Below, in pieces: positions 1 through 64,000 of a DNA stretch of 64,000 bases. Positions within the stretch are counted from its first letter, which is position 1. Each line of letters opens with the position of its first letter. A program made the translations under genes and the position numbers. The DNA is from Pseudomonas putida NBRC 14164 (GTDB lineage Bacteria; Pseudomonadota; Gammaproteobacteria; Pseudomonadales; Pseudomonadaceae). The notes beneath the pieces are model-generated. The model saw nothing but the letters and a program-made list of their open reading frames with translations, was not told the origin of the DNA and searched no databases. The stretch spans positions 5,884,501-5,948,500 of the forward strand of contig NC_021505.1 in the NCBI RefSeq assembly GCF_000412675.1. The letters are read 5' to 3'.

Positions 1-93
1 CCCCGGCAAATGCCAGGGCATGGAATTGTCGATGCCGATCACGCGGTTCTCGGCGTACGCCGCGATCAGGCTGAGGGGGAGTGATGTATTCAT
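1..93 (-). CDS. folA: Dihydrofolate reductase, 5' part only (cut by window edge)
   Basis: Reading leftwards from the ATG at 93, the first 31 residues include SLIAAYAENRVIGIDNSMPW, the classical N-terminus of bacterial dihydrofolate reductase, with the NADPH/folate-pocket motif ending in MPWHLP. The enzyme reduces dihydrofolate to tetrahydrofolate with NADPH in the cytoplasm. The rest of the gene lies outside the window. A thymidylate synthase gene about 12.6 kb away uses the same folate cycle. Only the N-terminus is visible, but the motif is distinctive. Confidence 0.9.
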   Translation of the reverse strand, partial: MNTSLPLSLIAAYAENRVIGIDNSMPWHLPG

Positions 94-159
94 GCCAGCG
101 AGGATAGCACCGGGCGTGTGGGTTATGCTTCTGCCCTGACCTGTGCAATGGAAGACCAT

Positions 160-1539
160 GTGACTGAACCGACTCCACTGGACAAGCGCTGGCTCACCGA
201 AGCGGTACGCCTGCGCGAGGAACACGCCGGCCCCCTGGAAGACCAGGAAGCCAACCGTCGCGCCCGCCAATTGGGCGGCGACCTGGCGGCCCGCATCGAA
301 ACCCGTGCACTGTTCCTGGCCGAACGCGATGGCATGAGCACCGCCCTGCGCCACTGGAAGCAAGGCGCGCGCCTGGCGCTGCTGGCCTTGCTGCTGATGG
401 CCGTGCTCAGCGGCGCGGGCTTGGCCCTGGCCGCCCTGGGCGACGGGCAGCGGCCGGTGAACGTGTTCTGGGCCCTGGGCAGCCTGCTCGGGCTGAACCT
501 GCTGATGCTGCTGGGCTGGGCCATCGGTTCTGCCGTAAGCGGCGAGCATGGCGCAGGGCTGGGCCGCTTGTGGCTATGGCTGAGTGAACGCTTTGCCCGC
601 GATGCCAAGGCCGCACACCTGGCACCTGCGCTGCTGGTGCTGCTGCAACGCCAACGCCTGAACCGCTGGCTGCTCGGCCTGCTGGTGCATGGCCTGTGGC
701 TGCTGGCCATGCTCACCGCCCTGGGCATGCTGCTAGCCTTGCTGGCGACCCGGCGCTATGGCTTTGTCTGGGAAACCACGCTGCTTGCCGCCGACCCGTT
801 CATCCACCTGACCCAAGCCCTGGGCGCCCTGCCTTCGCTGCTGGGCTTTGCCGTGCCTGACGAAGCCATGATCCGCGCCAGCGGCGACACCTTGCCGGCC
901 CTGGAGCAAGCCCGACAGGCCTGGGCCAGCTGGTTGCTGGGGGTGGTGCTGGTGTATGGCCTGTTACCACGCCTGGTACTGGCTGCATTGTGCCTGTGGC
1001 GCTGGCGCCAAGGCCGCGAGCGCCTGGCACTGGACTTGAGCCTGCCCGGCTACGCGCAACTGCGTGATGCACTGATGCCGCGCAGCGAACGCATCGGCGT
1101 GCAGGATGCCGCACCCGAGGCCCTGCCACAGTTTGCCGCCGGCCAGCTGGAAAGCGGCAGCAGCGGTGCCCTGCTGGTGGGCCTGGAACTGGACGACCAG
1201 CGCCCCTGGCCGCCCGCCCTGCCGAAAAGCGTGATCGACGCTGGCGTGCTCGACAGCCGCGAATCGCGCAACCGGCTGCTCGAACAACTCAGCCGCTTCC
1301 CCCCGGCACGCCTGGCCATCGCCTGCGACCCCCGGCGCTCGCCCGACCGCGGCAGCCTGGCGTTGCTCGCCGAACTGGCGCGCAATGCCGGCGCAACCCG
1401 TATCTGGCTACTGCAGTCGGCACCCGGCCAGGCTGTTGATGCCCAGCGCCTGGGCGATTGGCACGAAGCCCTTGACCGCCTTGGCCTGCAACACGCCGAC
1501 ACCTCACCACTGACCTGGCTGGAGCATGGCCATGACTGA
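160..1539 (+). CDS. DUF2868 family integral membrane protein
   Basis: This 459-residue protein has about four hydrophobic segments: near residues 71-93, 103-126, 171-196 and 253-276. A soluble C-terminal part of about 170 residues follows. It matches the DUF2868 family, which has no established function. The open frame extends back to GTG 118 and ATG 148, but GTG 160 is preceded by GGAAG at 5-base spacing and gives the start MTEPTPLDKRW, so it is preferred. The 3' end overlaps the next gene by a few bases, which implies translational coupling with the DUF3482 GTPase-like protein. I infer that the two act together at the inner membrane; the process is unknown. Confidence 0.75.
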   Translation: MTEPTPLDKRWLTEAVRLREEHAGPLEDQEANRRARQLGGDLAARIETRALFLAERDGMSTALRHWKQGARLALLALLLMAVLSGAGLALAALGDGQRPVNVFWALGSLLGLNLLMLLGWAIGSAVSGEHGAGLGRLWLWLSERFARDAKAAHLAPALLVLLQRQRLNRWLLGLLVHGLWLLAMLTALGMLLALLATRRYGFVWETTLLAADPFIHLTQALGALPSLLGFAVPDEAMIRASGDTLPALEQARQAWASWLLGVVLVYGLLPRLVLAALCLWRWRQGRERLALDLSLPGYAQLRDALMPRSERIGVQDAAPEALPQFAAGQLESGSSGALLVGLELDDQRPWPPALPKSVIDAGVLDSRESRNRLLEQLSRFPPARLAIACDPRRSPDRGSLALLAELARNAGATRIWLLQSAPGQAVDAQRLGDWHEALDRLGLQHADTSPLTWLEHGHD

Positions 1540-2896
1540 GCCACTGAAACTGGCCGTGGTCGGCCATACCAACGTCGGCAAGACCTCGCTGCTGCGCACG
1601 CTGACCCGCGACGTAGGCTTTGGCGAAGTGTCCCACCGCCCCAGCACCACCCGCCATGTAGAAGGTGCGCGCTTGTCGGTGGACGGCGAACCCTTGCTGG
1701 AGCTGTACGACACCCCGGGCCTGGAGGATGCCATCGCGTTGCTCGACTACCTCGAACGCCTGGAACGCCCGGGCGAGCGCCTGGACGGCCCGGCCCGCCT
1801 GGAGCGCTTTCTGCAGGGCAGCGAAGCGCGCCAGCGTTTCGAGCAGGAGGCCAAGGTGCTGCGCCAGTTGCTGGCCAGCAATGCCGGCCTGTACGTGATC
1901 GACGCGCGCGAGCCGGTGCTGGCCAAGTATCGCGATGAACTGGAAGTGCTGGCCAGCTGCGGCAAGCCGTTGCTGCCGGTGCTCAACTTCGTCGCCAGCC
2001 ACCAGCACCGCGAGCCGCAATGGCGTGAAGCCCTTGCCCGGCTTGGGCTTCACGCGTTGGTGCGGTTCGACAGCGTGGCCCCGCCCGAGGATGGCGAGCG
2101 CCGTTTGTACGAAAGCCTGGCCCTGCTGCTGGAGGACGCCCGCCCGGCCCTGCAGCGGCTGATCGACGACCAGCAGGCACAGCGCCTGGCCCGCCAGCAA
2201 AGTGGCAAGCGGCTGATTGCCGAGTTGCTGCTGGACTGCGCCGCCTGCCGGCGTAGCGTCGAGGCGGAGCCAGCGGCCGAAGCCAAGGCCATAGAGGCGC
2301 TGCGCCGGGACATACGCCAACGTGAACAGCGTTGCGTCGAAGCCTTGCTCAAGCTGTATGCCTTCCGCCGCGAGGATGCCCATGCCAGCGACCTGCCGTT
2401 GCTCGATGGCCGCTGGGGCGATGACCTGTTCAATCCTGAAACCCTGAAGCTGCTGGGTGTGCGCCTGGGCAGCGGCGTGGCGGCCGGCGCTGCAGCCGGG
2501 GCCGGGGTCGATCTGCTGGTCGGCGGGCTTACCCTCGGCGCGGCAGCGCTGGCCGGCGCGATTGCCGGCGGTGCGCTGCAGACGGCGCGTAACTATGGCT
2601 CACGGTTGATGGGCAAGCTCAAGGGCAAACGCGAGCTGACCGTGGACGACACGGTATTGCGCCTGCTGGCGTTGCGTCAGCAGCAGTTGATGGTGGCGCT
2701 GGATAACCGCGGGCATGCGGCGCAAGACAGCATCAGGCTGGGTGAGCTGGATGAGAAGGCCTGGCGCGAGGGCAAGTTGCCAGAGGCACTGGTGAAGGCG
2801 CGGGCGCATCCGCAATGGTCGACGCTCAACCCAGGGGCGAAGCTGAATCAGGCTGAGCGGCAGGAACAGCTGGAGGCACTGGTTTCACAATTTTGA
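1532..2896 (+). CDS. DUF3482 family GTPase-like protein
   Basis: This 454-residue protein has an N-terminal P-loop GTPase domain. The G1 motif is GHTNVGKT at residues 11-18 and the G3 motif is DTPG at 60-63. The expected G4 motif NKxD is replaced by NFVA near residue 152, so guanine specificity cannot be assumed. A glycine/alanine-rich hydrophobic stretch near 310-350 could insert in or touch the membrane. ATG 1532 is preferred over ATG 1526 because GGAG at 1521-1524 is 7 bases from the former and only 1 from the latter. The gene overlaps the DUF2868 gene by 8 bases. The family assignment is by recognition and the role is unknown. Confidence 0.75.
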   Translation: MTEPLKLAVVGHTNVGKTSLLRTLTRDVGFGEVSHRPSTTRHVEGARLSVDGEPLLELYDTPGLEDAIALLDYLERLERPGERLDGPARLERFLQGSEARQRFEQEAKVLRQLLASNAGLYVIDAREPVLAKYRDELEVLASCGKPLLPVLNFVASHQHREPQWREALARLGLHALVRFDSVAPPEDGERRLYESLALLLEDARPALQRLIDDQQAQRLARQQSGKRLIAELLLDCAACRRSVEAEPAAEAKAIEALRRDIRQREQRCVEALLKLYAFRREDAHASDLPLLDGRWGDDLFNPETLKLLGVRLGSGVAAGAAAGAGVDLLVGGLTLGAAALAGAIAGGALQTARNYGSRLMGKLKGKRELTVDDTVLRLLALRQQQLMVALDNRGHAAQDSIRLGELDEKAWREGKLPEALVKARAHPQWSTLNPGAKLNQAERQEQLEALVSQF

Positions 2897-2903
2897 GTCA
2901 GCA

Positions 2904-2990
2904 GGCCTGGCCTCTTCGCAGCACAAGGCTGCTCCTACAGATATCGCGTCCGCCTGTAGGAGCAGCCTTGTGCTGCGAAGAGGCCAGGCC
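2904..2990. repeat. Inverted REP pair, perfect 37-bp arms
   Basis: Bases 2904-2940 and 2954-2990 are exact reverse complements separated by 13 bases. The core is the CGCAGCACAAGGCTGCTCCTACAG class of Pseudomonas REP. It lies between convergent genes and could form a long cruciform or transcript hairpin that ends or protects both mRNAs. Confidence 0.9.
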
Positions 2991-3004
2991 CGACAACCCA
3001 TGTT

Positions 3005-3553
3005 TCAAAGCAATGCCAGTGCCCTCTGCTTCAACCCATCCAGATCAACCACCGGTACCCCCACCTCCTTGGCCCGCTCATCCCACTCCCGCATCCGCAA
3101 GCTCACCTCGAACAGCGGATCCCGCTCGAATGCATCCGCCTCAGCTTCGCTCATTACCCCCCCCTGATACTCCAGGGTCCGCCGGCTCGCCTCGCTCAGG
3201 CGCTGGTAATACCCCGCCTGGCGCAACGTCAGGTAACGCTTGGCCTCCACGTGATACTCCACCAACCGCGACATGCGCTCGCCAAAGCCGCAACGGCGCA
3301 AATACTCGGCGCCGATGCGTTCATGGCTGACCACGCCGTAGCCGCCCATGCTGGCGTCACCGCCACACAGGTGGCCGATGTCGTGGAAGAACGCCGCCAG
3401 CACCACCTCATCGTCGAAGCCTTCGGCCATGGCCAGTTGCGCGGCCTGTGACATGTGTTCGAGCTGGGTGATGGCTTCGCCGATGTAGTCGTCGGTGCCA
3501 TGGAGTGCGTACAGGGCGAAGGTGCTGTCGACTATCTGTGCTGGATCAGGCAT
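3005..3553 (-). CDS. PhnZ-like HD-domain mixed-valence diiron oxygenase
   Basis: This 182-residue single-domain HD protein resembles PhnZ, which cleaves the C-P bond of (R)-1-hydroxy-2-aminoethylphosphonate to glycine and phosphate. Residues corresponding to the PhnZ iron ligands are present: H33, H57-D58, H77, H101 and D158. So are Y23 and E26, which match the substrate-gating tyrosine and glutamate of PhnZ, and K105. Ordinary HD phosphohydrolases lack this Y-xx-E pair. The gene lies downstream of the phosphonate-type ABC transporter on the same strand, separated by a REP pair. No PhnY-type 2OG hydroxylase, its usual partner, is encoded nearby. An HD phosphohydrolase is the alternative but is less likely. 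Confidence 0.75.
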   Translation of the reverse strand: MPDPAQIVDSTFALYALHGTDDYIGEAITQLEHMSQAAQLAMAEGFDDEVVLAAFFHDIGHLCGGDASMGGYGVVSHERIGAEYLRRCGFGERMSRLVEYHVEAKRYLTLRQAGYYQRLSEASRRTLEYQGGVMSEAEADAFERDPLFEVSLRMREWDERAKEVGVPVVDLDGLKQRALALL

Positions 3554-3583
3554 CGGTATCTATTCCTGGCTTGGTAGCGGCGG

Positions 3584-3682
3584 TGGCTTCTTCGCGGGCT
3601 CGCCCGCTCCCACAAGGGGCTGCGCAAATTTCAGGACCTGCGCAGTACCTGTGGGAGCGGGCATGCCCGCGAAGAGGCCGGT
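3584..3682. repeat. Inverted REP pair, class CGCGGGCNNGCCCGC
   Basis: Left arm core is TTCGCGGGCTCGCCCGCTCC near 3590-3610. The right arm is its imperfect reverse complement near 3648-3682. It separates the HD oxygenase gene from the binding-protein gene upstream on the same strand, so it may uncouple the expression of the two. Confidence 0.85.
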
Positions 3683-3687
3683 ACAGG

Positions 3688-4713
3688 TTACTGCTGGGCC
3701 ACCTTCTCCGACTTGCCGTCGTAGCGCTTGCGCCACTCGGCCAGAATCTGGTCACGGTTCTTCGATGCCCACGCAAAGTCGTTCTTGATCAGGCGCTGTT
3801 CATAGTCCGCTGGCAGCTCGGTCTGTGGCTTGGCAATACCCGGCGCGGCCAGCACGGCGAAGTTTTCCTTGTACAGCTCCATCGCCGCCGGGCTGGCCGA
3901 GAAATCAGCCAGGCGCTTGGCCGCATCCGCCTTGGGCGAGCCTTTGATCACAGCAGTCGCCTCGATCTCCCAGCCCAGGCCTTCCTTCGGCAACACGATG
4001 TCCAGCGGTGCGCCCTGGCGCTTCAGTTGCACAGCCGGGTATTCGAACGAGATACCGATCGGGAACTCGCCCGCAGCCGCCAGCTTGCATGGCTTGGAGC
4101 CGGAGTGAACATACTGGCCGATGTTCTGGTGCAGTGCGTCCATGTAGGCCCAGCCTTGCGGCTCACCAAAGGTCTGCAACCAGGCACTCACGTCAAGGAA
4201 GCCGGTACCCGACGAGGCCGGGTTCGGCATGACGATCTTGCCTTTGTATTCCGGCTTGGTCAGGTCCTGCCAGCTCACCGGCTTGCTCAGGCCCTGCTTC
4301 TCGGCCTCGATGGTATTGAAGCAGATGGTTGCGGCCCACACGTCCATGCCCACCCACGCCGGCGGGTTGGCAGCGTCCCGGTAGTTGCCGGAGATCTTGC
4401 CCAGGTCCTTCGGTGCATAGGCTTCCAGCATGCCGTTCTGGTCGAGAATGGCCAGGCTGGACGCTGCCAGGCCCCATACCGCGTCGGCTTGCGGGCGGTC
4501 TTTCTCGGCCAGCAGCTTGGCAGTGATGATGCCGGTGGAATCGCGTACCCACTTGATCTCGATGTCCGGGTTGGCCTTCTCGAAGGCCTGCTTGTAGCTC
4601 TTCAGCTGCTCGGCTTCCAGCGCGGTGTAGACCGTCAGCTGGGTATCCGCGGCCGAAGCCTGCAGGCTGAATACGGCAGAAACGGCAGCGGCAAGTGCAA
4701 GGTGCTTGTACAT
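3688..4713 (-). CDS. Putative 2-aminoethylphosphonate ABC transporter, substrate-binding protein
   Basis: This is a 341-residue periplasmic protein with a cleavable signal peptide (MYKHLALAAAVSAVFSLQASA, then ADTQ). The mature part begins QLTVYTALEAEQLKSYKQAF, typical of the iron/phosphonate-type extracellular solute-binding family. It resembles the PhnS2-type proteins that deliver 2-aminoethylphosphonate to PhnV/PhnT2-like importers. An RBS (AAGGA) lies about 9 bases before the ATG. It follows the permease gene by 18 bases and is the last gene of the transporter operon. The substrate is inferred from family and context; related proteins bind ferric iron or polyamines. A 2-AEP importer named AepXVW has been described in P. 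putida, and this could be that system, but I cannot confirm it. Confidence 0.75.
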   Translation of the reverse strand: MYKHLALAAAVSAVFSLQASAADTQLTVYTALEAEQLKSYKQAFEKANPDIEIKWVRDSTGIITAKLLAEKDRPQADAVWGLAASSLAILDQNGMLEAYAPKDLGKISGNYRDAANPPAWVGMDVWAATICFNTIEAEKQGLSKPVSWQDLTKPEYKGKIVMPNPASSGTGFLDVSAWLQTFGEPQGWAYMDALHQNIGQYVHSGSKPCKLAAAGEFPIGISFEYPAVQLKRQGAPLDIVLPKEGLGWEIEATAVIKGSPKADAAKRLADFSASPAAMELYKENFAVLAAPGIAKPQTELPADYEQRLIKNDFAWASKNRDQILAEWRKRYDGKSEKVAQQ

Positions 4714-4731
4714 GGGTAGGTTCCTTACAGG

Positions 4732-6456
4732 TCAGACGGTCGCGGCGCGTTGGCGCCAGGCTTGGGAGCGGCGCAGCAGGCCGCGTGAGGCTGCGGCCAG
4801 CAGCAGTGAAGCGCCGGCACTGGTCAGCAGGATCAGGGTGGACATGGCAGCAGCACCGCCAACGTTGCCGGCATCGTCCATGTTCAGCACGGCAACGGCA
4901 GCCAGGATGGTGTCGGGGCTGTACAGGAAGATCGCCGCCGACACCGTGGTCATGGCCGAAACGAACAGGTAGCGGATGATGTCCAGCAGCGCCGGCAGGC
5001 AGATCGGCACGGTCACCCGCAGGAAGTGCTTGTACAGCGGCGCCTTCAACGACAGCGCAGCGGCCTCGAACTCGCCATCAAGCTGGCGAAGCGCGGTGGT
5101 TGCGGTCATCTGCGCGGTGGTCAGGTAATGGGCGATGGTGCACACCACCAACAGCCCCATGCTGCCGTACAGCACATGCAGCGGGTTGCCGTTCAGGTTG
5201 AAGAAGAAGACGTAGCCCAGGCCCAGCACCAGGCCCGGCACGGCCATGGGGATGAAGCTGAGCAGGCGCAGCGCCTGGTTGAGCAGGCGTTGGCCCTGGG
5301 TTTTCTCCATCAGGTAGGCACCGGTGAAAATCACGATGCTGCCGATCAGCGCGGTGCCGATGGCCATGGTCACGCTGTTGCGGTAGGCCGACCAACCGCC
5401 ACCGGCGGTGTCTTCGAACATGTAGTGACGCAGCGACAACGACAGGTTGTATGGCCAGAAAGTGACCAGCGACGAATACACCGCCATGCCGATCACCAGC
5501 AGCAATGCCGCGCACACCAGCAGCACGAGGGCCAGGAAGCAGGCATCGCGGCCACGCGATGGCTTGGGTTCGAACACCTGGGCGCGGCCGCTCATGGCCT
5601 CGCCCTGGCGCCGGCGCAGCCAGGCGTCAACGCTGAAGCTGAACAGGGCCGGCAACAGCAGCACCATACCGATCAGCGCACCACGGCCGAACTGTTGCTG
5701 GCCGACCACCGCCTTGTAGGCCTCCAGCGCCAGCACCTGATAGTCGCCACCGACCACCACCGGCACACCGAAGTCGGTGATGGTCAGGGTGAACACCAGG
5801 CAGAACGCCGCAAACACCGCCTGGCGCGTGGCCGGCCAGGTGATGCTGGTGAACGCCCGACCTGGGCCAGCGCCCATGCTGGAGGCGGCATCGAACAGCC
5901 GAGCATCGGCCAGCGACAGCGCCGATAGCAGGATCATCAGCGCATGCGGGAAGGTGTAGATGGCCTCCCCCAGCACGATGCCCCAGAAGCCGTAGATGTT
6001 GTCGCTGAGCAACCCGCGCAGCAGCCCCTGGTTACCGAACAGGTAGACCAGGGCGATGGCTGGCAGCATCGACGGCGCCAGCAGCGGCAGCAGGGAAATC
6101 CCCCGCCACAGGCCCTTGGCCGGGATCAGCGTACGTTGCAGGGCATAGGCAAACAGGTAGGCCAACGGCACCACGATGGCTGCGACGGTGAAAGCCACCG
6201 ACAGGCTGTTGCCCAGCAACCAGTGGAAGTTGTCGCTGGCAAACAGCTCCCGGGCTGCCAGCAAGCCGCCACCCTGGCCCGCGTCCGCGCTGAAGCCACG
6301 CCAGAAGATCGCCAGCAGCGGCATCAGCACGGCCAGCACCAACAGGATCAGCAGCAGGCTCTTGCCGCCGACGACGAACAACCGATCACCCAGGGCAACG
6401 CCAGCACGCGGCGCGGCTTTGGCCTGGCTCAGCGGCAGGGACATTGGCGCGGCCAT
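4732..6456 (-). CDS. Putative 2-aminoethylphosphonate ABC transporter permease, two fused halves
   Basis: This 574-residue inner-membrane protein contains two consecutive binding-protein-dependent permease domains, so one polypeptide does the work of two permeases. About twelve hydrophobic segments are visible, and each half carries an EAA-like loop. The frame is open further upstream, but ATG 6456 lies one base after the ATPase stop codon (6458-6460) and gives MAAPMSLPLSQAK. ATG 6444 is an alternative start. The fused architecture is usual in the phosphonate/iron-type subfamily. Substrate specificity is inferred from the neighbours. Confidence 0.75.
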   Translation of the reverse strand: MAAPMSLPLSQAKAAPRAGVALGDRLFVVGGKSLLLILLVLAVLMPLLAIFWRGFSADAGQGGGLLAARELFASDNFHWLLGNSLSVAFTVAAIVVPLAYLFAYALQRTLIPAKGLWRGISLLPLLAPSMLPAIALVYLFGNQGLLRGLLSDNIYGFWGIVLGEAIYTFPHALMILLSALSLADARLFDAASSMGAGPGRAFTSITWPATRQAVFAAFCLVFTLTITDFGVPVVVGGDYQVLALEAYKAVVGQQQFGRGALIGMVLLLPALFSFSVDAWLRRRQGEAMSGRAQVFEPKPSRGRDACFLALVLLVCAALLLVIGMAVYSSLVTFWPYNLSLSLRHYMFEDTAGGGWSAYRNSVTMAIGTALIGSIVIFTGAYLMEKTQGQRLLNQALRLLSFIPMAVPGLVLGLGYVFFFNLNGNPLHVLYGSMGLLVVCTIAHYLTTAQMTATTALRQLDGEFEAAALSLKAPLYKHFLRVTVPICLPALLDIIRYLFVSAMTTVSAAIFLYSPDTILAAVAVLNMDDAGNVGGAAAMSTLILLTSAGASLLLAAASRGLLRRSQAWRQRAATV

Positions 6457-6457
6457 C

Positions 6458-7516
6458 TCAGGCAAACACCTGCAGGCTCTGCGGCGGCAGCGCCACCCAG
6501 ATGTCCTGCGAACCCAGGCGGGGCATGGCCTCGGGGGCCACCTCGGCCAGCAGGGCATGGCCTGGCAGGGCCTTGAGTTCAAAACTCATGCGGCAGCGGT
6601 TACCGAGAAAGGTGATTTCGCGGACCATGGCCGGGAACAGGTTTTCTTCGTGTACCACCGGGTTGACCGTGATCGCCTCCGGGCGGCAGAACAGCCGGCC
6701 ACTGCTGGCCTGGGCCGAACCCGGCGCCAGGCGCATGTTCATGCCGCCAACCTGGGCATGGCTGTCGCCGCTTCGCTGGAATGGCAGCCAGTTACCCTGG
6801 CCGACGAACTCGGCAACGAACAGCGTGGCCGGTTGGTCGTAGATTTCCTGCGGGGTGGCGTACTGCTCGACCTGGCCGTTGTTCATCACGGCAATGCGGT
6901 CGGCCATCAGCATGGCTTCGTCCTGGTTGTGGGTCACCATCAGGGTGGTGATGCCCAGCTGGCGTTGCAGCTGGCGCAGCTCGGTGCACAGGTGCTCGCG
7001 GACCCGGGCGTCCAGCGCCGACATCGGCTCGTCGAGCAGTAGCAGGGATGGCGACGGCGCCAGCGCACGGGCCAGGGCCACACGTTGCTGCTGGCCACCG
7101 GAAAGCTGGCCTGGGTATTTCTTCTCGCTGCCAGAAAGGCCCACCAGTTCGAGCATTTCAGCCACCCGCTGGCGGGCCTGCTCGCGGCCACTGCCGGTCA
7201 GGCCGTAGGCGATGTTGGCTTCGACGGTAAGGTTGGGGAACAGCGCGTAGGACTGAAACAGGATGCCGTAGTCACGGGCCTGGGGCGGCAGCTCGGAGAT
7301 ATCGCGCTCGCCGATGTACAGCGTGCCGCGGTCCTGGCGCTCCAGGCCGGCGATGCAGCGCAGCAGCGTGGTCTTGCCACAGCCGGACGGGCCGAGCAGG
7401 CACACCAGTTCGCCGGCGGCGATGTCCAGCGAGACATCGTTGAGTGCCGTGAAGGCACCGAAGCGCTTGTGGATGTTGCGCACTTTCATCTGTGCGCCGG
7501 GGGTGGTGTGGTTCAT
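6458..7516 (-). CDS. Putative 2-aminoethylphosphonate ABC transporter ATP-binding protein
   Basis: This 352-residue ATPase energises the importer. The Walker A motif GPSGCGKT is at residues 42-49, the signature LSGGQ at 138-142 and the Walker B LLLLDEP near 158-164. A C-terminal TOBE-type regulatory domain occupies about 270-350. It is the first gene of the leftward operon. GAGG lies about 7 bases before the ATG. The sequence fits the PhnT2-like group next to PotA/FbpC. The promoter should lie in 7517-7631, the short stretch between this start and the IS110-interrupted REP. Confidence 0.8.
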   Translation of the reverse strand: MNHTTPGAQMKVRNIHKRFGAFTALNDVSLDIAAGELVCLLGPSGCGKTTLLRCIAGLERQDRGTLYIGERDISELPPQARDYGILFQSYALFPNLTVEANIAYGLTGSGREQARQRVAEMLELVGLSGSEKKYPGQLSGGQQQRVALARALAPSPSLLLLDEPMSALDARVREHLCTELRQLQRQLGITTLMVTHNQDEAMLMADRIAVMNNGQVEQYATPQEIYDQPATLFVAEFVGQGNWLPFQRSGDSHAQVGGMNMRLAPGSAQASSGRLFCRPEAITVNPVVHEENLFPAMVREITFLGNRCRMSFELKALPGHALLAEVAPEAMPRLGSQDIWVALPPQSLQVFA

Positions 7517-7631
7517 GGCAGGGCCTCATCGAAGAGATGGGGCCATGCTAGGCAGGCTGTGCGAAGGTTCTGTGGCTTTGAGGCAAAAGCCGGTGATAGT
7601 GGTATAGGCAGATTTTGTATTGGCCTGTCGG

Positions 7632-7655
7632 GGCCTCTTCGCGGGCTTGCCCGCT
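7632..7655. repeat. Left fragment of a REP element split by an insertion sequence
   Basis: Bases 7632-7655 are the beginning of a class CGCGGGCNNGCCCGC REP. The palindrome continues at 8826 after the IS: joining ...GCCCGCT to CCCACAGG restores a normal REP. The preceding stretch 7517-7631 has no gene and probably carries the transporter promoter. Confidence 0.85.
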
Positions 7656-7859
7656 TGTATGGTTAGACTTGAAGGGGTGGTGGGACTAAATGCCCGATTC
7701 TGACTGTTCACAGCAGTACAGACCGTGGGAGACATCGCCCCACCCCTTCCACCAAAGCGCCGATAAAGAATGCATCGTTTGCAAACGACGATAGAAGCAA
7801 GCCAGCGCCTCTTGGTGAAACCCCTTCAAGCCAAAAAACCATAACGTGAGGAGGCTCCC
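7656..7859 (+). ncRNA. Candidate bridge RNA in the IS110 left end
   Basis: In IS110-group elements the non-coding end upstream of the recombinase encodes a structured bridge RNA that pairs with donor and target DNA. This 204-base left end has no ORF but is rich in dyads. TATGGTT...CTTGAAGGGG (7658-7677) mirrors CCCCTTCAAG...AACCATA (7821-7843). GAAGGGGTG near 7671 can pair with CACCCCTTC near 7740. CGTTTGCAAACG near 7772 is a perfect dyad. The RNA ends and loops cannot be fixed by eye. Confidence 0.5.
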
Positions 7860-8813
7860 GTGGCAATGCAGGTTGGCAAATTGATCGTGGGTGCGGATGT
7901 CGCGAAAGCTGAGTTAGTGATTCATCACGATGATCGCGATGAGATCATCAAGGTGAAAAATACCAAACCGGAAATCAAGAAATGGCTGAAGCAACAGCCT
8001 CTCAACACGGCAATTGCTGTTGAGGCGACCAATGTTTACCACCTGGACTTGGTTGAGCTGGCCCATAGCCTGGGTTTCGAGGTCTATGTCATTGATGGAT
8101 TCCAACTGAGTAACTACCGCAAAAGCGTGGGTGTACGGGTAAAAACGGACCCCACTGATGCTCGGTTGCTGTCCCGATTTTTGAGAAACGAGGGGGAAGA
8201 CCTCCGCCCTTGGACTCCCCCTCCCGCCGTCTACGGCAAGCTTCAGAGCCTTCTGCGACGCCGAGCGGCCTTGGTGACTGCCCGCACGGCGATGACCCAG
8301 AGCTGGGCTAATGAACCCCTGTTGAAAGCCGCCTTCACAACCTTTGTAAAATCGATAGACCGGCTGGATTTGTTGATCCAAAAGAAAATTAAAGAGGTGC
8401 TGCGCGAAGCAGGGCTGCACGAGCAAGTTGCTCGCTGCCAGGCGGTAGAGGGTATTGGTTTTCTCACTGCGACTGCCTTGGTAATGGCCTTTATGCGGGG
8501 CGAGTTCAAGAGCAGTGATTCGTACATTGCATTCCTGGGAATGGATCTACGAGTGATTGATTCTGGGCAGAAGAATGGACGTCGTCGCCTGACCAAGCGA
8601 GGCTGCTCAGAAATCCGTCGCCTGCTGCATAACGCGGCGATGTCAGCCAGCCGGACGGCCACTTGGAAAGGGATCTACGAACAACATCGCAATGCGGGTA
8701 AAGCAACAACCCAGGCGTTGGTAATCCTGGCCAGGAAGCTTGCACGAGTGGCATTCGCCCTGATGAAGAATCAGGACGAATATGTCACCAAGGGTGGGAA
8801 AGCGCCTTGCTGA
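7860..8813 (+). CDS. IS110-family DEDD transposase/recombinase
   Basis: This 317-residue protein has the two IS110 domains. The N-terminal RuvC-like DEDD domain has D13, E55, D97 and D100, with the spacing seen in characterised members. The C-terminal Tnp domain (about 190-300) carries VEGIGFLTATALV and a candidate catalytic serine, S235, in the DSG context. It moves the element by RNA-guided recombination rather than by DDE chemistry. GTG 7860 is chosen because AGGAGG lies at 7849-7854, 5 bases upstream; ATG 7866 is an alternative. The gene appears intact. It is transcribed opposite to the flanking phosphonate genes. Confidence 0.92.
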   Translation: MAMQVGKLIVGADVAKAELVIHHDDRDEIIKVKNTKPEIKKWLKQQPLNTAIAVEATNVYHLDLVELAHSLGFEVYVIDGFQLSNYRKSVGVRVKTDPTDARLLSRFLRNEGEDLRPWTPPPAVYGKLQSLLRRRAALVTARTAMTQSWANEPLLKAAFTTFVKSIDRLDLLIQKKIKEVLREAGLHEQVARCQAVEGIGFLTATALVMAFMRGEFKSSDSYIAFLGMDLRVIDSGQKNGRRRLTKRGCSEIRRLLHNAAMSASRTATWKGIYEQHRNAGKATTQALVILARKLARVAFALMKNQDEYVTKGGKAPC

Positions 8814-8825
8814 AAACCATAGAAT

Positions 8826-8897
8826 CTCCCACAGGATATCTACAAAATTCAGACCCTACGCAGTACCTGTGGGAGCGGGCAAGCCCGCGAAGAAGCC
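8826..8897. repeat. Right fragment of the split REP plus its inverted partner REP
   Basis: CTCCCACAGG at 8826-8835 is the end of the REP interrupted by the IS. An intact inverted REP, with CCTGTGGGAGCGGGCAAGCC within 8867-8886, follows and ends near 8897. The original locus was therefore a normal REP pair between the LysR gene and the transporter operon. Confidence 0.85.
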
Positions 8898-8906
8898 AAC
8901 ACAGGT

Positions 8907-9776
8907 CTAGAAATGCGAACCGGCCACTTCTTGCGCTACACCCATGAACGCGGCCGGCAACCTGGCCTGGCGCCGTTCCTTCAGGCAATACAGGTACTCA
9001 TGCATCACCGGCGCATTCTCCAGCACGAGCACCCGCAGTTCGGGGTTGTGCGGCACCTCATGGCGGGCAATCACGCTGATGCCGATGTTGCGCAGCACCG
9101 CCTCGCGGATCGACTCGCGGCTGCCGATTTCCAGCAAGGCCCCGGCCGTCACCCCGGCCTCCTGCATCATCTGCTCGGTCAGCTTGCGCGTGGTCGAGCC
9201 CTTCTCCCGCATCAACAGGCAATGCCCGGCCACCACATCGATGGACACCGTCTGGCGGTGGGCCAATGGGTGGTTGCGGTGCACCGCCACCACCAGCGGA
9301 TCGGTGCCCAGCACCCGTCGCACCAGCCGGGCGTCCTCCAGCAGCTGCGACGAAGCGGCGATATCCACCCGGTAGTCTTCGAGCATTTCCAGCACCTGCT
9401 GCGAGTTGCCGATCTCCACCGCTACATCCACCTGCGGCAAGCGCTCGCGGTAGATCTTCACCAGGTCGAGAATGTAGTAAGGCGCTGTGGCGGCGATGCG
9501 CAAACTGCCTTGGGCCTGGCCGCTGTTGCGCAGCTCGAACTCGATGTCGGCCTCCTGTTGCAACAGCGCCTTGACCATCGGCAGCAGTCGCACGCCCTCT
9601 TCGCTCAACACCAGGCGCCGCCCGCCACGGTAGAACAGCTCGACCGTGTAGTGGCTTTCCAGGTTGCGGATCTGCGTGGTCACCGTGGGCTGGCTGAGCC
9701 CGAGCTTCTTTGCCGCCAGGGTGATGCTGCCCAGGCGGGCCACCATGTAAAAGGCTTTAAGCTCCGAACTCAGCAT
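8907..9776 (-). CDS. LysR-family regulator, probably of phosphonate uptake
   Basis: This 289-residue LysR regulator has an N-terminal winged helix-turn-helix (about residues 17-38, with SITLAAKKLGLSQPTVTTQI) and a C-terminal type-2 periplasmic-binding-like effector domain. It resembles LysR proteins found with 2-aminoethylphosphonate catabolism genes. It starts 9 bases after the cadA stop codon with AGAGGAC as RBS, so some of its transcription may come from the cadA promoter. The transporter operon lies downstream on the same strand, now separated from it by the IS110 element. The target and effector are inferred from context. Confidence 0.7.
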   Translation of the reverse strand: MLSSELKAFYMVARLGSITLAAKKLGLSQPTVTTQIRNLESHYTVELFYRGGRRLVLSEEGVRLLPMVKALLQQEADIEFELRNSGQAQGSLRIAATAPYYILDLVKIYRERLPQVDVAVEIGNSQQVLEMLEDYRVDIAASSQLLEDARLVRRVLGTDPLVVAVHRNHPLAHRQTVSIDVVAGHCLLMREKGSTTRKLTEQMMQEAGVTAGALLEIGSRESIREAVLRNIGISVIARHEVPHNPELRVLVLENAPVMHEYLYCLKERRQARLPAAFMGVAQEVAGSHF

Positions 9777-9785
9777 GCACGTCCT

Positions 9786-12038
9786 CTATTTGCGCAAAAG
9801 GCGCAAGCCGTTGAACACCACCAGCAGGCTCACGCCCATGTCGGCGAACACTGCCATCCACAGGGTGGCCATGCCGGCAAAGGTAATCGCCAGGAATATC
9901 GCCTTGACGCCCAACGCCAGAACGATGTTCTGCATGAGGATCGCCGCACTTTGGCGCGACAGCCTGACGAAGGCCGGGATTTTCCGCAAGTCGTCGTCCA
10001 TCAGTGCCACATCGGCGGTTTCAATGGCGGTGTCGGTGCCGGCAGCGGCCATGGCAAAACCGATCTCGGCACGGGCCAGGGCCGGGGCGTCGTTGATGCC
10101 GTCACCGACCATGCCCACCCGATGGCCCTGTGCGTACAAGGCTTCGATGGTTTTCAGTTTGTCGGCAGGCAGCAGGTTGCCCTCCGCGCGGTCGATACCC
10201 ACCACGGCGGCGATGGCCTGCGCGGTATGCGGATTATCACCGGTCAGCATGACAGTCTTGATGCCCAGCTCATGCAGCTCGGCAATGGCCTGGCGGCTGC
10301 TGTCCTTGACCGTATCGGCCACTGCGAAAAGGGCTAGCGGGCCACTGCGGTCAAGCAGCAGGACCACGGTCTTGCCCTGGCGCTCCAGCGCATCCAGCTG
10401 GGCTTCCAGCTCGGGTGAGCACAGCCCCAGTTCTTCCACCAGACGGTGGTTGCCCAGGTGGTAGACCTCGCCAGCGATGGTGCCACGCACGCCGCGCCCG
10501 GCCAGGGCAGCGAAGTCATCGACCTCGCTCAAGGCCAGGCCTTGCTCCCTGCCGAACTGGGCAATGGCGCGGGAAACCGGGTGGTCCGAACGTTCGCCCA
10601 AGCTGGCAGCCAGGGCTTGCGCACGGCCTTCAAACACCGGCTCCAGTACTTTGGCGTCGGTCTGTACCGGCTTGCCGTGGGTGATGGTGCCGGTCTTGTC
10701 CAGGGCCAGGTAATCCAGGTGGCGGCCGCCTTCCAGGTACACACCGCCCTTGATCAGGATGCCTTTGCGCGCAGCAGCGGCCAGCCCGCTGACGATGGTC
10801 ACCGGGGTCGAGATGACCAGGGCGCACGGGCACGCGACCACCAGCAGCACCAAGGCGCGGTACACCCAGTCGAACCAGCTTGCGGCCATGAACAGCGGCG
10901 GGATCACCGCCACGGCCAGGGCGATGGCAAACACCACCGGGGTATAGATACGCGAAAACTGGTCGACGAAGCGCTGGGTAGGCGCCCGCGCGCCTTGTGC
11001 TTCCTCCACGGCCTTGATGATCCGCGCCAGGGTCGATTGGCCCGCGCCAGCGGTAACGCGAAACTCCAGCGCACCCGCCTGGTTGATGGTGCCGGCGAAC
11101 AGTTTGTCGCCTACGGCCTTCTCCACAGGCAAGCTTTCGCCGGTGATCGGCGCCTGATCGACGCTGGATTGCCCACTGCTCACTTCGCCATCCAGGCCGA
11201 TGCGCTCGCCGGGGCGCACCCGCACCAACGCGCCGATGGCCACTTCGCGCACATCCACTTCGCGCCATTGGCCATCTGCCTGCTGCACCGTGGCCATGTC
11301 CGGGGTCAGCTGCATCAGCCCGCTGATGGCATTGCGTGCGCGGTCCAGCGAGCGGGCTTCGATCAGCTCGGCAACAGTAAACAGCACCATCACCATGGCC
11401 GCTTCCGGCCACTGGCCGATCAGCACAGCACCGGTCACGGCGATGCTCATCAGCGCATTGATGTTGAGGTTGCGGTTTTTCAGGGCAATCCAGCCCTTCT
11501 TGTAGGTGCCCAGGCCGCAACCAAGAATGGCTGCCAGCGCCAATGCCGCCACCAGCCATTCCGGCGCCAGCGCGGCAAAGTGCACGATTTCGGCGGCGAT
11601 GGCGGCAACACCCGACAATGCCAGCGGCCACCAGCGGGTCTTGGCCGGTTGGGGCGCGGCGGCGATACCGTCGCCTTCGGCACCAAGCGGCTCGGCCTTC
11701 ATGCCCAGGCTGTCGATGGCACGCTCGATGTCGCTAGTACCGTCCAGGGTGTGGCGTACTCCAAGTACGCGGTTGATCAGGTTGAATTCCAGCTGCTCGA
11801 TACCGGCCAGCTTGCCCAGCTTGTCCTGGATCAGGGTCTGCTCGGTCGGGCAGTCCATGGCGTCGATGCGGAAGCGGCTGAGCTGTGCCTGGGCACTGGC
11901 CGTTTCAGTCAGCTGCACCAGCGCCGGCGCGGCTTTGGCCCCGCAGCAGCTGTGGCCGTGGGCGGCGTGCCCATGGTCGTCATCGCCATGGGCGTGATCG
12001 TGCGGATGCTTGTGTTCGTGGCTGACAGGCTGGTTCAT
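9786..12038 (-). CDS. cadA: Cd/Zn/Pb-exporting P1B-type ATPase
   Basis: This 750-residue inner-membrane ATPase pumps divalent soft metals out of the cytoplasm. The N-terminus is strongly histidine-rich ([20 protein letters not shown]) followed by CC. The heavy-metal-associated domain has MDCPTE, with one cysteine rather than the CxxC of other family members. The metal-transport motif is C403-P-C405, the phosphorylated aspartate is D447 in DKTGT, and the hinge motif is [11 protein letters not shown] 12038 is chosen over the upstream frame because AAGGA lies about 8 bases before it. It is divergent from cadR and shares a MerR-type operator with it. Induction by cadmium, lead or zinc is expected. 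Confidence 0.9.
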
Positions 12039-12075
12039 GGGGTCGTCCTTAAAGTGAGCCTGTTGCCAAGTGAAC

Positions 12076-12096
12076 ACCCTGTAGCCACTATAGGGT
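12076..12096 (-). promoter_or_regulatory. CadR operator within the cadA promoter
   Basis: The 21-bp imperfect dyad ACCCTGTAGCCACTATAGGGT lies in the divergent cadA/cadR gap. On the minus strand TTGACC (12099-12094) is a -35 box. A weak -10 (TTCACT or TCACTT, 12074-12068) follows after 19-20 bases. This over-long spacer is characteristic of MerR-family promoters, where the activator untwists the DNA on metal binding. The sequence agrees with the known Pseudomonas CadR site. Confidence 0.85.
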
Positions 12097-12121
12097 CAAG
12101 CCACTTGCTGGAGATTTCGTG

Positions 12122-12565
12122 ATGAAGATCGGAGAACTGGCCAAAGCCACCGACTGCGCGGTGGAAACCATCCGCTACTACGAGCGTGAACACCTGCTGC
12201 CCGAGCCTGCCCGTACAGAAGGCAACTACCGGCTGTATACCCAGGCCCACGTGGAACGGCTGACCTTCATCCGCAACTGCCGCACCCTGGACATGACCCT
12301 GGAAGAAATCCGCAGCCTGCTTCGCCTGCGCGACAGCCCCGACGACTCGTGCGGCAGCGTCAATGCGCTGATCGACGAACATATCGAGCATGTGCAGGCG
12401 CGGATCGATGGCTTGGTGGCATTGCAAGAGCAGCTGGTGGAACTGCGGCGGCGCTGCAGCGCGCAGGGGAGCGAATGCGCGATCTTGCAGCAACTGGAGA
12501 CGAACGGGGCGGTATCGGTGCCGGACACCGAGCATTCGCATGTGGGGCGCAGTCACGGGCATTGA
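12122..12565 (+). CDS. cadR: MerR-family cadmium-responsive regulator
   Basis: This 147-residue protein is nearly identical to described Pseudomonas CadR. It has an N-terminal HTH (KIGELAKATDCAVETIRYYE), a long dimerisation helix, and the metal-site cysteines C77, C112 and C119. A histidine-rich tail (H138, H140, H145, H147) is the second metal site. It represses, and with Cd(II) activates, the divergent cadA and its own gene. ATG 12122 is used, although GTG 12119 is in frame directly before it. A REP pair follows the gene. Confidence 0.93.
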   Translation: MKIGELAKATDCAVETIRYYEREHLLPEPARTEGNYRLYTQAHVERLTFIRNCRTLDMTLEEIRSLLRLRDSPDDSCGSVNALIDEHIEHVQARIDGLVALQEQLVELRRRCSAQGSECAILQQLETNGAVSVPDTEHSHVGRSHGH

Positions 12566-12571
12566 GCCAAA

Positions 12572-12656
12572 AGCTTCGCGGGCACGCCCGCTCCCACAGG
12601 GACCGCACAGGGCCTGGCATTCAGTAGTACTTGTGGGAGCTGGCTTGCCGGCGAAA
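12572..12656. repeat. Chimeric REP pair (arms of two classes)
   Basis: The left arm (12572-12600) is the CGCGGGCACGCCCGCTCCCA class. The right arm (12630-12656) is the GTGGGAGCTGGCTTGCCGGC class. The two share only the flanking CCCACA/TGTGGG part, so this is not a simple perfect inverted repeat. It lies between convergent cadR and thyA. Confidence 0.8.
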
Positions 12657-12673
12657 GGGGCGCAAAGCGCCCC
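12657..12673. terminator. Short GC hairpin between cadR and thyA
   Basis: GGGGCGC-AAA-GCGCCCC forms a perfect 7-bp stem directly after the REP pair. There is no clear T-tract on either strand, so it is at best a weak or Rho-assisted terminator. Confidence 0.45.
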
Positions 12674-12688
12674 CGGAAATCTAGAAAA

Positions 12689-13660
12689 TCACACCGCCAT
12701 CGGCGCTGTCATCGGCGCATGGTGCTCATAGCCTTCCAGCCAGAAATCACTCGGCTCGATCTTCTCCAGCCACTCCGGCTCATACTTGCCCGTCTCGGCA
12801 AACGCCGGCACGCGGTCGCTGATCACCAGCTTCGGCGCTTCCAGCGGCTCGCGCTTGAGCTGCTCGTTCAGCATGTCCAGGTGGTTTTCATACACATGGG
12901 CATCGCCGATGAAGTAGGTGAACCAGCGTGGGGTGTAACCGGTCAGGCGGCCGAACAGCGACAGCAGCGCCGCGCCTTCGGTGAGGTTGAACGGTGTGCC
13001 CAGGCCCAGGTCGTTGGAGCGGATGTAAAGGGTCAGGGAAATTTCCTTGGTCTCTACATTCGGGTGGAACTGGTACAGCAGGTGACACGGCGGCAGGGCC
13101 ATCTCGTCCAGCTGCGCGCAGTTCCAGCCGTGGAACAGGATGCGGCGGCTGCCCGGGTCGTTGGCGATGGTGTCCAGGCACTGGCGCACCTGGTCGATGG
13201 CCTTGTACAGGACCACGAACGCCTGGCCGTCTTCTTCGTCCTGGGCAATACGGCGGAAGCCGGCCTTCTCGGCCATTTCGACAGCGGCCGGGTTGCTAAG
13301 CGGGATGCGCTTGTAGCCCGGCCACTGGCGCCATTGCACGCCATAGATCTCGCCCAGGTCGTCATGGCCCTGGCGGAACGGGTTGGCCAGCCACTGGGCG
13401 TTTTCGTTGGCGTTCTGGTCCCAGACCTTGCAGCCCAGCTCACGGAATTCACCGGCGTTTTTCACGCCCCGCAGGAAGCCGACCATCTCGCCGATCGCCG
13501 ACTTGAACGCCAGCTTGCGCGTGGTGATGGCCGGGAAGCCCTTCTGCAGGTCGAAGCGCAGCATGGCGCCCGGCATGCTGATGGTACGGATGCCGGTGCG
13601 GTTGCCTTGCAACGTACCGTTCTCGATGACTTCACGGACCAGATCTAGATACTGTTTCAT
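12689..13660 (-). CDS. thyA: Thymidylate synthase
   Basis: This enzyme methylates dUMP to dTMP using methylenetetrahydrofolate. It has 323 residues, starting [16 protein letters not shown]. The catalytic cysteine is C192 in [11 protein letters not shown], and the RRILFHGWN arginines that bind the dUMP phosphate are present. It is longer than the E. coli enzyme (264 residues) because of extra segments between about residues 85 and 155, a form usual in pseudomonads. It lies 48 bases downstream of lgt on the same strand, and probably in one transcription unit with it. Confidence 0.96.
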
Positions 13661-13678
13661 GACTTTCCTGTAACAAGA

Positions 13679-13703
13679 ACGGCAGGGGGATCGCCCCTGC
13701 CGT
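13679..13703 (-). other. Intercistronic hairpin between lgt and thyA
   Basis: ACGGCAGGGG (13679-13688) and CCCCTGCCGT (13694-13703) form a perfect 10-bp stem with a 5-base loop in the lgt-thyA gap. No U-run follows on the minus strand. It may lower read-through into thyA or mark a processing site. Confidence 0.5.
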
Positions 13704-13708
13704 GAAAA

Positions 13709-14518
13709 TCATACGGCTGGTTTTGCCGTAGGTTTGCGGTTGTAGGCCAACCAGATCAAGAAGATGCCGCCGACGATCATCGGCAAGCAAAGCAACTGAC
13801 CCATGGTCAACCAGCCGAAGGCAATGTAGCCAAGCTGGGCATCAGGCACCCGCACAAACTCCACGATAAAGCGGAAAATGCCGTAGAACAGCGCGAACAT
13901 GCCGGAAACGGCCATGGTCGGGCGCGGTTTGCGCGAGTACAACCAGAGAATCACGAATAATGCCACACCTTCCAGGGCAAACTGGTACAGCTGCGACGGA
14001 TGACGGGGCAACTGGGCAGGGTCGCTGAAAGGCGGGAACACCATCGCCCACGGCACGTCGGTCGCCTTGCCCCACAGCTCGGCGTTGATAAAGTTGCCAA
14101 TACGCCCGGCACCCAGGCCGATCGGCACCAGCGGGGCAACGAAGTCCATCAGCTCGAAGAACGACTTGTTGTTGCGCTTGCCGAACCACAAGGCCGCCAG
14201 CATCACGCCAATGAAGCCGCCGTGGAACGACATGCCGCCCTTCCACACCTCGAAGATCAGTGTCGGGTTGGCCAGGTAGGCATGCAGGTCGTAGAACAGC
14301 ACGTAACCCAGGCGGCCACCGACGATCACCCCCATCGACAACCAGAACACCAGGTCGGAAAGCTTCTCGCGGCTCCAGGTGGGGTCAAAGCGGTTCAACC
14401 GGCGCGAAGCCAGCAGCCAGGCGCCGCCGATGCCGATCAGGTACATCAGCCCGTACCAATGGATTTTCAGCGGCCCGATGGCCAGGGCCACGGGGTCTAT
14501 CTGCGGGTAAGGCAGCAT
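13709..14518 (-). CDS. lgt: Prolipoprotein diacylglyceryl transferase
   Basis: This inner-membrane enzyme transfers a diacylglyceryl group from phosphatidylglycerol to the lipobox cysteine of prolipoproteins. It has 269 residues and about seven hydrophobic segments. The diagnostic motif [13 protein letters not shown], including the essential Arg and Asn, is present. So is the HGGFIG segment containing the catalytic-region histidine. It is the middle gene of TauE-like permease, lgt, thyA, all leftward and closely spaced. Confidence 0.96.
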
Positions 14519-14534
14519 GGAACTTCCTCTCGAT

Positions 14535-15317
14535 TCAAATCAAAAAGCTGAGGCCGACACAGAACAGCAGCGCTGCGAACAGGCGTTTCAACAAACGGGG
14601 CGACAGCTTGTGCGCCAGACGCGCGCCAAAGCGGGCGAAAAACATGCTGGTCACGGCAATGCCGACCATCGCCGGCAGGTACACGTAACCCAGGCTGTGG
14701 GCCGGCAGGTGCTCCTCGTGCCAACCCAGCAGCATGAAGCTCAGGGCACTGGCCACGGCAATCGGCAGGCCACAGGCCGAGGACGTGGCCACCGCCTGCT
14801 GCATGGGCAGGCTGCGCCAGGTCAGGAACGGCACAGTCAGCGAACCACCGCCGATGCCGAAAATGGCCGAGGCCCAGCCAATTACCCCACCGGCCCCGAT
14901 CAAGGCGGGTTTGCCCGGGATGCCGCGGCTCGCCTTGGGTTTGAGGTCCAGGGCCATCTGCGCGGCGATAACCAGGGCGAACACGCCGATGATCTTCTGC
15001 AGCAGCGGGCCCTGGATCAGCGAGGCGGTCTTGGCACCGACACCGGCCCCCAGCAGGATGCCGAGGGTCATCCAGGCGAAGATCGGCCATTGCACCGCGC
15101 CCTTGCGGTGGTGCTCAAGCACGGCGTTGATCGACGTGAACACGATGGTTGCCAGCGATGTGCCGACCGCCAGGTGGGTCAGCACCGAGGCGTCGAAGCC
15201 CTGCAAGGTGAAGCTGAACACCAGCACCGGCACGATGATGATGCCACCGCCCACGCCGAACAGCCCGGCCAGCACACCGGCACAGGCGCCCAACAGCAGA
15301 TAGAGCACGAATTCCAT
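14535..15317 (-). CDS. TSUP (TauE/SafE) family membrane permease
   Basis: This 260-residue integral membrane protein of the sulfite exporter TauE/SafE family has about eight hydrophobic segments. The glycine-rich repeats [16 protein letters not shown] and [16 protein letters not shown] occur in each half, as usual for the family. The start at 15317 ([10 protein letters not shown]) is preferred over 15338 because GGGGAAG lies just upstream. Members export sulfite, sulfoacetate or other organic anions; the substrate here cannot be told. It is the first gene of the run leading to lgt and thyA. Confidence 0.85.
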
Positions 15318-15446
15318 TCGGCTTCCCCGAAAAATCAATCCGGCATGGTAACGGAAGCCGGCCTCGGGGCTCTAGTGAACTCTGTGTCAGGATGGATCGG
15401 CCACGCCGCTGTGGGTACAGTGGCAGAAAACACAGAGGCCAAACCG

Positions 15447-16193
15447 ATGTGCCTGATCGTATTTGCTTGGCGGCCGGGGCATGCCCTGCCGCTGATCGTC
15501 GCGGCCAACCGCGACGAGTTCTATGCCCGCCCCACTCAACCCTTGGCGGCCTGGGAAGATGCGCCCGGGGTGCATGCCGGGCGCGACCTGGAGGCCGGTG
15601 GCACATGGCTGGGCGTGGGGCCGCAGGGGCGGTTTGCGGCGCTGACCAATATCCGCGACCCGGGCCAGGCACTGGGGCCGCGCTCGCGGGGTGAACTGGT
15701 GGCGGCGTACCTGCAGGGTGAGCTTGGGGTCGAGGCTTACCTGGACCAGGTAGCCAGCCGCAGCGGGCAGTATTCGAGCTTCAACCTGCTGGTGGGTGAT
15801 GCGCGGCAGCTGGGTTATCTGCATGCCCGTGACGCTACGCCCTGCCTGCTGGACGCCGGGGTGTACGGGTTATCCAACGCCGGGCTGGATACCCCGTGGC
15901 CGAAGCTGGTGAAGGCACGTAGCGGGCTGGAGGGCCTGCTGGAAACGCCAGACCCGCGCCGGTTGCTGGATTTGCTGGCCGATAACGAGCCGGCAGCTGA
16001 TGGTGACCTGCCCGAGACAGGCGTGGGGCTGGCGACCGAGAAACTGCTGTCGAGCGTATTCATCGCCAGCCAGAACTACGGGACCCGGGCGAGTACGGTG
16101 CTGATCGTGGATGATCAGGGACAAAGGCGGCTGATCGAGCGCAGTTTCGGGCCCTTTGGTGGGCATTTGGGTGAGGTTGAAGTGCTGGTCTGA
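15447..16193 (+). CDS. NRDE (TANGO2-like) family protein
   Basis: This 248-residue protein starts MCLIVFAWRPGHALPLIVAA and contains the family signature NRDEFY at about residues 24-29. It then has GGTWLG and NxxD-type turns typical of NRDE/TANGO2 proteins. A cysteine at position 2 may act as an N-terminal nucleophile after methionine removal. The bacterial function is not established. The much longer frame running back to 14517 overlaps the TauE-like gene in antisense and is not credible upstream of this ATG. The gene is divergent from the TauE-like gene and convergent with ptsP. Confidence 0.8.
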   Translation: MCLIVFAWRPGHALPLIVAANRDEFYARPTQPLAAWEDAPGVHAGRDLEAGGTWLGVGPQGRFAALTNIRDPGQALGPRSRGELVAAYLQGELGVEAYLDQVASRSGQYSSFNLLVGDARQLGYLHARDATPCLLDAGVYGLSNAGLDTPWPKLVKARSGLEGLLETPDPRRLLDLLADNEPAADGDLPETGVGLATEKLLSSVFIASQNYGTRASTVLIVDDQGQRRLIERSFGPFGGHLGEVEVLV

Positions 16194-16212
16194 TCATTTG
16201 ATGCTGCCTGTG

Positions 16213-16248
16213 CCGGCCTCTTCGCGGGCAAGCCCGCGAAGAGGCCGG
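16213..16248. repeat. Single REP hairpin, perfect 17-bp stem
   Basis: CCGGCCTCTTCGCGGGC, two loop bases AA, then the exact reverse complement. It lies between convergent genes (NRDE protein and ptsP), so both transcripts would end in a very stable hairpin. Confidence 0.85.
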
Positions 16249-16265
16249 AACCGGCAACCTTGATT

Positions 16266-18545
16266 TCAGAGGGTTTTGTTGGCCCCTGGGCCGATCATCC
16301 GCGCCAACCCGAGGTTTTTAAGGGCCAGCTGCAACGAGCTGTGGATAACTTGCGGGTTGTCATGGCTCAGGGCCTCGGCCAGCAGTTCCTTGGCCTTGCT
16401 CATGTTCACCTGGCGCAGCATCCACTTCACCTTCGGCAGGTTGGTGGCGTTCATCGACAAGCTGTCGAAGCCCATGGCCATCAGCAGGATCGCCGCCGCC
16501 GGGTCACCGGCCATCTCACCGCAGATGCTCACTGGCTTGCCTTCACCATGGGCATCGCGCACCACCGTGCTCAAGGCTTGCAGCACCGCCGGGTGCAGGT
16601 AGTCGTACAGGTCGGCAACCCGCGGGTTGTTGCGGTCCACCGCCAGCAGGTACTGGGTCAGGTCGTTGGAGCCGACCGACAGGAAATCCACCTGCCGCGC
16701 CAGTTCCTTGGTCTGGTACACCGCCGCAGGTATTTCCACCATCACGCCCACCGGCGGCATCGGCACATCGGTGCCTTCGTCACGCACCTCGCCCCAGGCG
16801 CGGTGGATCAGGTGCAGCGCTTCTTCCAGCTCGTGGATGCCGGAAATCATCGGCAGCAGGATGCGCAGGTTGTTCAGGCCCTCGCTGGCCTTGAGCATGG
16901 CGCGAGTCTGCACCAGGAAGATTTCCGGGTGGTCGAGGGTGACGCGGATGCCGCGCCAGCCCAGGAAGGGGTTTTCTTCCTTGATCGGGAAGTACGAAAG
17001 CGCCTTGTCACCGCCGATGTCGAGGGTACGCATGGTGACCGGCAGCGGGTGGAAGGCCGCCAACTGCTCACGGTAGATGGCCAGCTGCTCTTTCTCGCTG
17101 GGGAAGCGCTGGTTGATCATGAACGGCACTTCGGTGCGGTACAGGCCTACCCCTTCGGCGCCGCGCTGCTGGGCACGGGCCACGTCGGCCAGCAAGCCGG
17201 TGTTGACCCACAGCGGCATGCGGTGGCCGTCGGGGGTGACGCATGGCAGTTCGCGCAGGGCGTCCAGGCCCTGGGCCAGCTGGCGCTCTTCCTCGACCAC
17301 TTCGCTGTACTGCTTGCGCAGCACTTCGCTGGGGTTGGTGAACACCTCGCCCTTGTAGCCGTCGACAATCAGTTCGATACCGTCGACCTTGGAGTACGGC
17401 AGGTCGACCAGACCCATCACCGTGGGGATGCCCATGGCGCGAGCAAGGATGGCGACGTGGGAGTTGCCCGAACCCAGTACCGAGACCAGGCCCACCAGCT
17501 TGCCTTCCGGCACTTCGCCGAGCATGGCCGGTGTCAGCTCTTCACTGACCAGAATGGTGTTGTCGGCATACACCAGCGACTGCGAGCGGGCTTCCTGCAG
17601 GTAGGCCAGCAGGCGCCGGCCAAGGTCCTTGACGTCGGAGGCGCGCTCGCGCAGGTAGTCATCGTCCATCAGCTCGAAGCGGCTGACGTGCTCGCCAACC
17701 ACCTGGCGCAGGGCGCCCTGTGCCCACTGGCCGGTCTTGATGACTTCGGTCACCTCGCCGCCCAGGGCTGCATCTTCGAGCATCATCAGGTACACATCGA
17801 ACAACGCGCGCTCTTCAGGGCGCAGCTGGGTGGCCAGCTTGGCCGACAGCTTGCGCATGTCGTCGCGCACGCCTTCAAGGGCGTTCTGGAACAGCTTGAG
17901 TTCGGCGTCGATGTCATCGACGGCCTTGTCCGGCACCACTTCCAGGTCGGCCGGCGGCAGCATCACCACCGCACGCCCCACGGCAGCGCCAGGCGAGCCT
18001 GGTACACCGACGAAGCGGGCCTCCTGGATACCCTTGCCCTGGCGGCCAAGGCCACGGATCGAGCCAGTGGCTTCGGCGTGGGCAATTACCCCGGCAAGCT
18101 GGGCGCTCATGGTGACCAGGAAGGCTTCTTCGCCCTCGTCGAACTGGCGGCGCTCCTTTTGCTGAATGACCAACACCCCGACCACGCGGCGGTGGTGAAT
18201 GATCGGTGCACCCAGGAAGGAGGCGAATTTTTCTTCACCGGTTTCGGCAAAGTAGCGGTAACGCGGGTGGTCGGCGGCGTTTTCCAGGTTCAGCGGCTCT
18301 TCCCGGGTACCGACCAGGCCAACCAGGCCTTCGTTGGGGGCCATGCTGACCTTGCCGATGGAGCGCTTGTTCAGGCCTTCGGAAGCCATCAGCACGAAGC
18401 GGTTGGTTTCCGGGTCGAGCAGGTAGACCGAGCAGACCTGGCTGCCCATGGCCTCCTTGACGCGCAAGACAATGATCCCCAACGCCGACTTGAGATCTTT
18501 GGCGGAGTTTACTTCCTGGACGATCTTGCGCAGCGTATTGAGCAT
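16266..18545 (-). CDS. ptsP: Phosphoenolpyruvate-protein phosphotransferase PtsP (EI-Ntr)
   Basis: PtsP is the first enzyme of the nitrogen phosphotransferase system. It takes phosphate from PEP and passes it to NPr and then EIIA-Ntr, linking nitrogen status to metabolism. The 759-residue protein has an N-terminal GAF domain (about 1-160) and then the enzyme I core. The phosphorylated histidine is H363 in GSGNSHVAILARAMGIPTVM, and a C-terminal PEP-binding barrel contains GGDKALSYF and CGEMAGDP. It lies 20 bases downstream of rppH, the same order as in other gamma-proteobacteria. Confidence 0.96.
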   Translation of the reverse strand: MLNTLRKIVQEVNSAKDLKSALGIIVLRVKEAMGSQVCSVYLLDPETNRFVLMASEGLNKRSIGKVSMAPNEGLVGLVGTREEPLNLENAADHPRYRYFAETGEEKFASFLGAPIIHHRRVVGVLVIQQKERRQFDEGEEAFLVTMSAQLAGVIAHAEATGSIRGLGRQGKGIQEARFVGVPGSPGAAVGRAVVMLPPADLEVVPDKAVDDIDAELKLFQNALEGVRDDMRKLSAKLATQLRPEERALFDVYLMMLEDAALGGEVTEVIKTGQWAQGALRQVVGEHVSRFELMDDDYLRERASDVKDLGRRLLAYLQEARSQSLVYADNTILVSEELTPAMLGEVPEGKLVGLVSVLGSGNSHVAILARAMGIPTVMGLVDLPYSKVDGIELIVDGYKGEVFTNPSEVLRKQYSEVVEEERQLAQGLDALRELPCVTPDGHRMPLWVNTGLLADVARAQQRGAEGVGLYRTEVPFMINQRFPSEKEQLAIYREQLAAFHPLPVTMRTLDIGGDKALSYFPIKEENPFLGWRGIRVTLDHPEIFLVQTRAMLKASEGLNNLRILLPMISGIHELEEALHLIHRAWGEVRDEGTDVPMPPVGVMVEIPAAVYQTKELARQVDFLSVGSNDLTQYLLAVDRNNPRVADLYDYLHPAVLQALSTVVRDAHGEGKPVSICGEMAGDPAAAILLMAMGFDSLSMNATNLPKVKWMLRQVNMSKAKELLAEALSHDNPQVIHSSLQLALKNLGLARMIGPGANKTL

Positions 18546-18567
18546 GGCTCGGGGTCGAACTCCGTCG

Positions 18568-19047
18568 TCAGTCGCGCGTCAGCAGACGCGGTGCTAGCTC
18601 TTTCAGGGCGCGTCGGTACACCTCGCGCTTGAATGTCACAACCTGGCCCAGCGGATACCAATAGCTCACCCAGCGCCAGCCGTCGAATTCCGGCTTGCCG
18701 GTCAGGTCCATCCGCACCCGCTGTTCATTGCTGACCAGCCGTAGCAGGAACCACTTCTGCTTCTGGCCGATGCACAGCGGCTGGCTGTGGGTACGTACCA
18801 GTCGCTGGGGTAAACGATAACGCAACCAACCGCGGGTGCAGGCAAGAATTTCCACATCATCGCGTTCAAGGCCAACTTCTTCGTTCAGCTCGCGGTACAG
18901 GGCATCTTCCGGCGTCTCGTCAGGGTTGATACCCCCCTGGGGAAACTGCCAGGCATCCTGGTTGATCCGGCGAGCCCATAGCACCTGCCCGGCATCATTC
19001 GTGAGAATGATCCCGACATTGGGGCGAAAACCATCCGGGTCGATCAC
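18568..19047 (-). CDS. rppH: RNA pyrophosphohydrolase (Nudix)
   Basis: RppH removes pyrophosphate from the 5' end of mRNAs and so starts their decay. This 159-residue protein begins at GTG 19047: [20 protein letters not shown] matches the E. coli N-terminus (MIDDDGYRPNVGIV). The upstream part of the frame is not conserved-looking. The Nudix box [20 protein letters not shown] is at about residues 38-57. It precedes ptsP in the same direction and is probably cotranscribed with it. Confidence 0.95.
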
Positions 19048-19187
19048 GGCAGCAACCTCGCAAACGCATGTCACCGCATTGTTCCACAAAGCTTGCGAGC
19101 GCAGCAACGCGCCCGCCAAGCTTATGTGCAGCCGGGTGAAAACTCCGTATTCTGCGGGCCTACCTGTAGCTGATGCGAGTGACCGCA

Positions 19188-19844
19188 ATGCGCCTGGCTT
19201 TATTCGACCTGGACAATACCCTCCTCGGTGGCGACAGCGACCATGCCTGGGGTGATTACCTTTGCGAGCGCGGCATTCTCGACCCGGTCGCCTACAAGCA
19301 ACGCAACGATGGCTTCTACCAGGACTACCTCAACGGCACCCTGGACCTGCAGGCCTACCTGGCCTTTTCCATGGAGATCCTGGCGGCAACGCCTGTGGCC
19401 CAGCTCGACGAATGGCACCGCGACTTCATGCGCGACTGCATCGAGCCGATCATCCTGCCCAAGGCCCTGGCCTTGCTGCAGCAGCACCGCGAGGCGGGCG
19501 ACCAGTTGGTGATCATCACCGCCACCAACCGTTTTGTGACCGCCCCGATTGCCCGGCGCCTCGGGGTTCGGGTACTGCTGGCAACCGAATGCGAGATGCA
19601 CGACGGCCGCTATACCGGCCGCAGTACCGATATACCGTGTTTCCGTGAAGGCAAGGTGACACGGCTGGAACGCTGGATGCTGGAAAACGGCTTCGACCTG
19701 GAAGACAGCTACTTCTATAGCGACTCGATGAACGACCTGCCGCTGCTGCAACGGGTGACGCATGCGGTGGCGGTGGACCCGGACCCGAACCTGCGGGCCG
19801 AGGCCGAGAAGCGCGGGTGGCCGGTGGTTTCACTCAGGGATTGA
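19188..19844 (+). CDS. HAD-superfamily phosphatase (SerB-like, IB subfamily)
   Basis: This 218-residue hydrolase has motif I DLDNT at residues 7-11, with D7 as nucleophile and D9 as acid/base. Motif II is IITATN, and motif IV is [12 protein letters not shown] helical cap between motifs I and II fits the HAD-IB group that includes phosphoserine phosphatase and histidinol-phosphate phosphatase. ATG 19188 gives the family-typical start [14 protein letters not shown] 19173 is less likely. The substrate is unknown. It is divergent from rppH. Confidence 0.85.
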
Positions 19845-19857
19845 GGGTTTCCCGCGC

Positions 19858-19951
19858 CGGCCTCTTCGCGGGCACGCCCGCTCCCACAGGAATCACCACA
19901 GGCCTTGAGGGCTGCGCTGTACCTGTGGGAGCGGGCGCGCCCGCGAAGAGG
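19858..19951. repeat. Inverted REP pair, class CGCGGGCNNGCCCGC
   Basis: The left arm near 19858-19890 carries CGCGGGCACGCCCGCTCCCA. The right arm near 19922-19951 carries TGTGGGAGCGGGCGCGCCCG. It lies between the convergent HAD and DUF2269 genes. Confidence 0.85.
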
Positions 19952-19955
19952 ACTG

Positions 19956-20381
19956 TCAGACTGGCTTGGCGCCCATCAGCCCGGCAATGGACAGGAAGCA
20001 GACCCCGCTGAACACCGCCAGCGCCAGGGTAAACCGCAGCCCCACCACTTCGGCCTTGCGCAGCCGGTTCAGCCGTACCAGCAGCCACCACACGGCAAAG
20101 GCGCCGAAGGTATAGATGACGCTGGACGCCAGCACCCAGGCCTGCCCCAGTGGCCAGCCCACCAGGTGCACCAGCCACCAGCCGGTGAACGGCATGCTTA
20201 CCAGGCACAGGCCCATCACCAGCCAGATGAATACCAGCGGCCGTCGCAACAGCTTGGCGTATGCTTCGGCATCGCCTTGGCGGCGAGCGCGCACCGTCCA
20301 CACCGCCAGGCCCAGGGCGCCCAGAAACAGCAGTGCGGTGGCGATGATGTGCAGGGTCTTGAGGGTGGTCAGGTGTTCCAT
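19956..20381 (-). CDS. DUF2269 family small integral membrane protein
   Basis: This 141-residue protein has four clear hydrophobic helices: about residues 8-27, 46-66, 74-98 and 115-137. It resembles the DUF2269 family of predicted membrane proteins with conserved histidines (LKTLHIIATALLF). ATG 20381 (MEHLTTLKTLH) is the credible start; the earlier part of the frame runs through a REP element. Function unknown, possibly haem or redox-related because of the intramembrane histidines. Confidence 0.7.
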   Translation of the reverse strand: MEHLTTLKTLHIIATALLFLGALGLAVWTVRARRQGDAEAYAKLLRRPLVFIWLVMGLCLVSMPFTGWWLVHLVGWPLGQAWVLASSVIYTFGAFAVWWLLVRLNRLRKAEVVGLRFTLALAVFSGVCFLSIAGLMGAKPV

Positions 20382-20416
20382 GTCTCGGTTGTCCTTGAAT
20401 AGGCCATTATTGCGGT

Positions 20417-20512
20417 GGCTTCTTCGCGGGCTCGCCCGCTCCCCCAGAGTTATCACAGGCCTTGAGGCCTGCGCAGCACTTGTGGGAGCTGGCTTGCCGG
20501 CGATAGGGCCAT
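20417..20512. repeat. Chimeric REP pair
   Basis: The left arm (20417-20446) is the CGCGGGCTCGCCCGCTCC class. The right arm (20479-20512) is the GTGGGAGCTGGCTTGCCGGC class ending GATAGGGCC. As at 12572-12656, two different REP classes face each other. Confidence 0.8.
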
Positions 20513-20530
20513 CAGCCCTAGCTTAGCCGC

Positions 20531-22045
20531 TCAGCCCAGGAACAGCTTGTACGCCGGGTTTTCGGTTTCGTCCCAGTAGGGGTAGCCGATCTTGGCCAAC
20601 GCGGCTGGCACCAGGTGGCGCTCGTCCTCCGGCACCTGCAAGCCCGCCACCACGCGCCCGTCAGCCGCGCCATGGTTGCGGTAATGGAACATCGAGATGT
20701 TCCAGCGCCCGCCCAGCTTATTGAGGAAGTTGAACAACGCCCCTGGCCGCTCGGGGAATTCGAAGCGCAACACCATTTCATCGCTGGCACCGGCCGAATG
20801 GCCGCCAACCATGTGACGAATGTGCAGTTTGGCCAGCTCGTTGTCGGTCAGGTCGGTAACCGGGAAGCCCTGCTCGGTCAGATGCTGCACCAGCGCCGCA
20901 CGTGGGTCGTTTTCCGGGTGGGTCTGCACGCCAACGAAGATGTGCGCCTCGTCGGAGGTGTGCTTGCGGTAGTTGAATTCGGTGATCTGCCGCTTGCCGA
21001 TAGCCTCGCAGAAGGCCTTGAAGCTGCCTGGGCGTTCCGGGATGGTCACGGCGATGATCGCTTCGCGCTTCTCACCCAGCTCGGCACGCTCGGCCACATG
21101 ACGCAGGCGGTCGAAGTTGACGTTGGCGCCGGAGTCGATCGCCACCAGGGTTTGCCCGGTCACGCCGTACAGCTCGACGTACTTCTTGATGCCCGCAACG
21201 CCCAAGGCGCCGGCAGGTTCGGTGATCGAGCGGGTATCGTCATAGATATCCTTGATAGCTGCACAGATCTCGTCGGTACTGACCGTCACCACTTCATCCA
21301 CATGGTGGCGGCAGATATCGAAGGTGTGCTGGCCGATCTGCGCCACCGCCACGCCGTCGGCAAACAACCCGACCTGTGGCAGCACCACGCGCTCACCGGC
21401 TGCCATGGCCGCCTGCAGGCAGTTGGAGTCGTCGGGCTCGACACCAATCACCTTGATTTCCGGGCGCAGGTACTTCACATAGGCGGCAATGCCGGCGATC
21501 AGGCCACCACCGCCCACGGGCACGAAGATCGCGTCGAGCTGGCCAGGGTGCTGGCGCAGGATTTCCATGGCCACGGTACCCTGCCCGGCAATGGTGTGCG
21601 GGTCGTCATAAGGGTGGACATAGACAAAGCCCTTCTCGTCGACCAGTTTCAGCGAATAAGCCAGCGCTTCTGGGAACGAGTCGCCATGCAGCACTACCTT
21701 GCCACCGCGCGAGCGCACGCCTTCGATCTTGATCTCCGGGGTGGTCTTGGGCATCACGATAGTGGCCTTGATGCCCATCTCGCGCGCAGCCAGGGCCAGG
21801 CCCTGGGCGTGGTTGCCAGCCGAGGCGGTGACCACGCCACGGGCCAGCTCTTCCGGGGTCAGCTGGGCCAGTTTGTTGTACGCCCCTCGAATCTTGAACG
21901 AGAACACCGGTTGCAGGTCTTCACGCTTGAGCAAAATCTGGTTGCCCAGGCGCTTGCTCAGCTGCCCGGCGCTCTGCAGCGGGGTTTCGACGGCAACGTC
22001 ATAGACGCGCGAGGTGAGGATCTTCTTGACGTACTGTTCGAGCAT
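20531..22045 (-). CDS. ilvA: Threonine ammonia-lyase, biosynthetic
   Basis: This enzyme deaminates threonine to 2-oxobutanoate, the first step of isoleucine synthesis. The 504-residue protein has an N-terminal PLP domain with the Schiff-base lysine K51 in FSFKIRGAYNK and the glycine-rich phosphate-binding loop VGGGGLIAG. Two C-terminal ACT-like regulatory domains (about 330-415 and 425-504) mark the isoleucine-inhibited long form. It is divergent from rpiA. No attenuator-type leader peptide was noticed upstream. Confidence 0.95.
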   Translation of the reverse strand: MLEQYVKKILTSRVYDVAVETPLQSAGQLSKRLGNQILLKREDLQPVFSFKIRGAYNKLAQLTPEELARGVVTASAGNHAQGLALAAREMGIKATIVMPKTTPEIKIEGVRSRGGKVVLHGDSFPEALAYSLKLVDEKGFVYVHPYDDPHTIAGQGTVAMEILRQHPGQLDAIFVPVGGGGLIAGIAAYVKYLRPEIKVIGVEPDDSNCLQAAMAAGERVVLPQVGLFADGVAVAQIGQHTFDICRHHVDEVVTVSTDEICAAIKDIYDDTRSITEPAGALGVAGIKKYVELYGVTGQTLVAIDSGANVNFDRLRHVAERAELGEKREAIIAVTIPERPGSFKAFCEAIGKRQITEFNYRKHTSDEAHIFVGVQTHPENDPRAALVQHLTEQGFPVTDLTDNELAKLHIRHMVGGHSAGASDEMVLRFEFPERPGALFNFLNKLGGRWNISMFHYRNHGAADGRVVAGLQVPEDERHLVPAALAKIGYPYWDETENPAYKLFLG

Positions 22046-22133
22046 CGGGAAAGCATCACTGGGCCGCGGGACGAGGGCTGCGAGTCTACCCCAGCGCTAC
22101 GTCGGGCGACCACAGCAAAGCCGCCCAAGCCGT

Positions 22134-22139
22134 TATACT
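22134..22139 (+). promoter_or_regulatory. Candidate -10 box for rpiA
   Basis: TATACT stands 42 bases before the rpiA start in the ilvA/rpiA divergent gap. The corresponding -35 region is poor, so this is a tentative call. Confidence 0.35.
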
Positions 22140-22180
22140 AGGCAACTTTGAAAACCGCCCTGCCCCTTTTCGGAGCCCGC

Positions 22181-22855
22181 ATGACCCAGGACCAACTCAA
22201 ACAGGCCGTCGCCCAGGCCGCTGTCGACTTCATTCTGCCCAAGCTGGATGAAAAGAGCGTCGTCGGCGTCGGTACCGGTTCGACTGCCAACTTCTTCATC
22301 GACGCCCTGGCTCAGCACAAGACTGCCTTCGACGGCGCAGTCGCCAGCTCCGAAGCCACCGCCCAGCGTCTGAAGGGCCATGGCATCCCGGTCTACGAGC
22401 TGAACAGTGTCAGCGAGCTGGAATTCTACGTGGACGGCGCCGACGAGAGCGACGCGCACCTGAACCTGATCAAGGGCGGCGGTGCGGCCCTGACCCGCGA
22501 GAAGATCGTCGCTGCTGTGGCCAAGACCTTCATCTGCATCGCCGACGGCAGCAAACTGGTGCCGGTACTGGGCGCTTTCCCGCTGCCGGTCGAAGTGATC
22601 CCGATGGCGCGCAGCCATGTGGCCCGTCAGCTGGTCAAGCTGGGCGGCGATCCGGTGTATCGCGAAGGCGTGGTCACCGACAACGGCAATGTAATCCTCG
22701 ATGTGCACAACCTGCAGATCACCAACCCGGTGGAACTGGAAGCGCAGATCAACGCCATCGTCGGCGTGGTGACCAACGGCCTGTTCGCGGCGCGGCCGGC
22801 GGACTTGCTGTTGCTGGGTACCGCTGAGGGCGTCAAAAGCCTGAAGGCGGAGTAA
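22181..22855 (+). CDS. rpiA: Ribose-5-phosphate isomerase A
   Basis: RpiA interconverts ribose 5-phosphate and ribulose 5-phosphate in the pentose phosphate pathway. The 224-residue protein contains [14 protein letters not shown], which binds the phosphate, and [20 protein letters not shown] with the catalytic Asp and Lys, followed by EKIVA. The frame is open from 22148, but ATG 22181 with GGAG 6-7 bases upstream gives the standard start [14 protein letters not shown]. Confidence 0.96.
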
Positions 22856-22863
22856 TCTTCGGC

Positions 22864-22966
22864 GAGGGCTTTGCCCTCGATTCGCAGCACAAGGCTGCTC
22901 CTACAGGGGGTACGCGATTTCCTGTAGGAGCAGCCTTGTGCTGCGAATGGGCTGCAAAGCAGCCCC
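22864..22966. repeat. REP pair with perfect 27-bp arms and two side hairpins
   Basis: Bases 22881-22907 and 22921-22947 are exact reverse complements of the CGCAGCACAAGGCTGCTCCT class. They are flanked by two small hairpins, GAGGGC-TTT-GCCCTC at 22864-22878 and GGGCTGC-AAA-GCAGCCC at 22950-22966. It lies between convergent rpiA and the SdiA-regulated-like gene. Confidence 0.85.
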
Positions 22967-22972
22967 ACCTGC

Positions 22973-23875
22973 TCACTCCGCCGCCTGCTTGAACACATAG
23001 AACAGGTTAGGCTCACTGACCAGATAGATGGTCCCCGCCTCGTCCATCGCAATCCCCTCCGCCTGCGGCACCGTCGCCTGCAACCCCTGAAAGCCTTTGC
23101 GCAACGACAAGGTGCTCAGCGGCCGACCTTCAACATCCAGCTCCAGCACCAGGCGCGACTCGTCCGACAGCGCCAGCAAGTGCCCACTGCGCTCATCGAA
23201 CTGCAAGCTCGACAGGTCCCGCACAAAAAGCCGTGAATCACGCTTGCGGTCCTGCACCACATGCACGGCGTAGGGCTTTTCCGGGTTGTCATGCGGGAAG
23301 CCATGCACCTCGTAGATCAGCATCGGGTCGCGTTCCTTTGCCACAAACAGGCGCTTGCCCGCCGAATCGTAGGCCAGGCCCTCGAAGCCCTTGTTGCCGT
23401 TCAGGCCAATGCCCAGGCTGAGCTGTTCGGCATCACCGGCATCGAGGAACATCGTGTCGTCTTCCAGCCGTACACGAATCAGCCGTTGTTGACGCTCGTC
23501 GGTGATCACGTAGCTGTTGGGCCCTACATACTCCACCGCTTCCGGGTCGCCGAAGCCAGTCAGCGGTATGCGGCGCAGGATGCGGCCGTCCAGCGACAAC
23601 TCGATCAGTTCCGAGCGGGCGTTGGTGACGGTGAACAGGGTCTTGCGGTCAGGGTCGTAGGTCAGCGCGGAGATATCGTCATCCAGCCCCTCGACCGGCT
23701 GCGCCTCCACCACCACCCGGTAGCGGTCCAGGCCGATGCTCTGCCCGGCGGGCTGCCACCAGGTCTTCAGGTTGAACCAGCCACGCTCGAACAGGCGAAA
23801 CTCCTGCCCGGCCCAGCCGAGCAGGAGCAGACCGATAACGGCCAGGGCAAGAAACAGGCGAACAAGAAGACGCAT
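22973..23875 (-). CDS. SdiA-regulated (YjiK-like) domain protein, copy 1
   Basis: This 300-residue protein has an N-terminal membrane anchor or signal (about residues 5-23). A single SdiA-regulated/YjiK beta-propeller-type domain follows, with repeated short strands such as DISALTYDPDRKTLFTVTN, DPEAVEYVGPNSYVITDERQ and GFEGLAYDSAGKRLFVAKE. It is presumably periplasmic. Function is not established for the family. It is followed on the same strand by a diverged paralogue (23965-24885), of which it is the downstream gene. Confidence 0.75.
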   Translation of the reverse strand: MRLLVRLFLALAVIGLLLLGWAGQEFRLFERGWFNLKTWWQPAGQSIGLDRYRVVVEAQPVEGLDDDISALTYDPDRKTLFTVTNARSELIELSLDGRILRRIPLTGFGDPEAVEYVGPNSYVITDERQQRLIRVRLEDDTMFLDAGDAEQLSLGIGLNGNKGFEGLAYDSAGKRLFVAKERDPMLIYEVHGFPHDNPEKPYAVHVVQDRKRDSRLFVRDLSSLQFDERSGHLLALSDESRLVLELDVEGRPLSTLSLRKGFQGLQATVPQAEGIAMDEAGTIYLVSEPNLFYVFKQAAE

Positions 23876-23964
23876 GGGGCAGACTCGACGTGGGGGTGGC
23901 GAATCTAACCATGTACAACTGAAATAAAGCTTAATGCCAGCATCAGAAACTTCGGATGTTGGGG

Positions 23965-24885
23965 TCAGTTCTTTCTGAAGCGATAAAACAGGGCCGGCTC
24001 GCTGACCATGTACAGGTTGCCCTTGTCGTCCATGGCTACACCTTCAGCGCGCGGAATGGTGTCTTCAAGCCCGTTGAAGCCGCCCAGCAAGGTCATGAAG
24101 CTGACTTGCTGGCCTTGCTCGTCCAGCTCCAGCAGCATGTTGGAGTCGGCCGAGAGCACCAGCAGGTGGCCGGTACGCGGGTCGACACCCAGTGCAGACA
24201 GGTTGCGCAGGTCGAGCTCTTCGCTAGGCAACGGCTGCTTCTGGCCCTTGAGCGGGCCGCGGCCATCGGTGTTCCAGGTGTACAGCCTGGGCGGGCGCTC
24301 CTCGCCGATGATCAGCCGCTGACGCAACGGGTCCCAGGCAATGGCCTCGAAGCCTTTGTTGCTTTTGACCGACGGGCCCAGGTCGTGGCTCTGGAAGTCG
24401 TCGTGGTTCAGCATCGTCGTCTGCGCATCCACCTTGACCACGGTCAGGTCATGCAGGCGCTCGTCGGTGATGGCCAGGTAGCCATCCTCCAGCACGGCGA
24501 CGCCTTCCGGGTTGTTCCAGCCGTTGAGCGGGATCTTGCGCAGTACATCGCCCTCCAGGCTCAGCTCGACCAGTATCGGGTTCTTGCCCATGACCGCGAA
24601 CAGAGTGCGGGTATGCGGGTTGAAGGCCAGGTCCGAGGCTTCGTCATCGTCCATACCCGGTAGCGGCTTGGCATCGATATCAACCTGATAGTCCGGCAGC
24701 CACACGCTTTCGCTGCGCTCGGCGGTGCTTTCGAGGCTTTCCTTCAGCCACAGCGCGCCGCGGTCATCCCAGTGCATGGCAACTGCGACGCCATAACCGA
24801 TCACCGCCGCCACGGCCAGGCCGAACGGCCAGCGCAGGTAGAAGCGACGCTTGGGAGTTGCAGGGGCGCTGGAGGGTGATGGCAT
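23965..24885 (-). CDS. SdiA-regulated (YjiK-like) domain protein, copy 2
   Basis: This 306-residue paralogue of its neighbour shares motifs such as DDEASDLAFNPHTRTLFAVM, NPEGVAVLEDGYLAITDERL and GFEAIAWDPLRQRLIIGEE. A basic N-terminus (PKRRFYLRWPF) is followed by one membrane segment, so it is probably anchored with the domain in the periplasm. ATG 24885 is chosen because AGGA lies about 8 bases upstream; longer starts at 24921 and 24987 run into a REP element. The 89-base gap to copy 1 allows one operon. Confidence 0.75.
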   Translation of the reverse strand: MPSPSSAPATPKRRFYLRWPFGLAVAAVIGYGVAVAMHWDDRGALWLKESLESTAERSESVWLPDYQVDIDAKPLPGMDDDEASDLAFNPHTRTLFAVMGKNPILVELSLEGDVLRKIPLNGWNNPEGVAVLEDGYLAITDERLHDLTVVKVDAQTTMLNHDDFQSHDLGPSVKSNKGFEAIAWDPLRQRLIIGEERPPRLYTWNTDGRGPLKGQKQPLPSEELDLRNLSALGVDPRTGHLLVLSADSNMLLELDEQGQQVSFMTLLGGFNGLEDTIPRAEGVAMDDKGNLYMVSEPALFYRFRKN

Positions 24886-24961
24886 GCGGGTGTCCTGGGG
24901 AATGGGCGTAGGTCCGCGCATTATCCGGATAGGGTGTGAAAAAAGGGTAAACAGGTCCGGC

Positions 24962-25050
24962 GTCTTCGCGGGTAACCCCGCTCCCACAGGTTCAGCACAG
25001 TATTCAAGGCCTGTGCAGTACCTGTGGGAGCGGGCGAGCCTGCGAAGAGG
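24962..25050. repeat. Inverted REP pair
   Basis: The left arm has TTCGCGGGTAACCCCGCTCC and the right arm TGTGGGAGCGGGCGAGCCTG. The arms carry compensating and non-compensating changes, so this is an older, diverged pair. It lies between two leftward genes. Confidence 0.8.
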
Positions 25051-25066
25051 GCGACGCGGTTTCGAG

Positions 25067-25732
25067 TTAAAGCACCCGGCTTTCGAAGCGGCTCACGCCC
25101 GGCAGCTCCAGCACCAGTTCGTCACCGACATTGAACGGCCCCACACCTGCCGGGGTGCCGGTGAGGATCACATCCCCCGCCTGCAGCGAGAACTGCGCCG
25201 CCATGTACTGGATCATCGGCACGATCGGGTTCAGCATCATCGCGCTGTTGCCGTCCTGGCGCACTTCGCCGTTGACGGTGAGGCGCACCGGGATGTCGGT
25301 CACGTCCTCGAAGCTGGCAGCGGAGACGAACGGCGGCAGCACGCAAGCGCCATCAAAACACTTGGCCAGTTCCCACGGCAGGCCCTTCTCTTTCAGCTTG
25401 GCCTGCACGTCGCGTAGGGTCAGGTCCAGCGCCGGGGCATAACCGGAAATGGCGTCCAGCACCTCTTCCTCGCTCGGATGGGTCGACAGCGGCTTGCCCA
25501 GCAGCACGGCAATTTCGGCCTCGTAGTGCACCGCACCACGCTCGGCCGGGATCTTGAAGCCGCCCTCGGCAGGCACCACGCAGCTGCCCGGCTTGATGAA
25601 CAGCAGCGGCTCGGTGGGGATCGGGTTGTCCAGTTCCTTGGCATGCTCGGCATAGTTACGGCCAATACACACCACCTTGCCCAGCGGGAAGTGAATGCGC
25701 GTGCCGTCTACGTACTGGTGCTGGTAACTCAT
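25067..25732 (-). CDS. Fumarylacetoacetate hydrolase family protein
   Basis: This 221-residue single-domain FAH-family enzyme has the metal-binding acid cluster in HYEAEIAVLLGK. GRNYAEHAKEL and the C-terminal GDVILTGTPAGVGP are also typical. Members act as oxaloacetate decarboxylases, acylpyruvate hydrolases or 2-oxo-hept-3-ene-1,7-dioate hydratases, and the sequence alone does not decide between them. It lies directly downstream of the D-2-hydroxyglutarate dehydrogenase gene (25 bases), so a role in housekeeping of oxo-acids is plausible. Confidence 0.85.
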   Translation of the reverse strand: MSYQHQYVDGTRIHFPLGKVVCIGRNYAEHAKELDNPIPTEPLLFIKPGSCVVPAEGGFKIPAERGAVHYEAEIAVLLGKPLSTHPSEEEVLDAISGYAPALDLTLRDVQAKLKEKGLPWELAKCFDGACVLPPFVSAASFEDVTDIPVRLTVNGEVRQDGNSAMMLNPIVPMIQYMAAQFSLQAGDVILTGTPAGVGPFNVGDELVLELPGVSRFESRVL

Positions 25733-25757
25733 GGCCGACTCCTCTGGATGCTGCTTT

Positions 25758-27155
25758 TTATTCAGGTGAAAAGATCTTACCCGGATTCATGATGCCGTTA
25801 GGGTCGAAGACGGCCTTTATTGCCTTCATGCAGGCGATTTCTTCCGGCGAGCGGCTGTAGCCTAAATAGTCGCGCTTGGTCATGCCCACACCGTGCTCGG
25901 CCGAGATCGAGCCGTTGTAGTGCTTGACGATATCGAACACCCACTTGTTGACCTTGGTGCACGAGGCAAAGAAGTCGTCCTTGCTCATGTGTTCGGGCTT
26001 GAGGATGTTCAGGTGCAGGTTGCCATCACCGATGTGGCCGTACCACACGACTTCGTAATCCGGGTAGTGCTCCGCGACGATGGCGTCGATATCACGCAGG
26101 AACGCGGGCACTTTCGACACGGTGACGGAAATGTCGTTCTTGTAGGGCGTCCAGTGCGAGATGGTTTCCGACAGGTACTCGCGCAGCTTCCACAGGTTTT
26201 TAAGCTGGGTGTCGCTCTGGCTCATCACCCCGTCCAGCACCCAGCCCTGCTCCACGCAATGCTCGAAGGTGGCCAACGCTTCGTTGGCGACTTCATCAGT
26301 GCTGGCTTCGAACTCCAGCAGTGCATAGAACGGGCAGTCAGTCGCGAACGGGGCGGGTACATCGCCGCGCGCGAGGATCTTGGCCAGGCCCTTGTCGGAG
26401 AAGAACTCGAAGGCTGTAAGGTCCAGCTTGCCCTGGAAGGCGTGCAGCACCGGCATGATCGAGTCGAAGTCCGGTGTGCCAAGCACCATGGCAGTGAGGT
26501 TGCGCGGGGCGCGGTCCAGGCGCATGGTGGCCTCGACCACGAAGCCCAGCGTGCCTTCGGCGCCAATGAACAGCTGGCGCAGGTCATAGCCGGTGGCGTT
26601 CTTGATCAGGTCTTTGTTCAGTTCCAGCAACTCGCCCTTGCCGGTGACCACTTTCAGCCCGGCCACCCAGTTGCGGGTCATGCCGTAGCGAATCACCTTG
26701 ATGCCGCCCGCGTTGGTGCCGATGTTGCCGCCAATCTGGCTGGAGCCGCTGGAAGCGAAGTCCACCGGGTAGTACAGGCCCTGCTCTTCGGCGTAGGTTT
26801 GCAGCTGCCGGGTGATTACCCCGGGCTGGCAGACCACGGTGCGGTCGAAGGCATTGAAGCCGAGAATCTGGTTCATGTAGTCGAAGGAAACGACAACCTC
26901 GCCATTGGCCGCCACGGCGCCGGCAGAAAGCCCGGTGCGCCCACCCGATGGCACCAGGGCCACCTTGTGCGCATTGGCCCAGCGCACAATGGCCTGCACC
27001 TGTTCTACTGTCTTGGGGAAGACGATGGCGCTGGGCGCCGGGGGGTAATGCTTGGTCCAGTCCTTGCCATACGCTTCGAGGGAAGCCGCGTCGGTCAGGA
27101 CCTTGCCAGGGTCGACAAGGGTCATCAGTTCTTCAATAACAGCGGGGTGGGTCAT
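25758..27155 (-). CDS. FAD-linked D-2-hydroxyglutarate dehydrogenase-type oxidoreductase
   Basis: This 465-residue flavoenzyme of the GlcD/D-lactate dehydrogenase family has an N-terminal PCMH FAD-binding domain (about 45-220, with PSGGRTGLSAGAV and SSGSSQIGGNIGTNAGG). The C-terminal FAD-oxidase domain has HIGDGNLHLNI and SAEHGVGMTKRDYL. In Pseudomonas the D-2-hydroxyglutarate dehydrogenase works with SerA, which makes D-2-hydroxyglutarate as a side product of serine synthesis. The divergent serA gene next to it supports that function. ATG 27155 gives MTHPAVIEELM; ATG 27179 is an alternative with a similar RBS. Confidence 0.85.
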   Translation of the reverse strand: MTHPAVIEELMTLVDPGKVLTDAASLEAYGKDWTKHYPPAPSAIVFPKTVEQVQAIVRWANAHKVALVPSGGRTGLSAGAVAANGEVVVSFDYMNQILGFNAFDRTVVCQPGVITRQLQTYAEEQGLYYPVDFASSGSSQIGGNIGTNAGGIKVIRYGMTRNWVAGLKVVTGKGELLELNKDLIKNATGYDLRQLFIGAEGTLGFVVEATMRLDRAPRNLTAMVLGTPDFDSIMPVLHAFQGKLDLTAFEFFSDKGLAKILARGDVPAPFATDCPFYALLEFEASTDEVANEALATFEHCVEQGWVLDGVMSQSDTQLKNLWKLREYLSETISHWTPYKNDISVTVSKVPAFLRDIDAIVAEHYPDYEVVWYGHIGDGNLHLNILKPEHMSKDDFFASCTKVNKWVFDIVKHYNGSISAEHGVGMTKRDYLGYSRSPEEIACMKAIKAVFDPNGIMNPGKIFSPE

Positions 27156-27326
27156 CGCTGGAACTCTCGACTTATTCATAGTCACCCTGAGCACTCTTCA
27201 CCTGTCGGGATAAGCTCAGATTGTGTCGCGTATGCTAGCATAGCCCTCCCGCTGTTCATGCTAAGGCTGCCCTCGCGCCTGGCATCACCCCTCGCCATTT
27301 TTTCTCCGGGATACAGGTTTACGCAG

Positions 27327-28556
27327 ATGAGCAAGACTTCTCTCGACAAGAGCAAGATCCGGTTCCTTCTTCTTGAAGGTGTGCACCAGAACGCGGTCGA
27401 TACCCTCAAGTCCGCCGGCTACACCAACATCGAATACCTCACTGGTTCGTTGCCGGAAGCCGAGCTGAAGGAAAAGATCGCCGATGCCCACTTCATCGGC
27501 ATCCGTTCGCGCACCCAGCTCACCGAAGAGATCTTCGACTGCGCCAAGAAACTGGTAGCCGTTGGCTGCTTCTGCATCGGCACCAACCAGGTCGACCTGG
27601 AAGCTGCCCGCGAGCGCGGTATCGCCGTGTTCAACGCACCTTACTCCAACACCCGTTCGGTAGCCGAGCTGGTGCTGGCCGAGGCCATCCTGCTGCTACG
27701 CGGCATCCCTGAGAAGAACGCCTCCTGCCACCGTGGCGGCTGGATCAAGAGCGCGGCCAACTCGTTCGAAATCCGCGGTAAAAAACTGGGCATCGTCGGC
27801 TATGGCTCGATCGGCACCCAGCTGTCGGTCCTGGCCGAGAACCTGGGCATGCAGGTGTACTTCTACGACCCGCTGACCAAGCTGCCACTGGGCAACGCCG
27901 TGCAGGTCACCAGCCTGAACGAGCTGCTGGGCCTGGCCGACATCGTCTCGCTGCACGTGCCTGAGCTGCCATCCACCCAGTGGATGATCGGCGAGAAGGA
28001 AATCCGCGCGATGAAGAAGGGCGCGATCCTGATCAACGCCGCCCGTGGCACCGTGGTCGAGCTGGACCACCTGGCCGCCGCCATCAAGGACAAGCACCTG
28101 ATCGGCGCCGCCATCGACGTGTTCCCGGTCGAGCCACGCTCCAACGACGAAGAGTTCGAGAGCCCGCTGCGCGGCCTGGACAACGTGATCCTGACCCCGC
28201 ACATCGGTGGTTCTACTGCCGAAGCCCAGGCCAACATCGGCCTGGAAGTGGCCGAGAAGCTGGTCAAGTACAGCGACAACGGTACCTCGGTGTCCTCGGT
28301 CAACTTCCCGGAAGTAGCCCTGCCGGCCCACCCAGGCAAGCACCGCCTGCTGCACATCCACGAAAACATCCCAGGCGTGCTCAGCGAGATCAACAAAGTC
28401 TTCGCCGAGAACGGCATCAACATCTCCGGTCAGTTCCTGCAGACCAACGAGAAGGTCGGTTACGTGGTGATCGACGTCGACGCCGAGTACTCGGACCTGG
28501 CGCAAGAGAAGCTGCAACAGGTCAAGGGCACCATCCGTTCCCGCGTCCTGTTCTAA
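27327..28556 (+). CDS. serA: D-3-phosphoglycerate dehydrogenase
   Basis: SerA oxidises 3-phosphoglycerate as the first step of serine synthesis. The 409-residue protein is collinear with E. coli SerA. It has the NAD-binding GYGSIGTQ motif, the catalytic Arg in RSVAEL..INAARGTVVE, the Glu/His pair, and HIGGSTAEAQ. A C-terminal ACT domain (about 335-409, HENIPGVLSEINKVFAENGI) is the serine allosteric site. The start MSKTSLDKSKIRFLLLEG is fixed by this similarity. The frame open from 25893 is antisense to the dehydrogenase gene and not real there. Confidence 0.97.
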   Translation: MSKTSLDKSKIRFLLLEGVHQNAVDTLKSAGYTNIEYLTGSLPEAELKEKIADAHFIGIRSRTQLTEEIFDCAKKLVAVGCFCIGTNQVDLEAARERGIAVFNAPYSNTRSVAELVLAEAILLLRGIPEKNASCHRGGWIKSAANSFEIRGKKLGIVGYGSIGTQLSVLAENLGMQVYFYDPLTKLPLGNAVQVTSLNELLGLADIVSLHVPELPSTQWMIGEKEIRAMKKGAILINAARGTVVELDHLAAAIKDKHLIGAAIDVFPVEPRSNDEEFESPLRGLDNVILTPHIGGSTAEAQANIGLEVAEKLVKYSDNGTSVSSVNFPEVALPAHPGKHRLLHIHENIPGVLSEINKVFAENGINISGQFLQTNEKVGYVVIDVDAEYSDLAQEKLQQVKGTIRSRVLF

Positions 28557-28577
28557 GTTTGCTTGCTGCATGAAAAA

Positions 28578-28605
28578 GGGAGGCCCTGGTGGCCTCCCTT
28601 TTTTT
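28578..28605. terminator. Bidirectional Rho-independent terminator
   Basis: GGGAGGCC-CTGGT-GGCCTCCC gives an 8-bp GC-rich stem followed by seven T on the plus strand. It is preceded by AAAAA, which gives a U-run on the minus strand. It ends serA and also the convergent DUF4399 gene. Confidence 0.92.
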
Positions 28606-29080
28606 ATTTCACTTCGACAGTGATCTGCTTCGACTCTACGCTTGGCTTGAACGGCACGTGATACTGGTCACCCAGGATCAGTTGCAGGGTGTGCTTGCCC
28701 GGCGTCAGGGTGATGCTGGTTTCGGTCTGCGCCTTGCCGAAGTGCAGCACCTGCGGGCCCGCCGGCAGTGCGGTGCCAGCTTCTGGCATCAGGCTGGTCG
28801 GCAGCGGCATGTCGGCCACGGGTTCTTTGTCCACATCCACCAGCAGGTGGTGGTGGCCGGTGTGCGGGGTCTGGTCACCCGCTGGCTTGAGTGCCATACC
28901 CTCGATGCCGAACTTGACGGTGAAGGTCTTGTCGACCGTTGCGCCATCGGCGGGGGAAACGATGAAGACCTTGGCATCCTTGGGCGGCTCCTGGCTCTTC
29001 AGGGCGTCCGCAGCAACGGCGAAAACCGACGCTCCCATCAGCAGACCGGCAACGGCAGCGCGCGAAAATAGGCTGTTCAT
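28604..29080 (-). CDS. DUF4399 family periplasmic protein
   Basis: This 158-residue protein has a clear signal peptide (MNSLFSRAAVAGLLMGASVF, cleavage near AVAADA). The mature part carries the DUF4399 pattern: VFIVSPADGATVDKTFTVKF, a histidine-rich HTGHHHLLVD and the ending TLQLILGDQYHVPF. The HTGHHH cluster could bind metal. Function unknown. Its stop codon overlaps the T-tract of the terminator shared with serA. Confidence 0.8.
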   Translation of the reverse strand: MNSLFSRAAVAGLLMGASVFAVAADALKSQEPPKDAKVFIVSPADGATVDKTFTVKFGIEGMALKPAGDQTPHTGHHHLLVDVDKEPVADMPLPTSLMPEAGTALPAGPQVLHFGKAQTETSITLTPGKHTLQLILGDQYHVPFKPSVESKQITVEVK

Positions 29081-29303
29081 TCACTTCTCCTGTGATTCAC
29101 TTATTGACCGCCGCCCTTCATCCGGCGGCGACGGTAGTTCACCTTAGTTGAAATAATCGCCAAGGTGTTCACATTGTCTGACAGAAATATTTCGGTCAGG
29201 GTTAAACAATGCCGAGGCTTAAAGGTCATAGGCTGCGCTCGATCACGGCGAGGAAGAAAGCCGTGGCGAAAGTTATTCATCTGCTAAAAGAAAAGGGGCA
29301 ATC

Positions 29304-29792
29304 ATGCGTTCAACCATAGGGGTACTGCTGGCAGTACTGATCAGTCCATTGGCCCAGGCGGAGCTGATCGACGAAATCGCCGACCGGGGCGAACTGCGCA
29401 TTGCCGTACAGGCCGACAATTCGCCGTACGCGTTCAAACAAGACGACCACCTGACGGGTTTCGACATCGAATTTGGCCAGGACCTGGCCAGGGAACTGGA
29501 CTTGCGCGCCGAGTTCGTCGAAGCCCCGGCTGCCGAAGTATTGAGCGGCGTCGAGAGTGGCAAGTACGACGTCGCACTCACCCCATCGAGTGAGGCGCCC
29601 AAGGGCGACGGCCCGCTCGATGTGAGCCTGCCGTTTGGCGAGAAGAAGCTGGTGATCCCGTTCCAGAAGGACAACCCGGCGTTCGAAAGTGCGGTGAACA
29701 ATGCGCTGCAACGCTTGAAAGACAGTGGCCGCACGGCCGAGCTTGAGCAGAAGTGGTTCAAGGGTGTGCAGGAGACTGCAGCCGGGCAGTAA
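29304..29792 (+). CDS. Short (single-lobe) substrate-binding-like periplasmic protein
   Basis: This 162-residue protein with a signal peptide (MRSTIGVLLAVLISPLAQA) starts like an amino-acid ABC binding protein: RGELRIAVQADNSPYAFKQD and LTGFDIEFGQDLA. It then jumps to the usual C-terminal part (VNNALQRLKDSGRTAELEQKWF). About 100 residues, corresponding to lobe II, are missing compared with the usual length of about 250. No transporter genes adjoin it. AAAGGGG is the RBS. It could be a receptor-like mini-binding protein or a stable remnant; the frame is intact. Confidence 0.65.
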   Translation: MRSTIGVLLAVLISPLAQAELIDEIADRGELRIAVQADNSPYAFKQDDHLTGFDIEFGQDLARELDLRAEFVEAPAAEVLSGVESGKYDVALTPSSEAPKGDGPLDVSLPFGEKKLVIPFQKDNPAFESAVNNALQRLKDSGRTAELEQKWFKGVQETAAGQ

Positions 29793-29811
29793 GATTTGTA
29801 TTGCCTGTATC

Positions 29812-29886
29812 GGCCTCTTCGCAGCACAAGGCTGCTCCTGCAAGGGTACGCGATCCCTGTAGGAGCAGCCTTGTGCTGCGAAGAGG
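29812..29886. repeat. Inverted REP pair, class CGCAGCACAAGGCTGCTCCT
   Basis: The left arm near 29812-29840 and the right arm 29857-29886 are near-perfect reverse complements. One arm has CTCCTGCA and the other CTCCTACA. It lies between the convergent mini-binding-protein and DUF523 genes. Confidence 0.88.
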
Positions 29887-29897
29887 TCGGTACAGGT

Positions 29898-30395
29898 TTA
29901 CCCCAAAGCCCGCTGCGCCTGTTCCAGCTCCAGCTCGCTGAACACCTGCACCCCAGCCCGCCGCAACAGCGCCGTGGTCACCCCTTCCCCCGCCACCTTC
30001 ACCCCACTGAACGTGCCGTCGTAGGTCAGCCGGTTACCACACGAGGGGCTGCCAGACTTCAGTACCGCCACACGGATGCCATGCCGACGCACCAGCTCCA
30101 GCGCCAGCTGCGCCCCGGCCAGAAATTCGGCACTGACATCTTCGCCCGTCACCGTCAGCACCTGTGCAGTGCCATCAAGCACCTCGCCGCCCTGCCCGCC
30201 CGGTATCTCCGCTGGCGGGCGCGGGGTGGGCAAGCCACCGGCCACCTCGGGGCACAACGGCACCACGCGCCCTTCGGCCTGCCATTGCTGCAACAGGTCC
30301 GGGTGCCCGCTGGCCCGGCCGTCATAGCGCACCGGCTGCCCCAGCAGGCAGGCGCTGACCAGCACCTTGGGCAAATCAGAACGGGTCATTGCCAC
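29898..30395 (-). CDS. DUF523 family protein
   Basis: This 165-residue protein has the DUF523 signatures VSACLLGQPVRYDGR, CPEVAGGLPTPRPPAE and LKSGSPSCG. The conserved cysteines suggest metal or Fe-S binding. GTG 30395 has AGG 6 bases upstream; ATG 30389 is the alternative. It overlaps the 3' end of the 2OG-oxygenase gene by 14-20 bases, so the two are translationally coupled. Function of the family is not established. Confidence 0.75.
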   Translation of the reverse strand: MAMTRSDLPKVLVSACLLGQPVRYDGRASGHPDLLQQWQAEGRVVPLCPEVAGGLPTPRPPAEIPGGQGGEVLDGTAQVLTVTGEDVSAEFLAGAQLALELVRRHGIRVAVLKSGSPSCGNRLTYDGTFSGVKVAGEGVTTALLRRAGVQVFSELELEQAQRALG

Positions 30396-30999
30396 GTCGC
30401 CTGAACCAACCCGTCAACGACAACCGTTCACGGCCGGCCGGCAGCACTTCGTGGGGCACTTCACCCGACAGAAACACCACCAGGCAACCCGCCACAGGCT
30501 CGACGTCGAGCGCCACGTCGTCTGCCAGGAACATGCGCAACTGGCCACCGTCCTGCGGCTGCCAGCCTTCATTCAGGTACAGCACGGCCGAGACCATGCG
30601 CCGGTCATCGTCGCGAAAGCGGTCCAGGTGCCGGCGATAAAACGCCCCCGGTGGGTACAGAGCAAAATGGCATTCGAAGTCTTCCAGGCCCAGGAACAGG
30701 CCCTGGTTGATGGCCAGGCGCAGTTGGTCCATGGCCGACAGATACTGGTCGCAGGCCTCGGCCTGCCCCGGATCGATCCACTGGATCTGGTCGCCGCGAA
30801 TGGCTTCGCGCACCTCCTGGGTACCACCGCGCCCAACTCCCGCAGGGTTGAGCTCGCCTTCGGCATCACGCCGCCGGCATTCGGCCGCCAGCGCGCGCAC
30901 CAGTTCGCCAGGCAGAAAGAGTGCCTGCCGGGACCAGCCATGGGTGGCCAGATCGTCGACGACGGCCGCAAGCATCGGGTGTTCAGGGGAGATGTGCAT
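30376..30999 (-). CDS. 2OG-Fe(II) oxygenase, prolyl-4-hydroxylase-like
   Basis: This 207-residue dioxygenase-like protein has iron ligands visible as H and D in FYRRHLDRF and the distal H in GEVPHEVLPA. The 2-oxoglutarate-binding Arg is in RLSLTGWFRRR. It fits the P4H-like group of bacterial 2OG oxygenases that act on protein or small-molecule substrates. The start is uncertain: ATG 30999 (MHISPEHPML) is used, with 31011 and 31095 as alternatives, and no strong RBS is seen for any. It is first of a coupled pair with the DUF523 gene. Confidence 0.72.
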   Translation of the reverse strand: MHISPEHPMLAAVVDDLATHGWSRQALFLPGELVRALAAECRRRDAEGELNPAGVGRGGTQEVREAIRGDQIQWIDPGQAEACDQYLSAMDQLRLAINQGLFLGLEDFECHFALYPPGAFYRRHLDRFRDDDRRMVSAVLYLNEGWQPQDGGQLRMFLADDVALDVEPVAGCLVVFLSGEVPHEVLPAGRERLSLTGWFRRRGNDPF

Positions 31000-31121
31000 G
31001 GCGCGCATCATATCCATTAGCCATGCCGGCGCACAGCGCCACTTGGCCGAGAAACACGCGGATAACTCGACAAACCGGCGCCGGGCCAAGGACAATAGCC
31101 ACCTGCCGACAGGAGTCCTGA

Positions 31122-31874
31122 ATGCGCCGTCTGTTTTCCCTGATTCTGCTGATGATCTGCACCATGCCTGTCTGGGCAGACAACCTGGATCAACTGTACA
31201 AGGCCGCCGGCTGGCCCGACCAGCGCGCCCACTTCAACGATGCCCTGAGCGCCGCCCAGGAACGCTACCGCAACAGTTTGCCACCCGCCGTGTACCAGGC
31301 GCTGGTCAACAACAGCAACCAGCGCTTCCAGGCCCAGGCGGTGGACCGTCGTGCCCAGGCAAAGCTGCGCGCCACCCTGGCCAACCCGGCCCCGGCCCTG
31401 GCGTTCTTCCAGTCACCGCTGGGGCGCAAGGTGGTGGCGGCGGAACTCAAGGCCACCCGCAAGGATGAGCTGGCCAAGAACGCCAAGGGGCTGCCGAAGA
31501 TCCAGGCCAGCGACGACCGCCTGCTGGTCATTGGCCACCTGGCCCAGGCCCTGCCGGCGCGTGAAGCCGGTGCCGAAGTGAGCCTGGCCATCGCCGGCGT
31601 GGCAGCCGATAGCCTCAGTTCGATGATCCCCGGCCTGTTCGGCGGCGGCCAGGCCCAGGGCCTGCTCGACGGCCAGCGCCAGCGGTTGATGGGGCAGATT
31701 GGCGAAGACCTCAACAACACGCTGCTGTACGTCTACCGCGATCTGTCCGACGCCGAGCTGGAAGAATTTGCCACCTTCGCCGAGTCCCCCGACGGCAAGG
31801 CTTACTACCAGGCGGCCCTGGCCGCAGTCCGCGCGGGCCTGGCGGTTGGCCAGAGCACCAACGACCTGAAGTGA
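31122..31874 (+). CDS. DUF2059 family exported protein
   Basis: This 250-residue protein has a signal peptide (MRRLFSLILLMICTMPVWA). The helical mature part ends with LEEFATFAESPDGKAYYQAA, the motif typical of DUF2059. Function unknown; the family is periplasmic. It is convergent with the hydrolase gene, whose stop codon is the next base. Confidence 0.72.
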   Translation: MRRLFSLILLMICTMPVWADNLDQLYKAAGWPDQRAHFNDALSAAQERYRNSLPPAVYQALVNNSNQRFQAQAVDRRAQAKLRATLANPAPALAFFQSPLGRKVVAAELKATRKDELAKNAKGLPKIQASDDRLLVIGHLAQALPAREAGAEVSLAIAGVAADSLSSMIPGLFGGGQAQGLLDGQRQRLMGQIGEDLNNTLLYVYRDLSDAELEEFATFAESPDGKAYYQAALAAVRAGLAVGQSTNDLK

Positions 31875-32801
31875 TCAGCCCAGGCGCTGGTCGATGAAGT
31901 CGAAGTAGCGCTGGCGAATGCCCGGCAGCTCGTTGGCCAGGTGGTGACGGGCTTCGGGCAGCATCAGGATCTGCGGCTCGGCAAACTTGGCCTTGAGCAC
32001 TTCAAGGTTGTAGGGCCAATCCACCGTGCCATCGGCCTCCCCCTGCACGATCAACGGCCGCCGCGAACTGCGCGGCGCGGCCTCGATGTACTTGACCCAG
32101 GCGATCAGTGCGCCCACCCAGGCAGTTGGCAGGCGACGGGGTTGCAGCGGGTCGGCCTCCAGAAACGGCAGGAAGGCCGGGTCGTTGGTGTTCTCGCTGA
32201 AGCGCCGTTCGATGCCGTTGACGAAATGCCGCAGCACTCGGTAGCTGAACTTCGACCAACGCCAGGAACACGGCCGCACCAGCGGTGCCAACAGGATGAC
32301 CTGGCCATCGATGGGGCTGCGCGCGCCTTGGTGCAGCAAGTGATCCACCGCGATGGCGCCGCCCGTACTCTGCCCGCACAAGTGCCACGGGCTCGGCAGT
32401 TGCAGCGTGCGCACCTGTTCGAACAGCGCCTCCAGCACCTGCTGGTACACTGCGAAATCGCTGATGCTGGCCCGCTCGCCGCTGGACAGGCCGTGGCCGG
32501 GCAGGTCGCAGCTGATTACGGCGAAACCCTGCTTGAGTGCCCACTCGACCACATGCCGGTAGAGGCCCATGTGGTCGTAGTAGCCGTGCAGCAGGAACAG
32601 CGTCGCGGTTGGCTGGTCAGGCAACCAGGCCTGCCCGACCAGGTCGAAGCCCGCCGCCTGGAAACCGCCCAGCCAGCTGTGTACCGACAGGTTCAGGCCA
32701 TAGAAGCGCTGGTAGTCCTGTGCCTCGACCGACAACGGCTGGCAAGCAGTAAACGGCAAAAGGCTGAGGCGCAGGTGGTCGGGGTGAAAAGCAGCGGGCA
32801 T
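31875..32801 (-). CDS. Alpha/beta hydrolase (monoacylglycerol lipase/lysophospholipase-like)
   Basis: This 308-residue serine hydrolase has an oxyanion-hole region LFLLHGYYDHMGLYRHV, the nucleophile elbow GQSTGG and a late catalytic His in PEARHHLANE. An acid residue lies near GEADGTVDW. The order fits Hydrolase_4 family lipases such as PldB. ATG 32801 (MPAAFHPDHLRL) is chosen; ATG 32816 is possible. The longer frame runs into REP sequence. It probably acts on mono- or lysolipids. Confidence 0.75.
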   Translation of the reverse strand: MPAAFHPDHLRLSLLPFTACQPLSVEAQDYQRFYGLNLSVHSWLGGFQAAGFDLVGQAWLPDQPTATLFLLHGYYDHMGLYRHVVEWALKQGFAVISCDLPGHGLSSGERASISDFAVYQQVLEALFEQVRTLQLPSPWHLCGQSTGGAIAVDHLLHQGARSPIDGQVILLAPLVRPCSWRWSKFSYRVLRHFVNGIERRFSENTNDPAFLPFLEADPLQPRRLPTAWVGALIAWVKYIEAAPRSSRRPLIVQGEADGTVDWPYNLEVLKAKFAEPQILMLPEARHHLANELPGIRQRYFDFIDQRLG

Positions 32802-32890
32802 CGAGCACATCCACATTGATGCAATGTATTGATCTGGAATCTTCAGCTCTGGCCGGCGCCATGGCAAGCTTGGGCTATGTGTCACCTGAA

Positions 32891-32987
32891 CTGGCCCTAT
32901 CGCCGGCAAGCCAGCTCCCACAGGTTATCCTCGGGCCTGAGGTCAGCGGATAACCTGTGGGAGCTGGCTTGCCGGCGATAGGGCCAG
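32891..32987. repeat. Inverted REP pair, perfect 40-bp arms
   Basis: Bases 32891-32930 and 32948-32987 are exact reverse complements around a 17-base loop. The class is GCCGGCAAGCCAGCTCCCAC with outer CTGGCCCTATC. It lies in the gap between divergent genes, which is unusual because most REPs here are at 3' ends. Confidence 0.92.
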
Positions 32988-33018
32988 CGAACCCACCACA
33001 AGATATCCGCAGACATCC

Positions 33019-33588
33019 ATGCAGACGCGACTCGTCAAACCAATCTTGATTGCCCTTGCCCTGCCACTCTGCACCGCTCTGGCCTGGCAGGCCTACACCA
33101 CCTTTCAGGCCCGCTACCTGCGCCCGTTCGACAACCAGACCACGCTGTTCGACGGCAGCCAGCTGCAACTGCCTGCCGAGCTGGCCGGCCCCGGCCCGGT
33201 CCGGGTGGTGCATTTCTGGGACCCGGCGTGCCCGTGCAATGTCGGCAACCAGCAACACCTGGGCGACCTGGTAAACCAGTTCGCAGGCCACGGCGTTACC
33301 TTCCACGTGCTGCAAAAGCCCGGCAGCCAGGGCCAACTACCCGCCAACCTCGCCGCCCTCAAGCCCATCGCCAACCTGCCGGGCAGCGAACACCTGCCGG
33401 CCTCCCCGGCCGTGGCCATCTGGGACCGGCAAGGCCGCCTGGCCTACTTTGGCCCGTACAGCGAAGGCGCAGTGTGCAATGCCAGCAACAGCTTCATCGA
33501 GCCAATCCTCAAGGCCTTGCTCGACAGTCGCCAGGTCAGCGCCTCCAATACCCTGGCAGTGGGCTGCTACTGCCCTTGGGCGGGCTGA
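33019..33588 (+). CDS. DUF6436-type exported thioredoxin-like protein
   Basis: This 189-residue protein has an N-terminal signal or anchor (IALALPLCTALAWQAYTTF). A redoxin-like domain follows with VRVVHFWDPACPCNVGNQQH, in which the active-site CxxC of thioredoxins is replaced by CPC. More cysteines occur in GAVCNAS and at the C-terminal end (GCYCPWAG). It is probably periplasmic and redox or metal related. Its end overlaps the convergent acetyltransferase gene by 22 bases. Confidence 0.6.
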   Translation: MQTRLVKPILIALALPLCTALAWQAYTTFQARYLRPFDNQTTLFDGSQLQLPAELAGPGPVRVVHFWDPACPCNVGNQQHLGDLVNQFAGHGVTFHVLQKPGSQGQLPANLAALKPIANLPGSEHLPASPAVAIWDRQGRLAYFGPYSEGAVCNASNSFIEPILKALLDSRQVSASNTLAVGCYCPWAG

Positions 33589-34133
33589 CGCACCCGCGCC
33601 GGGTTACCCACTACCGTCGCACCCGCCGGCACATCCCGCGTCACCACACTGCCGGCGCCCACCACGGCGTTGTCGCCAATGGTCACCCCCGGCAGGATGA
33701 TCGCAGCACCGCCGATCCACACGTTGTTGCCAATAGTCACCGGCCGCCCACTCTCCAGCCCGCTGCGTCGCACCTCGGGGTCGAGCGGATGGTCGGCGGT
33801 GTAGATCTGCACATTGGGCCCAATCTGGCAATCGTCGCCGATATGCACCTGCACCACGTCAAGGATCACGCAGTTGAAGTTCATGAAGGTATTGCGACCG
33901 ACGCTGATGTTGTAGCCGTAGTCGCAATAGAACGGCGGGCGGATCACCGCGCCTTCGCCAACTTCATTGAAGTGTTCGGCCAACAGCCCGTGACGCGCAT
34001 CGTTGAGCAGTTCGACGCTGCTGTTGTAACGGTGCATCCAGTGCTTGTTGGCGATCTGCTCGGCCTGTAGCTCGGGGCAGCCAGCGTGGTAGAGCTGGCC
34101 GGCGAGCATTTTCTGTTTTTCGCTGAGGGACAT
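33567..34133 (-). CDS. Maltose/sugar O-acetyltransferase family protein
   Basis: This 188-residue left-handed beta-helix acetyltransferase starts MSLSEKQKMLAGQLYHAGCPELQ, like maltose/galactoside O-acetyltransferases. It then has hexapeptide repeats (VHIGDDCQIGPNVQIYTADH, TIGNNVWIGGAAIILPGVTI). The catalytic histidine is in TADHPLD. It acetylates a sugar hydroxyl with acetyl-CoA; the natural acceptor is unknown. Confidence 0.87.
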   Translation of the reverse strand: MSLSEKQKMLAGQLYHAGCPELQAEQIANKHWMHRYNSSVELLNDARHGLLAEHFNEVGEGAVIRPPFYCDYGYNISVGRNTFMNFNCVILDVVQVHIGDDCQIGPNVQIYTADHPLDPEVRRSGLESGRPVTIGNNVWIGGAAIILPGVTIGDNAVVGAGSVVTRDVPAGATVVGNPARVRQPAQGQ

Positions 34134-34219
34134 GGAAACTCCTTCCTGGGGCTATGCTCTGTTCGCGAATCCGCCGATGATCGGACCACATTTTCCGCTT
34201 GAACGCACAAGGAGTCTGC

Positions 34220-36583
34220 ATGAAGCGCAGCCTGACCCTGTTGGCCGTGGTTGTGGCCGTGGCCGCTGGCGCCGGTTACTGGTACGTGCAGGGCAAACTG
34301 CCACAACGCGAGGGCGAGGTGGCCATGGCCGGCCTGCAGGCGCAGGTCACTGTGCGCTACGACGGCCGCGGCGTGCCGCACCTGCAGGCGCAGAGCGAAC
34401 CAGACCTGTATCGCGCCCTGGGCTATGTGCATGCCCAGGACCGGCTGTTCCAGATGGAGATCCTGCGCCGGCTGGCCCGTGGTGAACTGGCCGAGGTGCT
34501 GGGCGACAAGCTACTGCCCACCGACACCCTGTTCCGCAGCCTGCGCATTCGCGATCAGGCCGCACTGATGGCCAAGCGTCAGGACCCGCAATCCCCTGCC
34601 TGGCAGGCCCTGCAAGCCTACCTCGACGGGGTCAACAGCTGGCAGGCCAGCCATCCCAAGCCCATGGAGTTCGACCTGCTCGGCATCACCCCGCGCCCGT
34701 TCACCGCCGAAGACACCCTGAGTATCGCCGGTTACCTGGCCTACAGCTTCGCGGCCGCGTTTCGCACCGAGCCCGCGCTTACCTACATCCGCGACCAGCT
34801 AGGGCCTGAATACCTGAACATCTTCGACCTCGGCTGGCAGCCCGAAGGCGCCTTGGGCACGCCACTGGCGGCTGCCGACTGGCAAAGCCTGGAGGCCCTT
34901 GCCCGGCTCAGCCATGAAGCACTGGGCGACGCCGGTATCCCGCAGTTCGAAGGCAGTAACGCCTGGGCGGTGGCCGGCAGCCATACCCGCAGCGGCAAGC
35001 CGCTGCTGGCCGGCGACCCGCATATCGGCTTCGCGGTGCCGGCGGTGTGGTACGAGGCCGAACTGTCGGCGCCCGGTTTCAACCTGTATGGTTACTTCCA
35101 GGCGCTCAACCCGTTCGCCTTGCTGGGCCATAACCGCGACTTCGGCTGGAGCCTGACCATGTTCCAGAACGACGACGTCGACCTGATCGCCGAGCGCACC
35201 AACCCTGCCGACGCCAACCAGGTCATGGTCGACGGCAAATGGCAGGCGCTGGAAAAGACCGAACAGCAGATTGCGGTGAAAGGCGAAGCGCCGGTCACTC
35301 TCAGCCTGCGCCGCTCGCCCCATGGCCCGATCGTCAACGACGTGTTGGGCGCCACGGCCGGGCCCACGCCAATCGCCATGTGGTGGGCATTTCTGGAAAC
35401 CGAAAACCCGATCCTCGAAGGGTTCTACCAGCTCAACCGTGCCGATACGCTGGGCAAGATGCGCGAAGCCGCTGCCAAAGTTCACGCGCCGGGGCTGAAC
35501 TTTGTCTGGGCCAATGCCCGTGGCGATATCGGCTGGTGGGCGGCGGCAAAGCTGCCAATCCGCCCAGACGGCGTCGACCCGGCGTTCATCCTCGACGGTG
35601 CCAGCGCGCAGGCCGACAAGCTCGGCTTCTACCCCTTCAACGCCAACCCACAACAGGAAAACCCGGCGCGCGGCTACATCGTCTCTGCCAACTACCAACC
35701 GCCGGCAGCGGTGCCGATACCGGGTTACTACAACCTGCCCGACCGTGGCCGCCAGCTCGACCGCCAGCTGGCCAACCCTGAGGTGAAATGGGACACGCAC
35801 AACAGCCAGTCGCTGCAGCTGGACACCGCCAGCGACCATGGCCCGCGCACCCTTGCACCACTGCTGGCAACGCTGCGCGCGGTGGCCGAAGGTGACGAAG
35901 AGAAGGAACTGGTCGAGCAGCTGGCTGCCTGGCGCGGCGACTACCCGCTGGACTCGACCAGCGCCACCCTGTTCAACCAGTTCCTCTACGAACTGGCATT
36001 TGCTGCCCTGCATGACGAACTGGGTGACACGTGGTTCCCGGTACTGATCAGCACCCGCGCCATCGATGCAGCCTTGCCGCGCCTGGCGGCGGATGCCGAT
36101 TCACCCTGGTGGAACACCCGCGGAGGCAACCTGCGCACAGACCGTACCGCAGTCGTGCGCACGGCTTGGCAGAGCAGTTTGAAGCACCTGCGTGACACCC
36201 TGGGCAGTGACCCCGCCAGCTGGCAATGGGGCAAGGCGCATACCCTGACCCACAACCACCCGCTGGGGGTGAAAAAGCCGCTGAACCTGCTGTTCAACGT
36301 CGGGCCGTTCGCCGCACCCGGTACCCACGAAGTGCCGAACAACCTCTCGGCGAAGATCGGCCCGGCGCCGTGGCCGGTCACCTATGGGCCGTCGACCCGG
36401 CGGCTGATCGACTTTGCCGATGCCGGGCAGGCACTGACCATCAACCCGGTCGGCCAGAGTGGCGTGCCGTTCGACAAGTATTATGCGGACCAGGCCGAGG
36501 GGTATGTGCAGGGGGAGTATCAGCGGGCGCAGATGGGGGTGATTCCGGCGCAAAGTACCCTGAGGCTGGTACCGGGTGGGTGA
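34220..36583 (+). CDS. Penicillin-acylase family acylase (HacB/QuiP-like AHL acylase candidate)
   Basis: This 787-residue exported N-terminal-nucleophile hydrolase has a signal peptide (MKRSLTLLAVVVAVAAGAGYW). The alpha chain contains YVHAQDRLFQMEILRRLARG, then the autocleavage site G-S246-N-A-W-A-V begins the beta chain. This serine is the catalytic nucleophile. Pseudomonas members of this size (PvdQ, QuiP, HacB) cleave long-chain acyl-homoserine lactones. Location relative to spu and sul genes resembles HacB of P. aeruginosa, but the substrate is not shown by sequence. AAGGAG at 34209-34214 supports ATG 34220. Confidence 0.82.
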   Translation: MKRSLTLLAVVVAVAAGAGYWYVQGKLPQREGEVAMAGLQAQVTVRYDGRGVPHLQAQSEPDLYRALGYVHAQDRLFQMEILRRLARGELAEVLGDKLLPTDTLFRSLRIRDQAALMAKRQDPQSPAWQALQAYLDGVNSWQASHPKPMEFDLLGITPRPFTAEDTLSIAGYLAYSFAAAFRTEPALTYIRDQLGPEYLNIFDLGWQPEGALGTPLAAADWQSLEALARLSHEALGDAGIPQFEGSNAWAVAGSHTRSGKPLLAGDPHIGFAVPAVWYEAELSAPGFNLYGYFQALNPFALLGHNRDFGWSLTMFQNDDVDLIAERTNPADANQVMVDGKWQALEKTEQQIAVKGEAPVTLSLRRSPHGPIVNDVLGATAGPTPIAMWWAFLETENPILEGFYQLNRADTLGKMREAAAKVHAPGLNFVWANARGDIGWWAAAKLPIRPDGVDPAFILDGASAQADKLGFYPFNANPQQENPARGYIVSANYQPPAAVPIPGYYNLPDRGRQLDRQLANPEVKWDTHNSQSLQLDTASDHGPRTLAPLLATLRAVAEGDEEKELVEQLAAWRGDYPLDSTSATLFNQFLYELAFAALHDELGDTWFPVLISTRAIDAALPRLAADADSPWWNTRGGNLRTDRTAVVRTAWQSSLKHLRDTLGSDPASWQWGKAHTLTHNHPLGVKKPLNLLFNVGPFAAPGTHEVPNNLSAKIGPAPWPVTYGPSTRRLIDFADAGQALTINPVGQSGVPFDKYYADQAEGYVQGEYQRAQMGVIPAQSTLRLVPGG

Positions 36584-36588
36584 TCGAT

Positions 36589-36692
36589 GGGGCTGCTTTG
36601 CAGCCCATTCGCAGCACAAGGCTGCTCCTGCACAAGACCGCGCAATCCTGTAGGAGCAGCCTTGTGCTGCGAATGGGCCGCAAAGCGGCCCC
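36589..36692. repeat. Inverted REP pair with extended arms
   Basis: GGGGCTGCTTTGCAGCCCAT leads the left arm (36589-36630) of the CGCAGCACAAGGCTGCTCCT class. The right arm (36649-36692) ends GGGCCGCAAAGCGGCCCC. Each arm therefore also folds into its own small hairpin. It lies between convergent genes. Confidence 0.88.
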
Positions 36693-36702
36693 AATCACAC
36701 GG

Positions 36703-37575
36703 TCAGCCCTGCCACTTGCCGCCTTCGACGATCACGCTTTCCGGCTTGGTGTCATCGCTCAGTTCCTTGCGCACATACTGGTCATACAGCTTCAGCAGAA
36801 ACTTTTCTTCCCCCAGCTTGGCCAGCTCGGCATTCACCCAGTCACGCAGCTCGGTGTTGCCCTTCTTCACCGCTGGCGCAATCGGTGCTTCGTCACCCAG
36901 CAGCTGCGGCAGCACGCGGTAGCCCGGGTTCTGCTTGGCCCAGCTGAACAGGATCAGGTTGTCCTGGGCATAGGCATCGCCACGGCCGGTGGCCAGGGCC
37001 TGCAGCGACTCGCTGTTCTTCTCGAACTTGAGCAGTTTCCAGTCAGGGTGATTTTTGGTCAGCCAGATATCTGCCGTGGTGCCGGTGGTGACGATGATGG
37101 TCTTGTCGGCCAGGTCGTCGAGCTTCTGTACCGAGCTGCCATCAGCCACGATGGCCTGCACGGCAACGCGCAGGTTGGGGTTGGTGAAGTCCACCGCTTC
37201 CTTGCGCTCCGGGGTCACGGTCATGTTGGCGAGGATCAGGTCGACCTTGTCGCTCTGCAGGAACGGAATGCGGCTGGCCGGTTCCACGGCAACGAACTCG
37301 ACCTTGCTTTCATCACCCAGCAGGTCCTTGGCCAGGCGCCGGCCAATGTCGGTGTCAAAGCCCACATAGCGGCCTTTTTCATCGACGAAGCCGAACGGCG
37401 GCTTATCGGTGAACACCCCGACAATCAGCTTGTCGCGGGCCTTGATGGTTTCCAGGTAGCTGGTGGCTGGCGATGCCGCTGCCGGCTTGGGCGGTTCTTC
37501 GGCCTTGTTGCAGCCGGCCAGCAGGGCCAGGCCAAACAACGGCCCCAGCAGTTTGGTGAGGTTGGCAGTTTTCAT
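36703..37575 (-). CDS. Polar amino-acid ABC transporter, substrate-binding lipoprotein
   Basis: This 290-residue family-3 solute-binding protein has a lipobox LLAGC near residue 22 of the N-terminus, so it is membrane-anchored in the periplasm. Features include RDKLIVGVFTDKPPFGFVDE, YVGFDTDIGRRLAKDL and RIPFLQSDKVDLILANMT. Candidate ligands are polar or sulfur amino acids such as cystine; this is not decided by sequence. It is the last gene of a four-gene operon (permease, permease, ATPase, binding protein), overlapping the ATPase stop by 4 bases. Confidence 0.85.
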   Translation of the reverse strand: MKTANLTKLLGPLFGLALLAGCNKAEEPPKPAAASPATSYLETIKARDKLIVGVFTDKPPFGFVDEKGRYVGFDTDIGRRLAKDLLGDESKVEFVAVEPASRIPFLQSDKVDLILANMTVTPERKEAVDFTNPNLRVAVQAIVADGSSVQKLDDLADKTIIVTTGTTADIWLTKNHPDWKLLKFEKNSESLQALATGRGDAYAQDNLILFSWAKQNPGYRVLPQLLGDEAPIAPAVKKGNTELRDWVNAELAKLGEEKFLLKLYDQYVRKELSDDTKPESVIVEGGKWQG

Positions 37576-38345
37576 GACAGTTCCTTGTGCAGTGTCTTTG
37601 GCAGGCTTTCTACGAAGGAGAATTTCTCCAGGAACTGCTGCGCGCGTGCGGTCTGCGGTCGGGTGAAGAAGCTCTCGGGGTCGCCCTGTTCAAGGATCCT
37701 GCCGGCCTCCATGAACACGATGCGGTCGGCCACCGCGCGAGCGAAGGCCATTTCGTGGGTAACGATGAGCAAGGTCATGCCGTCGCGGGCAAGGCCCTGG
37801 ATCACCTGCAGCACCTCCTTGACCATTTCCGGGTCGAGTGCGGCGGTAACCTCGTCGAACAGCATCACCTCGGGTTTCATGCACAGCGAGCGCACGATGG
37901 CGATGCGCTGTTGCTGGCCGCCGGACAATTGCCGGGGGAAGGCGTCGCGTTTGTCCAGCAGGCCGACCCGCGCCAGCAGCGCCTCGGCCTGGGCCTGCGC
38001 TTCGGCTCGTTCGCGTTTTTGCACCTTGAGCGGGCCGAGCAGCAGGTTGTCGATCACGCTCATGTGGCCGAACAGGTGGTAGCTCTGGAACACCATGCCA
38101 ACCCGCTGGCGAACGTCGCGCCAGTCGGTGCGCGGGTCAAGCAGCTCTTGCCCGGCCAGGCGCAGGTGGCCGCCATGGGCCTGCTCCAGGCCGTTGAGGC
38201 AGCGCAGCAGCGTGCTTTTGCCGCAACCGCTGGGGCCGAGGATGACCACCACTTCGCCGGCCGCCACCTTGAGGTCGACGTCCTTGAGCACCTGTTGCTC
38301 GCCAAAAAACTTGTTGAAACCCTGGAATTCGATCAATGCGCTCAT
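37572..38345 (-). CDS. Polar amino-acid ABC transporter, ATP-binding protein
   Basis: This 257-residue ATPase has Walker A GPSGCGKS, signature LSGGQQQR, Walker B VMLFDEVTAALDPE and the H-loop THEMAFARAVADR, all typical of the GlnQ/HisP group. ATG 38345 overlaps the permease stop codon in the 4-base ATGA arrangement; the longer frame upstream is antisense-like and not used. The protein ends by overlapping the lipoprotein gene. Start and context are clear. Confidence 0.9.
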   Translation of the reverse strand: MSALIEFQGFNKFFGEQQVLKDVDLKVAAGEVVVILGPSGCGKSTLLRCLNGLEQAHGGHLRLAGQELLDPRTDWRDVRQRVGMVFQSYHLFGHMSVIDNLLLGPLKVQKRERAEAQAQAEALLARVGLLDKRDAFPRQLSGGQQQRIAIVRSLCMKPEVMLFDEVTAALDPEMVKEVLQVIQGLARDGMTLLIVTHEMAFARAVADRIVFMEAGRILEQGDPESFFTRPQTARAQQFLEKFSFVESLPKTLHKELS

Positions 38346-39001
38346 GAGTGTGCCCAACGGCGTTCCAGCACGCGTGAAGCGGCGGACAGCGGATAACAGA
38401 CGATGAAGAAGAACAGGAACAAGGCGCCATAGATCAGCACAGATTCGTAGGTGCGTTCGATGATCTGCTGGCCGGCCTTGATCACCTCGACCACGCCGAT
38501 CAGCACCGCCAGCGAGCTGGTCTTGATGATCCGCGTGTAGATGTTGATAGTCGGTGGGGTCATGCGCTTGAGCGCCTGCGGCAGCAGCACGTAGCCATAT
38601 AGCTGCCAGCCGGCCAGGCCGATCGACAACCCGGCCTCGCGCTGGCCCCGCGGCAACGAAGCCAGTGCACCGCGCACCACCTCGCCTACCTCGCTGGCGC
38701 CCCACAGGGCCAGTACCAGCACGGCGCACCAGAAGCTGGGAATGCTCAGGGCAAAGAAGATCGGCAGGCCGAAGAACACCAGGTACAGCCAGACCAGCAC
38801 CGGGATGGCGCGGAACAGCTCCAGGTACACCTGCAAGGCGATGTTCAGGGCACGGTTGCCCAGGGTTGCCAGCACGCCGTACAGCACGCCACCCAGCGTT
38901 GCGAACAGAATACCCAGCGCCGAGATGGCCAAGGTCTGCGCGGCGCCGCCGGCGAGCTGCGGCAACACCTGCAGCAACAGGTCAAATCCCGAACTGGCCA
39001 T
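38342..39001 (-). CDS. Polar amino-acid ABC transporter permease 2
   Basis: This 219-residue HisMQ-type permease has five hydrophobic segments. The EAA-like cytoplasmic loop is QREAGLSIGLAGWQLYGYVLLPQAL. ATG 39001 is chosen over 39022 because AAGGAGG lies 8 bases before it. It overlaps the first permease gene by 20 bases and the ATPase gene by 4, so all four genes are translationally coupled. Confidence 0.88.
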   Translation of the reverse strand: MASSGFDLLLQVLPQLAGGAAQTLAISALGILFATLGGVLYGVLATLGNRALNIALQVYLELFRAIPVLVWLYLVFFGLPIFFALSIPSFWCAVLVLALWGASEVGEVVRGALASLPRGQREAGLSIGLAGWQLYGYVLLPQALKRMTPPTINIYTRIIKTSSLAVLIGVVEVIKAGQQIIERTYESVLIYGALFLFFFIVCYPLSAASRVLERRWAHS

Positions 39002-39647
39002 GTTGCAGCCTCCTTTCCGCATAGCGCAGCAGCAACGACAGCGGCAGGAACAGCAGCACGCAGAGCAGGGTCAGCACGGTGAGCATTTCGTAGGTCTTGT
39101 AGTACAGCGCGATGTAGTTCTTGGTGGTGTAGAGGATTTCCGGCACGGCCACCGCCGACACCACAGTGGTTTCCTTGAGCAGGAAGATGAAATTGGCGAA
39201 CAGTGCCGGCAGGCTGAGGATACCGGCCTGGGGCAGCACCACATGGCGCAGCAGTTGCCCCTCGGACAGGCCGATGGAACGCCCGGACTCAAGCTGGGCA
39301 CGGGGCACGGCTTCGATGCCTGCCCGCAACACTTCGGTGAGGTAGGCACCGCCCATGAAGGTCATGGTGATGATCGCAGCGGAAAAACCGGAAATCTTCA
39401 GGCCCAGGCTCGGCAGTGCGAAGTAGACGAAGAACAGCTGGATCAGCAGCGGCGTGTTGCGGGCCAGCTCCACGTAGGCTTTGACCAGACGCCAAAGGTA
39501 GGGGGTGCGTAGTACCAGCAGGGTGGCATTGACCAGGGCAACCAGTAGCGAGGTGGCGATGGCGATCAGGCCTACCTGCAAGGTCACGCCCACGGCCTTG
39601 AGGAAGGCGGGTAGCGTGCTGAGGATGAATGCGGTGTCGAGGGTCAT
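38982..39647 (-). CDS. Polar amino-acid ABC transporter permease 1
   Basis: This 221-residue HisMQ-type permease, first gene of the operon, has five membrane segments. The conserved ARNTPLLIQLFFVYFALPSL leads to the loop QLESGRSIGLSEGQLLRHVVLPQAG. AT-rich sequence upstream (39690-39740) is the likely promoter region and resembles that upstream of metQ. Confidence 0.88.
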   Translation of the reverse strand: MTLDTAFILSTLPAFLKAVGVTLQVGLIAIATSLLVALVNATLLVLRTPYLWRLVKAYVELARNTPLLIQLFFVYFALPSLGLKISGFSAAIITMTFMGGAYLTEVLRAGIEAVPRAQLESGRSIGLSEGQLLRHVVLPQAGILSLPALFANFIFLLKETTVVSAVAVPEILYTTKNYIALYYKTYEMLTVLTLLCVLLFLPLSLLLRYAERRLQHGQFGI

Positions 39648-39719
39648 GGGTAAAGCAAGTCTGCGGGGTGCGCGGGGGCACGATTGCTAGACTGTAATGA
39701 TCTAAAAAATTTTTAATAA

Positions 39720-39736
39720 ATATCTTTATTGCATAT
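39720..39736 (-). promoter_or_regulatory. AT-rich upstream box of the amino-acid transporter operon
   Basis: AATATCTTTATTGCATA lies about 75 bases before the first permease gene. The element AATATCTTT-ATT recurs upstream of metQ at 40846-40858, which suggests shared control. The rest of the 305-base gap (39648-39952) holds a REP pair and the metQ terminator; no gene was seen. Confidence 0.4.
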
Positions 39737-39773
39737 GCATATCACCAAGCATTTTTCACCGGGGCATACATCC

Positions 39774-39888
39774 TGGGGCTGCTTTGCAGCCCAATCGCGA
39801 CGCAAGGCCGCTCCCACAATGGCCCGCGTACGCCGAACCCATGTGGGAGCGGCCTTGCGTCGCGATTGGGCCGCAAAGCGGCCCCAGA
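39774..39888. repeat. Inverted REP pair, class CGCGACGCAAGGCCGCTCCC
   Basis: The left arm starts CTGGGGCTGCTTTGCAGCCC at 39776 and continues with the core CGCGACGCAAGGCCGCTCCC. The right arm begins near 39842 and ends with CGCAAAGCGGCCCC. It is a separate REP sequence class from those above, placed between metQ and the amino-acid ABC operon. Confidence 0.85.
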
Positions 39889-39895
39889 TACAGAA

Positions 39896-39926
39896 ACAAA
39901 AACGCCGACACAGGGGTGTCGGCGTT
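39896..39926 (-). terminator. Rho-independent terminator of metQ
   Basis: AACGCCGACAC-AGGG-GTGTCGGCGTT is a perfect 11-bp stem. On the minus strand it is followed by a T-rich stretch. It stands 27 bases after the metQ stop codon. Confidence 0.88.
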
Positions 39927-39952
39927 GGGTTATGCAGGGTATCGAAAGCGAA

Positions 39953-40738
39953 TCAGAACGCCGGCAGCACAGCGCCCTGATACTTCTTGGCGATGAATTC
40001 CTTCACCTCCGGGCTGGTCAGGGCCTTGGCCAGTTTCTGGATGGCTTCGCTGTCCTTGTTGTCCGGACGGGCAACCAGGAAGTTCACGTACGGCGAGTCG
40101 GCACCTTCGATCACCAGCGCATCCTTGGCCGGGTTCAGGCCGGCTTCCAGGGCGTAGTTGGTGTTGATCATGTCCAGGTCGACCTGGTCCAGCACACGCG
40201 GCAGCATGGCCGACTCAAGCTCGCGGAACTTCAGCTTTTTTGGGTTCTCGGCGATGTCCTTGGGGGTGGCCAGGGCATTCTTCGGGTCTTTCAGGGTGAT
40301 CAGGCCAGCCTTCTGCAGCAGGATCAGGGCACGGCCGCTGTTGCTGCCTTCGTTAGGGATGGCAACGGTAGCGCCTTCCTTCAGCTCGGACAGGTTCTTG
40401 ATCTTCTTCGAGTAACCACCGAAGGGTTCGACGTGTACGCCAATGACCGTTTCCAGGTGGGTGCCTTTACCTTCGTTGAAGCTCTTCAGGTATGGCAGGG
40501 TCTGGAAGTAGTTGGCGTCCAGACGCTTCTGGTCTACCTGCACGTTCGGCTGTACGTAGTCGGTAAAGACCTTGATCTGCAGGTCCACCCCCTCTTTGGC
40601 CAAGGTCGGTTTGATCAGCTCAAGGATTTCGGCGTGCGGTACCGGGGTAGCGGCAACCACCAGTTTCTCGGCAGCGGCGGCCAGGCCGGAGAACGACAGG
40701 GCAGCGGCCAGGGCGGTGGTCAGCAGGGTCTTCTTCAT
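39953..40738 (-). CDS. MetQ/NlpA family methionine-binding protein
   Basis: This 260-residue periplasmic binding protein has a signal peptide (MKKTLLTTALAAALSFSGLA, cleavage near AAAEK). The NlpA-family sequence includes KLVVAATPVPHAEILELIKP, FTDYVQPNVQVDQKRLDANY and IPNEGSNSGRALILL. It binds D/L-methionine or a related sulfur compound for import. No MetN or MetI gene adjoins it, so it must feed an importer encoded elsewhere. ATG 40738 has AAGGA upstream. It follows the sigma-54-activator-like gene on the same strand. Confidence 0.85.
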   Translation of the reverse strand: MKKTLLTTALAAALSFSGLAAAAEKLVVAATPVPHAEILELIKPTLAKEGVDLQIKVFTDYVQPNVQVDQKRLDANYFQTLPYLKSFNEGKGTHLETVIGVHVEPFGGYSKKIKNLSELKEGATVAIPNEGSNSGRALILLQKAGLITLKDPKNALATPKDIAENPKKLKFRELESAMLPRVLDQVDLDMINTNYALEAGLNPAKDALVIEGADSPYVNFLVARPDNKDSEAIQKLAKALTSPEVKEFIAKKYQGAVLPAF

Positions 40739-40833
40739 GGTGGTCCTTGTTCTGAATCTGGGCCATCGGCGATGGCGAATCGGTTGCCCAACCGGTTCAC
40801 CAGCGGGCGTGAAACGGACAATACCTAGATTTT

Positions 40834-40861
40834 TTATTCCGTAACAATATCTTTTATTTAG
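40834..40861 (-). promoter_or_regulatory. AT-rich upstream box of metQ
   Basis: TTATTCCGTAACAATATC (40834-40851) and the overlapping AATATCTTTTATTTAG lie about 100 bases before metQ. The TTAT-TC-TAA pattern recurs upstream of the RBBP9-like hydrolase, tonB and oscA. I infer a common sulfur-starvation regulator; CysB is the obvious candidate. Confidence 0.4.
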
Positions 40862-40913
40862 CTGCTTATTCCAAAAAAAAACTGCCACCAGCCACTTTGC
40901 TTATGAGCGATGT

Positions 40914-41744
40914 CTAGCGTGCGGTGTTGGGCAAGTCGAGGTCCTCTGGCTGGATCTCTTCGCTGTCATTCACCAGCAAGGCAAAGTGAATGACGTTCTC
41001 CAGTTCGCGGGTATTGCCAGGCCAGAAATGCGCCTCCAGTACCTGCTGCGCCGCCTCGCTTACCAACGGCACAGGCCGCTGCAGGCGTACGCTGTAGATG
41101 CCCACGAAGTACTCGGCCAGCGGCAGGATATCGCCCGGCCGCTCGCGCAGTGGCGGCAGTTCCAGCGCGCCCTCGCGCAGGTACTGGTACAGGCGCTCGT
41201 TGAAGCGCCCCGCACGTACCACCCGTGCCAGATCGATGCTGGTGGCGGCGACCAGGCGCACATCCACCGGCTGTGGCTGCTGCGCGCCCACCCGGGTGAC
41301 CTCGCGGTTTTCCAGGGCCGCCAGCAGCTTGCCCTGGATGGCCAGCGGCAAGTCGGCAATTTCGTCCAGGTACAGCGTGCCGCCGTTGGCCGAACCGAAC
41401 CAGCCAGCGCGGCTGCTGGCCGTACCGCCATGGCTGCCGGCGCTGTAGCCGAACAGCTCGGCATCGGCGTAAGTGGGGCTGATGGCCGCGCAGTTGACCG
41501 ACACGAACAGCCCTCCACGGTCGCTGGCACGGTGGATCTGCCGGGCCAGCAACTCCTTGCCGGTGCCGGTTTCGCCACGGATCAGCACAGGCAACGGTTG
41601 CGGCGCCAAGCGCTCGAGGTCTTCGCGCAACTGCTGGGAACGCGGGTCGATGAACACCAGGGCCTTGGCACGGATGCTCAGCGGGCTTTTGTCCAGCTCG
41701 GGGAAGGTCAGCAGTGGCTGGCCAAACGGGTTTTGAAACGTCAT
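40914..41744 (-). CDS. Sigma-54 activator-like AAA+ protein lacking GAFTGA and DNA-binding domain
   Basis: This 276-residue protein consists almost only of a bacterial enhancer-binding AAA+ domain. Walker A GETGTGKE is at residues 57-64, Walker B TLYLDEIADLP at 123-133, the arginine finger region is FNERLYQYLRE, and sensor II is FWPGNTRELENVI. At the L1 loop, where activators have GAFTGA to touch sigma-54, it reads GSHGGT (residues 103-108). It stops at EDLDLPNTAR with no helix-turn-helix. It may therefore be an atypical regulator or a co-regulator of a related full-length activator. It lies between metQ and an RBBP9-like hydrolase, all leftward. Confidence 0.8.
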   Translation of the reverse strand: MTFQNPFGQPLLTFPELDKSPLSIRAKALVFIDPRSQQLREDLERLAPQPLPVLIRGETGTGKELLARQIHRASDRGGLFVSVNCAAISPTYADAELFGYSAGSHGGTASSRAGWFGSANGGTLYLDEIADLPLAIQGKLLAALENREVTRVGAQQPQPVDVRLVAATSIDLARVVRAGRFNERLYQYLREGALELPPLRERPGDILPLAEYFVGIYSVRLQRPVPLVSEAAQQVLEAHFWPGNTRELENVIHFALLVNDSEEIQPEDLDLPNTAR

Positions 41745-41808
41745 GACGAACTCCCGCCCCAGGCCTTCATTGGCCGGGCGTCAGGTAAACGGAAAACGCT
41801 AAGGCCTA

Positions 41809-42390
41809 TCAGGCGCGACGCAGTGCGCGCTGCTCGACCCGGCTCTGCAAGCGATACAAGTAGGCGAAGCCTTGTTCCCAGCGCTCATGGCCGGACTTGA
41901 CGTTGATGTGCCCGGCATTGCTCAGCAACCCCGCTTCGGCGCCCCACGCCTGGGCCAGGTGCAGGGCCCGCGGCACGCTTACGGCAGGGTCGTTGTCAGA
42001 GCTGACGACCTGGCTGGGGAATGGCAAGGCCTCGGTCGGGATCGGCGCGAAGTTGCGCAGGGCCGGCGCGCAGGTCGGCCGTTCGACGTCTGCCGGTGCC
42101 ACCAGCAGTGCACCCCGCACCTGCCGCCGCAAGGCCGGACTGGCCTGCGCAGCCCAATGGGCGACAGTGACGCAGCCAAGGCTGTGGGCAATCAGGATCA
42201 CCGGCGAGCGCTCGGCGGCAATCGCCTGCTCCAGCGCCTGCACCCAGTCCTGCCGTTGCGGGGTGAGCCAGTCGTGCTGCTCGACCCGCGCACTGTTGGG
42301 CAGGGTGCGCTGCCAGTGACTTTGCCAATGGTTGTCTGGCGATCCTTGCCAGCCCGGCACAATCAGGTAACGAATTGACTCATTGCGCAT
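41809..42390 (-). CDS. RBBP9/YdeN-type alpha/beta hydrolase
   Basis: This 193-residue small serine hydrolase contains YLIVPGWQGSPDNHWQSHW near the N-terminus, the nucleophile elbow IAHSLGC and the final histidine in NAGHINVKSGHERW. This is the RBBP9/YdeN (DUF1234-like) pattern. In P. putida-type genomes it accompanies a sigma-54 regulator and sulfur transport genes, but the substrate is unknown. A promoter like TTTACG-N16-TATACT (minus strand, near 42430-42455) is visible upstream. Confidence 0.82.
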   Translation of the reverse strand: MRNESIRYLIVPGWQGSPDNHWQSHWQRTLPNSARVEQHDWLTPQRQDWVQALEQAIAAERSPVILIAHSLGCVTVAHWAAQASPALRRQVRGALLVAPADVERPTCAPALRNFAPIPTEALPFPSQVVSSDNDPAVSVPRALHLAQAWGAEAGLLSNAGHINVKSGHERWEQGFAYLYRLQSRVEQRALRRA

Positions 42391-42440
42391 GGGGACGCCT
42401 CCAGTAAGTTTGCGTGCTTGGAGACAAGTATAGGGAGGGA

Positions 42441-42480
42441 GTTATATTCGTAAAGGAATAAGAAGCTATTTATTAATAAC
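42441..42480 (-). promoter_or_regulatory. AT-rich upstream box of the hydrolase-activator-metQ run
   Basis: GTTATATTCGTAAAGGAATA (42441-42460) followed by CTATTTATTAATAAC matches the arrangement upstream of oscA (GTTATTCTTAAAAATACTGT). It overlaps the candidate -35 of the hydrolase promoter. Confidence 0.4.
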
Positions 42481-42500
42481 TATATGTAATTTCTGTCGAT

Positions 42501-42594
42501 GGCCCTATCGCCGGCAAGCCAGCTCCCACAGGGACTGCACACAGCCTCAGGGCAGCACAATACCTGTGGGAGCTGGCTTGCCGGCGATAGGGCC
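42501..42594. repeat. Inverted REP pair, class GCCGGCAAGCCAGCTCCCAC
   Basis: Arms 42501-42532 and 42563-42594 are exact reverse complements (GGCCCTATCGCC...CCACAGG). It lies between the exbD 3' end and the hydrolase promoter, both leftward. Confidence 0.9.
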
Positions 42595-42603
42595 CTCACA
42601 GGC

Positions 42604-42641
42604 AAAAAAAAGGGCCAACCCCTGCCAAGAGATATGGCCCC
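42604..42641 (-). terminator. Rho-independent terminator of tonB-exbB-exbD
   Basis: On the minus strand GGGCCA ... TGGCCC forms a 6-bp stem with a 17-base loop, followed by eight T. It starts 45 bases after the exbD stop codon. Confidence 0.75.
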
Positions 42642-42685
42642 AACGCACTTGCGAGAGTCACTTGCCTGAAGAGGTTTTGCAGGTA

Positions 42686-43087
42686 TCAGCGCGCGGTTAT
42701 CACCGCCAGTTTGCTGATACCCGCACGTTCGATGGCTGCCATGGCCCGCGCCACTTCGCCGTAGTTCACGCCGTCATCGGCCTGCAGTTGCACGCGCACG
42801 TCCGCGTCCTTGTCCTTGGCAGCCTTGAGGTTGGTTTCCAGCAGGTCGGGCTGGATCTGGTCCTTGTTGATGAACAGCTTGCCTTCACCGTCGATGCTGA
42901 CCACCAGCGGGTCCTTCTGCTCCACCGGGGCCACGGCCTCGGTCTTGGGCAGGTTGATAGGGATGGCGTTGGTCAGCAGCGGCGCGGTGACGATGAACAC
43001 CACCAGCAGCACCAGCATGACGTCTACCAAAGGCGTGACGTTGATTTCACTGAGGACTTCGTCGCTGTCCTGGGTCGAAAAGGCCAT
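42686..43087 (-). CDS. exbD: ExbD-type energy-transduction protein
   Basis: This 133-residue partner of ExbB harnesses the proton gradient for TonB. A short cytoplasmic N-terminus (SDEVLSEINVTPLVD) leads to one transmembrane helix (about residues 17-38, with the essential Asp in LVDVMLVLL). A periplasmic domain follows. It is the last gene of tonB-exbB-exbD, one base after the exbB stop. Confidence 0.9.
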   Translation of the reverse strand: MAFSTQDSDEVLSEINVTPLVDVMLVLLVVFIVTAPLLTNAIPINLPKTEAVAPVEQKDPLVVSIDGEGKLFINKDQIQPDLLETNLKAAKDKDADVRVQLQADDGVNYGEVARAMAAIERAGISKLAVITAR

Positions 43088-43088
43088 A

Positions 43089-43808
43089 TCAGGACGCCTC
43101 CTTCACGGGTTGGGTGAAACCAGGCTGGGCTTTTTGCACAGCAGGGTGCACCAGCACACGGAAGGCACTCTTCTGCGCCAGGCTGTAGAAGTCGTGGGCG
43201 AAGTCATCCAGGTCGGCAGCAGTCAGCTTGAGGCGACGCAGGAAGTAGTTGTACACCAGCACTGCCGGCACCGCGACGGCGATACCCACACCGGTAGCCA
43301 CCAGTGCCGCACCGATGGGCCCAGCAACAGTTTCCAGGCTGGCGGAGCCGGCCGCACTGATGCCCTTGAGCGCTTCCATGATGCCCCACACGGTGCCGAA
43401 CAGGCCGATGAAGGGCGAGGTGCTGCCGATACTGGCGACCACCGCCAGGCCGGTTTCCAGCGAGCGGCGCTCACGCACGATCTGCTGACGCAGGGCGCGC
43501 TCCAGGCGGTCCTGATGGTTGATGGCGTGGCTCAGGTCATTGGCCTGGGTATCACCAACGGCAATCGCGGCATAGCCGGACTGGGCAACGCGGGCCGCCG
43601 GGCCGGGCAGCTCATGGCTGAGTTCGGCAGCCGAGTCCAGGCTGGAGGCAGCCCAGAACTGCTGGTGGAAGCGCTTGTCCTGGTTTTTCAGCCGCACGAA
43701 CTGCGCGACCTTGACCAGGGCCAGGCCCCAGGTGACGACAGAGAAACCGACCAGCAGCCAGATGACTGCGCTTTCAACGGATTCGAGGGGGGATGCCAGC
43801 AGGCTCAT
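43089..43808 (-). CDS. exbB: ExbB-type MotA/TolQ/ExbB proton channel protein
   Basis: This 239-residue protein has three membrane segments: near residues 10-32, 120-145 and 165-190. The family motif TSPFIGLFGTVWGIMEAL is present, as is the conserved VATGVGIAVAVPAVLVYNYF. It forms the proton-conducting complex with ExbD that powers TonB. It lacks the long N-terminal extension seen in some pseudomonad ExbB proteins. Middle gene of the operon. Confidence 0.9.
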   Translation of the reverse strand: MSLLASPLESVESAVIWLLVGFSVVTWGLALVKVAQFVRLKNQDKRFHQQFWAASSLDSAAELSHELPGPAARVAQSGYAAIAVGDTQANDLSHAINHQDRLERALRQQIVRERRSLETGLAVVASIGSTSPFIGLFGTVWGIMEALKGISAAGSASLETVAGPIGAALVATGVGIAVAVPAVLVYNYFLRRLKLTAADLDDFAHDFYSLAQKSAFRVLVHPAVQKAQPGFTQPVKEAS

Positions 43809-43838
43809 GATGGTGTCTTCCTGTGTTCTGCGAAATAG

Positions 43839-44639
43839 TTAGCGAAGCTTGAAATCGATCGGCACGCTGACCCAGCCGGTCTGGGCCACATCGCCCTGCT
43901 TGGCGGGCACGAAGCTCCAGCGCTTGACCGCGGCCAGCGCGGCAGTGTCGAGGGCGTCACGGCCACTGCTTTTCTGTATCTGGATCTGCCCGGGCTTGCC
44001 GCTTGGCAGCACCTCTACGCGCAACAGCACGGTGCCTTCCCAACCACGGCGCTGGGCCATTTGCGGGTATTCCGGTGCCGGGTTCTTCAGGTACGCGGCG
44101 TTGGCCGATGCCGGGGTTATCGGGGCCGGCGCGGGTGGCGCTGGCGCAGGCGGTGCGGGGGCGGCCACCGGCGCTGGCGGTGGTGCCTCCACCGGTTTGG
44201 GCTGTGGCTTGGGCGCTTGCTTGACCACAGGCTTGGGCACGGGCTTTGGCTTGGGTTTGGGCTTGGCGGCCAGTTCGTCGACTACCGGTGGTGGCGGGGG
44301 CGGCTCGACCACAGGCGGCGCGGGCGCTGGCGGCGGTGGTTCGACCACGGGCGGCGCTGGCGCTGCGAACTCGATGGTCATGGGCGGCACCTGTGGCGGC
44401 ACCACTGGCAGCTCGGGCGTTGGCGCCTGGCTGACCCAGTACGCTGCAGCGCCATGCAGCACCAGCACCAGCAGGCCCAACACCAGCTTGTCGCGGCGCT
44501 TGAGCCCGCTGACGGGCGTGCGTTGCAGGCGCAGCTGGCCAAGCGGGAGGCGAAGCGTGCGTCCAAGCTCGACCAGGTCACCCGGGGCCGGGCGCCATGG
44601 CTGGTCGTAGGCCCTGACGGCCGACTGGACATTACCCAT
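43839..44639 (-). CDS. tonB: TonB-family energy transducer
   Basis: This 266-residue protein has a cytoplasmic N-terminal extension of about 50 residues, a single membrane helix (about 51-69), and a proline/lysine-rich periplasmic spacer (about 75-185, many PPPAPAPP and KPKPKPVPKP repeats). The C-terminal TonB domain contains AEYPQ-like PAPEYPQMAQRRGWEGTVLL and YP/VLPSGKPG. It transmits energy to outer-membrane receptors. A pseudomonad genome usually has several TonB systems; the context here suggests one used for sulfur compounds, but iron or others are possible. Confidence 0.9.
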   Translation of the reverse strand: MGNVQSAVRAYDQPWRPAPGDLVELGRTLRLPLGQLRLQRTPVSGLKRRDKLVLGLLVLVLHGAAAYWVSQAPTPELPVVPPQVPPMTIEFAAPAPPVVEPPPPAPAPPVVEPPPPPPVVDELAAKPKPKPKPVPKPVVKQAPKPQPKPVEAPPPAPVAAPAPPAPAPPAPAPITPASANAAYLKNPAPEYPQMAQRRGWEGTVLLRVEVLPSGKPGQIQIQKSSGRDALDTAALAAVKRWSFVPAKQGDVAQTGWVSVPIDFKLR

Positions 44640-44696
44640 TGATCAAACTCCTGGGGTCTCGATTCAGGTGTGTGGCTGAATCATCGGGGCCAGAGG

Positions 44697-44720
44697 CTTA
44701 TCTCTTAAAGTAATGTTTAA
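44697..44720 (-). promoter_or_regulatory. AT-rich upstream box of tonB
   Basis: CTTATCTCTTAAAGTAATGT (44697-44716) plus TTAA resembles GTTATTCTTAAAAATACTGT upstream of oscA. It lies about 60-80 bases before tonB. The remainder of the 346-base gap (44640-44985) holds a solo REP and the cysA terminator; no gene was seen. Confidence 0.45.
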
Positions 44721-44869
44721 AATTATGGTTAGAACTGGATTGAATATTGTTTTCTAGGGGGAGCGTGAAACCCGCGAATTGCGCGGCCTGCGGCTTTCAG
44801 GGATAAGTGCGATGCATTGTCGGCATGCAAAATATTCGCGCAAGGCATGAGAATGCCGCGAGGGCTGCG

Positions 44870-44902
44870 CCCTTGATCGCCGGCAAGCCAGCTCCCACAT
44901 TT
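44870..44902. repeat. Single REP, class GCCGGCAAGCCAGCTCCCAC
   Basis: CTTGATCGCCGGCAAGCCAG, continuing with CTCCCACATTT, is an unpaired REP with no inverted partner nearby. Confidence 0.8.
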
Positions 44903-44937
44903 GGCCGCGGCACACAGCCCCGGCAATCTGTCAGGCG

Positions 44938-44969
44938 AAAAAAAGCCCGGAACCAAGCCCGGGCTTTTT
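44938..44969 (-). terminator. Rho-independent terminator of cysTWA
   Basis: On the minus strand GCCCGG ... CCGGGC forms the stem core, extended by A/T pairs, and is followed by seven T. It stands just after the cysA stop codon. Confidence 0.88.
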
Positions 44970-44985
44970 CATCTTCAAGGGCGGC

Positions 44986-45975
44986 TCAGATATCCGCCAC
45001 CTTCTGCCAAACCTTCGGCCGGAAGAACAACGTCTCGCCCCGCGCCAGCCCGGTCAGGCTGTCATGGTCCTTGACCACCTCGGCCTCGATCAACTCGCTC
45101 TGCCCTTCCACCTTCAAGGTCACCCGCGTGGTAGCGCCCAGCGGCCGGATATCCCGCACCTCGGCAGCATGGTGCCCTTCTGTCTCATGCCGCGACAGCG
45201 ACACCTCGTGCGGGCGGAACAGCACATGGTGCCCTTCGCTCACCGCCAGGCGGTTGGAATCGCCCAGGAAGTGGTAGACGAAATCGTTGGCGGGCTTTTC
45301 GTACACCTCGCCCGGCGAGCCGATCTGCTCGATCACGCCCTTGTTCATGACCACGATGCGGTCAGCAACTTCCATGGCCTCTTCCTGGTCGTGGGTGACG
45401 AACACCGACGTCAGGTTGATGTCTTCGTGCAGCCGCGCCAGCCAACGGCGCAGCTCCTTGCGCACCTTGGCGTCCAGCGCACCGAACGGCTCGTCCAGCA
45501 GCAGCACCTTGGGCTCCACGGCCAGGGCGCGGGCCAGGGCGATACGCTGGCGCTGGCCGCCAGACAGCTGCTCCGGGTAGCGGTCGGACAACCAGTCCAG
45601 CTGCACCATGTTCAGCAGCTCGTGCACTTTCTCGGCAATCTTGCTCTCGCTCGGGCGCTCGCCCTTGGGCTTCATGCGCAGGCCGAAGGCGACGTTGTCG
45701 AACACGCTCATGTGGCGGAAGAGCGCGTAGTGCTGGAACACGAACCCGACGTTGCGGTCACGCACGTCGTGGCCGGACACATCCTCGCCATGGAACACGA
45801 TGTTGCCCTGGTCCGGGGTTTCCAGGCCGGCGATGATGCGCAGCAGGGTGGTCTTGCCACAGCCGGACGGGCCCAGCAGCGCCACCAGCTCGCCGCTGTT
45901 GATGTCCAGGTTGATGTTGTTCAGGGCCTGGAAGCTGTTGAAGCGCTTGCTGACATTACGAACTTCGATCGACAT
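44986..45975 (-). CDS. cysA: Sulfate/thiosulfate ABC transporter ATP-binding protein
   Basis: This 329-residue ATPase of the sulfate importer starts [20 protein letters not shown]. Walker A GPSGCGKT is at 35-42, with signature LSGGQRQR and Walker [18 protein letters not shown] domain at the C-terminus carries [20 protein letters not shown]. It is last in the order oscA, sbp, cysT, cysW, cysA, 3 bases after cysW. Control by CysB under sulfur limitation is expected. Confidence 0.95.
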
Positions 45976-45978
45976 GAA

Positions 45979-46851
45979 TCATTCCTCCGCGGCGCTGTGG
46001 CGCAGGCGGTTAATACGGTTCTCGCTCCACTGCTTGAGCAGCAGGATGAAGAGCGCCAGGATCAGCAACAGGCTGGCCACGCTGAAGGCTGCGACGTGGT
46101 TGTACTCGTTGTAGAGGATCTCTACGTGCAGCGGCAAGGTGTTGGTCACGCCACGAATGTGGCCCGACACCACCGACACTGCGCCAAACTCGCCCATGGC
46201 CCGTGCAGTACACAGCACCACGCCATAGATCAGCCCCCATTTGATGTTGGGCAAAGTCACGTGCCAGAACATTTGCCAGCCATTGGCGCCGAGCAGACGC
46301 GCGGCCTCCTCTTCTTGCGTGCCCTGCTCCTGCATCAGCGGGATCAGCTCACGGGCCACGAATGGCACGGTGACGAAAATGGTCGCCAGGACGATGCCCG
46401 GGAGGGCGAAGACGATCTGGATGTCATGGTCCTGCAGCCAGGGCCCGAACAGCCCCTGCGCGCCGAACATCAGCACGTAGACCAGGCCGGCGATTACCGG
46501 CGATACCGAGAACGGCAGGTCGATAAGGGTGACCAGGATACTTTTGCCACGGAAGGTGTACTTGCTGACGCACCAGGCGGCGCTGACACCGAACACCAGG
46601 TTCAACGGTACCGAAATGGCTACGGCGAGCAGGGTCAGCTTCAGCGCCGACAAGGCATCAGGCTCGAAGATCGCCTCGAAGAAGGTGCCAAAACCGTTCT
46701 TCAGCGCCTGCGACACCACGATCACCAGCGGCAGCAGCAGGAACAGGGCGAACACCAGCCAGCCAAGGCCGATGAGAATACGCCGCGAGGTAGCACTGCC
46801 ACGGCGGGCTGCGTTGGCGGCGGCGCTTGCACTCAGGGATGAACTGGACAT
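45979..46851 (-). CDS. cysW: Sulfate/thiosulfate ABC transporter permease CysW
   Basis: This 290-residue inner-membrane permease has six hydrophobic segments. The CysW-type sequence includes [20 protein letters not shown] and [21 protein letters not shown] 46851 is chosen over 46866 because AGGAGG lies 6 bases before it. It forms the membrane channel with CysT. Confidence 0.95.
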
Positions 46852-46862
46852 GCCGGCCTCCT

Positions 46863-47681
46863 TCAAGGGGTTTCGATGCGGCGCTGCAGCAGGTTGATCA
46901 GCAGCAGCAGGATGAAGGAAACAACCAGCATCAGCACGCCGATGGCAGTCGCGCCGGTGTAGTCGTACTGGTCGAGCTTGACCATGATCAGCAGCGGCAG
47001 GATCTCGGTCTTCATCGGCATGTTGCCGGCAATGAAGATCACCGAACCATACTCGCCCACGCCGCGGGCGAAGGCCAGGGCAAAGCCGGTGAGCCAGGCC
47101 GGCAGCAGGGCTGGCGCCAGTATGTGGCGGAACACCTGCAGCGGCTTGGCTCCCAGGCAGGCCGCAGCCTCTTCCACTTCACGCGGGATATCGGCCAGTA
47201 CCGGCTGCACCGTGCGCACCACGAAGGGCAAGGTGACGAAGGTCAGCGCCAGGGTGATGCCCAGCGGGGTGTAGGCAATCTTGAAGCCAAGGTCGGTGGC
47301 GAACTGGCCAACCCAGCCCGCAGGCGCGTACAGGGCAGTCAGGGCGATACCGGCAACGGCGGTGGGCAGGGCGAACGGCAGGTCGATCATCGCGTCGATG
47401 ATCTTGCGCCCAGGGAAGGTGTAGCGCACCAGCACCCAGGCCAGCAGGGTGCCGATCACCCCGTTGATGATGGCGGCGAACAGGGCGGTGCCGAAACTCA
47501 GCTTGAGCGCGGCGATCACCCGCGGCGCACTGATGATGTTCCAGAACTGCTCCCAGGTCAGCTGCGAGGCATGAATGAACATGGCTGCCAGCGGTATCAG
47601 CACGATCAGGCTGAGGTACACCAAGGTGTAGCCCAGCGTCAGCCCGAAGCCGGGTATGACGGGGGAAATACGACGCGACAT
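46863..47681 (-). CDS. cysT: Sulfate/thiosulfate ABC transporter permease CysT (CysU)
   Basis: This 272-residue permease has six membrane segments. [18 protein letters not shown] and [20 protein letters not shown] are typical of the family, as is [21 protein letters not shown] 47681 ([18 protein letters not shown]) is the credible start; the longer open frame passes through a REP element. It follows sbp after a REP pair. Confidence 0.95.
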
Positions 47682-47745
47682 AAGTGTCCCTGGTTGAATG
47701 CACTTGGCCCAGTATCGATCCGGGGCCGGTGCAGGCTTCTGAATC

Positions 47746-47868
47746 CTGGGGCTGCTTTGCAGCCCATTCGCGGCACAAGGCCGCTCCCACAGCGATCGCG
47801 GTTCCACAGGGGATCGCGGCTCTGTGTGGGAGCGGCCTTGTGCCGCAAATGGGCCGCAAGGCGGCCCC
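47746..47868. repeat. Inverted REP pair inside the sbp-cysT gap
   Basis: The arms carry CGCGGCACAAGGCCGCTCCC and its inverse, each flanked by its own GGGGCTGCTTTGCAGCCC-like hairpin. Its place between sbp and the permease genes would stabilise the sbp message and lower read-through, which fits the need for excess binding protein. Confidence 0.85.
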
Positions 47869-47884
47869 CGCTTTTCCCTGGCGT

Positions 47885-48892
47885 TTACTGTGCCTGATAG
47901 ATCTGGTCGAACACACCGCCATCATTGAAGAATTTGGGTTGTGCAGTTTTCCAGCCACCGAAGTCCTTGTCGATGGTTACCAGGTCCAGTTTCGGGAATT
48001 GCTTGCCGAATTCGGCGGCGACCTTCTCGTCACGCGGACGGTAGAAGTTCTCGGCGGCAATCTTCTGCCCGGCCGGGCTGTACAGGTGCTTGAGGTATTC
48101 GGTGGCAATGTCGGTATTGCCCTTCTTCTCGGCGTTCTTGTCCACCACCGCCACGGGCGGTTCGGCCAGGATCGACAGCGACGGTACGACGATGTCGAAC
48201 TTGTCGGCGCCACCGTCTTCCTTCAGCGCCAGGAACGCTTCGTTTTCCCAAGCCAGCAACACATCGCCTTGGCCGTTGTTGACGAAGGTGATTGTCGAGC
48301 CACGGGCGCCGGTATCCAGTACGGGTACGTGCTTGAACAGCTCCTGCACGTAGGCTTTGGCCTTGTCTTCGCTACCACCGGCTTTCAGGCCATAGGCCCA
48401 GGCCGCCAGGAAGTTCCAGCGCGCACCGCCGGAGGTTTTCGGGTTCGGGGTAATGACCGAAACGTCCTTCTTGATCAGGTCGCCCCAGTCCTTGATGCCT
48501 TTCGGGTTGCCCTTGCGCACCAGGAACACGATGGTCGAGGTGTACGGGGTGCTGGCATCCGGCAGGCGGGTCTGCCAGTTGTCCGGCAGGGTCTTGCCGA
48601 GCTTGGCCACTTCGTCGATGTCGCCGGCCAGGGCCAGGGTCACCACGTCGGCGCGCAGGCCGTCGATCACCGCACGGGCCTGCTTGCCCGAGCCACCATG
48701 GGATTGCTGGATCTTCACCTTGTCGCCCGGGTGGGCCTGCTGCCAGTGCTTGATGAACTCGGCGTTGTACTGCTGGTACAGCTCGCGGGTCGGGTCGTAG
48801 GACACGTTCAGCAGTTCGTAGTCCTTGGCGATGGCGGAACCGGCAAAAACAGCACTGGCCAGAGCGGCAAGCGCATAACGGCGAATGGACAT
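47885..48892 (-). CDS. sbp: Periplasmic sulfate-binding protein
   Basis: This 335-residue sulfate-binding protein has a signal peptide ([20 protein letters not shown]). Family blocks include [55 protein letters not shown] and PRD/FYRPRD near the end. These residues line the sulfate pocket. ATG 48892 with GGGAG 6 bases upstream is preferred over 48913. It stands between oscA and cysT on the same strand. Confidence 0.95.
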
Positions 48893-48940
48893 GGTGAAGC
48901 TCCCGATTGGCATTTTTCTAATTTTGGAGGTGAGGCGCGA

Positions 48941-49123
48941 TCAGCCGGACTTGTTGCCGGGCTGTTGCAGGCGGAACTTCTCCTTGCGCTCGATCTGTAC
49001 GACCTGAGCGTTGTGCACAGTGATCTCCACCGCACCAAACCGCAGGTCGCGCAAGGCGCTCTGGATTTCACGCAGAATGGTGGCTTCGTCCTGACCGTCG
49101 ATGCTACGCAGAGATGCACTCAT
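48941..49123 (-). CDS. oscA: OscA-like small protein (YezD/DUF2292 family)
   Basis: This 60-residue protein (MSASLRSIDGQDEATILREI, then LRFGAVEITVHNAQVVQIER) is of the DUF2292/YezD family. In Pseudomonas the gene upstream of sbp is oscA, needed for growth on organosulfur compounds and linked with chromate resistance by published work. AAGGAG stands 7 bases before ATG 49123, which fixes this start rather than 49192. It is the first gene of the sulfate-uptake unit. Confidence 0.85.
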   Translation of the reverse strand: MSASLRSIDGQDEATILREIQSALRDLRFGAVEITVHNAQVVQIERKEKFRLQQPGNKSG

Positions 49124-49210
49124 GCTCGTTCTCCTTGGAGTGAGGGTGCCGGGCAGAGGTTTGAAGGGGATTTGCGCCTGGCTTGAGGGCAATAGTAGTG
49201 AGGCGGAGTT

Positions 49211-49235
49211 ATTCTTAAAAATACTGTTTAAGAAT
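49211..49235 (-). promoter_or_regulatory. Perfect dyad upstream of oscA, candidate CysB site
   Basis: ATTCTTAAA-N7-TTTAAGAAT is a perfect 9-bp inverted repeat about 90 bases before the oscA start. The dimension and T-N11-A pattern suit a LysR-type regulator, and CysB is the expected one for sulfate-uptake genes. Confidence 0.55.
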
Positions 49236-49284
49236 GTTTATATAACCAAATTCAAATCGTGATTTTACAGGTGCTCAAATGCCT

Positions 49285-49358
49285 CTGTGGGAGCGGGCGT
49301 GCCCGCGAATGCGACAGTGAATCCACCATCGCATTCGCGGGCACGCCCGCTCCCACAG
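49285..49358. repeat. Inverted REP pair in the opposite arrangement, perfect 30-bp arms
   Basis: Bases 49285-49314 and 49329-49358 are exact reverse complements. Unlike the other pairs here, the CTGTGGGAG side points outward and the CGCGAATGCGA side faces the loop. It lies between the efflux-pump 3' end and the oscA promoter region. Confidence 0.9.
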
Positions 49359-49361
49359 GGT

Positions 49362-52300
49362 TCAGTGTTGGGTTTTAGTGCTGTTTTCAGGCTCGCGGAT
49401 CTTGTACCAGGCCACATACAAGGCCGGCAGGAACAGCAGCGTCAGCAGGGTGGCAACGATGATCCCGCCAATCATGGCGTAAGCCATCGGCCCCCAGAAC
49501 ACCTCGCGGGCAATCGGGATCATGCCCAGGCTGGCCGCCGCCGCAGTCAGCAGGATTGGACGGCGCCGATGGTTGGTGGCTTCCACTACCGCATCCCAAG
49601 GCGAGAAGCCCTGGGCTTCGAACTCGTCGATCTGGGTCACCAGAATCACCGAGTTACGAATGATGATGCCCGCCAGCGCCAGGATGCCGAGGATCGCCAC
49701 GAAGCCCATCGGGGTACCGGTGGGCACCAGCGCCAGCACTACACCGATCAACCCCAGCGGCGCCACGCTGACCACCAGGAACAGCTTCTGCACGCTGTGC
49801 AGCTGGATCATCAGGAAGGTCGCCATCAGGAACAGCATCAGCGGAATGACCTTGGCGATCGGGCCCTGGGCCTTGCTGCTCTCCTCCACCGTACCGCCAG
49901 TGGCCACTTCGTAACCGACCGGCAGCTGGCTGGCGAACTCATCGATCTTCGGCTTGAGCTGCGCCACCAGGTCGGTGGGCTGGATCTCGCCAGTGACCGA
50001 AGCCTTGAGGGTGATGGTCGGCTTGCGATCCCGGCGCCACACCAGCGGCTGCTCCAGCTCGTAGCGCACGGTAGCGAATGACAGCAGCGGGATCGAAGTT
50101 CCATTGGGGGTGAGAATCTGCAGGTTCTGCAGGGTATCGGGCGAGCCGCGCTCACTGTCTTCGGCCCGCGCGACCACGTCCACCAGGTAGATGTTGTCGT
50201 TGACCTGGGTGATCTGCACGCCACTGACGATGCTGTTCATCACATTGGCCACGTCTTCCGACGACAGCCCCAGCTGGCGTGCCTTGTCCTGGGCGATTTC
50301 CACCCGCAGCACCTTACCCGGCTCGTTCCAGTCGTAGATCATCTCGCCGATGTGCTTGTTCTGGTCAAGCAAGGTGGCCAGTTCGATCGCGTGCTTGCGC
50401 ACCTGATCGATATCAGGACCACTGACCCGGTACTGGATCGGCCGCCCTACAGGCGGGCCCATTTCCAGCGACTGCACATTGGAGCCAATGCCGACGAACT
50501 CTTCATGCAGGATCTTCTGCAGACGCTCCATCATGCCCTGGCGCTCTTCGAAGCCTTTGCTGACAATCACCAGCTGCGCGTAGTAAGGGTTCTGCAACTG
50601 CTGGTCGAGGGGCAGGTAGAAGCGGACCGCCCCCTGACCAATGTAAGTGCTCCAGTGCACCAGGTCCGGGTCGTCCTTGATCCGCGCCTCGAAGCGGTCG
50701 ACCACCTTGCGCGTTTCCTCGATCGAGGCGTTCTGTGGCAGGTTGAGGTCGACGAGAATTTCCGGGCGGTCCGAGGACGGGAAGAACTGGTTCTGCACGA
50801 AGCGCATGCAAAAGAGCGCCAGCGCGAACAGCACCACGGTACCGATGATGGTCAACCAGCGGTTGCGCATGCACCACAGCAACCCGCCTTCAAATGCCCG
50901 TCCGACACGGCCAGGCTCGGCCTCATGGGCCTTGACCTTGTCGCTCTTGAGAATATGCACCCCTAGCACCGGCGCAAAGAACACTGCCACCACCCAAGAC
51001 ACTATCAGGGCCACGGCGATCACCGCGAACAGGGTGAAGGTGTATTCACCCGCGGAGCTGGCGTTCAGGCCGATAGGCACAAAACCCGCCACGGTCACCA
51101 AGGTGCCGGTCAGCATGGGAAAGGCTGTGGAGGTGTAGGCGAATGTCGCCGCCTGCTCCTTGGTTTCGCCCATTTCCAGCCGCGTGACCATCACCTCCAC
51201 GGTAATCATCGCATCGTCCACCAGCAGGCCCAGCGCAATGATCAACGCCCCCAGCGAAATCCGCTGCATGGTGATGCCGCTGTACTCCATGAACACGAAC
51301 ACCATGGCCAGCACCAGCGGGATCGAACAGGCCACCACCAGGCCCGCACGCACGCCGAGGCTGACAAAACTGACGGCCAACACAATCACCACTGCCTCGA
51401 ACAGCGCACTGGTAAAGCCGCCGACCGCTTGCTTGACCACCACGGACTGATCCGACACGGTGTGTACGCCGACACCTATCGGCAAGTCCTGGACCACTTT
51501 GTCCATGCGCTTTTTCAGCGCCTCACCGAACACCTGGATGTTGCCACCGGCCTTCATGCCGATGGCCAGGCCCAACGCCGTCTGGCCGTTGTAGCGGAAC
51601 ATCGGTGAAGGCGGGTCGACGTAACCGCGCTCGATGTCGGCGATGTCGGCCAGGCGGAAGAAGCGGTCGTTGACCCTCAGGTTGACGGTTTGCAGGTCCT
51701 TTTCCGAGGCAAACTGGCCGGAGGTACGCACCGAAATACGTTCCGGGCCGGCCTCGATGACGCCAGCCGGGGTCACCGCGTTCTGCGATTGCAGGGCCTG
51801 CATCACCTGGCGCTGGTCAATGCCCAGGGCGGCCAGCTTGCGGGTGGAGAAGTTCAGGTACAGCACTTCGTCCTGAGTGCCGACCAGCTCGATCTTGCCG
51901 ATGTTGGGCACATCGCGCACCTCGGCCCGGGCCTGTTCCACGTAGTCACGCAGTTGGCGCAAGGTCAGGCCGTCGGCGGTAAAGGCATAGATCGAGCCGA
52001 ATACATCACCGAATTCGTCGTTGAAACCCGGGCCCTGGATGCCCGCCGGGAATTCGCCACGAATGTCCTGGATCTTCTTGCGCACCTGGTACCAGATATC
52101 CGGAATGTCCTTGGCCTTGGTGGTGTCGCGCAGGTAGACGTAGACCGTGGATTCACCGGGGCGGGTGTAGCTCTTGGTGTAGTCGAGCGAGTCGAGTTCT
52201 TCGAGCTTCTTCTCGATGCGGTCGGTGACCTGGTACAGGGTTTCGTCCTGGGTCGCACCGGGCCAGCGGGTCTGGATGACCATGGTTTTGATGGTGAACG

Positions 52301-52427
52301 ACGGGTCTTCCTCACGCCCGAGGTTGAAGTACGAAAAAATCCCCATCAGCAGGCCAACGAACATCAGGTACCACACGAATGACTGGTGCTTGAGCGCCCA
52401 TTCGGAGAGGTTGAAGCTTCCTTTCAT
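49362..52427 (-). CDS. RND efflux pump inner-membrane transporter (TriC-like)
   Basis: This 1021-residue proton-driven RND transporter has twelve membrane helices with two large periplasmic loops. The proton-relay pair is visible as LGLLVDDAMITVEVMV in helix 4. It starts WALKHQSFVWYLMFVGLLMG and LGREEDPSFTIKTMVIQTRW, typical of the HAE-1-like clade with paired fusion proteins. It is third in an operon after two membrane-fusion proteins, as in P. aeruginosa triABC, which confers triclosan efflux. The actual substrates here are unknown. It overlaps the preceding gene by 4 bases. Confidence 0.88.
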   Translation of the reverse strand: MKGSFNLSEWALKHQSFVWYLMFVGLLMGIFSYFNLGREEDPSFTIKTMVIQTRWPGATQDETLYQVTDRIEKKLEELDSLDYTKSYTRPGESTVYVYLRDTTKAKDIPDIWYQVRKKIQDIRGEFPAGIQGPGFNDEFGDVFGSIYAFTADGLTLRQLRDYVEQARAEVRDVPNIGKIELVGTQDEVLYLNFSTRKLAALGIDQRQVMQALQSQNAVTPAGVIEAGPERISVRTSGQFASEKDLQTVNLRVNDRFFRLADIADIERGYVDPPSPMFRYNGQTALGLAIGMKAGGNIQVFGEALKKRMDKVVQDLPIGVGVHTVSDQSVVVKQAVGGFTSALFEAVVIVLAVSFVSLGVRAGLVVACSIPLVLAMVFVFMEYSGITMQRISLGALIIALGLLVDDAMITVEVMVTRLEMGETKEQAATFAYTSTAFPMLTGTLVTVAGFVPIGLNASSAGEYTFTLFAVIAVALIVSWVVAVFFAPVLGVHILKSDKVKAHEAEPGRVGRAFEGGLLWCMRNRWLTIIGTVVLFALALFCMRFVQNQFFPSSDRPEILVDLNLPQNASIEETRKVVDRFEARIKDDPDLVHWSTYIGQGAVRFYLPLDQQLQNPYYAQLVIVSKGFEERQGMMERLQKILHEEFVGIGSNVQSLEMGPPVGRPIQYRVSGPDIDQVRKHAIELATLLDQNKHIGEMIYDWNEPGKVLRVEIAQDKARQLGLSSEDVANVMNSIVSGVQITQVNDNIYLVDVVARAEDSERGSPDTLQNLQILTPNGTSIPLLSFATVRYELEQPLVWRRDRKPTITLKASVTGEIQPTDLVAQLKPKIDEFASQLPVGYEVATGGTVEESSKAQGPIAKVIPLMLFLMATFLMIQLHSVQKLFLVVSVAPLGLIGVVLALVPTGTPMGFVAILGILALAGIIIRNSVILVTQIDEFEAQGFSPWDAVVEATNHRRRPILLTAAAASLGMIPIAREVFWGPMAYAMIGGIIVATLLTLLFLPALYVAWYKIREPENSTKTQH

Positions 52428-53491
52428 TGCGCATCCTCGTCGAAGGTGACCTTCTGGCCAGGCTTCAGGCTGTTCACACCTGCGGTAACGACGCGCTCAC
52501 CGGGCTGCACGCCCGACGTCAGCACGATGCTGTCGGCGGTGCGTTCGATCAGCGCCACGTCACGGGTTGCAACGGTCTTCTGCTGCGTATCGATCACCCA
52601 CACCTGGGTCTTGCCGTCACGCTCGAGCAAGGCACTGCGGGGCAGTTCGCTGCGGGGCGTGACTTGCGAGCTCAAGGTCACGCTGATCGCGGTGCCCAGG
52701 TGAAAGGCCGCAGGCGTGCCGGCCAAGGTCAGGCGGGCGCGGCGGGTGCGGGTGGTGGCGTCGGCCTGAGGTTCCAGTTCGCGCAGCGTGGCGGTGGTGT
52801 TGATGGTGGGGTCGAGCTGCGAGGCGACGGTGAAGGTCAGGCCACTGCTCAGTTGTTCGGCCAGGCCGATGGGCAGGTCGATCACCGCTTCCTTCACGTC
52901 CGGACGGGCCAGGGTCACCACGGCCTGGCCGGCCGTTACGGTTTGCCCGGCTTCGGCCTGCCAGGCGGTAATCACGGCGGCGTGGTCGGTGCGCAGGGTG
53001 CTGTAGTCGAGCTGGTCACGGGCCTGGCTGAGCGCAGAGCGCGCCTGCTCCAGCGCTGCGCTGGTGGTTTTCAGGTTGGTCTGGGCGATATCCAGCTGGG
53101 CCTGGGCGCCAACGCCGCGGTCATAAAGCTGTTGCTGGCGACGGGCATCGGCCTGGGCGTTGATCCACTGCGCCTGCACCTTGGCCAGGTCGCCTTCGGC
53201 GGCGCGCAGCTGGTTCTGCTGGTCGGTCGGGTCGAGGGTGGCCAGGGTGTCGCCCGGCTTCACCTGGGCGCCCACATCCAGCCAACGCCGGGCAATGCGT
53301 CCGGAAACACGAAAGCCCAAGGTACTTTCAAAACGCGCCTGGATACTGCCGGCGAAGCGGCCCAGTTGCGACTGCACCTGGGGTTCGACCTTGACCGACA
53401 GCACCGGCCGAATCGGCTCTGGTGCTTCTTCTTCGCTACTGCAGCCAGCCAGCAATACGCCGGCCGACAGCATCAGCAGCAGGCGTTTCAT
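52424..53491 (-). CDS. RND membrane-fusion lipoprotein 2 (TriB-like)
   Basis: This 355-residue periplasmic adaptor has a lipobox (MLSAGVLLAGCSSEEE). Lipoyl-like half-motifs (RWLDVGAQVKPGDTLATLDP), a helical hairpin of about 70 residues and beta-barrel domains follow. It bridges the inner-membrane pump and an outer-membrane channel not encoded here. It overlaps both neighbours by 4 bases (ATGA), so production is tightly coupled. Confidence 0.88.
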   Translation of the reverse strand: MKRLLLMLSAGVLLAGCSSEEEAPEPIRPVLSVKVEPQVQSQLGRFAGSIQARFESTLGFRVSGRIARRWLDVGAQVKPGDTLATLDPTDQQNQLRAAEGDLAKVQAQWINAQADARRQQQLYDRGVGAQAQLDIAQTNLKTTSAALEQARSALSQARDQLDYSTLRTDHAAVITAWQAEAGQTVTAGQAVVTLARPDVKEAVIDLPIGLAEQLSSGLTFTVASQLDPTINTTATLRELEPQADATTRTRRARLTLAGTPAAFHLGTAISVTLSSQVTPRSELPRSALLERDGKTQVWVIDTQQKTVATRDVALIERTADSIVLTSGVQPGERVVTAGVNSLKPGQKVTFDEDAQ

Positions 53492-54576
53492 AGCTCACCC
53501 CCTTGGGCCTTGGCGTCGACCTTCTGCACCTGCATGCCGGGGTGCAGCAACTGCCCGCCAGTGACCACCACGGTTTCGCCGCCCTTCAGGCCGCTGGCGA
53601 CCACAATCTTGCCGGTGAGATAACGGCTGACTTCGACTTTGCGCAATTCCACCTTGTCGCCCTCGCCCACCACCCACACGGCGGGGTCATGCAGGGCCTT
53701 GGTCAGCGCCGACCACGGCAGTTCGACGCTGGGCCGGCCCTGGGCATTGGTGGAGGCGGTGACTGGTGCACCCAGTTGCATGCCGGGTGGCACGTCTTTA
53801 AGGCCCACCTTGACCTGCACCGTGCCGCTTTGCGCCGACACCGTGGGCGTGATTTCGCGCACGAAACCCTGCGCCTGGACCTTGGGGTCGTCCAGCAGGC
53901 TCACGACTACCCCGGCATCGCTGGGCGGCGCCACCAGCAGCGACTCGTAGACATTGAACACCGCATCGCGGTCGCCATCGACGGCCAGGCTGAAGATCGG
54001 CATGGTCGCCTGCACCACCTGGCCGACTTCGGCCTGGCGCTCGGTGATCACCCCGGCGGCCTCGGAGACCAGTGCGGTGTAGCTGAGTTGCTCGTTGGCA
54101 TTGGCCAGTTGCGCCTGGGCGGCCTTGAGCGCGCTCTGATTGCTGCGCAGCGCGGCCTCGGCAGCATCGTATTCGCTCTGGCTGGTGTAGCCCTTGGGCA
54201 GCAGTTTTTGCTGGCGCACGAAGGCGGCGCTGGTCTGGGTGACCCGCGCCTGCGCGGCGAATACTTCGGCCTTGGCCGAGTCGACGTTGTTCTGCAGGTC
54301 TTTCGGGTCCAGCCGGGCCAGCACCTGGTTGGCCTTGACGTGATCGCCAACATCGACGCTGCGCGAAATGATCTTGCCGCCGACACGGAACGACAGATCA
54401 GTCTGCACCCGCGCCTGCACGTCGCCGGTCAGGGTGACCCTGGCAGCGAAATCGGTGGACTGGACCTGTTGCACACCCACCCGAGGCAGCGTCTCGGGGA
54501 CCTCTTCCTTGCTACAGCCGGTGAGCATGTAAAGCAGCCCCAGGCAGACGACCGACAGCGGACGCATCAACGCCAT
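53488..54576 (-). CDS. RND membrane-fusion lipoprotein 1 (TriA-like)
   Basis: This 362-residue adaptor has a lipobox LYMLTGCSKEE. The lipoyl-like segment RSVDVGDHVKANQVLARLDP is followed by an alpha-helical hairpin. It is related to, but distinct from, the second adaptor. ATG 54576 is preferred over 54597 because AAGGAGC lies 6-7 bases upstream. It is the first gene of the three-gene efflux operon. No regulator gene adjoins it. Confidence 0.87.
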   Translation of the reverse strand: MALMRPLSVVCLGLLYMLTGCSKEEVPETLPRVGVQQVQSTDFAARVTLTGDVQARVQTDLSFRVGGKIISRSVDVGDHVKANQVLARLDPKDLQNNVDSAKAEVFAAQARVTQTSAAFVRQQKLLPKGYTSQSEYDAAEAALRSNQSALKAAQAQLANANEQLSYTALVSEAAGVITERQAEVGQVVQATMPIFSLAVDGDRDAVFNVYESLLVAPPSDAGVVVSLLDDPKVQAQGFVREITPTVSAQSGTVQVKVGLKDVPPGMQLGAPVTASTNAQGRPSVELPWSALTKALHDPAVWVVGEGDKVELRKVEVSRYLTGKIVVASGLKGGETVVVTGGQLLHPGMQVQKVDAKAQGGEL

Positions 54577-54685
54577 GCTGGCTCCTTGCTCGTGCACAAA
54601 TGATTTGTGGAATGCGACTGTGAGCGTAGTTCAGGGTTCGATAAACATCACTGACGCGGATCAGTTCGGCATTTTCACAGCCTGT

Positions 54686-54786
54686 GCCGGCCTCTTCGCG
54701 GGTGAACCCGCTCCCACAGAGATCGTGCATATGCTGAATCCTGTGCAGTACCTGTGGGAGCGGGTTCACCCGCGAAAGGGCCGGTC
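54686..54786. repeat. Inverted REP pair next to the RAYT gene
   Basis: The left arm has CGCGGGTGAACCCGCTCCCA and the right arm TGTGGGAGCGGGTTCACCCG. The spacer is about 40 bases. It stands 88 bases before the RAYT start, the usual placement of the REPs that a RAYT mobilises. The 297-base gap 54577-54873 holds this pair and no other gene. Confidence 0.88.
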
Positions 54787-54873
54787 CTGCCATATCCAGA
54801 AATCATCTGCTTCCCTGGGGGTGCAACACAGCCACTACCTTGGGATGTTGATCTCTATTCAAGGAAGAACCTG

Positions 54874-55329
54874 ATGCCCAGGGCCCAATCCCATCTGCTT
54901 CGTCGTGGTCGCTATTCAGAACTTGGCAGGCTGTATCTGCTGACCACTGTTACCCATCAGCGCAAGCCGCTATTCGATGACTTCCACCATGCCCGGTTAG
55001 TCATTCACCAATTGCGGCAAGCCGATCAGGAGCACGCCTGCCGCTCACTGGCGTGGGTGCTGATGCCAGACCATCTGCATTGGCTGATCGAGCTGAAAGG
55101 AACAACACTGGCTACCCTGATGCGCAGGTTCAAGTCCCGCTCCAGTCTCGCATTACATCAGGCAGGGGTTAGGCATGACCCGGTATGGCAGCCTGGGTAT
55201 CAGGACCGAGCATTGAGAACGGAGGAAAGCATGGTGCATGTAGCCCGGTACATTGTTGCCAATCCATTGAGGGCTGGATTGGTCAGAAGTGTCCGGGAAT
55301 ATCCACACTGGGATGCAGTATGGCTTTGA
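54874..55329 (+). CDS. REP-associated tyrosine transposase (RAYT, TnpA-REP)
   Basis: This 151-residue single-domain Y1-HUH enzyme of the IS200/IS605-like RAYT family has the metal-binding HxH in MPDHLHWLIE. The catalytic tyrosine lies in VARYIVANPLRAGLV. It nicks single-stranded REP hairpins and is thought to spread REP/REPIN elements. AAGGAAG (54861-54867) fixes ATG 54874; the longer frame runs through the REP. It is flanked on both sides by palindromes and is not part of an operon. Confidence 0.92.
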   Translation: MPRAQSHLLRRGRYSELGRLYLLTTVTHQRKPLFDDFHHARLVIHQLRQADQEHACRSLAWVLMPDHLHWLIELKGTTLATLMRRFKSRSSLALHQAGVRHDPVWQPGYQDRALRTEESMVHVARYIVANPLRAGLVRSVREYPHWDAVWL

Positions 55330-55344
55330 TTCGATGCTGGAGCC

Positions 55345-55384
55345 TTCGCGGCGGTTCGGCGCGAAAGGGCCGAACCGCCGCGAA
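55345..55384. repeat. Strong palindrome after the RAYT gene
   Basis: TTCGCGGCGGTTCGGC, an 8-base loop GCGAAAGG, then the exact reverse complement: a perfect 16-bp stem. It lies between convergent RAYT and spuH. The sequence is a REP-like variant with a GGCGGTTC core that differs from the classes elsewhere in the window. Confidence 0.85.
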
Positions 55385-55393
55385 AGGGCCGGG

Positions 55394-56287
55394 TCAGGCC
55401 GACGCAGCTACCTGTGTCGGGCGCTTGACCTGCGGCTGCGAAGCGTTGGCCGCAGCGCCTTCCTCGATCGCCTGCTGAATCGCCTTGCGACGACGCTCTT
55501 CGCTGCGGCGGCTGAAGTACCAGACAAAGAAGGTCACCAGCGACACCGACAGCAGGATCAGGCTGGCCACGGCGTTGATCTCCGGCTTCACGCCCAGGCG
55601 CACTGCCGAGAACACTTCCATCGGCAAGGTGGTCGAACCCGGGCCGGACACGAAGCTGGCCAGCACCAGGTCATCCAGCGACAGCGCGAACGACATCATG
55701 CCGCCCGCCGCCAGCGACGGCGCGATCATCGGGATGGTGATCAGGAAGAACACCTTCCACGGCTTGGCACCCAGGTCCATTGCCGCTTCTTCGATCGACA
55801 GGTCCAGCTCACGCAGCCGCGCCGATACAACCACCGCCACATACGCCGCACAGAACGTGGTGTGGGCGATCCAGATAGTGACGATACCGCGCTCCTGCGG
55901 CCAGCCGATCATCTGCGCCATGGCCACGAACAGCAGCAACAGCGACAGACCGGTGATCACTTCAGGCATTACCAGCGGCGCGGTGACCAGGCCACCGAAC
56001 AGCGTACGGCCCTTGAAGCGGGTGACCCGGGTCAGCACGAAGGCCGCCAGCGTACCCAGCGCCACCGCCGCCACCGCCGTGTAGCAGGCGATTTCCAGCG
56101 AGCGCATCACCGACCCCATCAACTGGGTGTTGTCGAGCAGGCCGACGTACCACTTGATCGACCAGCCCCCCCACACTGTCACCAGTTTGGAGGCGTTGAA
56201 CGAGTAGATCACCAGGATCAGCATCGGCAGGTAGATGAACAGCAAGCCGAGCACCAGCATCAGCTTGGAGAAACTGAAGCGTTTCAT
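55394..56287 (-). CDS. spuH: Polyamine ABC transporter permease (PotI/SpuH type)
   Basis: This 297-residue inner-membrane permease has six hydrophobic segments. PotI-type sequence includes IYSFNASKLVTVWGGWSIKW and the loop EEAAMDLGAKPWKVFFLITI. It is the last gene of the spuDEFGH unit, overlapping spuG by 4 bases. The C-terminal tail after about residue 270 is alanine- and glutamine-rich and probably cytoplasmic. Confidence 0.9.
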   Translation of the reverse strand: MKRFSFSKLMLVLGLLFIYLPMLILVIYSFNASKLVTVWGGWSIKWYVGLLDNTQLMGSVMRSLEIACYTAVAAVALGTLAAFVLTRVTRFKGRTLFGGLVTAPLVMPEVITGLSLLLLFVAMAQMIGWPQERGIVTIWIAHTTFCAAYVAVVVSARLRELDLSIEEAAMDLGAKPWKVFFLITIPMIAPSLAAGGMMSFALSLDDLVLASFVSGPGSTTLPMEVFSAVRLGVKPEINAVASLILLSVSLVTFFVWYFSRRSEERRRKAIQQAIEEGAAANASQPQVKRPTQVAASA

Positions 56288-57204
56288 GCGCGGCCCTCCA
56301 TTTCTTTGGCCTGGCTGCGGTTGAACAGCAGGATCGGCACAATCAGGATCGCCAGCATCACTACCGCAAGCGCAGAGGCTACCGGCCAGTCACGGTTGTT
56401 GAAGAACTCCTGCCACAGCACTTTACCGATCATCAGGGTTTCCGGGCCGCCGAGCAGTTCAGGGATCACGAACTCGCCCACCACCGGGATGAACACCAGC
56501 ATGCAGCCGGCGATGATGCCGTTTTTCGACAGCGGCACGGTAATTTTCCAGAAGCTGTTGAAGGTGCTCGAACCCAGGTCGGATGCAGCCTCAAGCAGGC
56601 TCGGGTCATGCTTCACCAGGTTGGCGAACAGCGGCAGGATCATGAACGGCAGGTACGAATAGACCACACCGATGTACACCGCCAGGTTGGTGTTGAGGAT
56701 CTGCAGCGGCTGGTCGATCAACCCGGTCCACATCAGGAAGCCGTTGAGCAGGCCGTTGTTGCTGAGAATGCCCATCCAGGCATAGACGCGGATCAGGATC
56801 GCGGTCCAGGTCGGCATCATGATCAGCAGCAGCAGGACGGTCTGGGTTTCCTTCTTGGCGTTGGCAATGGCGTAGGCCATCGGGAAGCCGATCAGCAGGC
56901 ACAGCAGGGTGCTGAAGAACGCCATCTTCAACGAGCCCAGGTAAGCCGAGAGGTACAGCTCATCCTCGGTCAACAAGCCATAGTTGGCCAGGTTGAGCAC
57001 CAACTGGATCTTGTCTTCGACGTAGCTGTAGATCTCGGTATACGGCGGGATCGCCACGTCGGCTTCGGCGAAGCTGATCTTCAGCACGATGAAGAACGGC
57101 AGCATGAAGAACAGGAACAGCCAGATGAACGGCACGCCGATCACCACGTGCCGCCCCCGCGGGGTCAGGCGCTGGAAGGCTCGCTTGAGCTTGCGCAGTT
57201 TCAT
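56284..57204 (-). CDS. spuG: Polyamine ABC transporter permease (PotH/SpuG type)
   Basis: This 306-residue PotH-type permease has about six membrane segments. It contains VIGVPFIWLFLFFMLPFFIV and SLLEAASDLGSSTFNSFWKI as the cytoplasmic coupling loop. ATG 57204 overlaps the spuF stop codon in the ATGA arrangement; the longer frame upstream is not used. It pairs with SpuH to form the channel. Confidence 0.92.
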   Translation of the reverse strand: MKLRKLKRAFQRLTPRGRHVVIGVPFIWLFLFFMLPFFIVLKISFAEADVAIPPYTEIYSYVEDKIQLVLNLANYGLLTEDELYLSAYLGSLKMAFFSTLLCLLIGFPMAYAIANAKKETQTVLLLLIMMPTWTAILIRVYAWMGILSNNGLLNGFLMWTGLIDQPLQILNTNLAVYIGVVYSYLPFMILPLFANLVKHDPSLLEAASDLGSSTFNSFWKITVPLSKNGIIAGCMLVFIPVVGEFVIPELLGGPETLMIGKVLWQEFFNNRDWPVASALAVVMLAILIVPILLFNRSQAKEMEGRA

Positions 57205-58343
57205 GACCGCAGTACCACGCCGCTGTCGTCTTCCCACCACACGTACACTTCATCGCCCCAGGTCGGGCGGGTACCCTGGCGCTCGGCGTTGGCGACGAAC
57301 GACTGCACAACCTTGCCGCTCGGCAACTCCACGTAGAACACCGAGTGGCCACCCAGGTAGGCGATGTCGTGCACCTTGCCGCGCGACCAGTTGTGCTCGA
57401 AATCCGGCTGTTTGGTGGTTACCAGCAGCTTTTCCGGGCGCAGCGCGTAGGTGATGTGCTTGTCTTCCACCGAGGTGGTGATGCCGTGGCCCACGTAGAT
57501 CTTGCGCTCAAGCTCCGGGCTGGCAATGATCGCGTAGCCTTCGGCATCATCGACCACATCACCTTCGAAGAGGTTGACGTTACCGATGAACTCGCACACC
57601 AGGCGGCTGGTCGGCGTTTCGTAGATGTCCACGGGCGAGCCGATCTGGGCAATCCAGCCCAGGTGCATGATGGCAATGCGCTGGGCCATGGTCATGGCCT
57701 CTTCCTGGTCGTGGGTCACCATCACGCAGGTCACGCCCACGCGTTCGATGATCTCTACCAGTTCCAGCTGCATCTGCGAACGCAGTTTCTTGTCCAGCGC
57801 ACCCATCGGCTCGTCGAGCAGCAGCAGCTTGGGGCGCTTGGCCAGGGAGCGGGCCAGGGCTACGCGCTGACGCTGTCCACCGGACAGCTGGTGCGGCTTG
57901 CGCTTGGCGTACTGGGTCATGTGCACCAGCTTGAGCATCTCGGCCACGCGGGCGTCGATGTCAGCCTTGGGCAGCTTGTCCTGCTGCAGGCCGAAGGCGA
58001 TGTTCTGTGCCACGGTCATGTGTGGGAACAGGGCGTAGGACTGGAACATCATGTTGATAGGCCGCTCGTAGGGCGGCATGTCGGTGATGTCGACGCCGTC
58101 GAGCAGGATCCGCCCTTCGGTAGGGCGCTCGAAGCCGGCCAGCATGCGCAGCAGGGTCGATTTGCCGGAACCGGAGCCACCCAGCAGGGCGAAGATCTCG
58201 CCTTTGCGGATTTCCAGTGACACATCGTCTACGGCGATGGTTTCGTCGAACTTCTTCGTGACCCGGTCGATTTTGACCAGCACCTGCTTGGGTTGCTGGC
58301 CACCCTCGAGGGCTTTCTTATAGGCACCGGAGGCAACTGCCAT
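57201..58343 (-). CDS. spuF: Polyamine ABC transporter ATP-binding protein (PotG/SpuF type)
   Basis: This 380-residue ATPase has Walker A LGGSGSGKST (GxxGxGKS, with glycine where proline is usual), signature [13 protein letters not shown] and Walker B LLLLDEPMGALDKK. A long TOBE-type C-terminal domain (about 285-380) follows. ATG 58343 with GGAG about 9 bases upstream is preferred over 58361. It powers uptake of putrescine/spermidine through SpuG and SpuH. Confidence 0.92.
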   Translation of the reverse strand: MAVASGAYKKALEGGQQPKQVLVKIDRVTKKFDETIAVDDVSLEIRKGEIFALLGGSGSGKSTLLRMLAGFERPTEGRILLDGVDITDMPPYERPINMMFQSYALFPHMTVAQNIAFGLQQDKLPKADIDARVAEMLKLVHMTQYAKRKPHQLSGGQRQRVALARSLAKRPKLLLLDEPMGALDKKLRSQMQLELVEIIERVGVTCVMVTHDQEEAMTMAQRIAIMHLGWIAQIGSPVDIYETPTSRLVCEFIGNVNLFEGDVVDDAEGYAIIASPELERKIYVGHGITTSVEDKHITYALRPEKLLVTTKQPDFEHNWSRGKVHDIAYLGGHSVFYVELPSGKVVQSFVANAERQGTRPTWGDEVYVWWEDDSGVVLRS

Positions 58344-58370
58344 GAGTGAAACTCCCAACAAGATTTGTGT

Positions 58371-58395
58371 GCCCGCCCCTGCTTGGGCGGCGGGC
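58371..58395 (-). other. Intercistronic hairpin between spuE and spuF
   Basis: GCCCGCC ... GGCGGGC forms a 7-bp GC stem (58371-58377 with 58389-58395) in the gap after spuE. It could lower transcription into spuF and stabilise the upstream binding-protein mRNA. Confidence 0.5.
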
Positions 58396-58403
58396 CTGGA
58401 TTG

Positions 58404-59567
<1,164 letters not shown>

Positions 59568-59618
59568 TTACCTTCGCAGCTTCGATGCCGCAATCAACAA
59601 TTGCCTTTCACTGGCTCC

Positions 59619-59638
59619 GGGCCGGTAAAGCCCGGCCC
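59619..59638 (-). other. Intercistronic hairpin between spuD and spuE
   Basis: GGGCCGG-TAAAGC-CCGGCCC is a perfect 7-bp GC stem 18 bases after the spuD stop. No U-run follows, so it more likely protects mRNA or attenuates than terminates fully. Confidence 0.5.
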
Positions 59639-59656
59639 AGAGGTGTCGCATCGGGC

Positions 59657-60754
59657 TTATTTGCCCGATTTGATCTTGGTCCAGCTGCGGGTGATCACAC
59701 GCTGCACAGAAGCGTCAGGCGCAGCGATTGCGTACAGCTGCTTCTTCACTTCGGCAGGCGGGTAAATGCTCGGGTCACCGCTGATGTCTTTATCCACCAG
59801 CGCAGTGGCAGCCTGGTTGCCGTTCGGGAAGCGCACGGCGTTGGTGATCTCGGCCATGATTTCCGGCTGCAGCAGGAAGTTCATGAACTGGTAGGCCTCA
59901 TCCTTGTGCTCGGCATCTTTCGGGATGGCGACCATGTCGTAGAAAGTACCGGCGCCTTCCTTCGGAATGACGTAGTCCACTTTGACTTTGTCGCCGGCTT
60001 CGTGGGCACGTGCCTTGGACTGCTCCAGGTCACCCGAGTAACCGACGGCTACACAGATGTTGCCGTTGGCCATGTCGCCGATGTACTTGGAGGAGTGGAA
60101 ATAGGTGATCGAAGGACGAATCTTGAGGAACAGGTCCTCGGCGGCCTTCAGGTCTTCTTTCTTGGTGCTGTCGCTCGGCAGGCCCAGGTAGTGCAGCGCG
60201 GCCGGGATCATTTCGGTCGGTGCATCCAGGAAGCTCACACCGCAGCTTTTGAGCTTGGCAATGTTCTCAGGCTTGAACACGACGTCCCACGAGTCGATCT
60301 TGTCCACGCCCAGCGCGGCCTTGACCTTCTCCGGGTTGTAGCCGATGCCGATCGAGCCCCACATGTACGGGAAGGCGTGCTTGTTGTCCTTGTCGCTGGC
60401 ATCGCCAACGGCTTTGAGCAGGTCCGGATCGAGGTTTTTCCAGTTAGCCAGCTTGGAACGGTCCAGTTCCTCGTAAACCCCCGCCTTGATCTGCTTGGCC
60501 AGGAAGTTGTTGGACGGCACCACGATGTCGTAGCCCGACTTGCCTGCCAGCAGCTTGGCTTCGAGGGTTTCGTTGCTGTCGAAGACGTCGTACTTGACCT
60601 TGATACCGGTCTGCTTCTCGAACTTGGCGATGGTGTCCGGCGCGATGTAGTCCGACCAGTTGTAGACGTTCAACACCTTGTCGTCAGCCTGTGCAGCAGT
60701 AGCCATGGCACCCATCAGGGCTGCGGCCAGCAACGTCTTGCCCATTTTATTCAT
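59657..60754 (-). CDS. spuD: Periplasmic polyamine-binding protein (SpuD-like)
   Basis: This 365-residue PotF-family protein has a signal peptide ([20 protein letters not shown], cleavage near AQADD). [20 protein letters not shown] carries the conserved Trp and Ser/Asp of the polyamine pocket. It is the putrescine-binding partner by order and family. The gene is a clear paralogue of spuE next to it (shared [30 protein letters not shown]). It lies 169 bases after spuC, with its own regulatory-looking gap. Confidence 0.9.
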
Positions 60755-60822
60755 GCGTCATGCTCCAGAATTTTTATTTAGCCATCTGTTCAGCAGCCAG
60801 GACCTACGGTGCAGAGCGCGCG

Positions 60823-60839
60823 GCGACTGAATCAGTCGC
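60823..60839. promoter_or_regulatory. 17-bp dyad upstream of spuD, candidate operator
   Basis: GCGACTGA-A-TCAGTCGC is a perfect 8-bp inverted repeat with a single central base. It lies about 70 bases before the spuD start, in the gap after spuC. A protein-binding site is inferred; it could also form a short RNA hairpin. Confidence 0.5.
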
Positions 60840-60850
60840 TAGTCTGGCAA

Positions 60851-60890
60851 GTTACGAGGCTCTGTTTCAAGGAAAGCAGAGCCTTGTAAC
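60851..60890 (-). terminator. Hairpin in the spuC-spuD gap
   Basis: GTTACGAGGCTCTG (60851-60864) and CAGAGCCTTGTAAC (60877-60890) pair over 14 positions with one G-T wobble and a 12-base loop. It sits 34 bases after the spuC stop. With no clear U-run, it may be a partial terminator or mRNA-stability element. Confidence 0.5.
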
Positions 60891-60923
60891 GACTTAATGT
60901 CACATCGCTAGCCTAGCAAATGC

Positions 60924-62285
60924 CTACCGAATCGCCTCAAGGGTCAAGTCGAGGCATTTGCGTGCCTTTTCCACCAGTTCGTCGATTTCCGCATGGCTGA
61001 TGACCAGCGGCGGCGCGATGATCATGGTGTCACCCACCGCACGCATGATCAGGCCGTTTTCGAAGCAGAAGGTGCGGCAGATCATGCCCACGCCCTTGCC
61101 CTCGTAACGGCTGCGGGTGGCCTTGTCTTTCACCAGCTCGATCGCGCCAAGCATGCCAAGGCCGCGCACTTCACCCACCAGCGGGTGGTCCTGCAGCTCA
61201 CGCAAACGCTTTTGCAAATACGGTGCCGCTTCAGTACGCGCCTTCTCGACAATTTGCTCGTCGCGCAGGATGCGCAGGTTTTCCAGGCCCACCGCCGCCG
61301 CTACCGGGTGGCCCGAATAGGTGAAGCCGTGGTTGAAGTCACCGCCTTCGCTGATCACCTTGGCCACTTTGTCACGCACGATCACACCGCCCATGGGGAT
61401 GTAACCGGAGGTCAGGCCCTTGGCGATGGTCATCAGGTCGGGCTTGAGGTCGTAGTAATCAGAGCCGAACCACTCGCCGGTACGGCCGAAACCACAGATG
61501 ACTTCGTCGGCAACGAACAGGATGTCGTACTTGGCGAGAATCTCCTTCACCTTCGGCCAGTAGGTTTCCGGCGGGATGATCACGCCGCCTGCGCCCTGGA
61601 TAGGCTCGGCGATGAAGGCGGCGACGTTGTCTTCGCCGACTTCGAGGATTTTCTTCTCCAGCTGTTCGGCCGCCCAGATACCGAACGCATCCGGGGTCAT
61701 GTCACCGCCTTCGCCGAACCAGTACGGCTGCGGGATGTGCACGATGCCCGGGATCGGCAGGCCGCCCTGCTCGTGCATGCCGCTCATGCCGCCCAGGCAA
61801 GCACCGGCGAAGGTGGAGCCGTGGTAGCCGTTGATACGGCCGATGATGGTCTGCTTGTGCGGCTTGCCCTTCAACGCCCAGTAGTGGCGCACCATGCGCA
61901 GCACGGTGTCGTTGCCTTCGGAGCCGGAGCCGGTGAAGAACACATGGGTCATGCCCTCGGGCGCCACATCGGTAATGGCCTTGGCCAGTTCCAGTGCAGG
62001 CGGGTGGGCCGTCTGGAAGAACAGGTTGTAGTACGGCAGCTCGCGCATCTGCTTTTCTGCTGCCTGAACCAGCTCTTCACGGCCGTAACCCACCGCCACG
62101 CACCACAGGCCCGCCATGCCGTCGAGGATCTTGTGCCCCTCGCTGTCCCACAAATGCACCCCCTGGGCCTTGGTGATGATGCGCGGCCCCTTCTCCTTCA
62201 GCTGCTTGTAGTCACTGAAAGGTGCGAGATGGTGCTCCCCGCTCAGGGTTTGCCATTCACGGGTTTGCGGGTTGTTGGTGCTCAT
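60924..62285 (-). CDS. spuC: Putrescine-pyruvate aminotransferase
   Basis: This class-III PLP aminotransferase (453 residues) moves the amino group of putrescine and related polyamines to pyruvate, giving 4-aminobutanal and alanine. The PLP-binding lysine is K289 in TIAKGLTSGYIPMGG. FFTGSGSEGNDTVLRMVRHY binds the cofactor phosphate, and FVADEVICGFGRTG carries the pyridine-nitrogen Asp. It lies between the glutamine-synthetase-like gene and spuD, all leftward, which fits polyamine catabolism. Confidence 0.92.
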   Translation of the reverse strand: MSTNNPQTREWQTLSGEHHLAPFSDYKQLKEKGPRIITKAQGVHLWDSEGHKILDGMAGLWCVAVGYGREELVQAAEKQMRELPYYNLFFQTAHPPALELAKAITDVAPEGMTHVFFTGSGSEGNDTVLRMVRHYWALKGKPHKQTIIGRINGYHGSTFAGACLGGMSGMHEQGGLPIPGIVHIPQPYWFGEGGDMTPDAFGIWAAEQLEKKILEVGEDNVAAFIAEPIQGAGGVIIPPETYWPKVKEILAKYDILFVADEVICGFGRTGEWFGSDYYDLKPDLMTIAKGLTSGYIPMGGVIVRDKVAKVISEGGDFNHGFTYSGHPVAAAVGLENLRILRDEQIVEKARTEAAPYLQKRLRELQDHPLVGEVRGLGMLGAIELVKDKATRSRYEGKGVGMICRTFCFENGLIMRAVGDTMIIAPPLVISHAEIDELVEKARKCLDLTLEAIR

Positions 62286-62333
62286 GTGCTTCTCCGTTGT
62301 TCGACAGCCGCGCTCCAGCGGCCCCAGGGTTTA

Positions 62334-63692
62334 TCAGACAGCGAACAGCAGGAACTCTCGCTCCCAGGAACTGATGACACGCTTGAAGTTTTCATGCTCG
62401 GCGCGCTTGGTTGCGACGTAGCCGGTGATGAACTTCTTGCCCAGGTACTGCACCAGCGCACGGCTGTTTTCCATGCGCTCCAGGGCGTCTTCGATGGTCA
62501 GCGGCAAGCGCAGATTGCGGCGTTCGTAGCCACGGCCCTGTACCGGCGCGCTGGCCTGAATGCCTTCGACCATGCCGATGTAGCCACACAGCAGGCTGGC
62601 AGCAATGGCCAGGTATGGGTTGGCGTCGGCGCCCGGCAGGCGGTTCTCGACCCGGCGGCTTTGCGGGCCGGCATCCGGTACGCGCAGGCCGACAGTGCGG
62701 TTTTCTTCGCCCCACTCCACGTTCACCGGCGCCGAAGTGTCGGGCAGGAAGCGGCGGAACGAGTTGACGTTGGGGGCGAACAGCGGCAGTGCCTCGGGGA
62801 TGAACTTCTGCAGGCCACCGATGTGGTGGAGGAACAGCTCGCTCATGCTGCCGTCTTCATTGCTGAAGATGTTCTTGCCGGTGGCCACGTCGACCACGCT
62901 CTGGTGCAGGTGCATGGCACTGCCCGGCTCGCCGGTCATCGGCTTGGCCATGAAGGTGGCAGCCACGTTGTGCTTGAGCGCCGCCTCGCGCATGGTGCGC
63001 TTGAACACCAGGATCTGGTCGGCCAGGTGCAGGGCGTCGCCGTGACGGAAGTTGATTTCCATCTGCGCCGTGCCGTCTTCGTGGATCAGCGTGTCCAGGT
63101 CCAGTTGCTGCAGTTCGCACCAGTCGTAGACGTCTTCGAACAGCGGGTCGAATTCGTTGGCGGCTTCGATCGAGAACGACTGGCGGCCGGTTTCCGGGCG
63201 GCCCGAACGGCCTACCGGGGGCTGTAACGGGAAGTCCGGGTCTTCGCTGCGCTTGGTCAGGTAGAACTCCATCTCAGGCGCGACAATCGGCTGCCAGCCC
63301 TTGTCGGCGTAGAGCTTGAGGACTTTCTTCAAGACGTTGCGTGGCGACAGTTCGACCGGGTTGCCCTTCTTGTCGTAGGTGTCGTGGATCACCTGCGCAG
63401 TCGGCTCGATGGCCCACGGTACAAGGAACACGGCATTCTCGTCGGGGCGGCAGATCATGTCGATGTCGGCCGGGTCGAGCAGTTCGTAATAGATGTCGTC
63501 GTCGACGTAGTCGCCGGTCACAGTCTGCAGCAGCACGCTCTCGGGCAGGCGCATGCCTTTTTCGGCGATGAATTTGTTGGTGGGCGAAATCTTGCCGCGC
63601 GTGATGCCGGTCAGGTCACTGATCATGCATTCGACTTCGGTGATCTTGTGCTCTTTCAACCAATCGGTGAGCTGGTCGAGGTTGTTACTCAT
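62334..63692 (-). CDS. spuB: Glutamine-synthetase-family gamma-glutamylpolyamine synthetase (SpuB-like)
   Basis: This 452-residue ligase of the GlnA/PuuA family links glutamate to putrescine or other polyamines with ATP. Family blocks include VAPEMEFYLTKR, HEDGTAQMEINFRHGDAL, FMAKPMTGEPGSAMHLHQSV and NRTVGLRVP with metal and nucleotide ligands. It lacks the adenylylation-site pattern of GlnA and has the PuuA-like length. In P. aeruginosa the order is spuI, spuA, spuB, spuC, spuDEFGH. TGAGG stands 7 bases before the ATG. It may alternatively be called spuI or puuA; the exact paralogue is not decided. Confidence 0.85.
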   Translation of the reverse strand: MSNNLDQLTDWLKEHKITEVECMISDLTGITRGKISPTNKFIAEKGMRLPESVLLQTVTGDYVDDDIYYELLDPADIDMICRPDENAVFLVPWAIEPTAQVIHDTYDKKGNPVELSPRNVLKKVLKLYADKGWQPIVAPEMEFYLTKRSEDPDFPLQPPVGRSGRPETGRQSFSIEAANEFDPLFEDVYDWCELQQLDLDTLIHEDGTAQMEINFRHGDALHLADQILVFKRTMREAALKHNVAATFMAKPMTGEPGSAMHLHQSVVDVATGKNIFSNEDGSMSELFLHHIGGLQKFIPEALPLFAPNVNSFRRFLPDTSAPVNVEWGEENRTVGLRVPDAGPQSRRVENRLPGADANPYLAIAASLLCGYIGMVEGIQASAPVQGRGYERRNLRLPLTIEDALERMENSRALVQYLGKKFITGYVATKRAEHENFKRVISSWEREFLLFAV

Positions 63693-64000
63693 AAATACCT
63701 CAGGAGGTAAGGTGGGCCGCGCATTGATTCTGGATGGAGTAGATTGCTAAAGCAAAAACCCCCGCGCAGCGCCGCAGTGGATACACTGAAAACAAGTGTG
63801 TCCGTAATGAGTTCGAAGGGCAGGAAGACGAAGCGAAGGGCGGCAAGCCGCTACGAGGGCGGGCCCGGAAACGCCAAACGTCAATTATTGCGGCCAGGGC
63901 GACCACGCCATTGACGAAGCTTGCAAAAACGACAGAGGTACCTGTTGGCACTGCGCAGGCAGTGCTTTCAGGTCGCGGCAAGCGGACCATGTGACCCTCG
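63693..64000 (-). other. Leader region upstream of spuB without a convincing gene
   Basis: These 308 bases hold no gene I can support. An open frame of 96 codons exists on the minus strand (63990-63700), but its composition and lack of a recognisable RBS make it doubtful. Visible elements: an inverted repeat GGATACACT ... AGTGTGTCC (63779-63803) and a GC-rich run ending in AAAAACCCCC (minus strand GGGGGTTTTT) at 63755-63764. The latter could belong to a terminator of an upstream leftward gene outside the window or to an attenuator. Confidence 0.4.

What the first reader, a model, noticed from the sequence alone, without database searches (positions are those of the whole stretch)
7654..8827. 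IS110-family element has inserted precisely into a REP palindrome
Removing 7656-8827 rejoins ...CGGGCTTGCCCGCT to CCCACAGG and restores a REP identical in class to others in the window. A CT dinucleotide is present at both junctions, as expected for the core of an RNA-guided IS110 recombinase. Elements of this kind are known to target REP in P. putida, so the bridge RNA target loop should carry REP sequence. This gives a natural example of programmable targeting of a repeat present hundreds of times per genome.
Basis: partly seen in the sequence, partly recalled or inferred. Interest (0 to 1): 0.7.

Follow-up and report, generated by a model that had tools for sequence, protein, structure and literature searches.

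The report
RNA-guided IS110 element inside REP palindrome
A small jumping element has landed at one exact spot inside a repeat that occurs hundreds of times in this Pseudomonas genome, and short guide stretches in its own predicted RNA spell that repeat; related elements in other Pseudomonas often carry guides rewritten to fit their own host's version of the repeat.

Summary
A 1170-bp IS110 element (7656-8825, core CT) sits inside a REP; closing the gap restores a REP identical over 28 nt to its inverted partner. Nine of nine copies in the genome lie at the same base and orientation of a REP, beside 482 intact sites.

In 122 copies from 36 genomes the left guide matches at 98-114 of 122 copies per position from -7 to -1, and 16 of 122 at -8. 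Guides vary with the host's REP subtype. In seven hosts with two counted subtypes, 37 of 38 insertions lie in the guide-matching one, 20.7 expected. The fit is not perfect: in 12 of 36 genomes no copy matches at all five positions -5 to -1.

REP targeting by ISPpu9 and ISPpu10 at this position was published in 2006, RNA guidance of IS110 in 2024. So: a new member of a known kind, and a good natural test of it. No experiment was run.

The parts
7636..7655 (+). left half of the broken REP (TCTTCGCGGGCTTGCCCGCT), ending in the CT core 7654-7655
7656..8825 (+). IS110 element, 1170 bp, with a CT core at each junction
   Evidence: same junctions in nine of nine copies
7656..7859 (+). left end, 204 nt upstream of tnp, holds the predicted bridge RNA
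   Evidence: fold z -4.65 for 7662-7845; consensus fold of 26 left ends
7668..7676 (+). outer stem, pairs with 7822-7830
   Evidence: 7 pairs invariant in 26 of 26 sequences
7690..7696 (+). left target guide ATGCCCG, same letters as the top strand left of the core
   Evidence: 98-114 of 122 copies match at each of positions -7 to -1
7725..7731 (+). right target guide GTGGGAG, reverse complement of CTCCCAC (core plus 5)
   Evidence: 115-122 of 122 copies match at each of 7 positions
7699..7722 (+). inner hairpin that closes the target loop (TCTGACT...AGTACAGA)
   Evidence: 98.9% of cells paired, two pairs changed on both sides
7757..7808 (+). predicted donor loop with GCGC stem; donor guide candidates AGAAT (7767-7771) and ATAgaagCAAG (7791-7801)
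   Evidence: stem invariant in 26 of 26; guide assignment by eye and untested
7860..8813 (+). tnp, IS110 recombinase, 317 aa, GTG start
8814..8825 (+). right end, ...ACCATAGAAT next to the core
   Evidence: ATAGAATCT found in 122 of 122 copies analysed, none dropped for lacking it
8826..8835 (+). CT core plus right half of the broken REP (CCCACAGG)
8866..8892 (-). intact partner REP of the same REP pair
   Evidence: 0 mismatches to the REP pattern

Best explanation
This is an IS110-group insertion sequence whose recombinase is led to REP palindromes by a bridge RNA encoded in its left end. One side of the target loop reads as the left REP arm and the other pairs with the right arm plus the CT core, so the element enters at one base and in one orientation. 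Shown by sequence: the ends, the fixed position and orientation, the guide match, covariation across hosts and subtype choice within hosts. Inferred from the IS621 model: transcription of the RNA, a circular intermediate, strand exchange at CT and donor pairing. Guides in different host species often follow the local REP spelling.
For: Nine of nine copies at the same REP position and orientation. Left-end fold z -4.65, 0 of 200 shuffles as stable; 99.2% of cells paired over 26 left ends, structure derived from the same alignment. Left guide matches 98-114 of 122 at -7 to -1 and 16 of 122 at -8; right guide 115-122 of 122 over seven positions, then 13 of 122. Shuffling left guides among genomes, on 100 copies: observed 5.97 of 7, mean 4.94, 0 of 10000 as high. 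Subtype choice in seven hosts: 37 of 38, expected 20.7, P 2e-9 if choices are independent. G107 is the one host with guide GTAGGAG, and 7 of 7 of its copies are in CCTAC REPs. At least 15 guide changes on the transposase tree.
Against: The first core base matches the left guide in 33 of 122 copies, the second in 96 of 122. At -7 to -1 the left guide is exact in 59 of 122 copies, one mismatch in 47, two or more in 16; at -5 to -1 it is exact in all copies of 19 of 36 genomes, some copies of 5 and no copy of 12. In three of the 12 hosts counted (G226, G152, G257) the guide differs from the common REP; U:G pairing could cover G226. In G093 the right guide reads CTCTCAC but 6 of 6 targets are CTCCCAC. 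Branch-independent pairs lean the right way, but no single position reaches 0.05. Only 3 of 23 RNA pairs change on both sides. Rfam gives no match.
Confidence: 0.93

Rival explanations
1. The recombinase protein itself reads the REP (shape or sequence), and the REP-like letters in the left end are an old REP fragment with no guiding role.
For: Most REPs met here share a palindrome and CTCCCAC; protein recognition was the published suggestion in 2006 (PMC1525189, passages). Mismatched guides in 12 of 36 genomes.
Against: The match is split over both strands in one internal loop with sharp limits, guide type changes at least 15 times on the transposase tree, and the guide predicts subtype choice in seven hosts.
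Confidence: 0.04
2. Insertions are spread more widely and only those in REPs survive because REPs lie between genes.
For: REPs are mostly intergenic, so insertion there is likely cheap (recalled and inferred).
Against: Nine of nine at one base and one orientation, and neglect of a common second REP subtype, are not explained by survival.
Confidence: 0.02
3. The element is simply ISPpu10 or ISPpu9, already catalogued (a question of name, compatible with the best explanation).
For: Both insert between bases 9 and 10 of the REP with a 2-bp repeat (PMC1525189 passages), for ISPpu9 AG on the other strand (PMC8450116 sections). That is the position found here.
Against: Five of seven ISPpu9 copies carry a downstream RNA gene; here the right end is 12 nt and leaves no room for one.
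Confidence: 0.3

Closest known systems
ISPpu9 and ISPpu10 (IS110 family, P. putida KT2440)
   Same: Same family, same REP class and position, 2-bp core repeat; 7 of 7 copies of each in REPs (PMC1525189, passages). A predicted bridge RNA for ISPpu10 is in an extended-data figure of PMC11208160 (legend seen).
   Different: Sequence identity not measured; here 9 copies and a right end of 12 nt, without room for a downstream RNA gene.
IS621 (E. coli)
   Same: Bridge-RNA layout: left guide, right guide, donor loop, CT core, REP target; homologous recombinase (E 2.8e-22).
   Different: The REP sequence differs; right guide of 7 nt here, against 4 described for IS621 with a possible extension to 7 (PMC11208160 passages).
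Relatives in other Pseudomonas genomes
   Same: 122 copies in 36 genomes (the window's included) with the same ends and RNA layout.
   Different: Guides differ with the host REP subtype; proteins 52-100% identical to the query.

Membership tests
[quoted passage not shown]
   PF01548 73.3 bits (cut-off 29), PF02371 60.1 (21.3); NF033542 171.2 (140)
IS110 family | D, E, D, D and Ser residues of the recombinase | tested here: met
   letters aligned with IS621; which of them are catalytic is partly recalled
IS110 group (against IS1111) | long non-coding region upstream of tnp; left guide pairs bottom strand and precedes the right guide | tested here: met
   204 nt upstream against 12 nt downstream; guide order
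IS110 group (against IS1111) | no subterminal inverted repeats of 11-13 bp | tested here: inconclusive
   a 10-nt inverted repeat, 90% complementary, lies at the ends; shorter than the IS1111 definition
Bridge-RNA-guided recombinase | guides that match target on both strands and covary with it | tested here: met
   exceptions
Bridge-RNA-guided recombinase | donor loop guides that match RE-core-LE | tested here: inconclusive
   partial match by eye; donor nearly invariant in the 34 left ends listed, so covariation says little
Bridge-RNA-guided recombinase | RNA transcribed, circular intermediate, RNA-dependent insertion | not testable with these tools
   needs experiment; the candidate promoter across the circle junction is weak (7 of 12 consensus letters, by eye)
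ISPpu10 / ISPpu9 as the same IS | over 95% nucleotide identity with the reference (recalled practice) | not tested
   reference not held; ISPpu10 paper not in the library
Pseudomonas REP | short palindrome, hundreds of copies, often in inverted pairs | tested here: met
   482 exact 19-mer sites; 13 in the window; partner REP 28 of 28 nt

The most novel reading that the evidence does not exclude
Across the genus, an RNA-guided transposon lineage follows a moving genomic repeat: its guide is rewritten, repeatedly and independently of its protein, to the REP spelling of each host, so that a high-copy selfish repeat acts as a safe harbour and guide mismatch marks recent arrivals (G226, G152, G257). 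Single guide letters decide between two REP subtypes that coexist in one genome.
Probability: 0.65. Interest if true: 0.6.

Novelty: new member of a known kind. Interest (0 to 1): 0.45.

Why it matters
It is a natural, replicated test of RNA-guided target choice by IS110 elements. Hosts that carry two REP subtypes at similar numbers serve as built-in controls, and the guide letters predict the choice. It also links two mobile systems, REPs and IS110, and gives a set of natural guide and target pairs, tolerated mismatches included, for those who study or engineer bridge recombinases.

Tried and rejected
Rfam search of 7000-9500: no match at E up to 1. Search of plasmids for a named close relative: 810 records, all under 60% identity, so no IS name could be assigned. 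The scan of genome contigs gave 24 loci, 23 of them cut at a contig end, of little use for the left end. Promoter scan of 7600-8900: one minus-strand site, no plus-strand site in the inserted form. Branch-independent pair tests were too small for significance at any single position (part of the output was cut, position -3 was repeated). A first alignment mixed both orientations of the nine copies and was redone. A first regex misplaced some guides; it was corrected.

Rows dropped: 7 of the 43 matching genomes (G005, G009, G109, G160, G212, G249, G295) were not analysed; six had partial matches, G009 a nearly full-length one that was not fetched. Truncated copies in G052, G065, G137 and G138, and one nearly full-length copy with a stop in G138, were not fetched. 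One copy of a tandem pair in G079 and three repeat fetches were left out. The 12 hosts for REP counts were chosen from 36 to cover guide types; the seven in the choice test are those with two or more common counted subtypes, the guide's own among them. Outside that test: G226, G152 and G257 (0 of 3, 0 of 4 and 0 of 3 in the guide subtype) and G083 and G093 (1 of 1 and 6 of 6 by the left guide). One G000 copy (ACCCG) was left out of it because that subtype was not counted. Counts for G018 and G107 are of RTTCG, not of one letter.

Full report
What is there. The window holds an IS110-family element at 7656-8825 with a GTG-started recombinase gene at 7860-8813. The protein matches PF01548 and PF02371 and NCBIfam NF033542 above its cut-off; its closest solved relative is IS621 (E 2.8e-22). 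A CT dinucleotide stands at both junctions. Joining 7655 to 8828 restores a REP that is identical over 28 nt to the reverse complement of the partner REP at 8866-8892. The REP pattern occurs 13 times in the window with up to 3 mismatches and not at all in 100 shuffles.

Copies in the genome. DNA search gives nine full copies. All nine lie at the same base of a REP and in the same orientation, between CCCGCT and CCCAC; eight are 1170 bp, one 1161 bp. The copy in the window differs from the seven other full-length copies at 14 to 16 positions. The genome has 482 intact sites of CGGGCNNGCCCGCTCCCAC.

Empty sites. No second strain of the species is held. Of 27 loci searched, 14 from other species hold both flanking genes. 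None of these gaps can hold the element. Nine of 14 hold an inverted REP pair and five do not. This agrees with a REP older than the insertion, but the sequences are too distant to show the exact empty site.

The RNA. The left end (204 nt) folds well (7662-7845: -60.6 kcal/mol, shuffles -42.3, z -4.65). A consensus of 26 left ends gives an outer stem, a target loop closed by an inner hairpin, and a second stem-loop. With that structure 99.2% of cells pair, against 40-53% when the partners are slid by 1 to 3 columns; the structure was derived from the same alignment, and only 3 of 23 pairs change on both sides. In the target loop, ATGCCCG (7690-7696) reads as the target left of the core, and GTGGGAG (7725-7731) is the reverse complement of CTCCCAC. 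Convention and terms (left and right target guide) follow PMC11208160 (passages seen). In the nine copies of this genome the target letter at -6 varies (T, C or A) against guide T, and one copy has A at -5. The donor loop has candidates for both donor guides, but they match only in part and the donor hardly varies, so they remain untested.

Covariation with the host's REP. A search of 298 genomes of the genus found relatives in 43, the window's own included. I read 122 copies with both ends from 36 of these genomes (the seven left out are named under Tried and rejected). The left guide equals the target at 102, 98, 103, 111, 110, 113 and 114 of 122 copies for positions -7 to -1, and at 16 of 122 at -8. 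The core C matches in 33 and the core T in 96. The right guide matches the core and +1 to +5 in 115 to 122 of 122, and +6 in 13. On the first 100 copies, exchanging left guides between genomes never reached the observed match in 10000 shuffles. That shuffle ignores relatedness. On a tree of 38 transposases guide type changes at least 15 times. Pairs on separate branches lean the expected way (for example 3.9 against 0.3 at -6 and 3.0 against 0.0 at -3), but no position alone reaches 0.05.

How good the fit is. Over -7 to -1 the left guide is exact in 59 of 122 copies, has one mismatch in 47 and two or more in 16. Over -5 to -1 it is exact in 87 of 122 copies: in all copies of 19 genomes, some copies of 5 and no copy of 12.

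Choice within a host. I counted REP subtypes in 12 hosts chosen for guide variety. In seven of them at least two counted subtypes are common, the guide's own among them. There, 37 of 38 insertions lie in the subtype that the guide spells; 20.7 are expected from subtype numbers (P 2e-9 if choices are independent). Examples: the window's genome has 525 GCCCG and 369 GCCAG sites and guide GCCCG: 8 of 8 classed copies in GCCCG, the ninth in ACCCG. Host G308 has 423 and 343, guide GCCAG: 5 of 6 in GCCAG. Host G018 has 140 sites with CCCAC and 135 with CCTAC, and a right guide for CCCAC: 6 of 6. Host G107 has a right guide for CCTAC: 7 of 7 in CCTAC. Outside this test, host G093, with a different REP (GCCGCC, 114 sites), has left guide GCCGCC: 6 of 6, although its right guide reads CTCTCAC and the targets are CTCCCAC.

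Results that do not fit. G226 has guide GTTCG, almost no such sites, and three copies in GCTCG or GCCCG; U:G pairs could bridge the difference. G152 has guide GCCCG, 27 such sites and 260 GCCCC sites; three of four copies are in GCCCC, one in GCTCG. G257 has guide ACCCG and three of three copies in GCCCG (315 sites; ACCCG was not counted). Two or more mismatches at -7 to -1 are also found in G079 (1 of 1), G104 (1 of 1), G141 (4 of 4), G199 (1 of 1), G227 (2 of 4) and one of nine copies in the window's genome. These may be recent arrivals or show tolerance; this is inference.

How it works. By the IS621 model (PMC11208160; its structural companion PMC11208158 seen in search listings only) the recombinase with the RNA excises the element as a circle, pairs the target loop with a REP and recombines at CT. 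Here only the outcome and the guide match are shown; transcription, circle and chemistry are inferred.

What is known. ISPpu9 and ISPpu10 were found in 7 of 7 cases each between bases 9 and 10 of P. putida REPs with a 2-bp repeat (PMC1525189, passages); that is the position here. Two small RNAs of ISPpu9 are described in PMC8450116 (abstract and three sections read). RNA guidance and natural re-direction of this family are in PMC11208160 and PMC11187229 (passages). Six searches of the open library listed no paper whose title or abstract start describes guides of REP-targeting IS110 elements following host REP subtypes; subscription journals and preprints are not covered, and the broad covariation analysis in PMC11208160 may contain such pairs. 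Whether this element is ISPpu10 itself could not be tested.

Verdict. Observation confirmed, interpretation supported, kind known. The added value is a natural, replicated test of guide-directed choice.

Noticed in passing
window 7838-7866, minus strand: Promoter-like site (TTGCCA-17-TATGGT, 9 of 12; mean 0.6 sites in shuffles of the region) that would drive an RNA antisense to the predicted bridge RNA, in the place of Asr9 of ISPpu9. The published 5'-UTR of ISPpu9 tnp may itself contain a bridge RNA (inference).
   Followed up: partly
L087 (G104): A relative 88% identical in protein has a left end of only 125 nt without the donor loop, and a guide that fits its target poorly; the only match at E up to 1e-40 in its genome, perhaps a dead copy.
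   Followed up: no
L203 (G079) 1207-3721: Two copies in tandem with REP sequence between them, spaced 1352 bp, which looks like a segmental duplication.
   Followed up: partly
L099 (G199): Insertion flanked by a repeat of about 18 bp (CTCCCACATTTGGTAGCT) instead of a clean CT; guide does not fit the left flank.
   Followed up: no
L179 and L180 (G227): Two copies in REPs that seem to have one extra base left of the core, so the guide register is slipped.
   Followed up: no
L094, L128-L130 (G093): About 200 bp of extra sequence between the end of the matched protein and the right end, with a REP-like palindrome inside.
   Followed up: no
window 7655-7664 and 8815-8824, and relatives: The ends form a short inverted repeat: TATGGT/ACCATA in 21 and TATGTT/AACATA in 10 of 34 left ends, TATGCT/ACCATA in 3, so 31 of 34 keep the complementarity.
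   Followed up: partly
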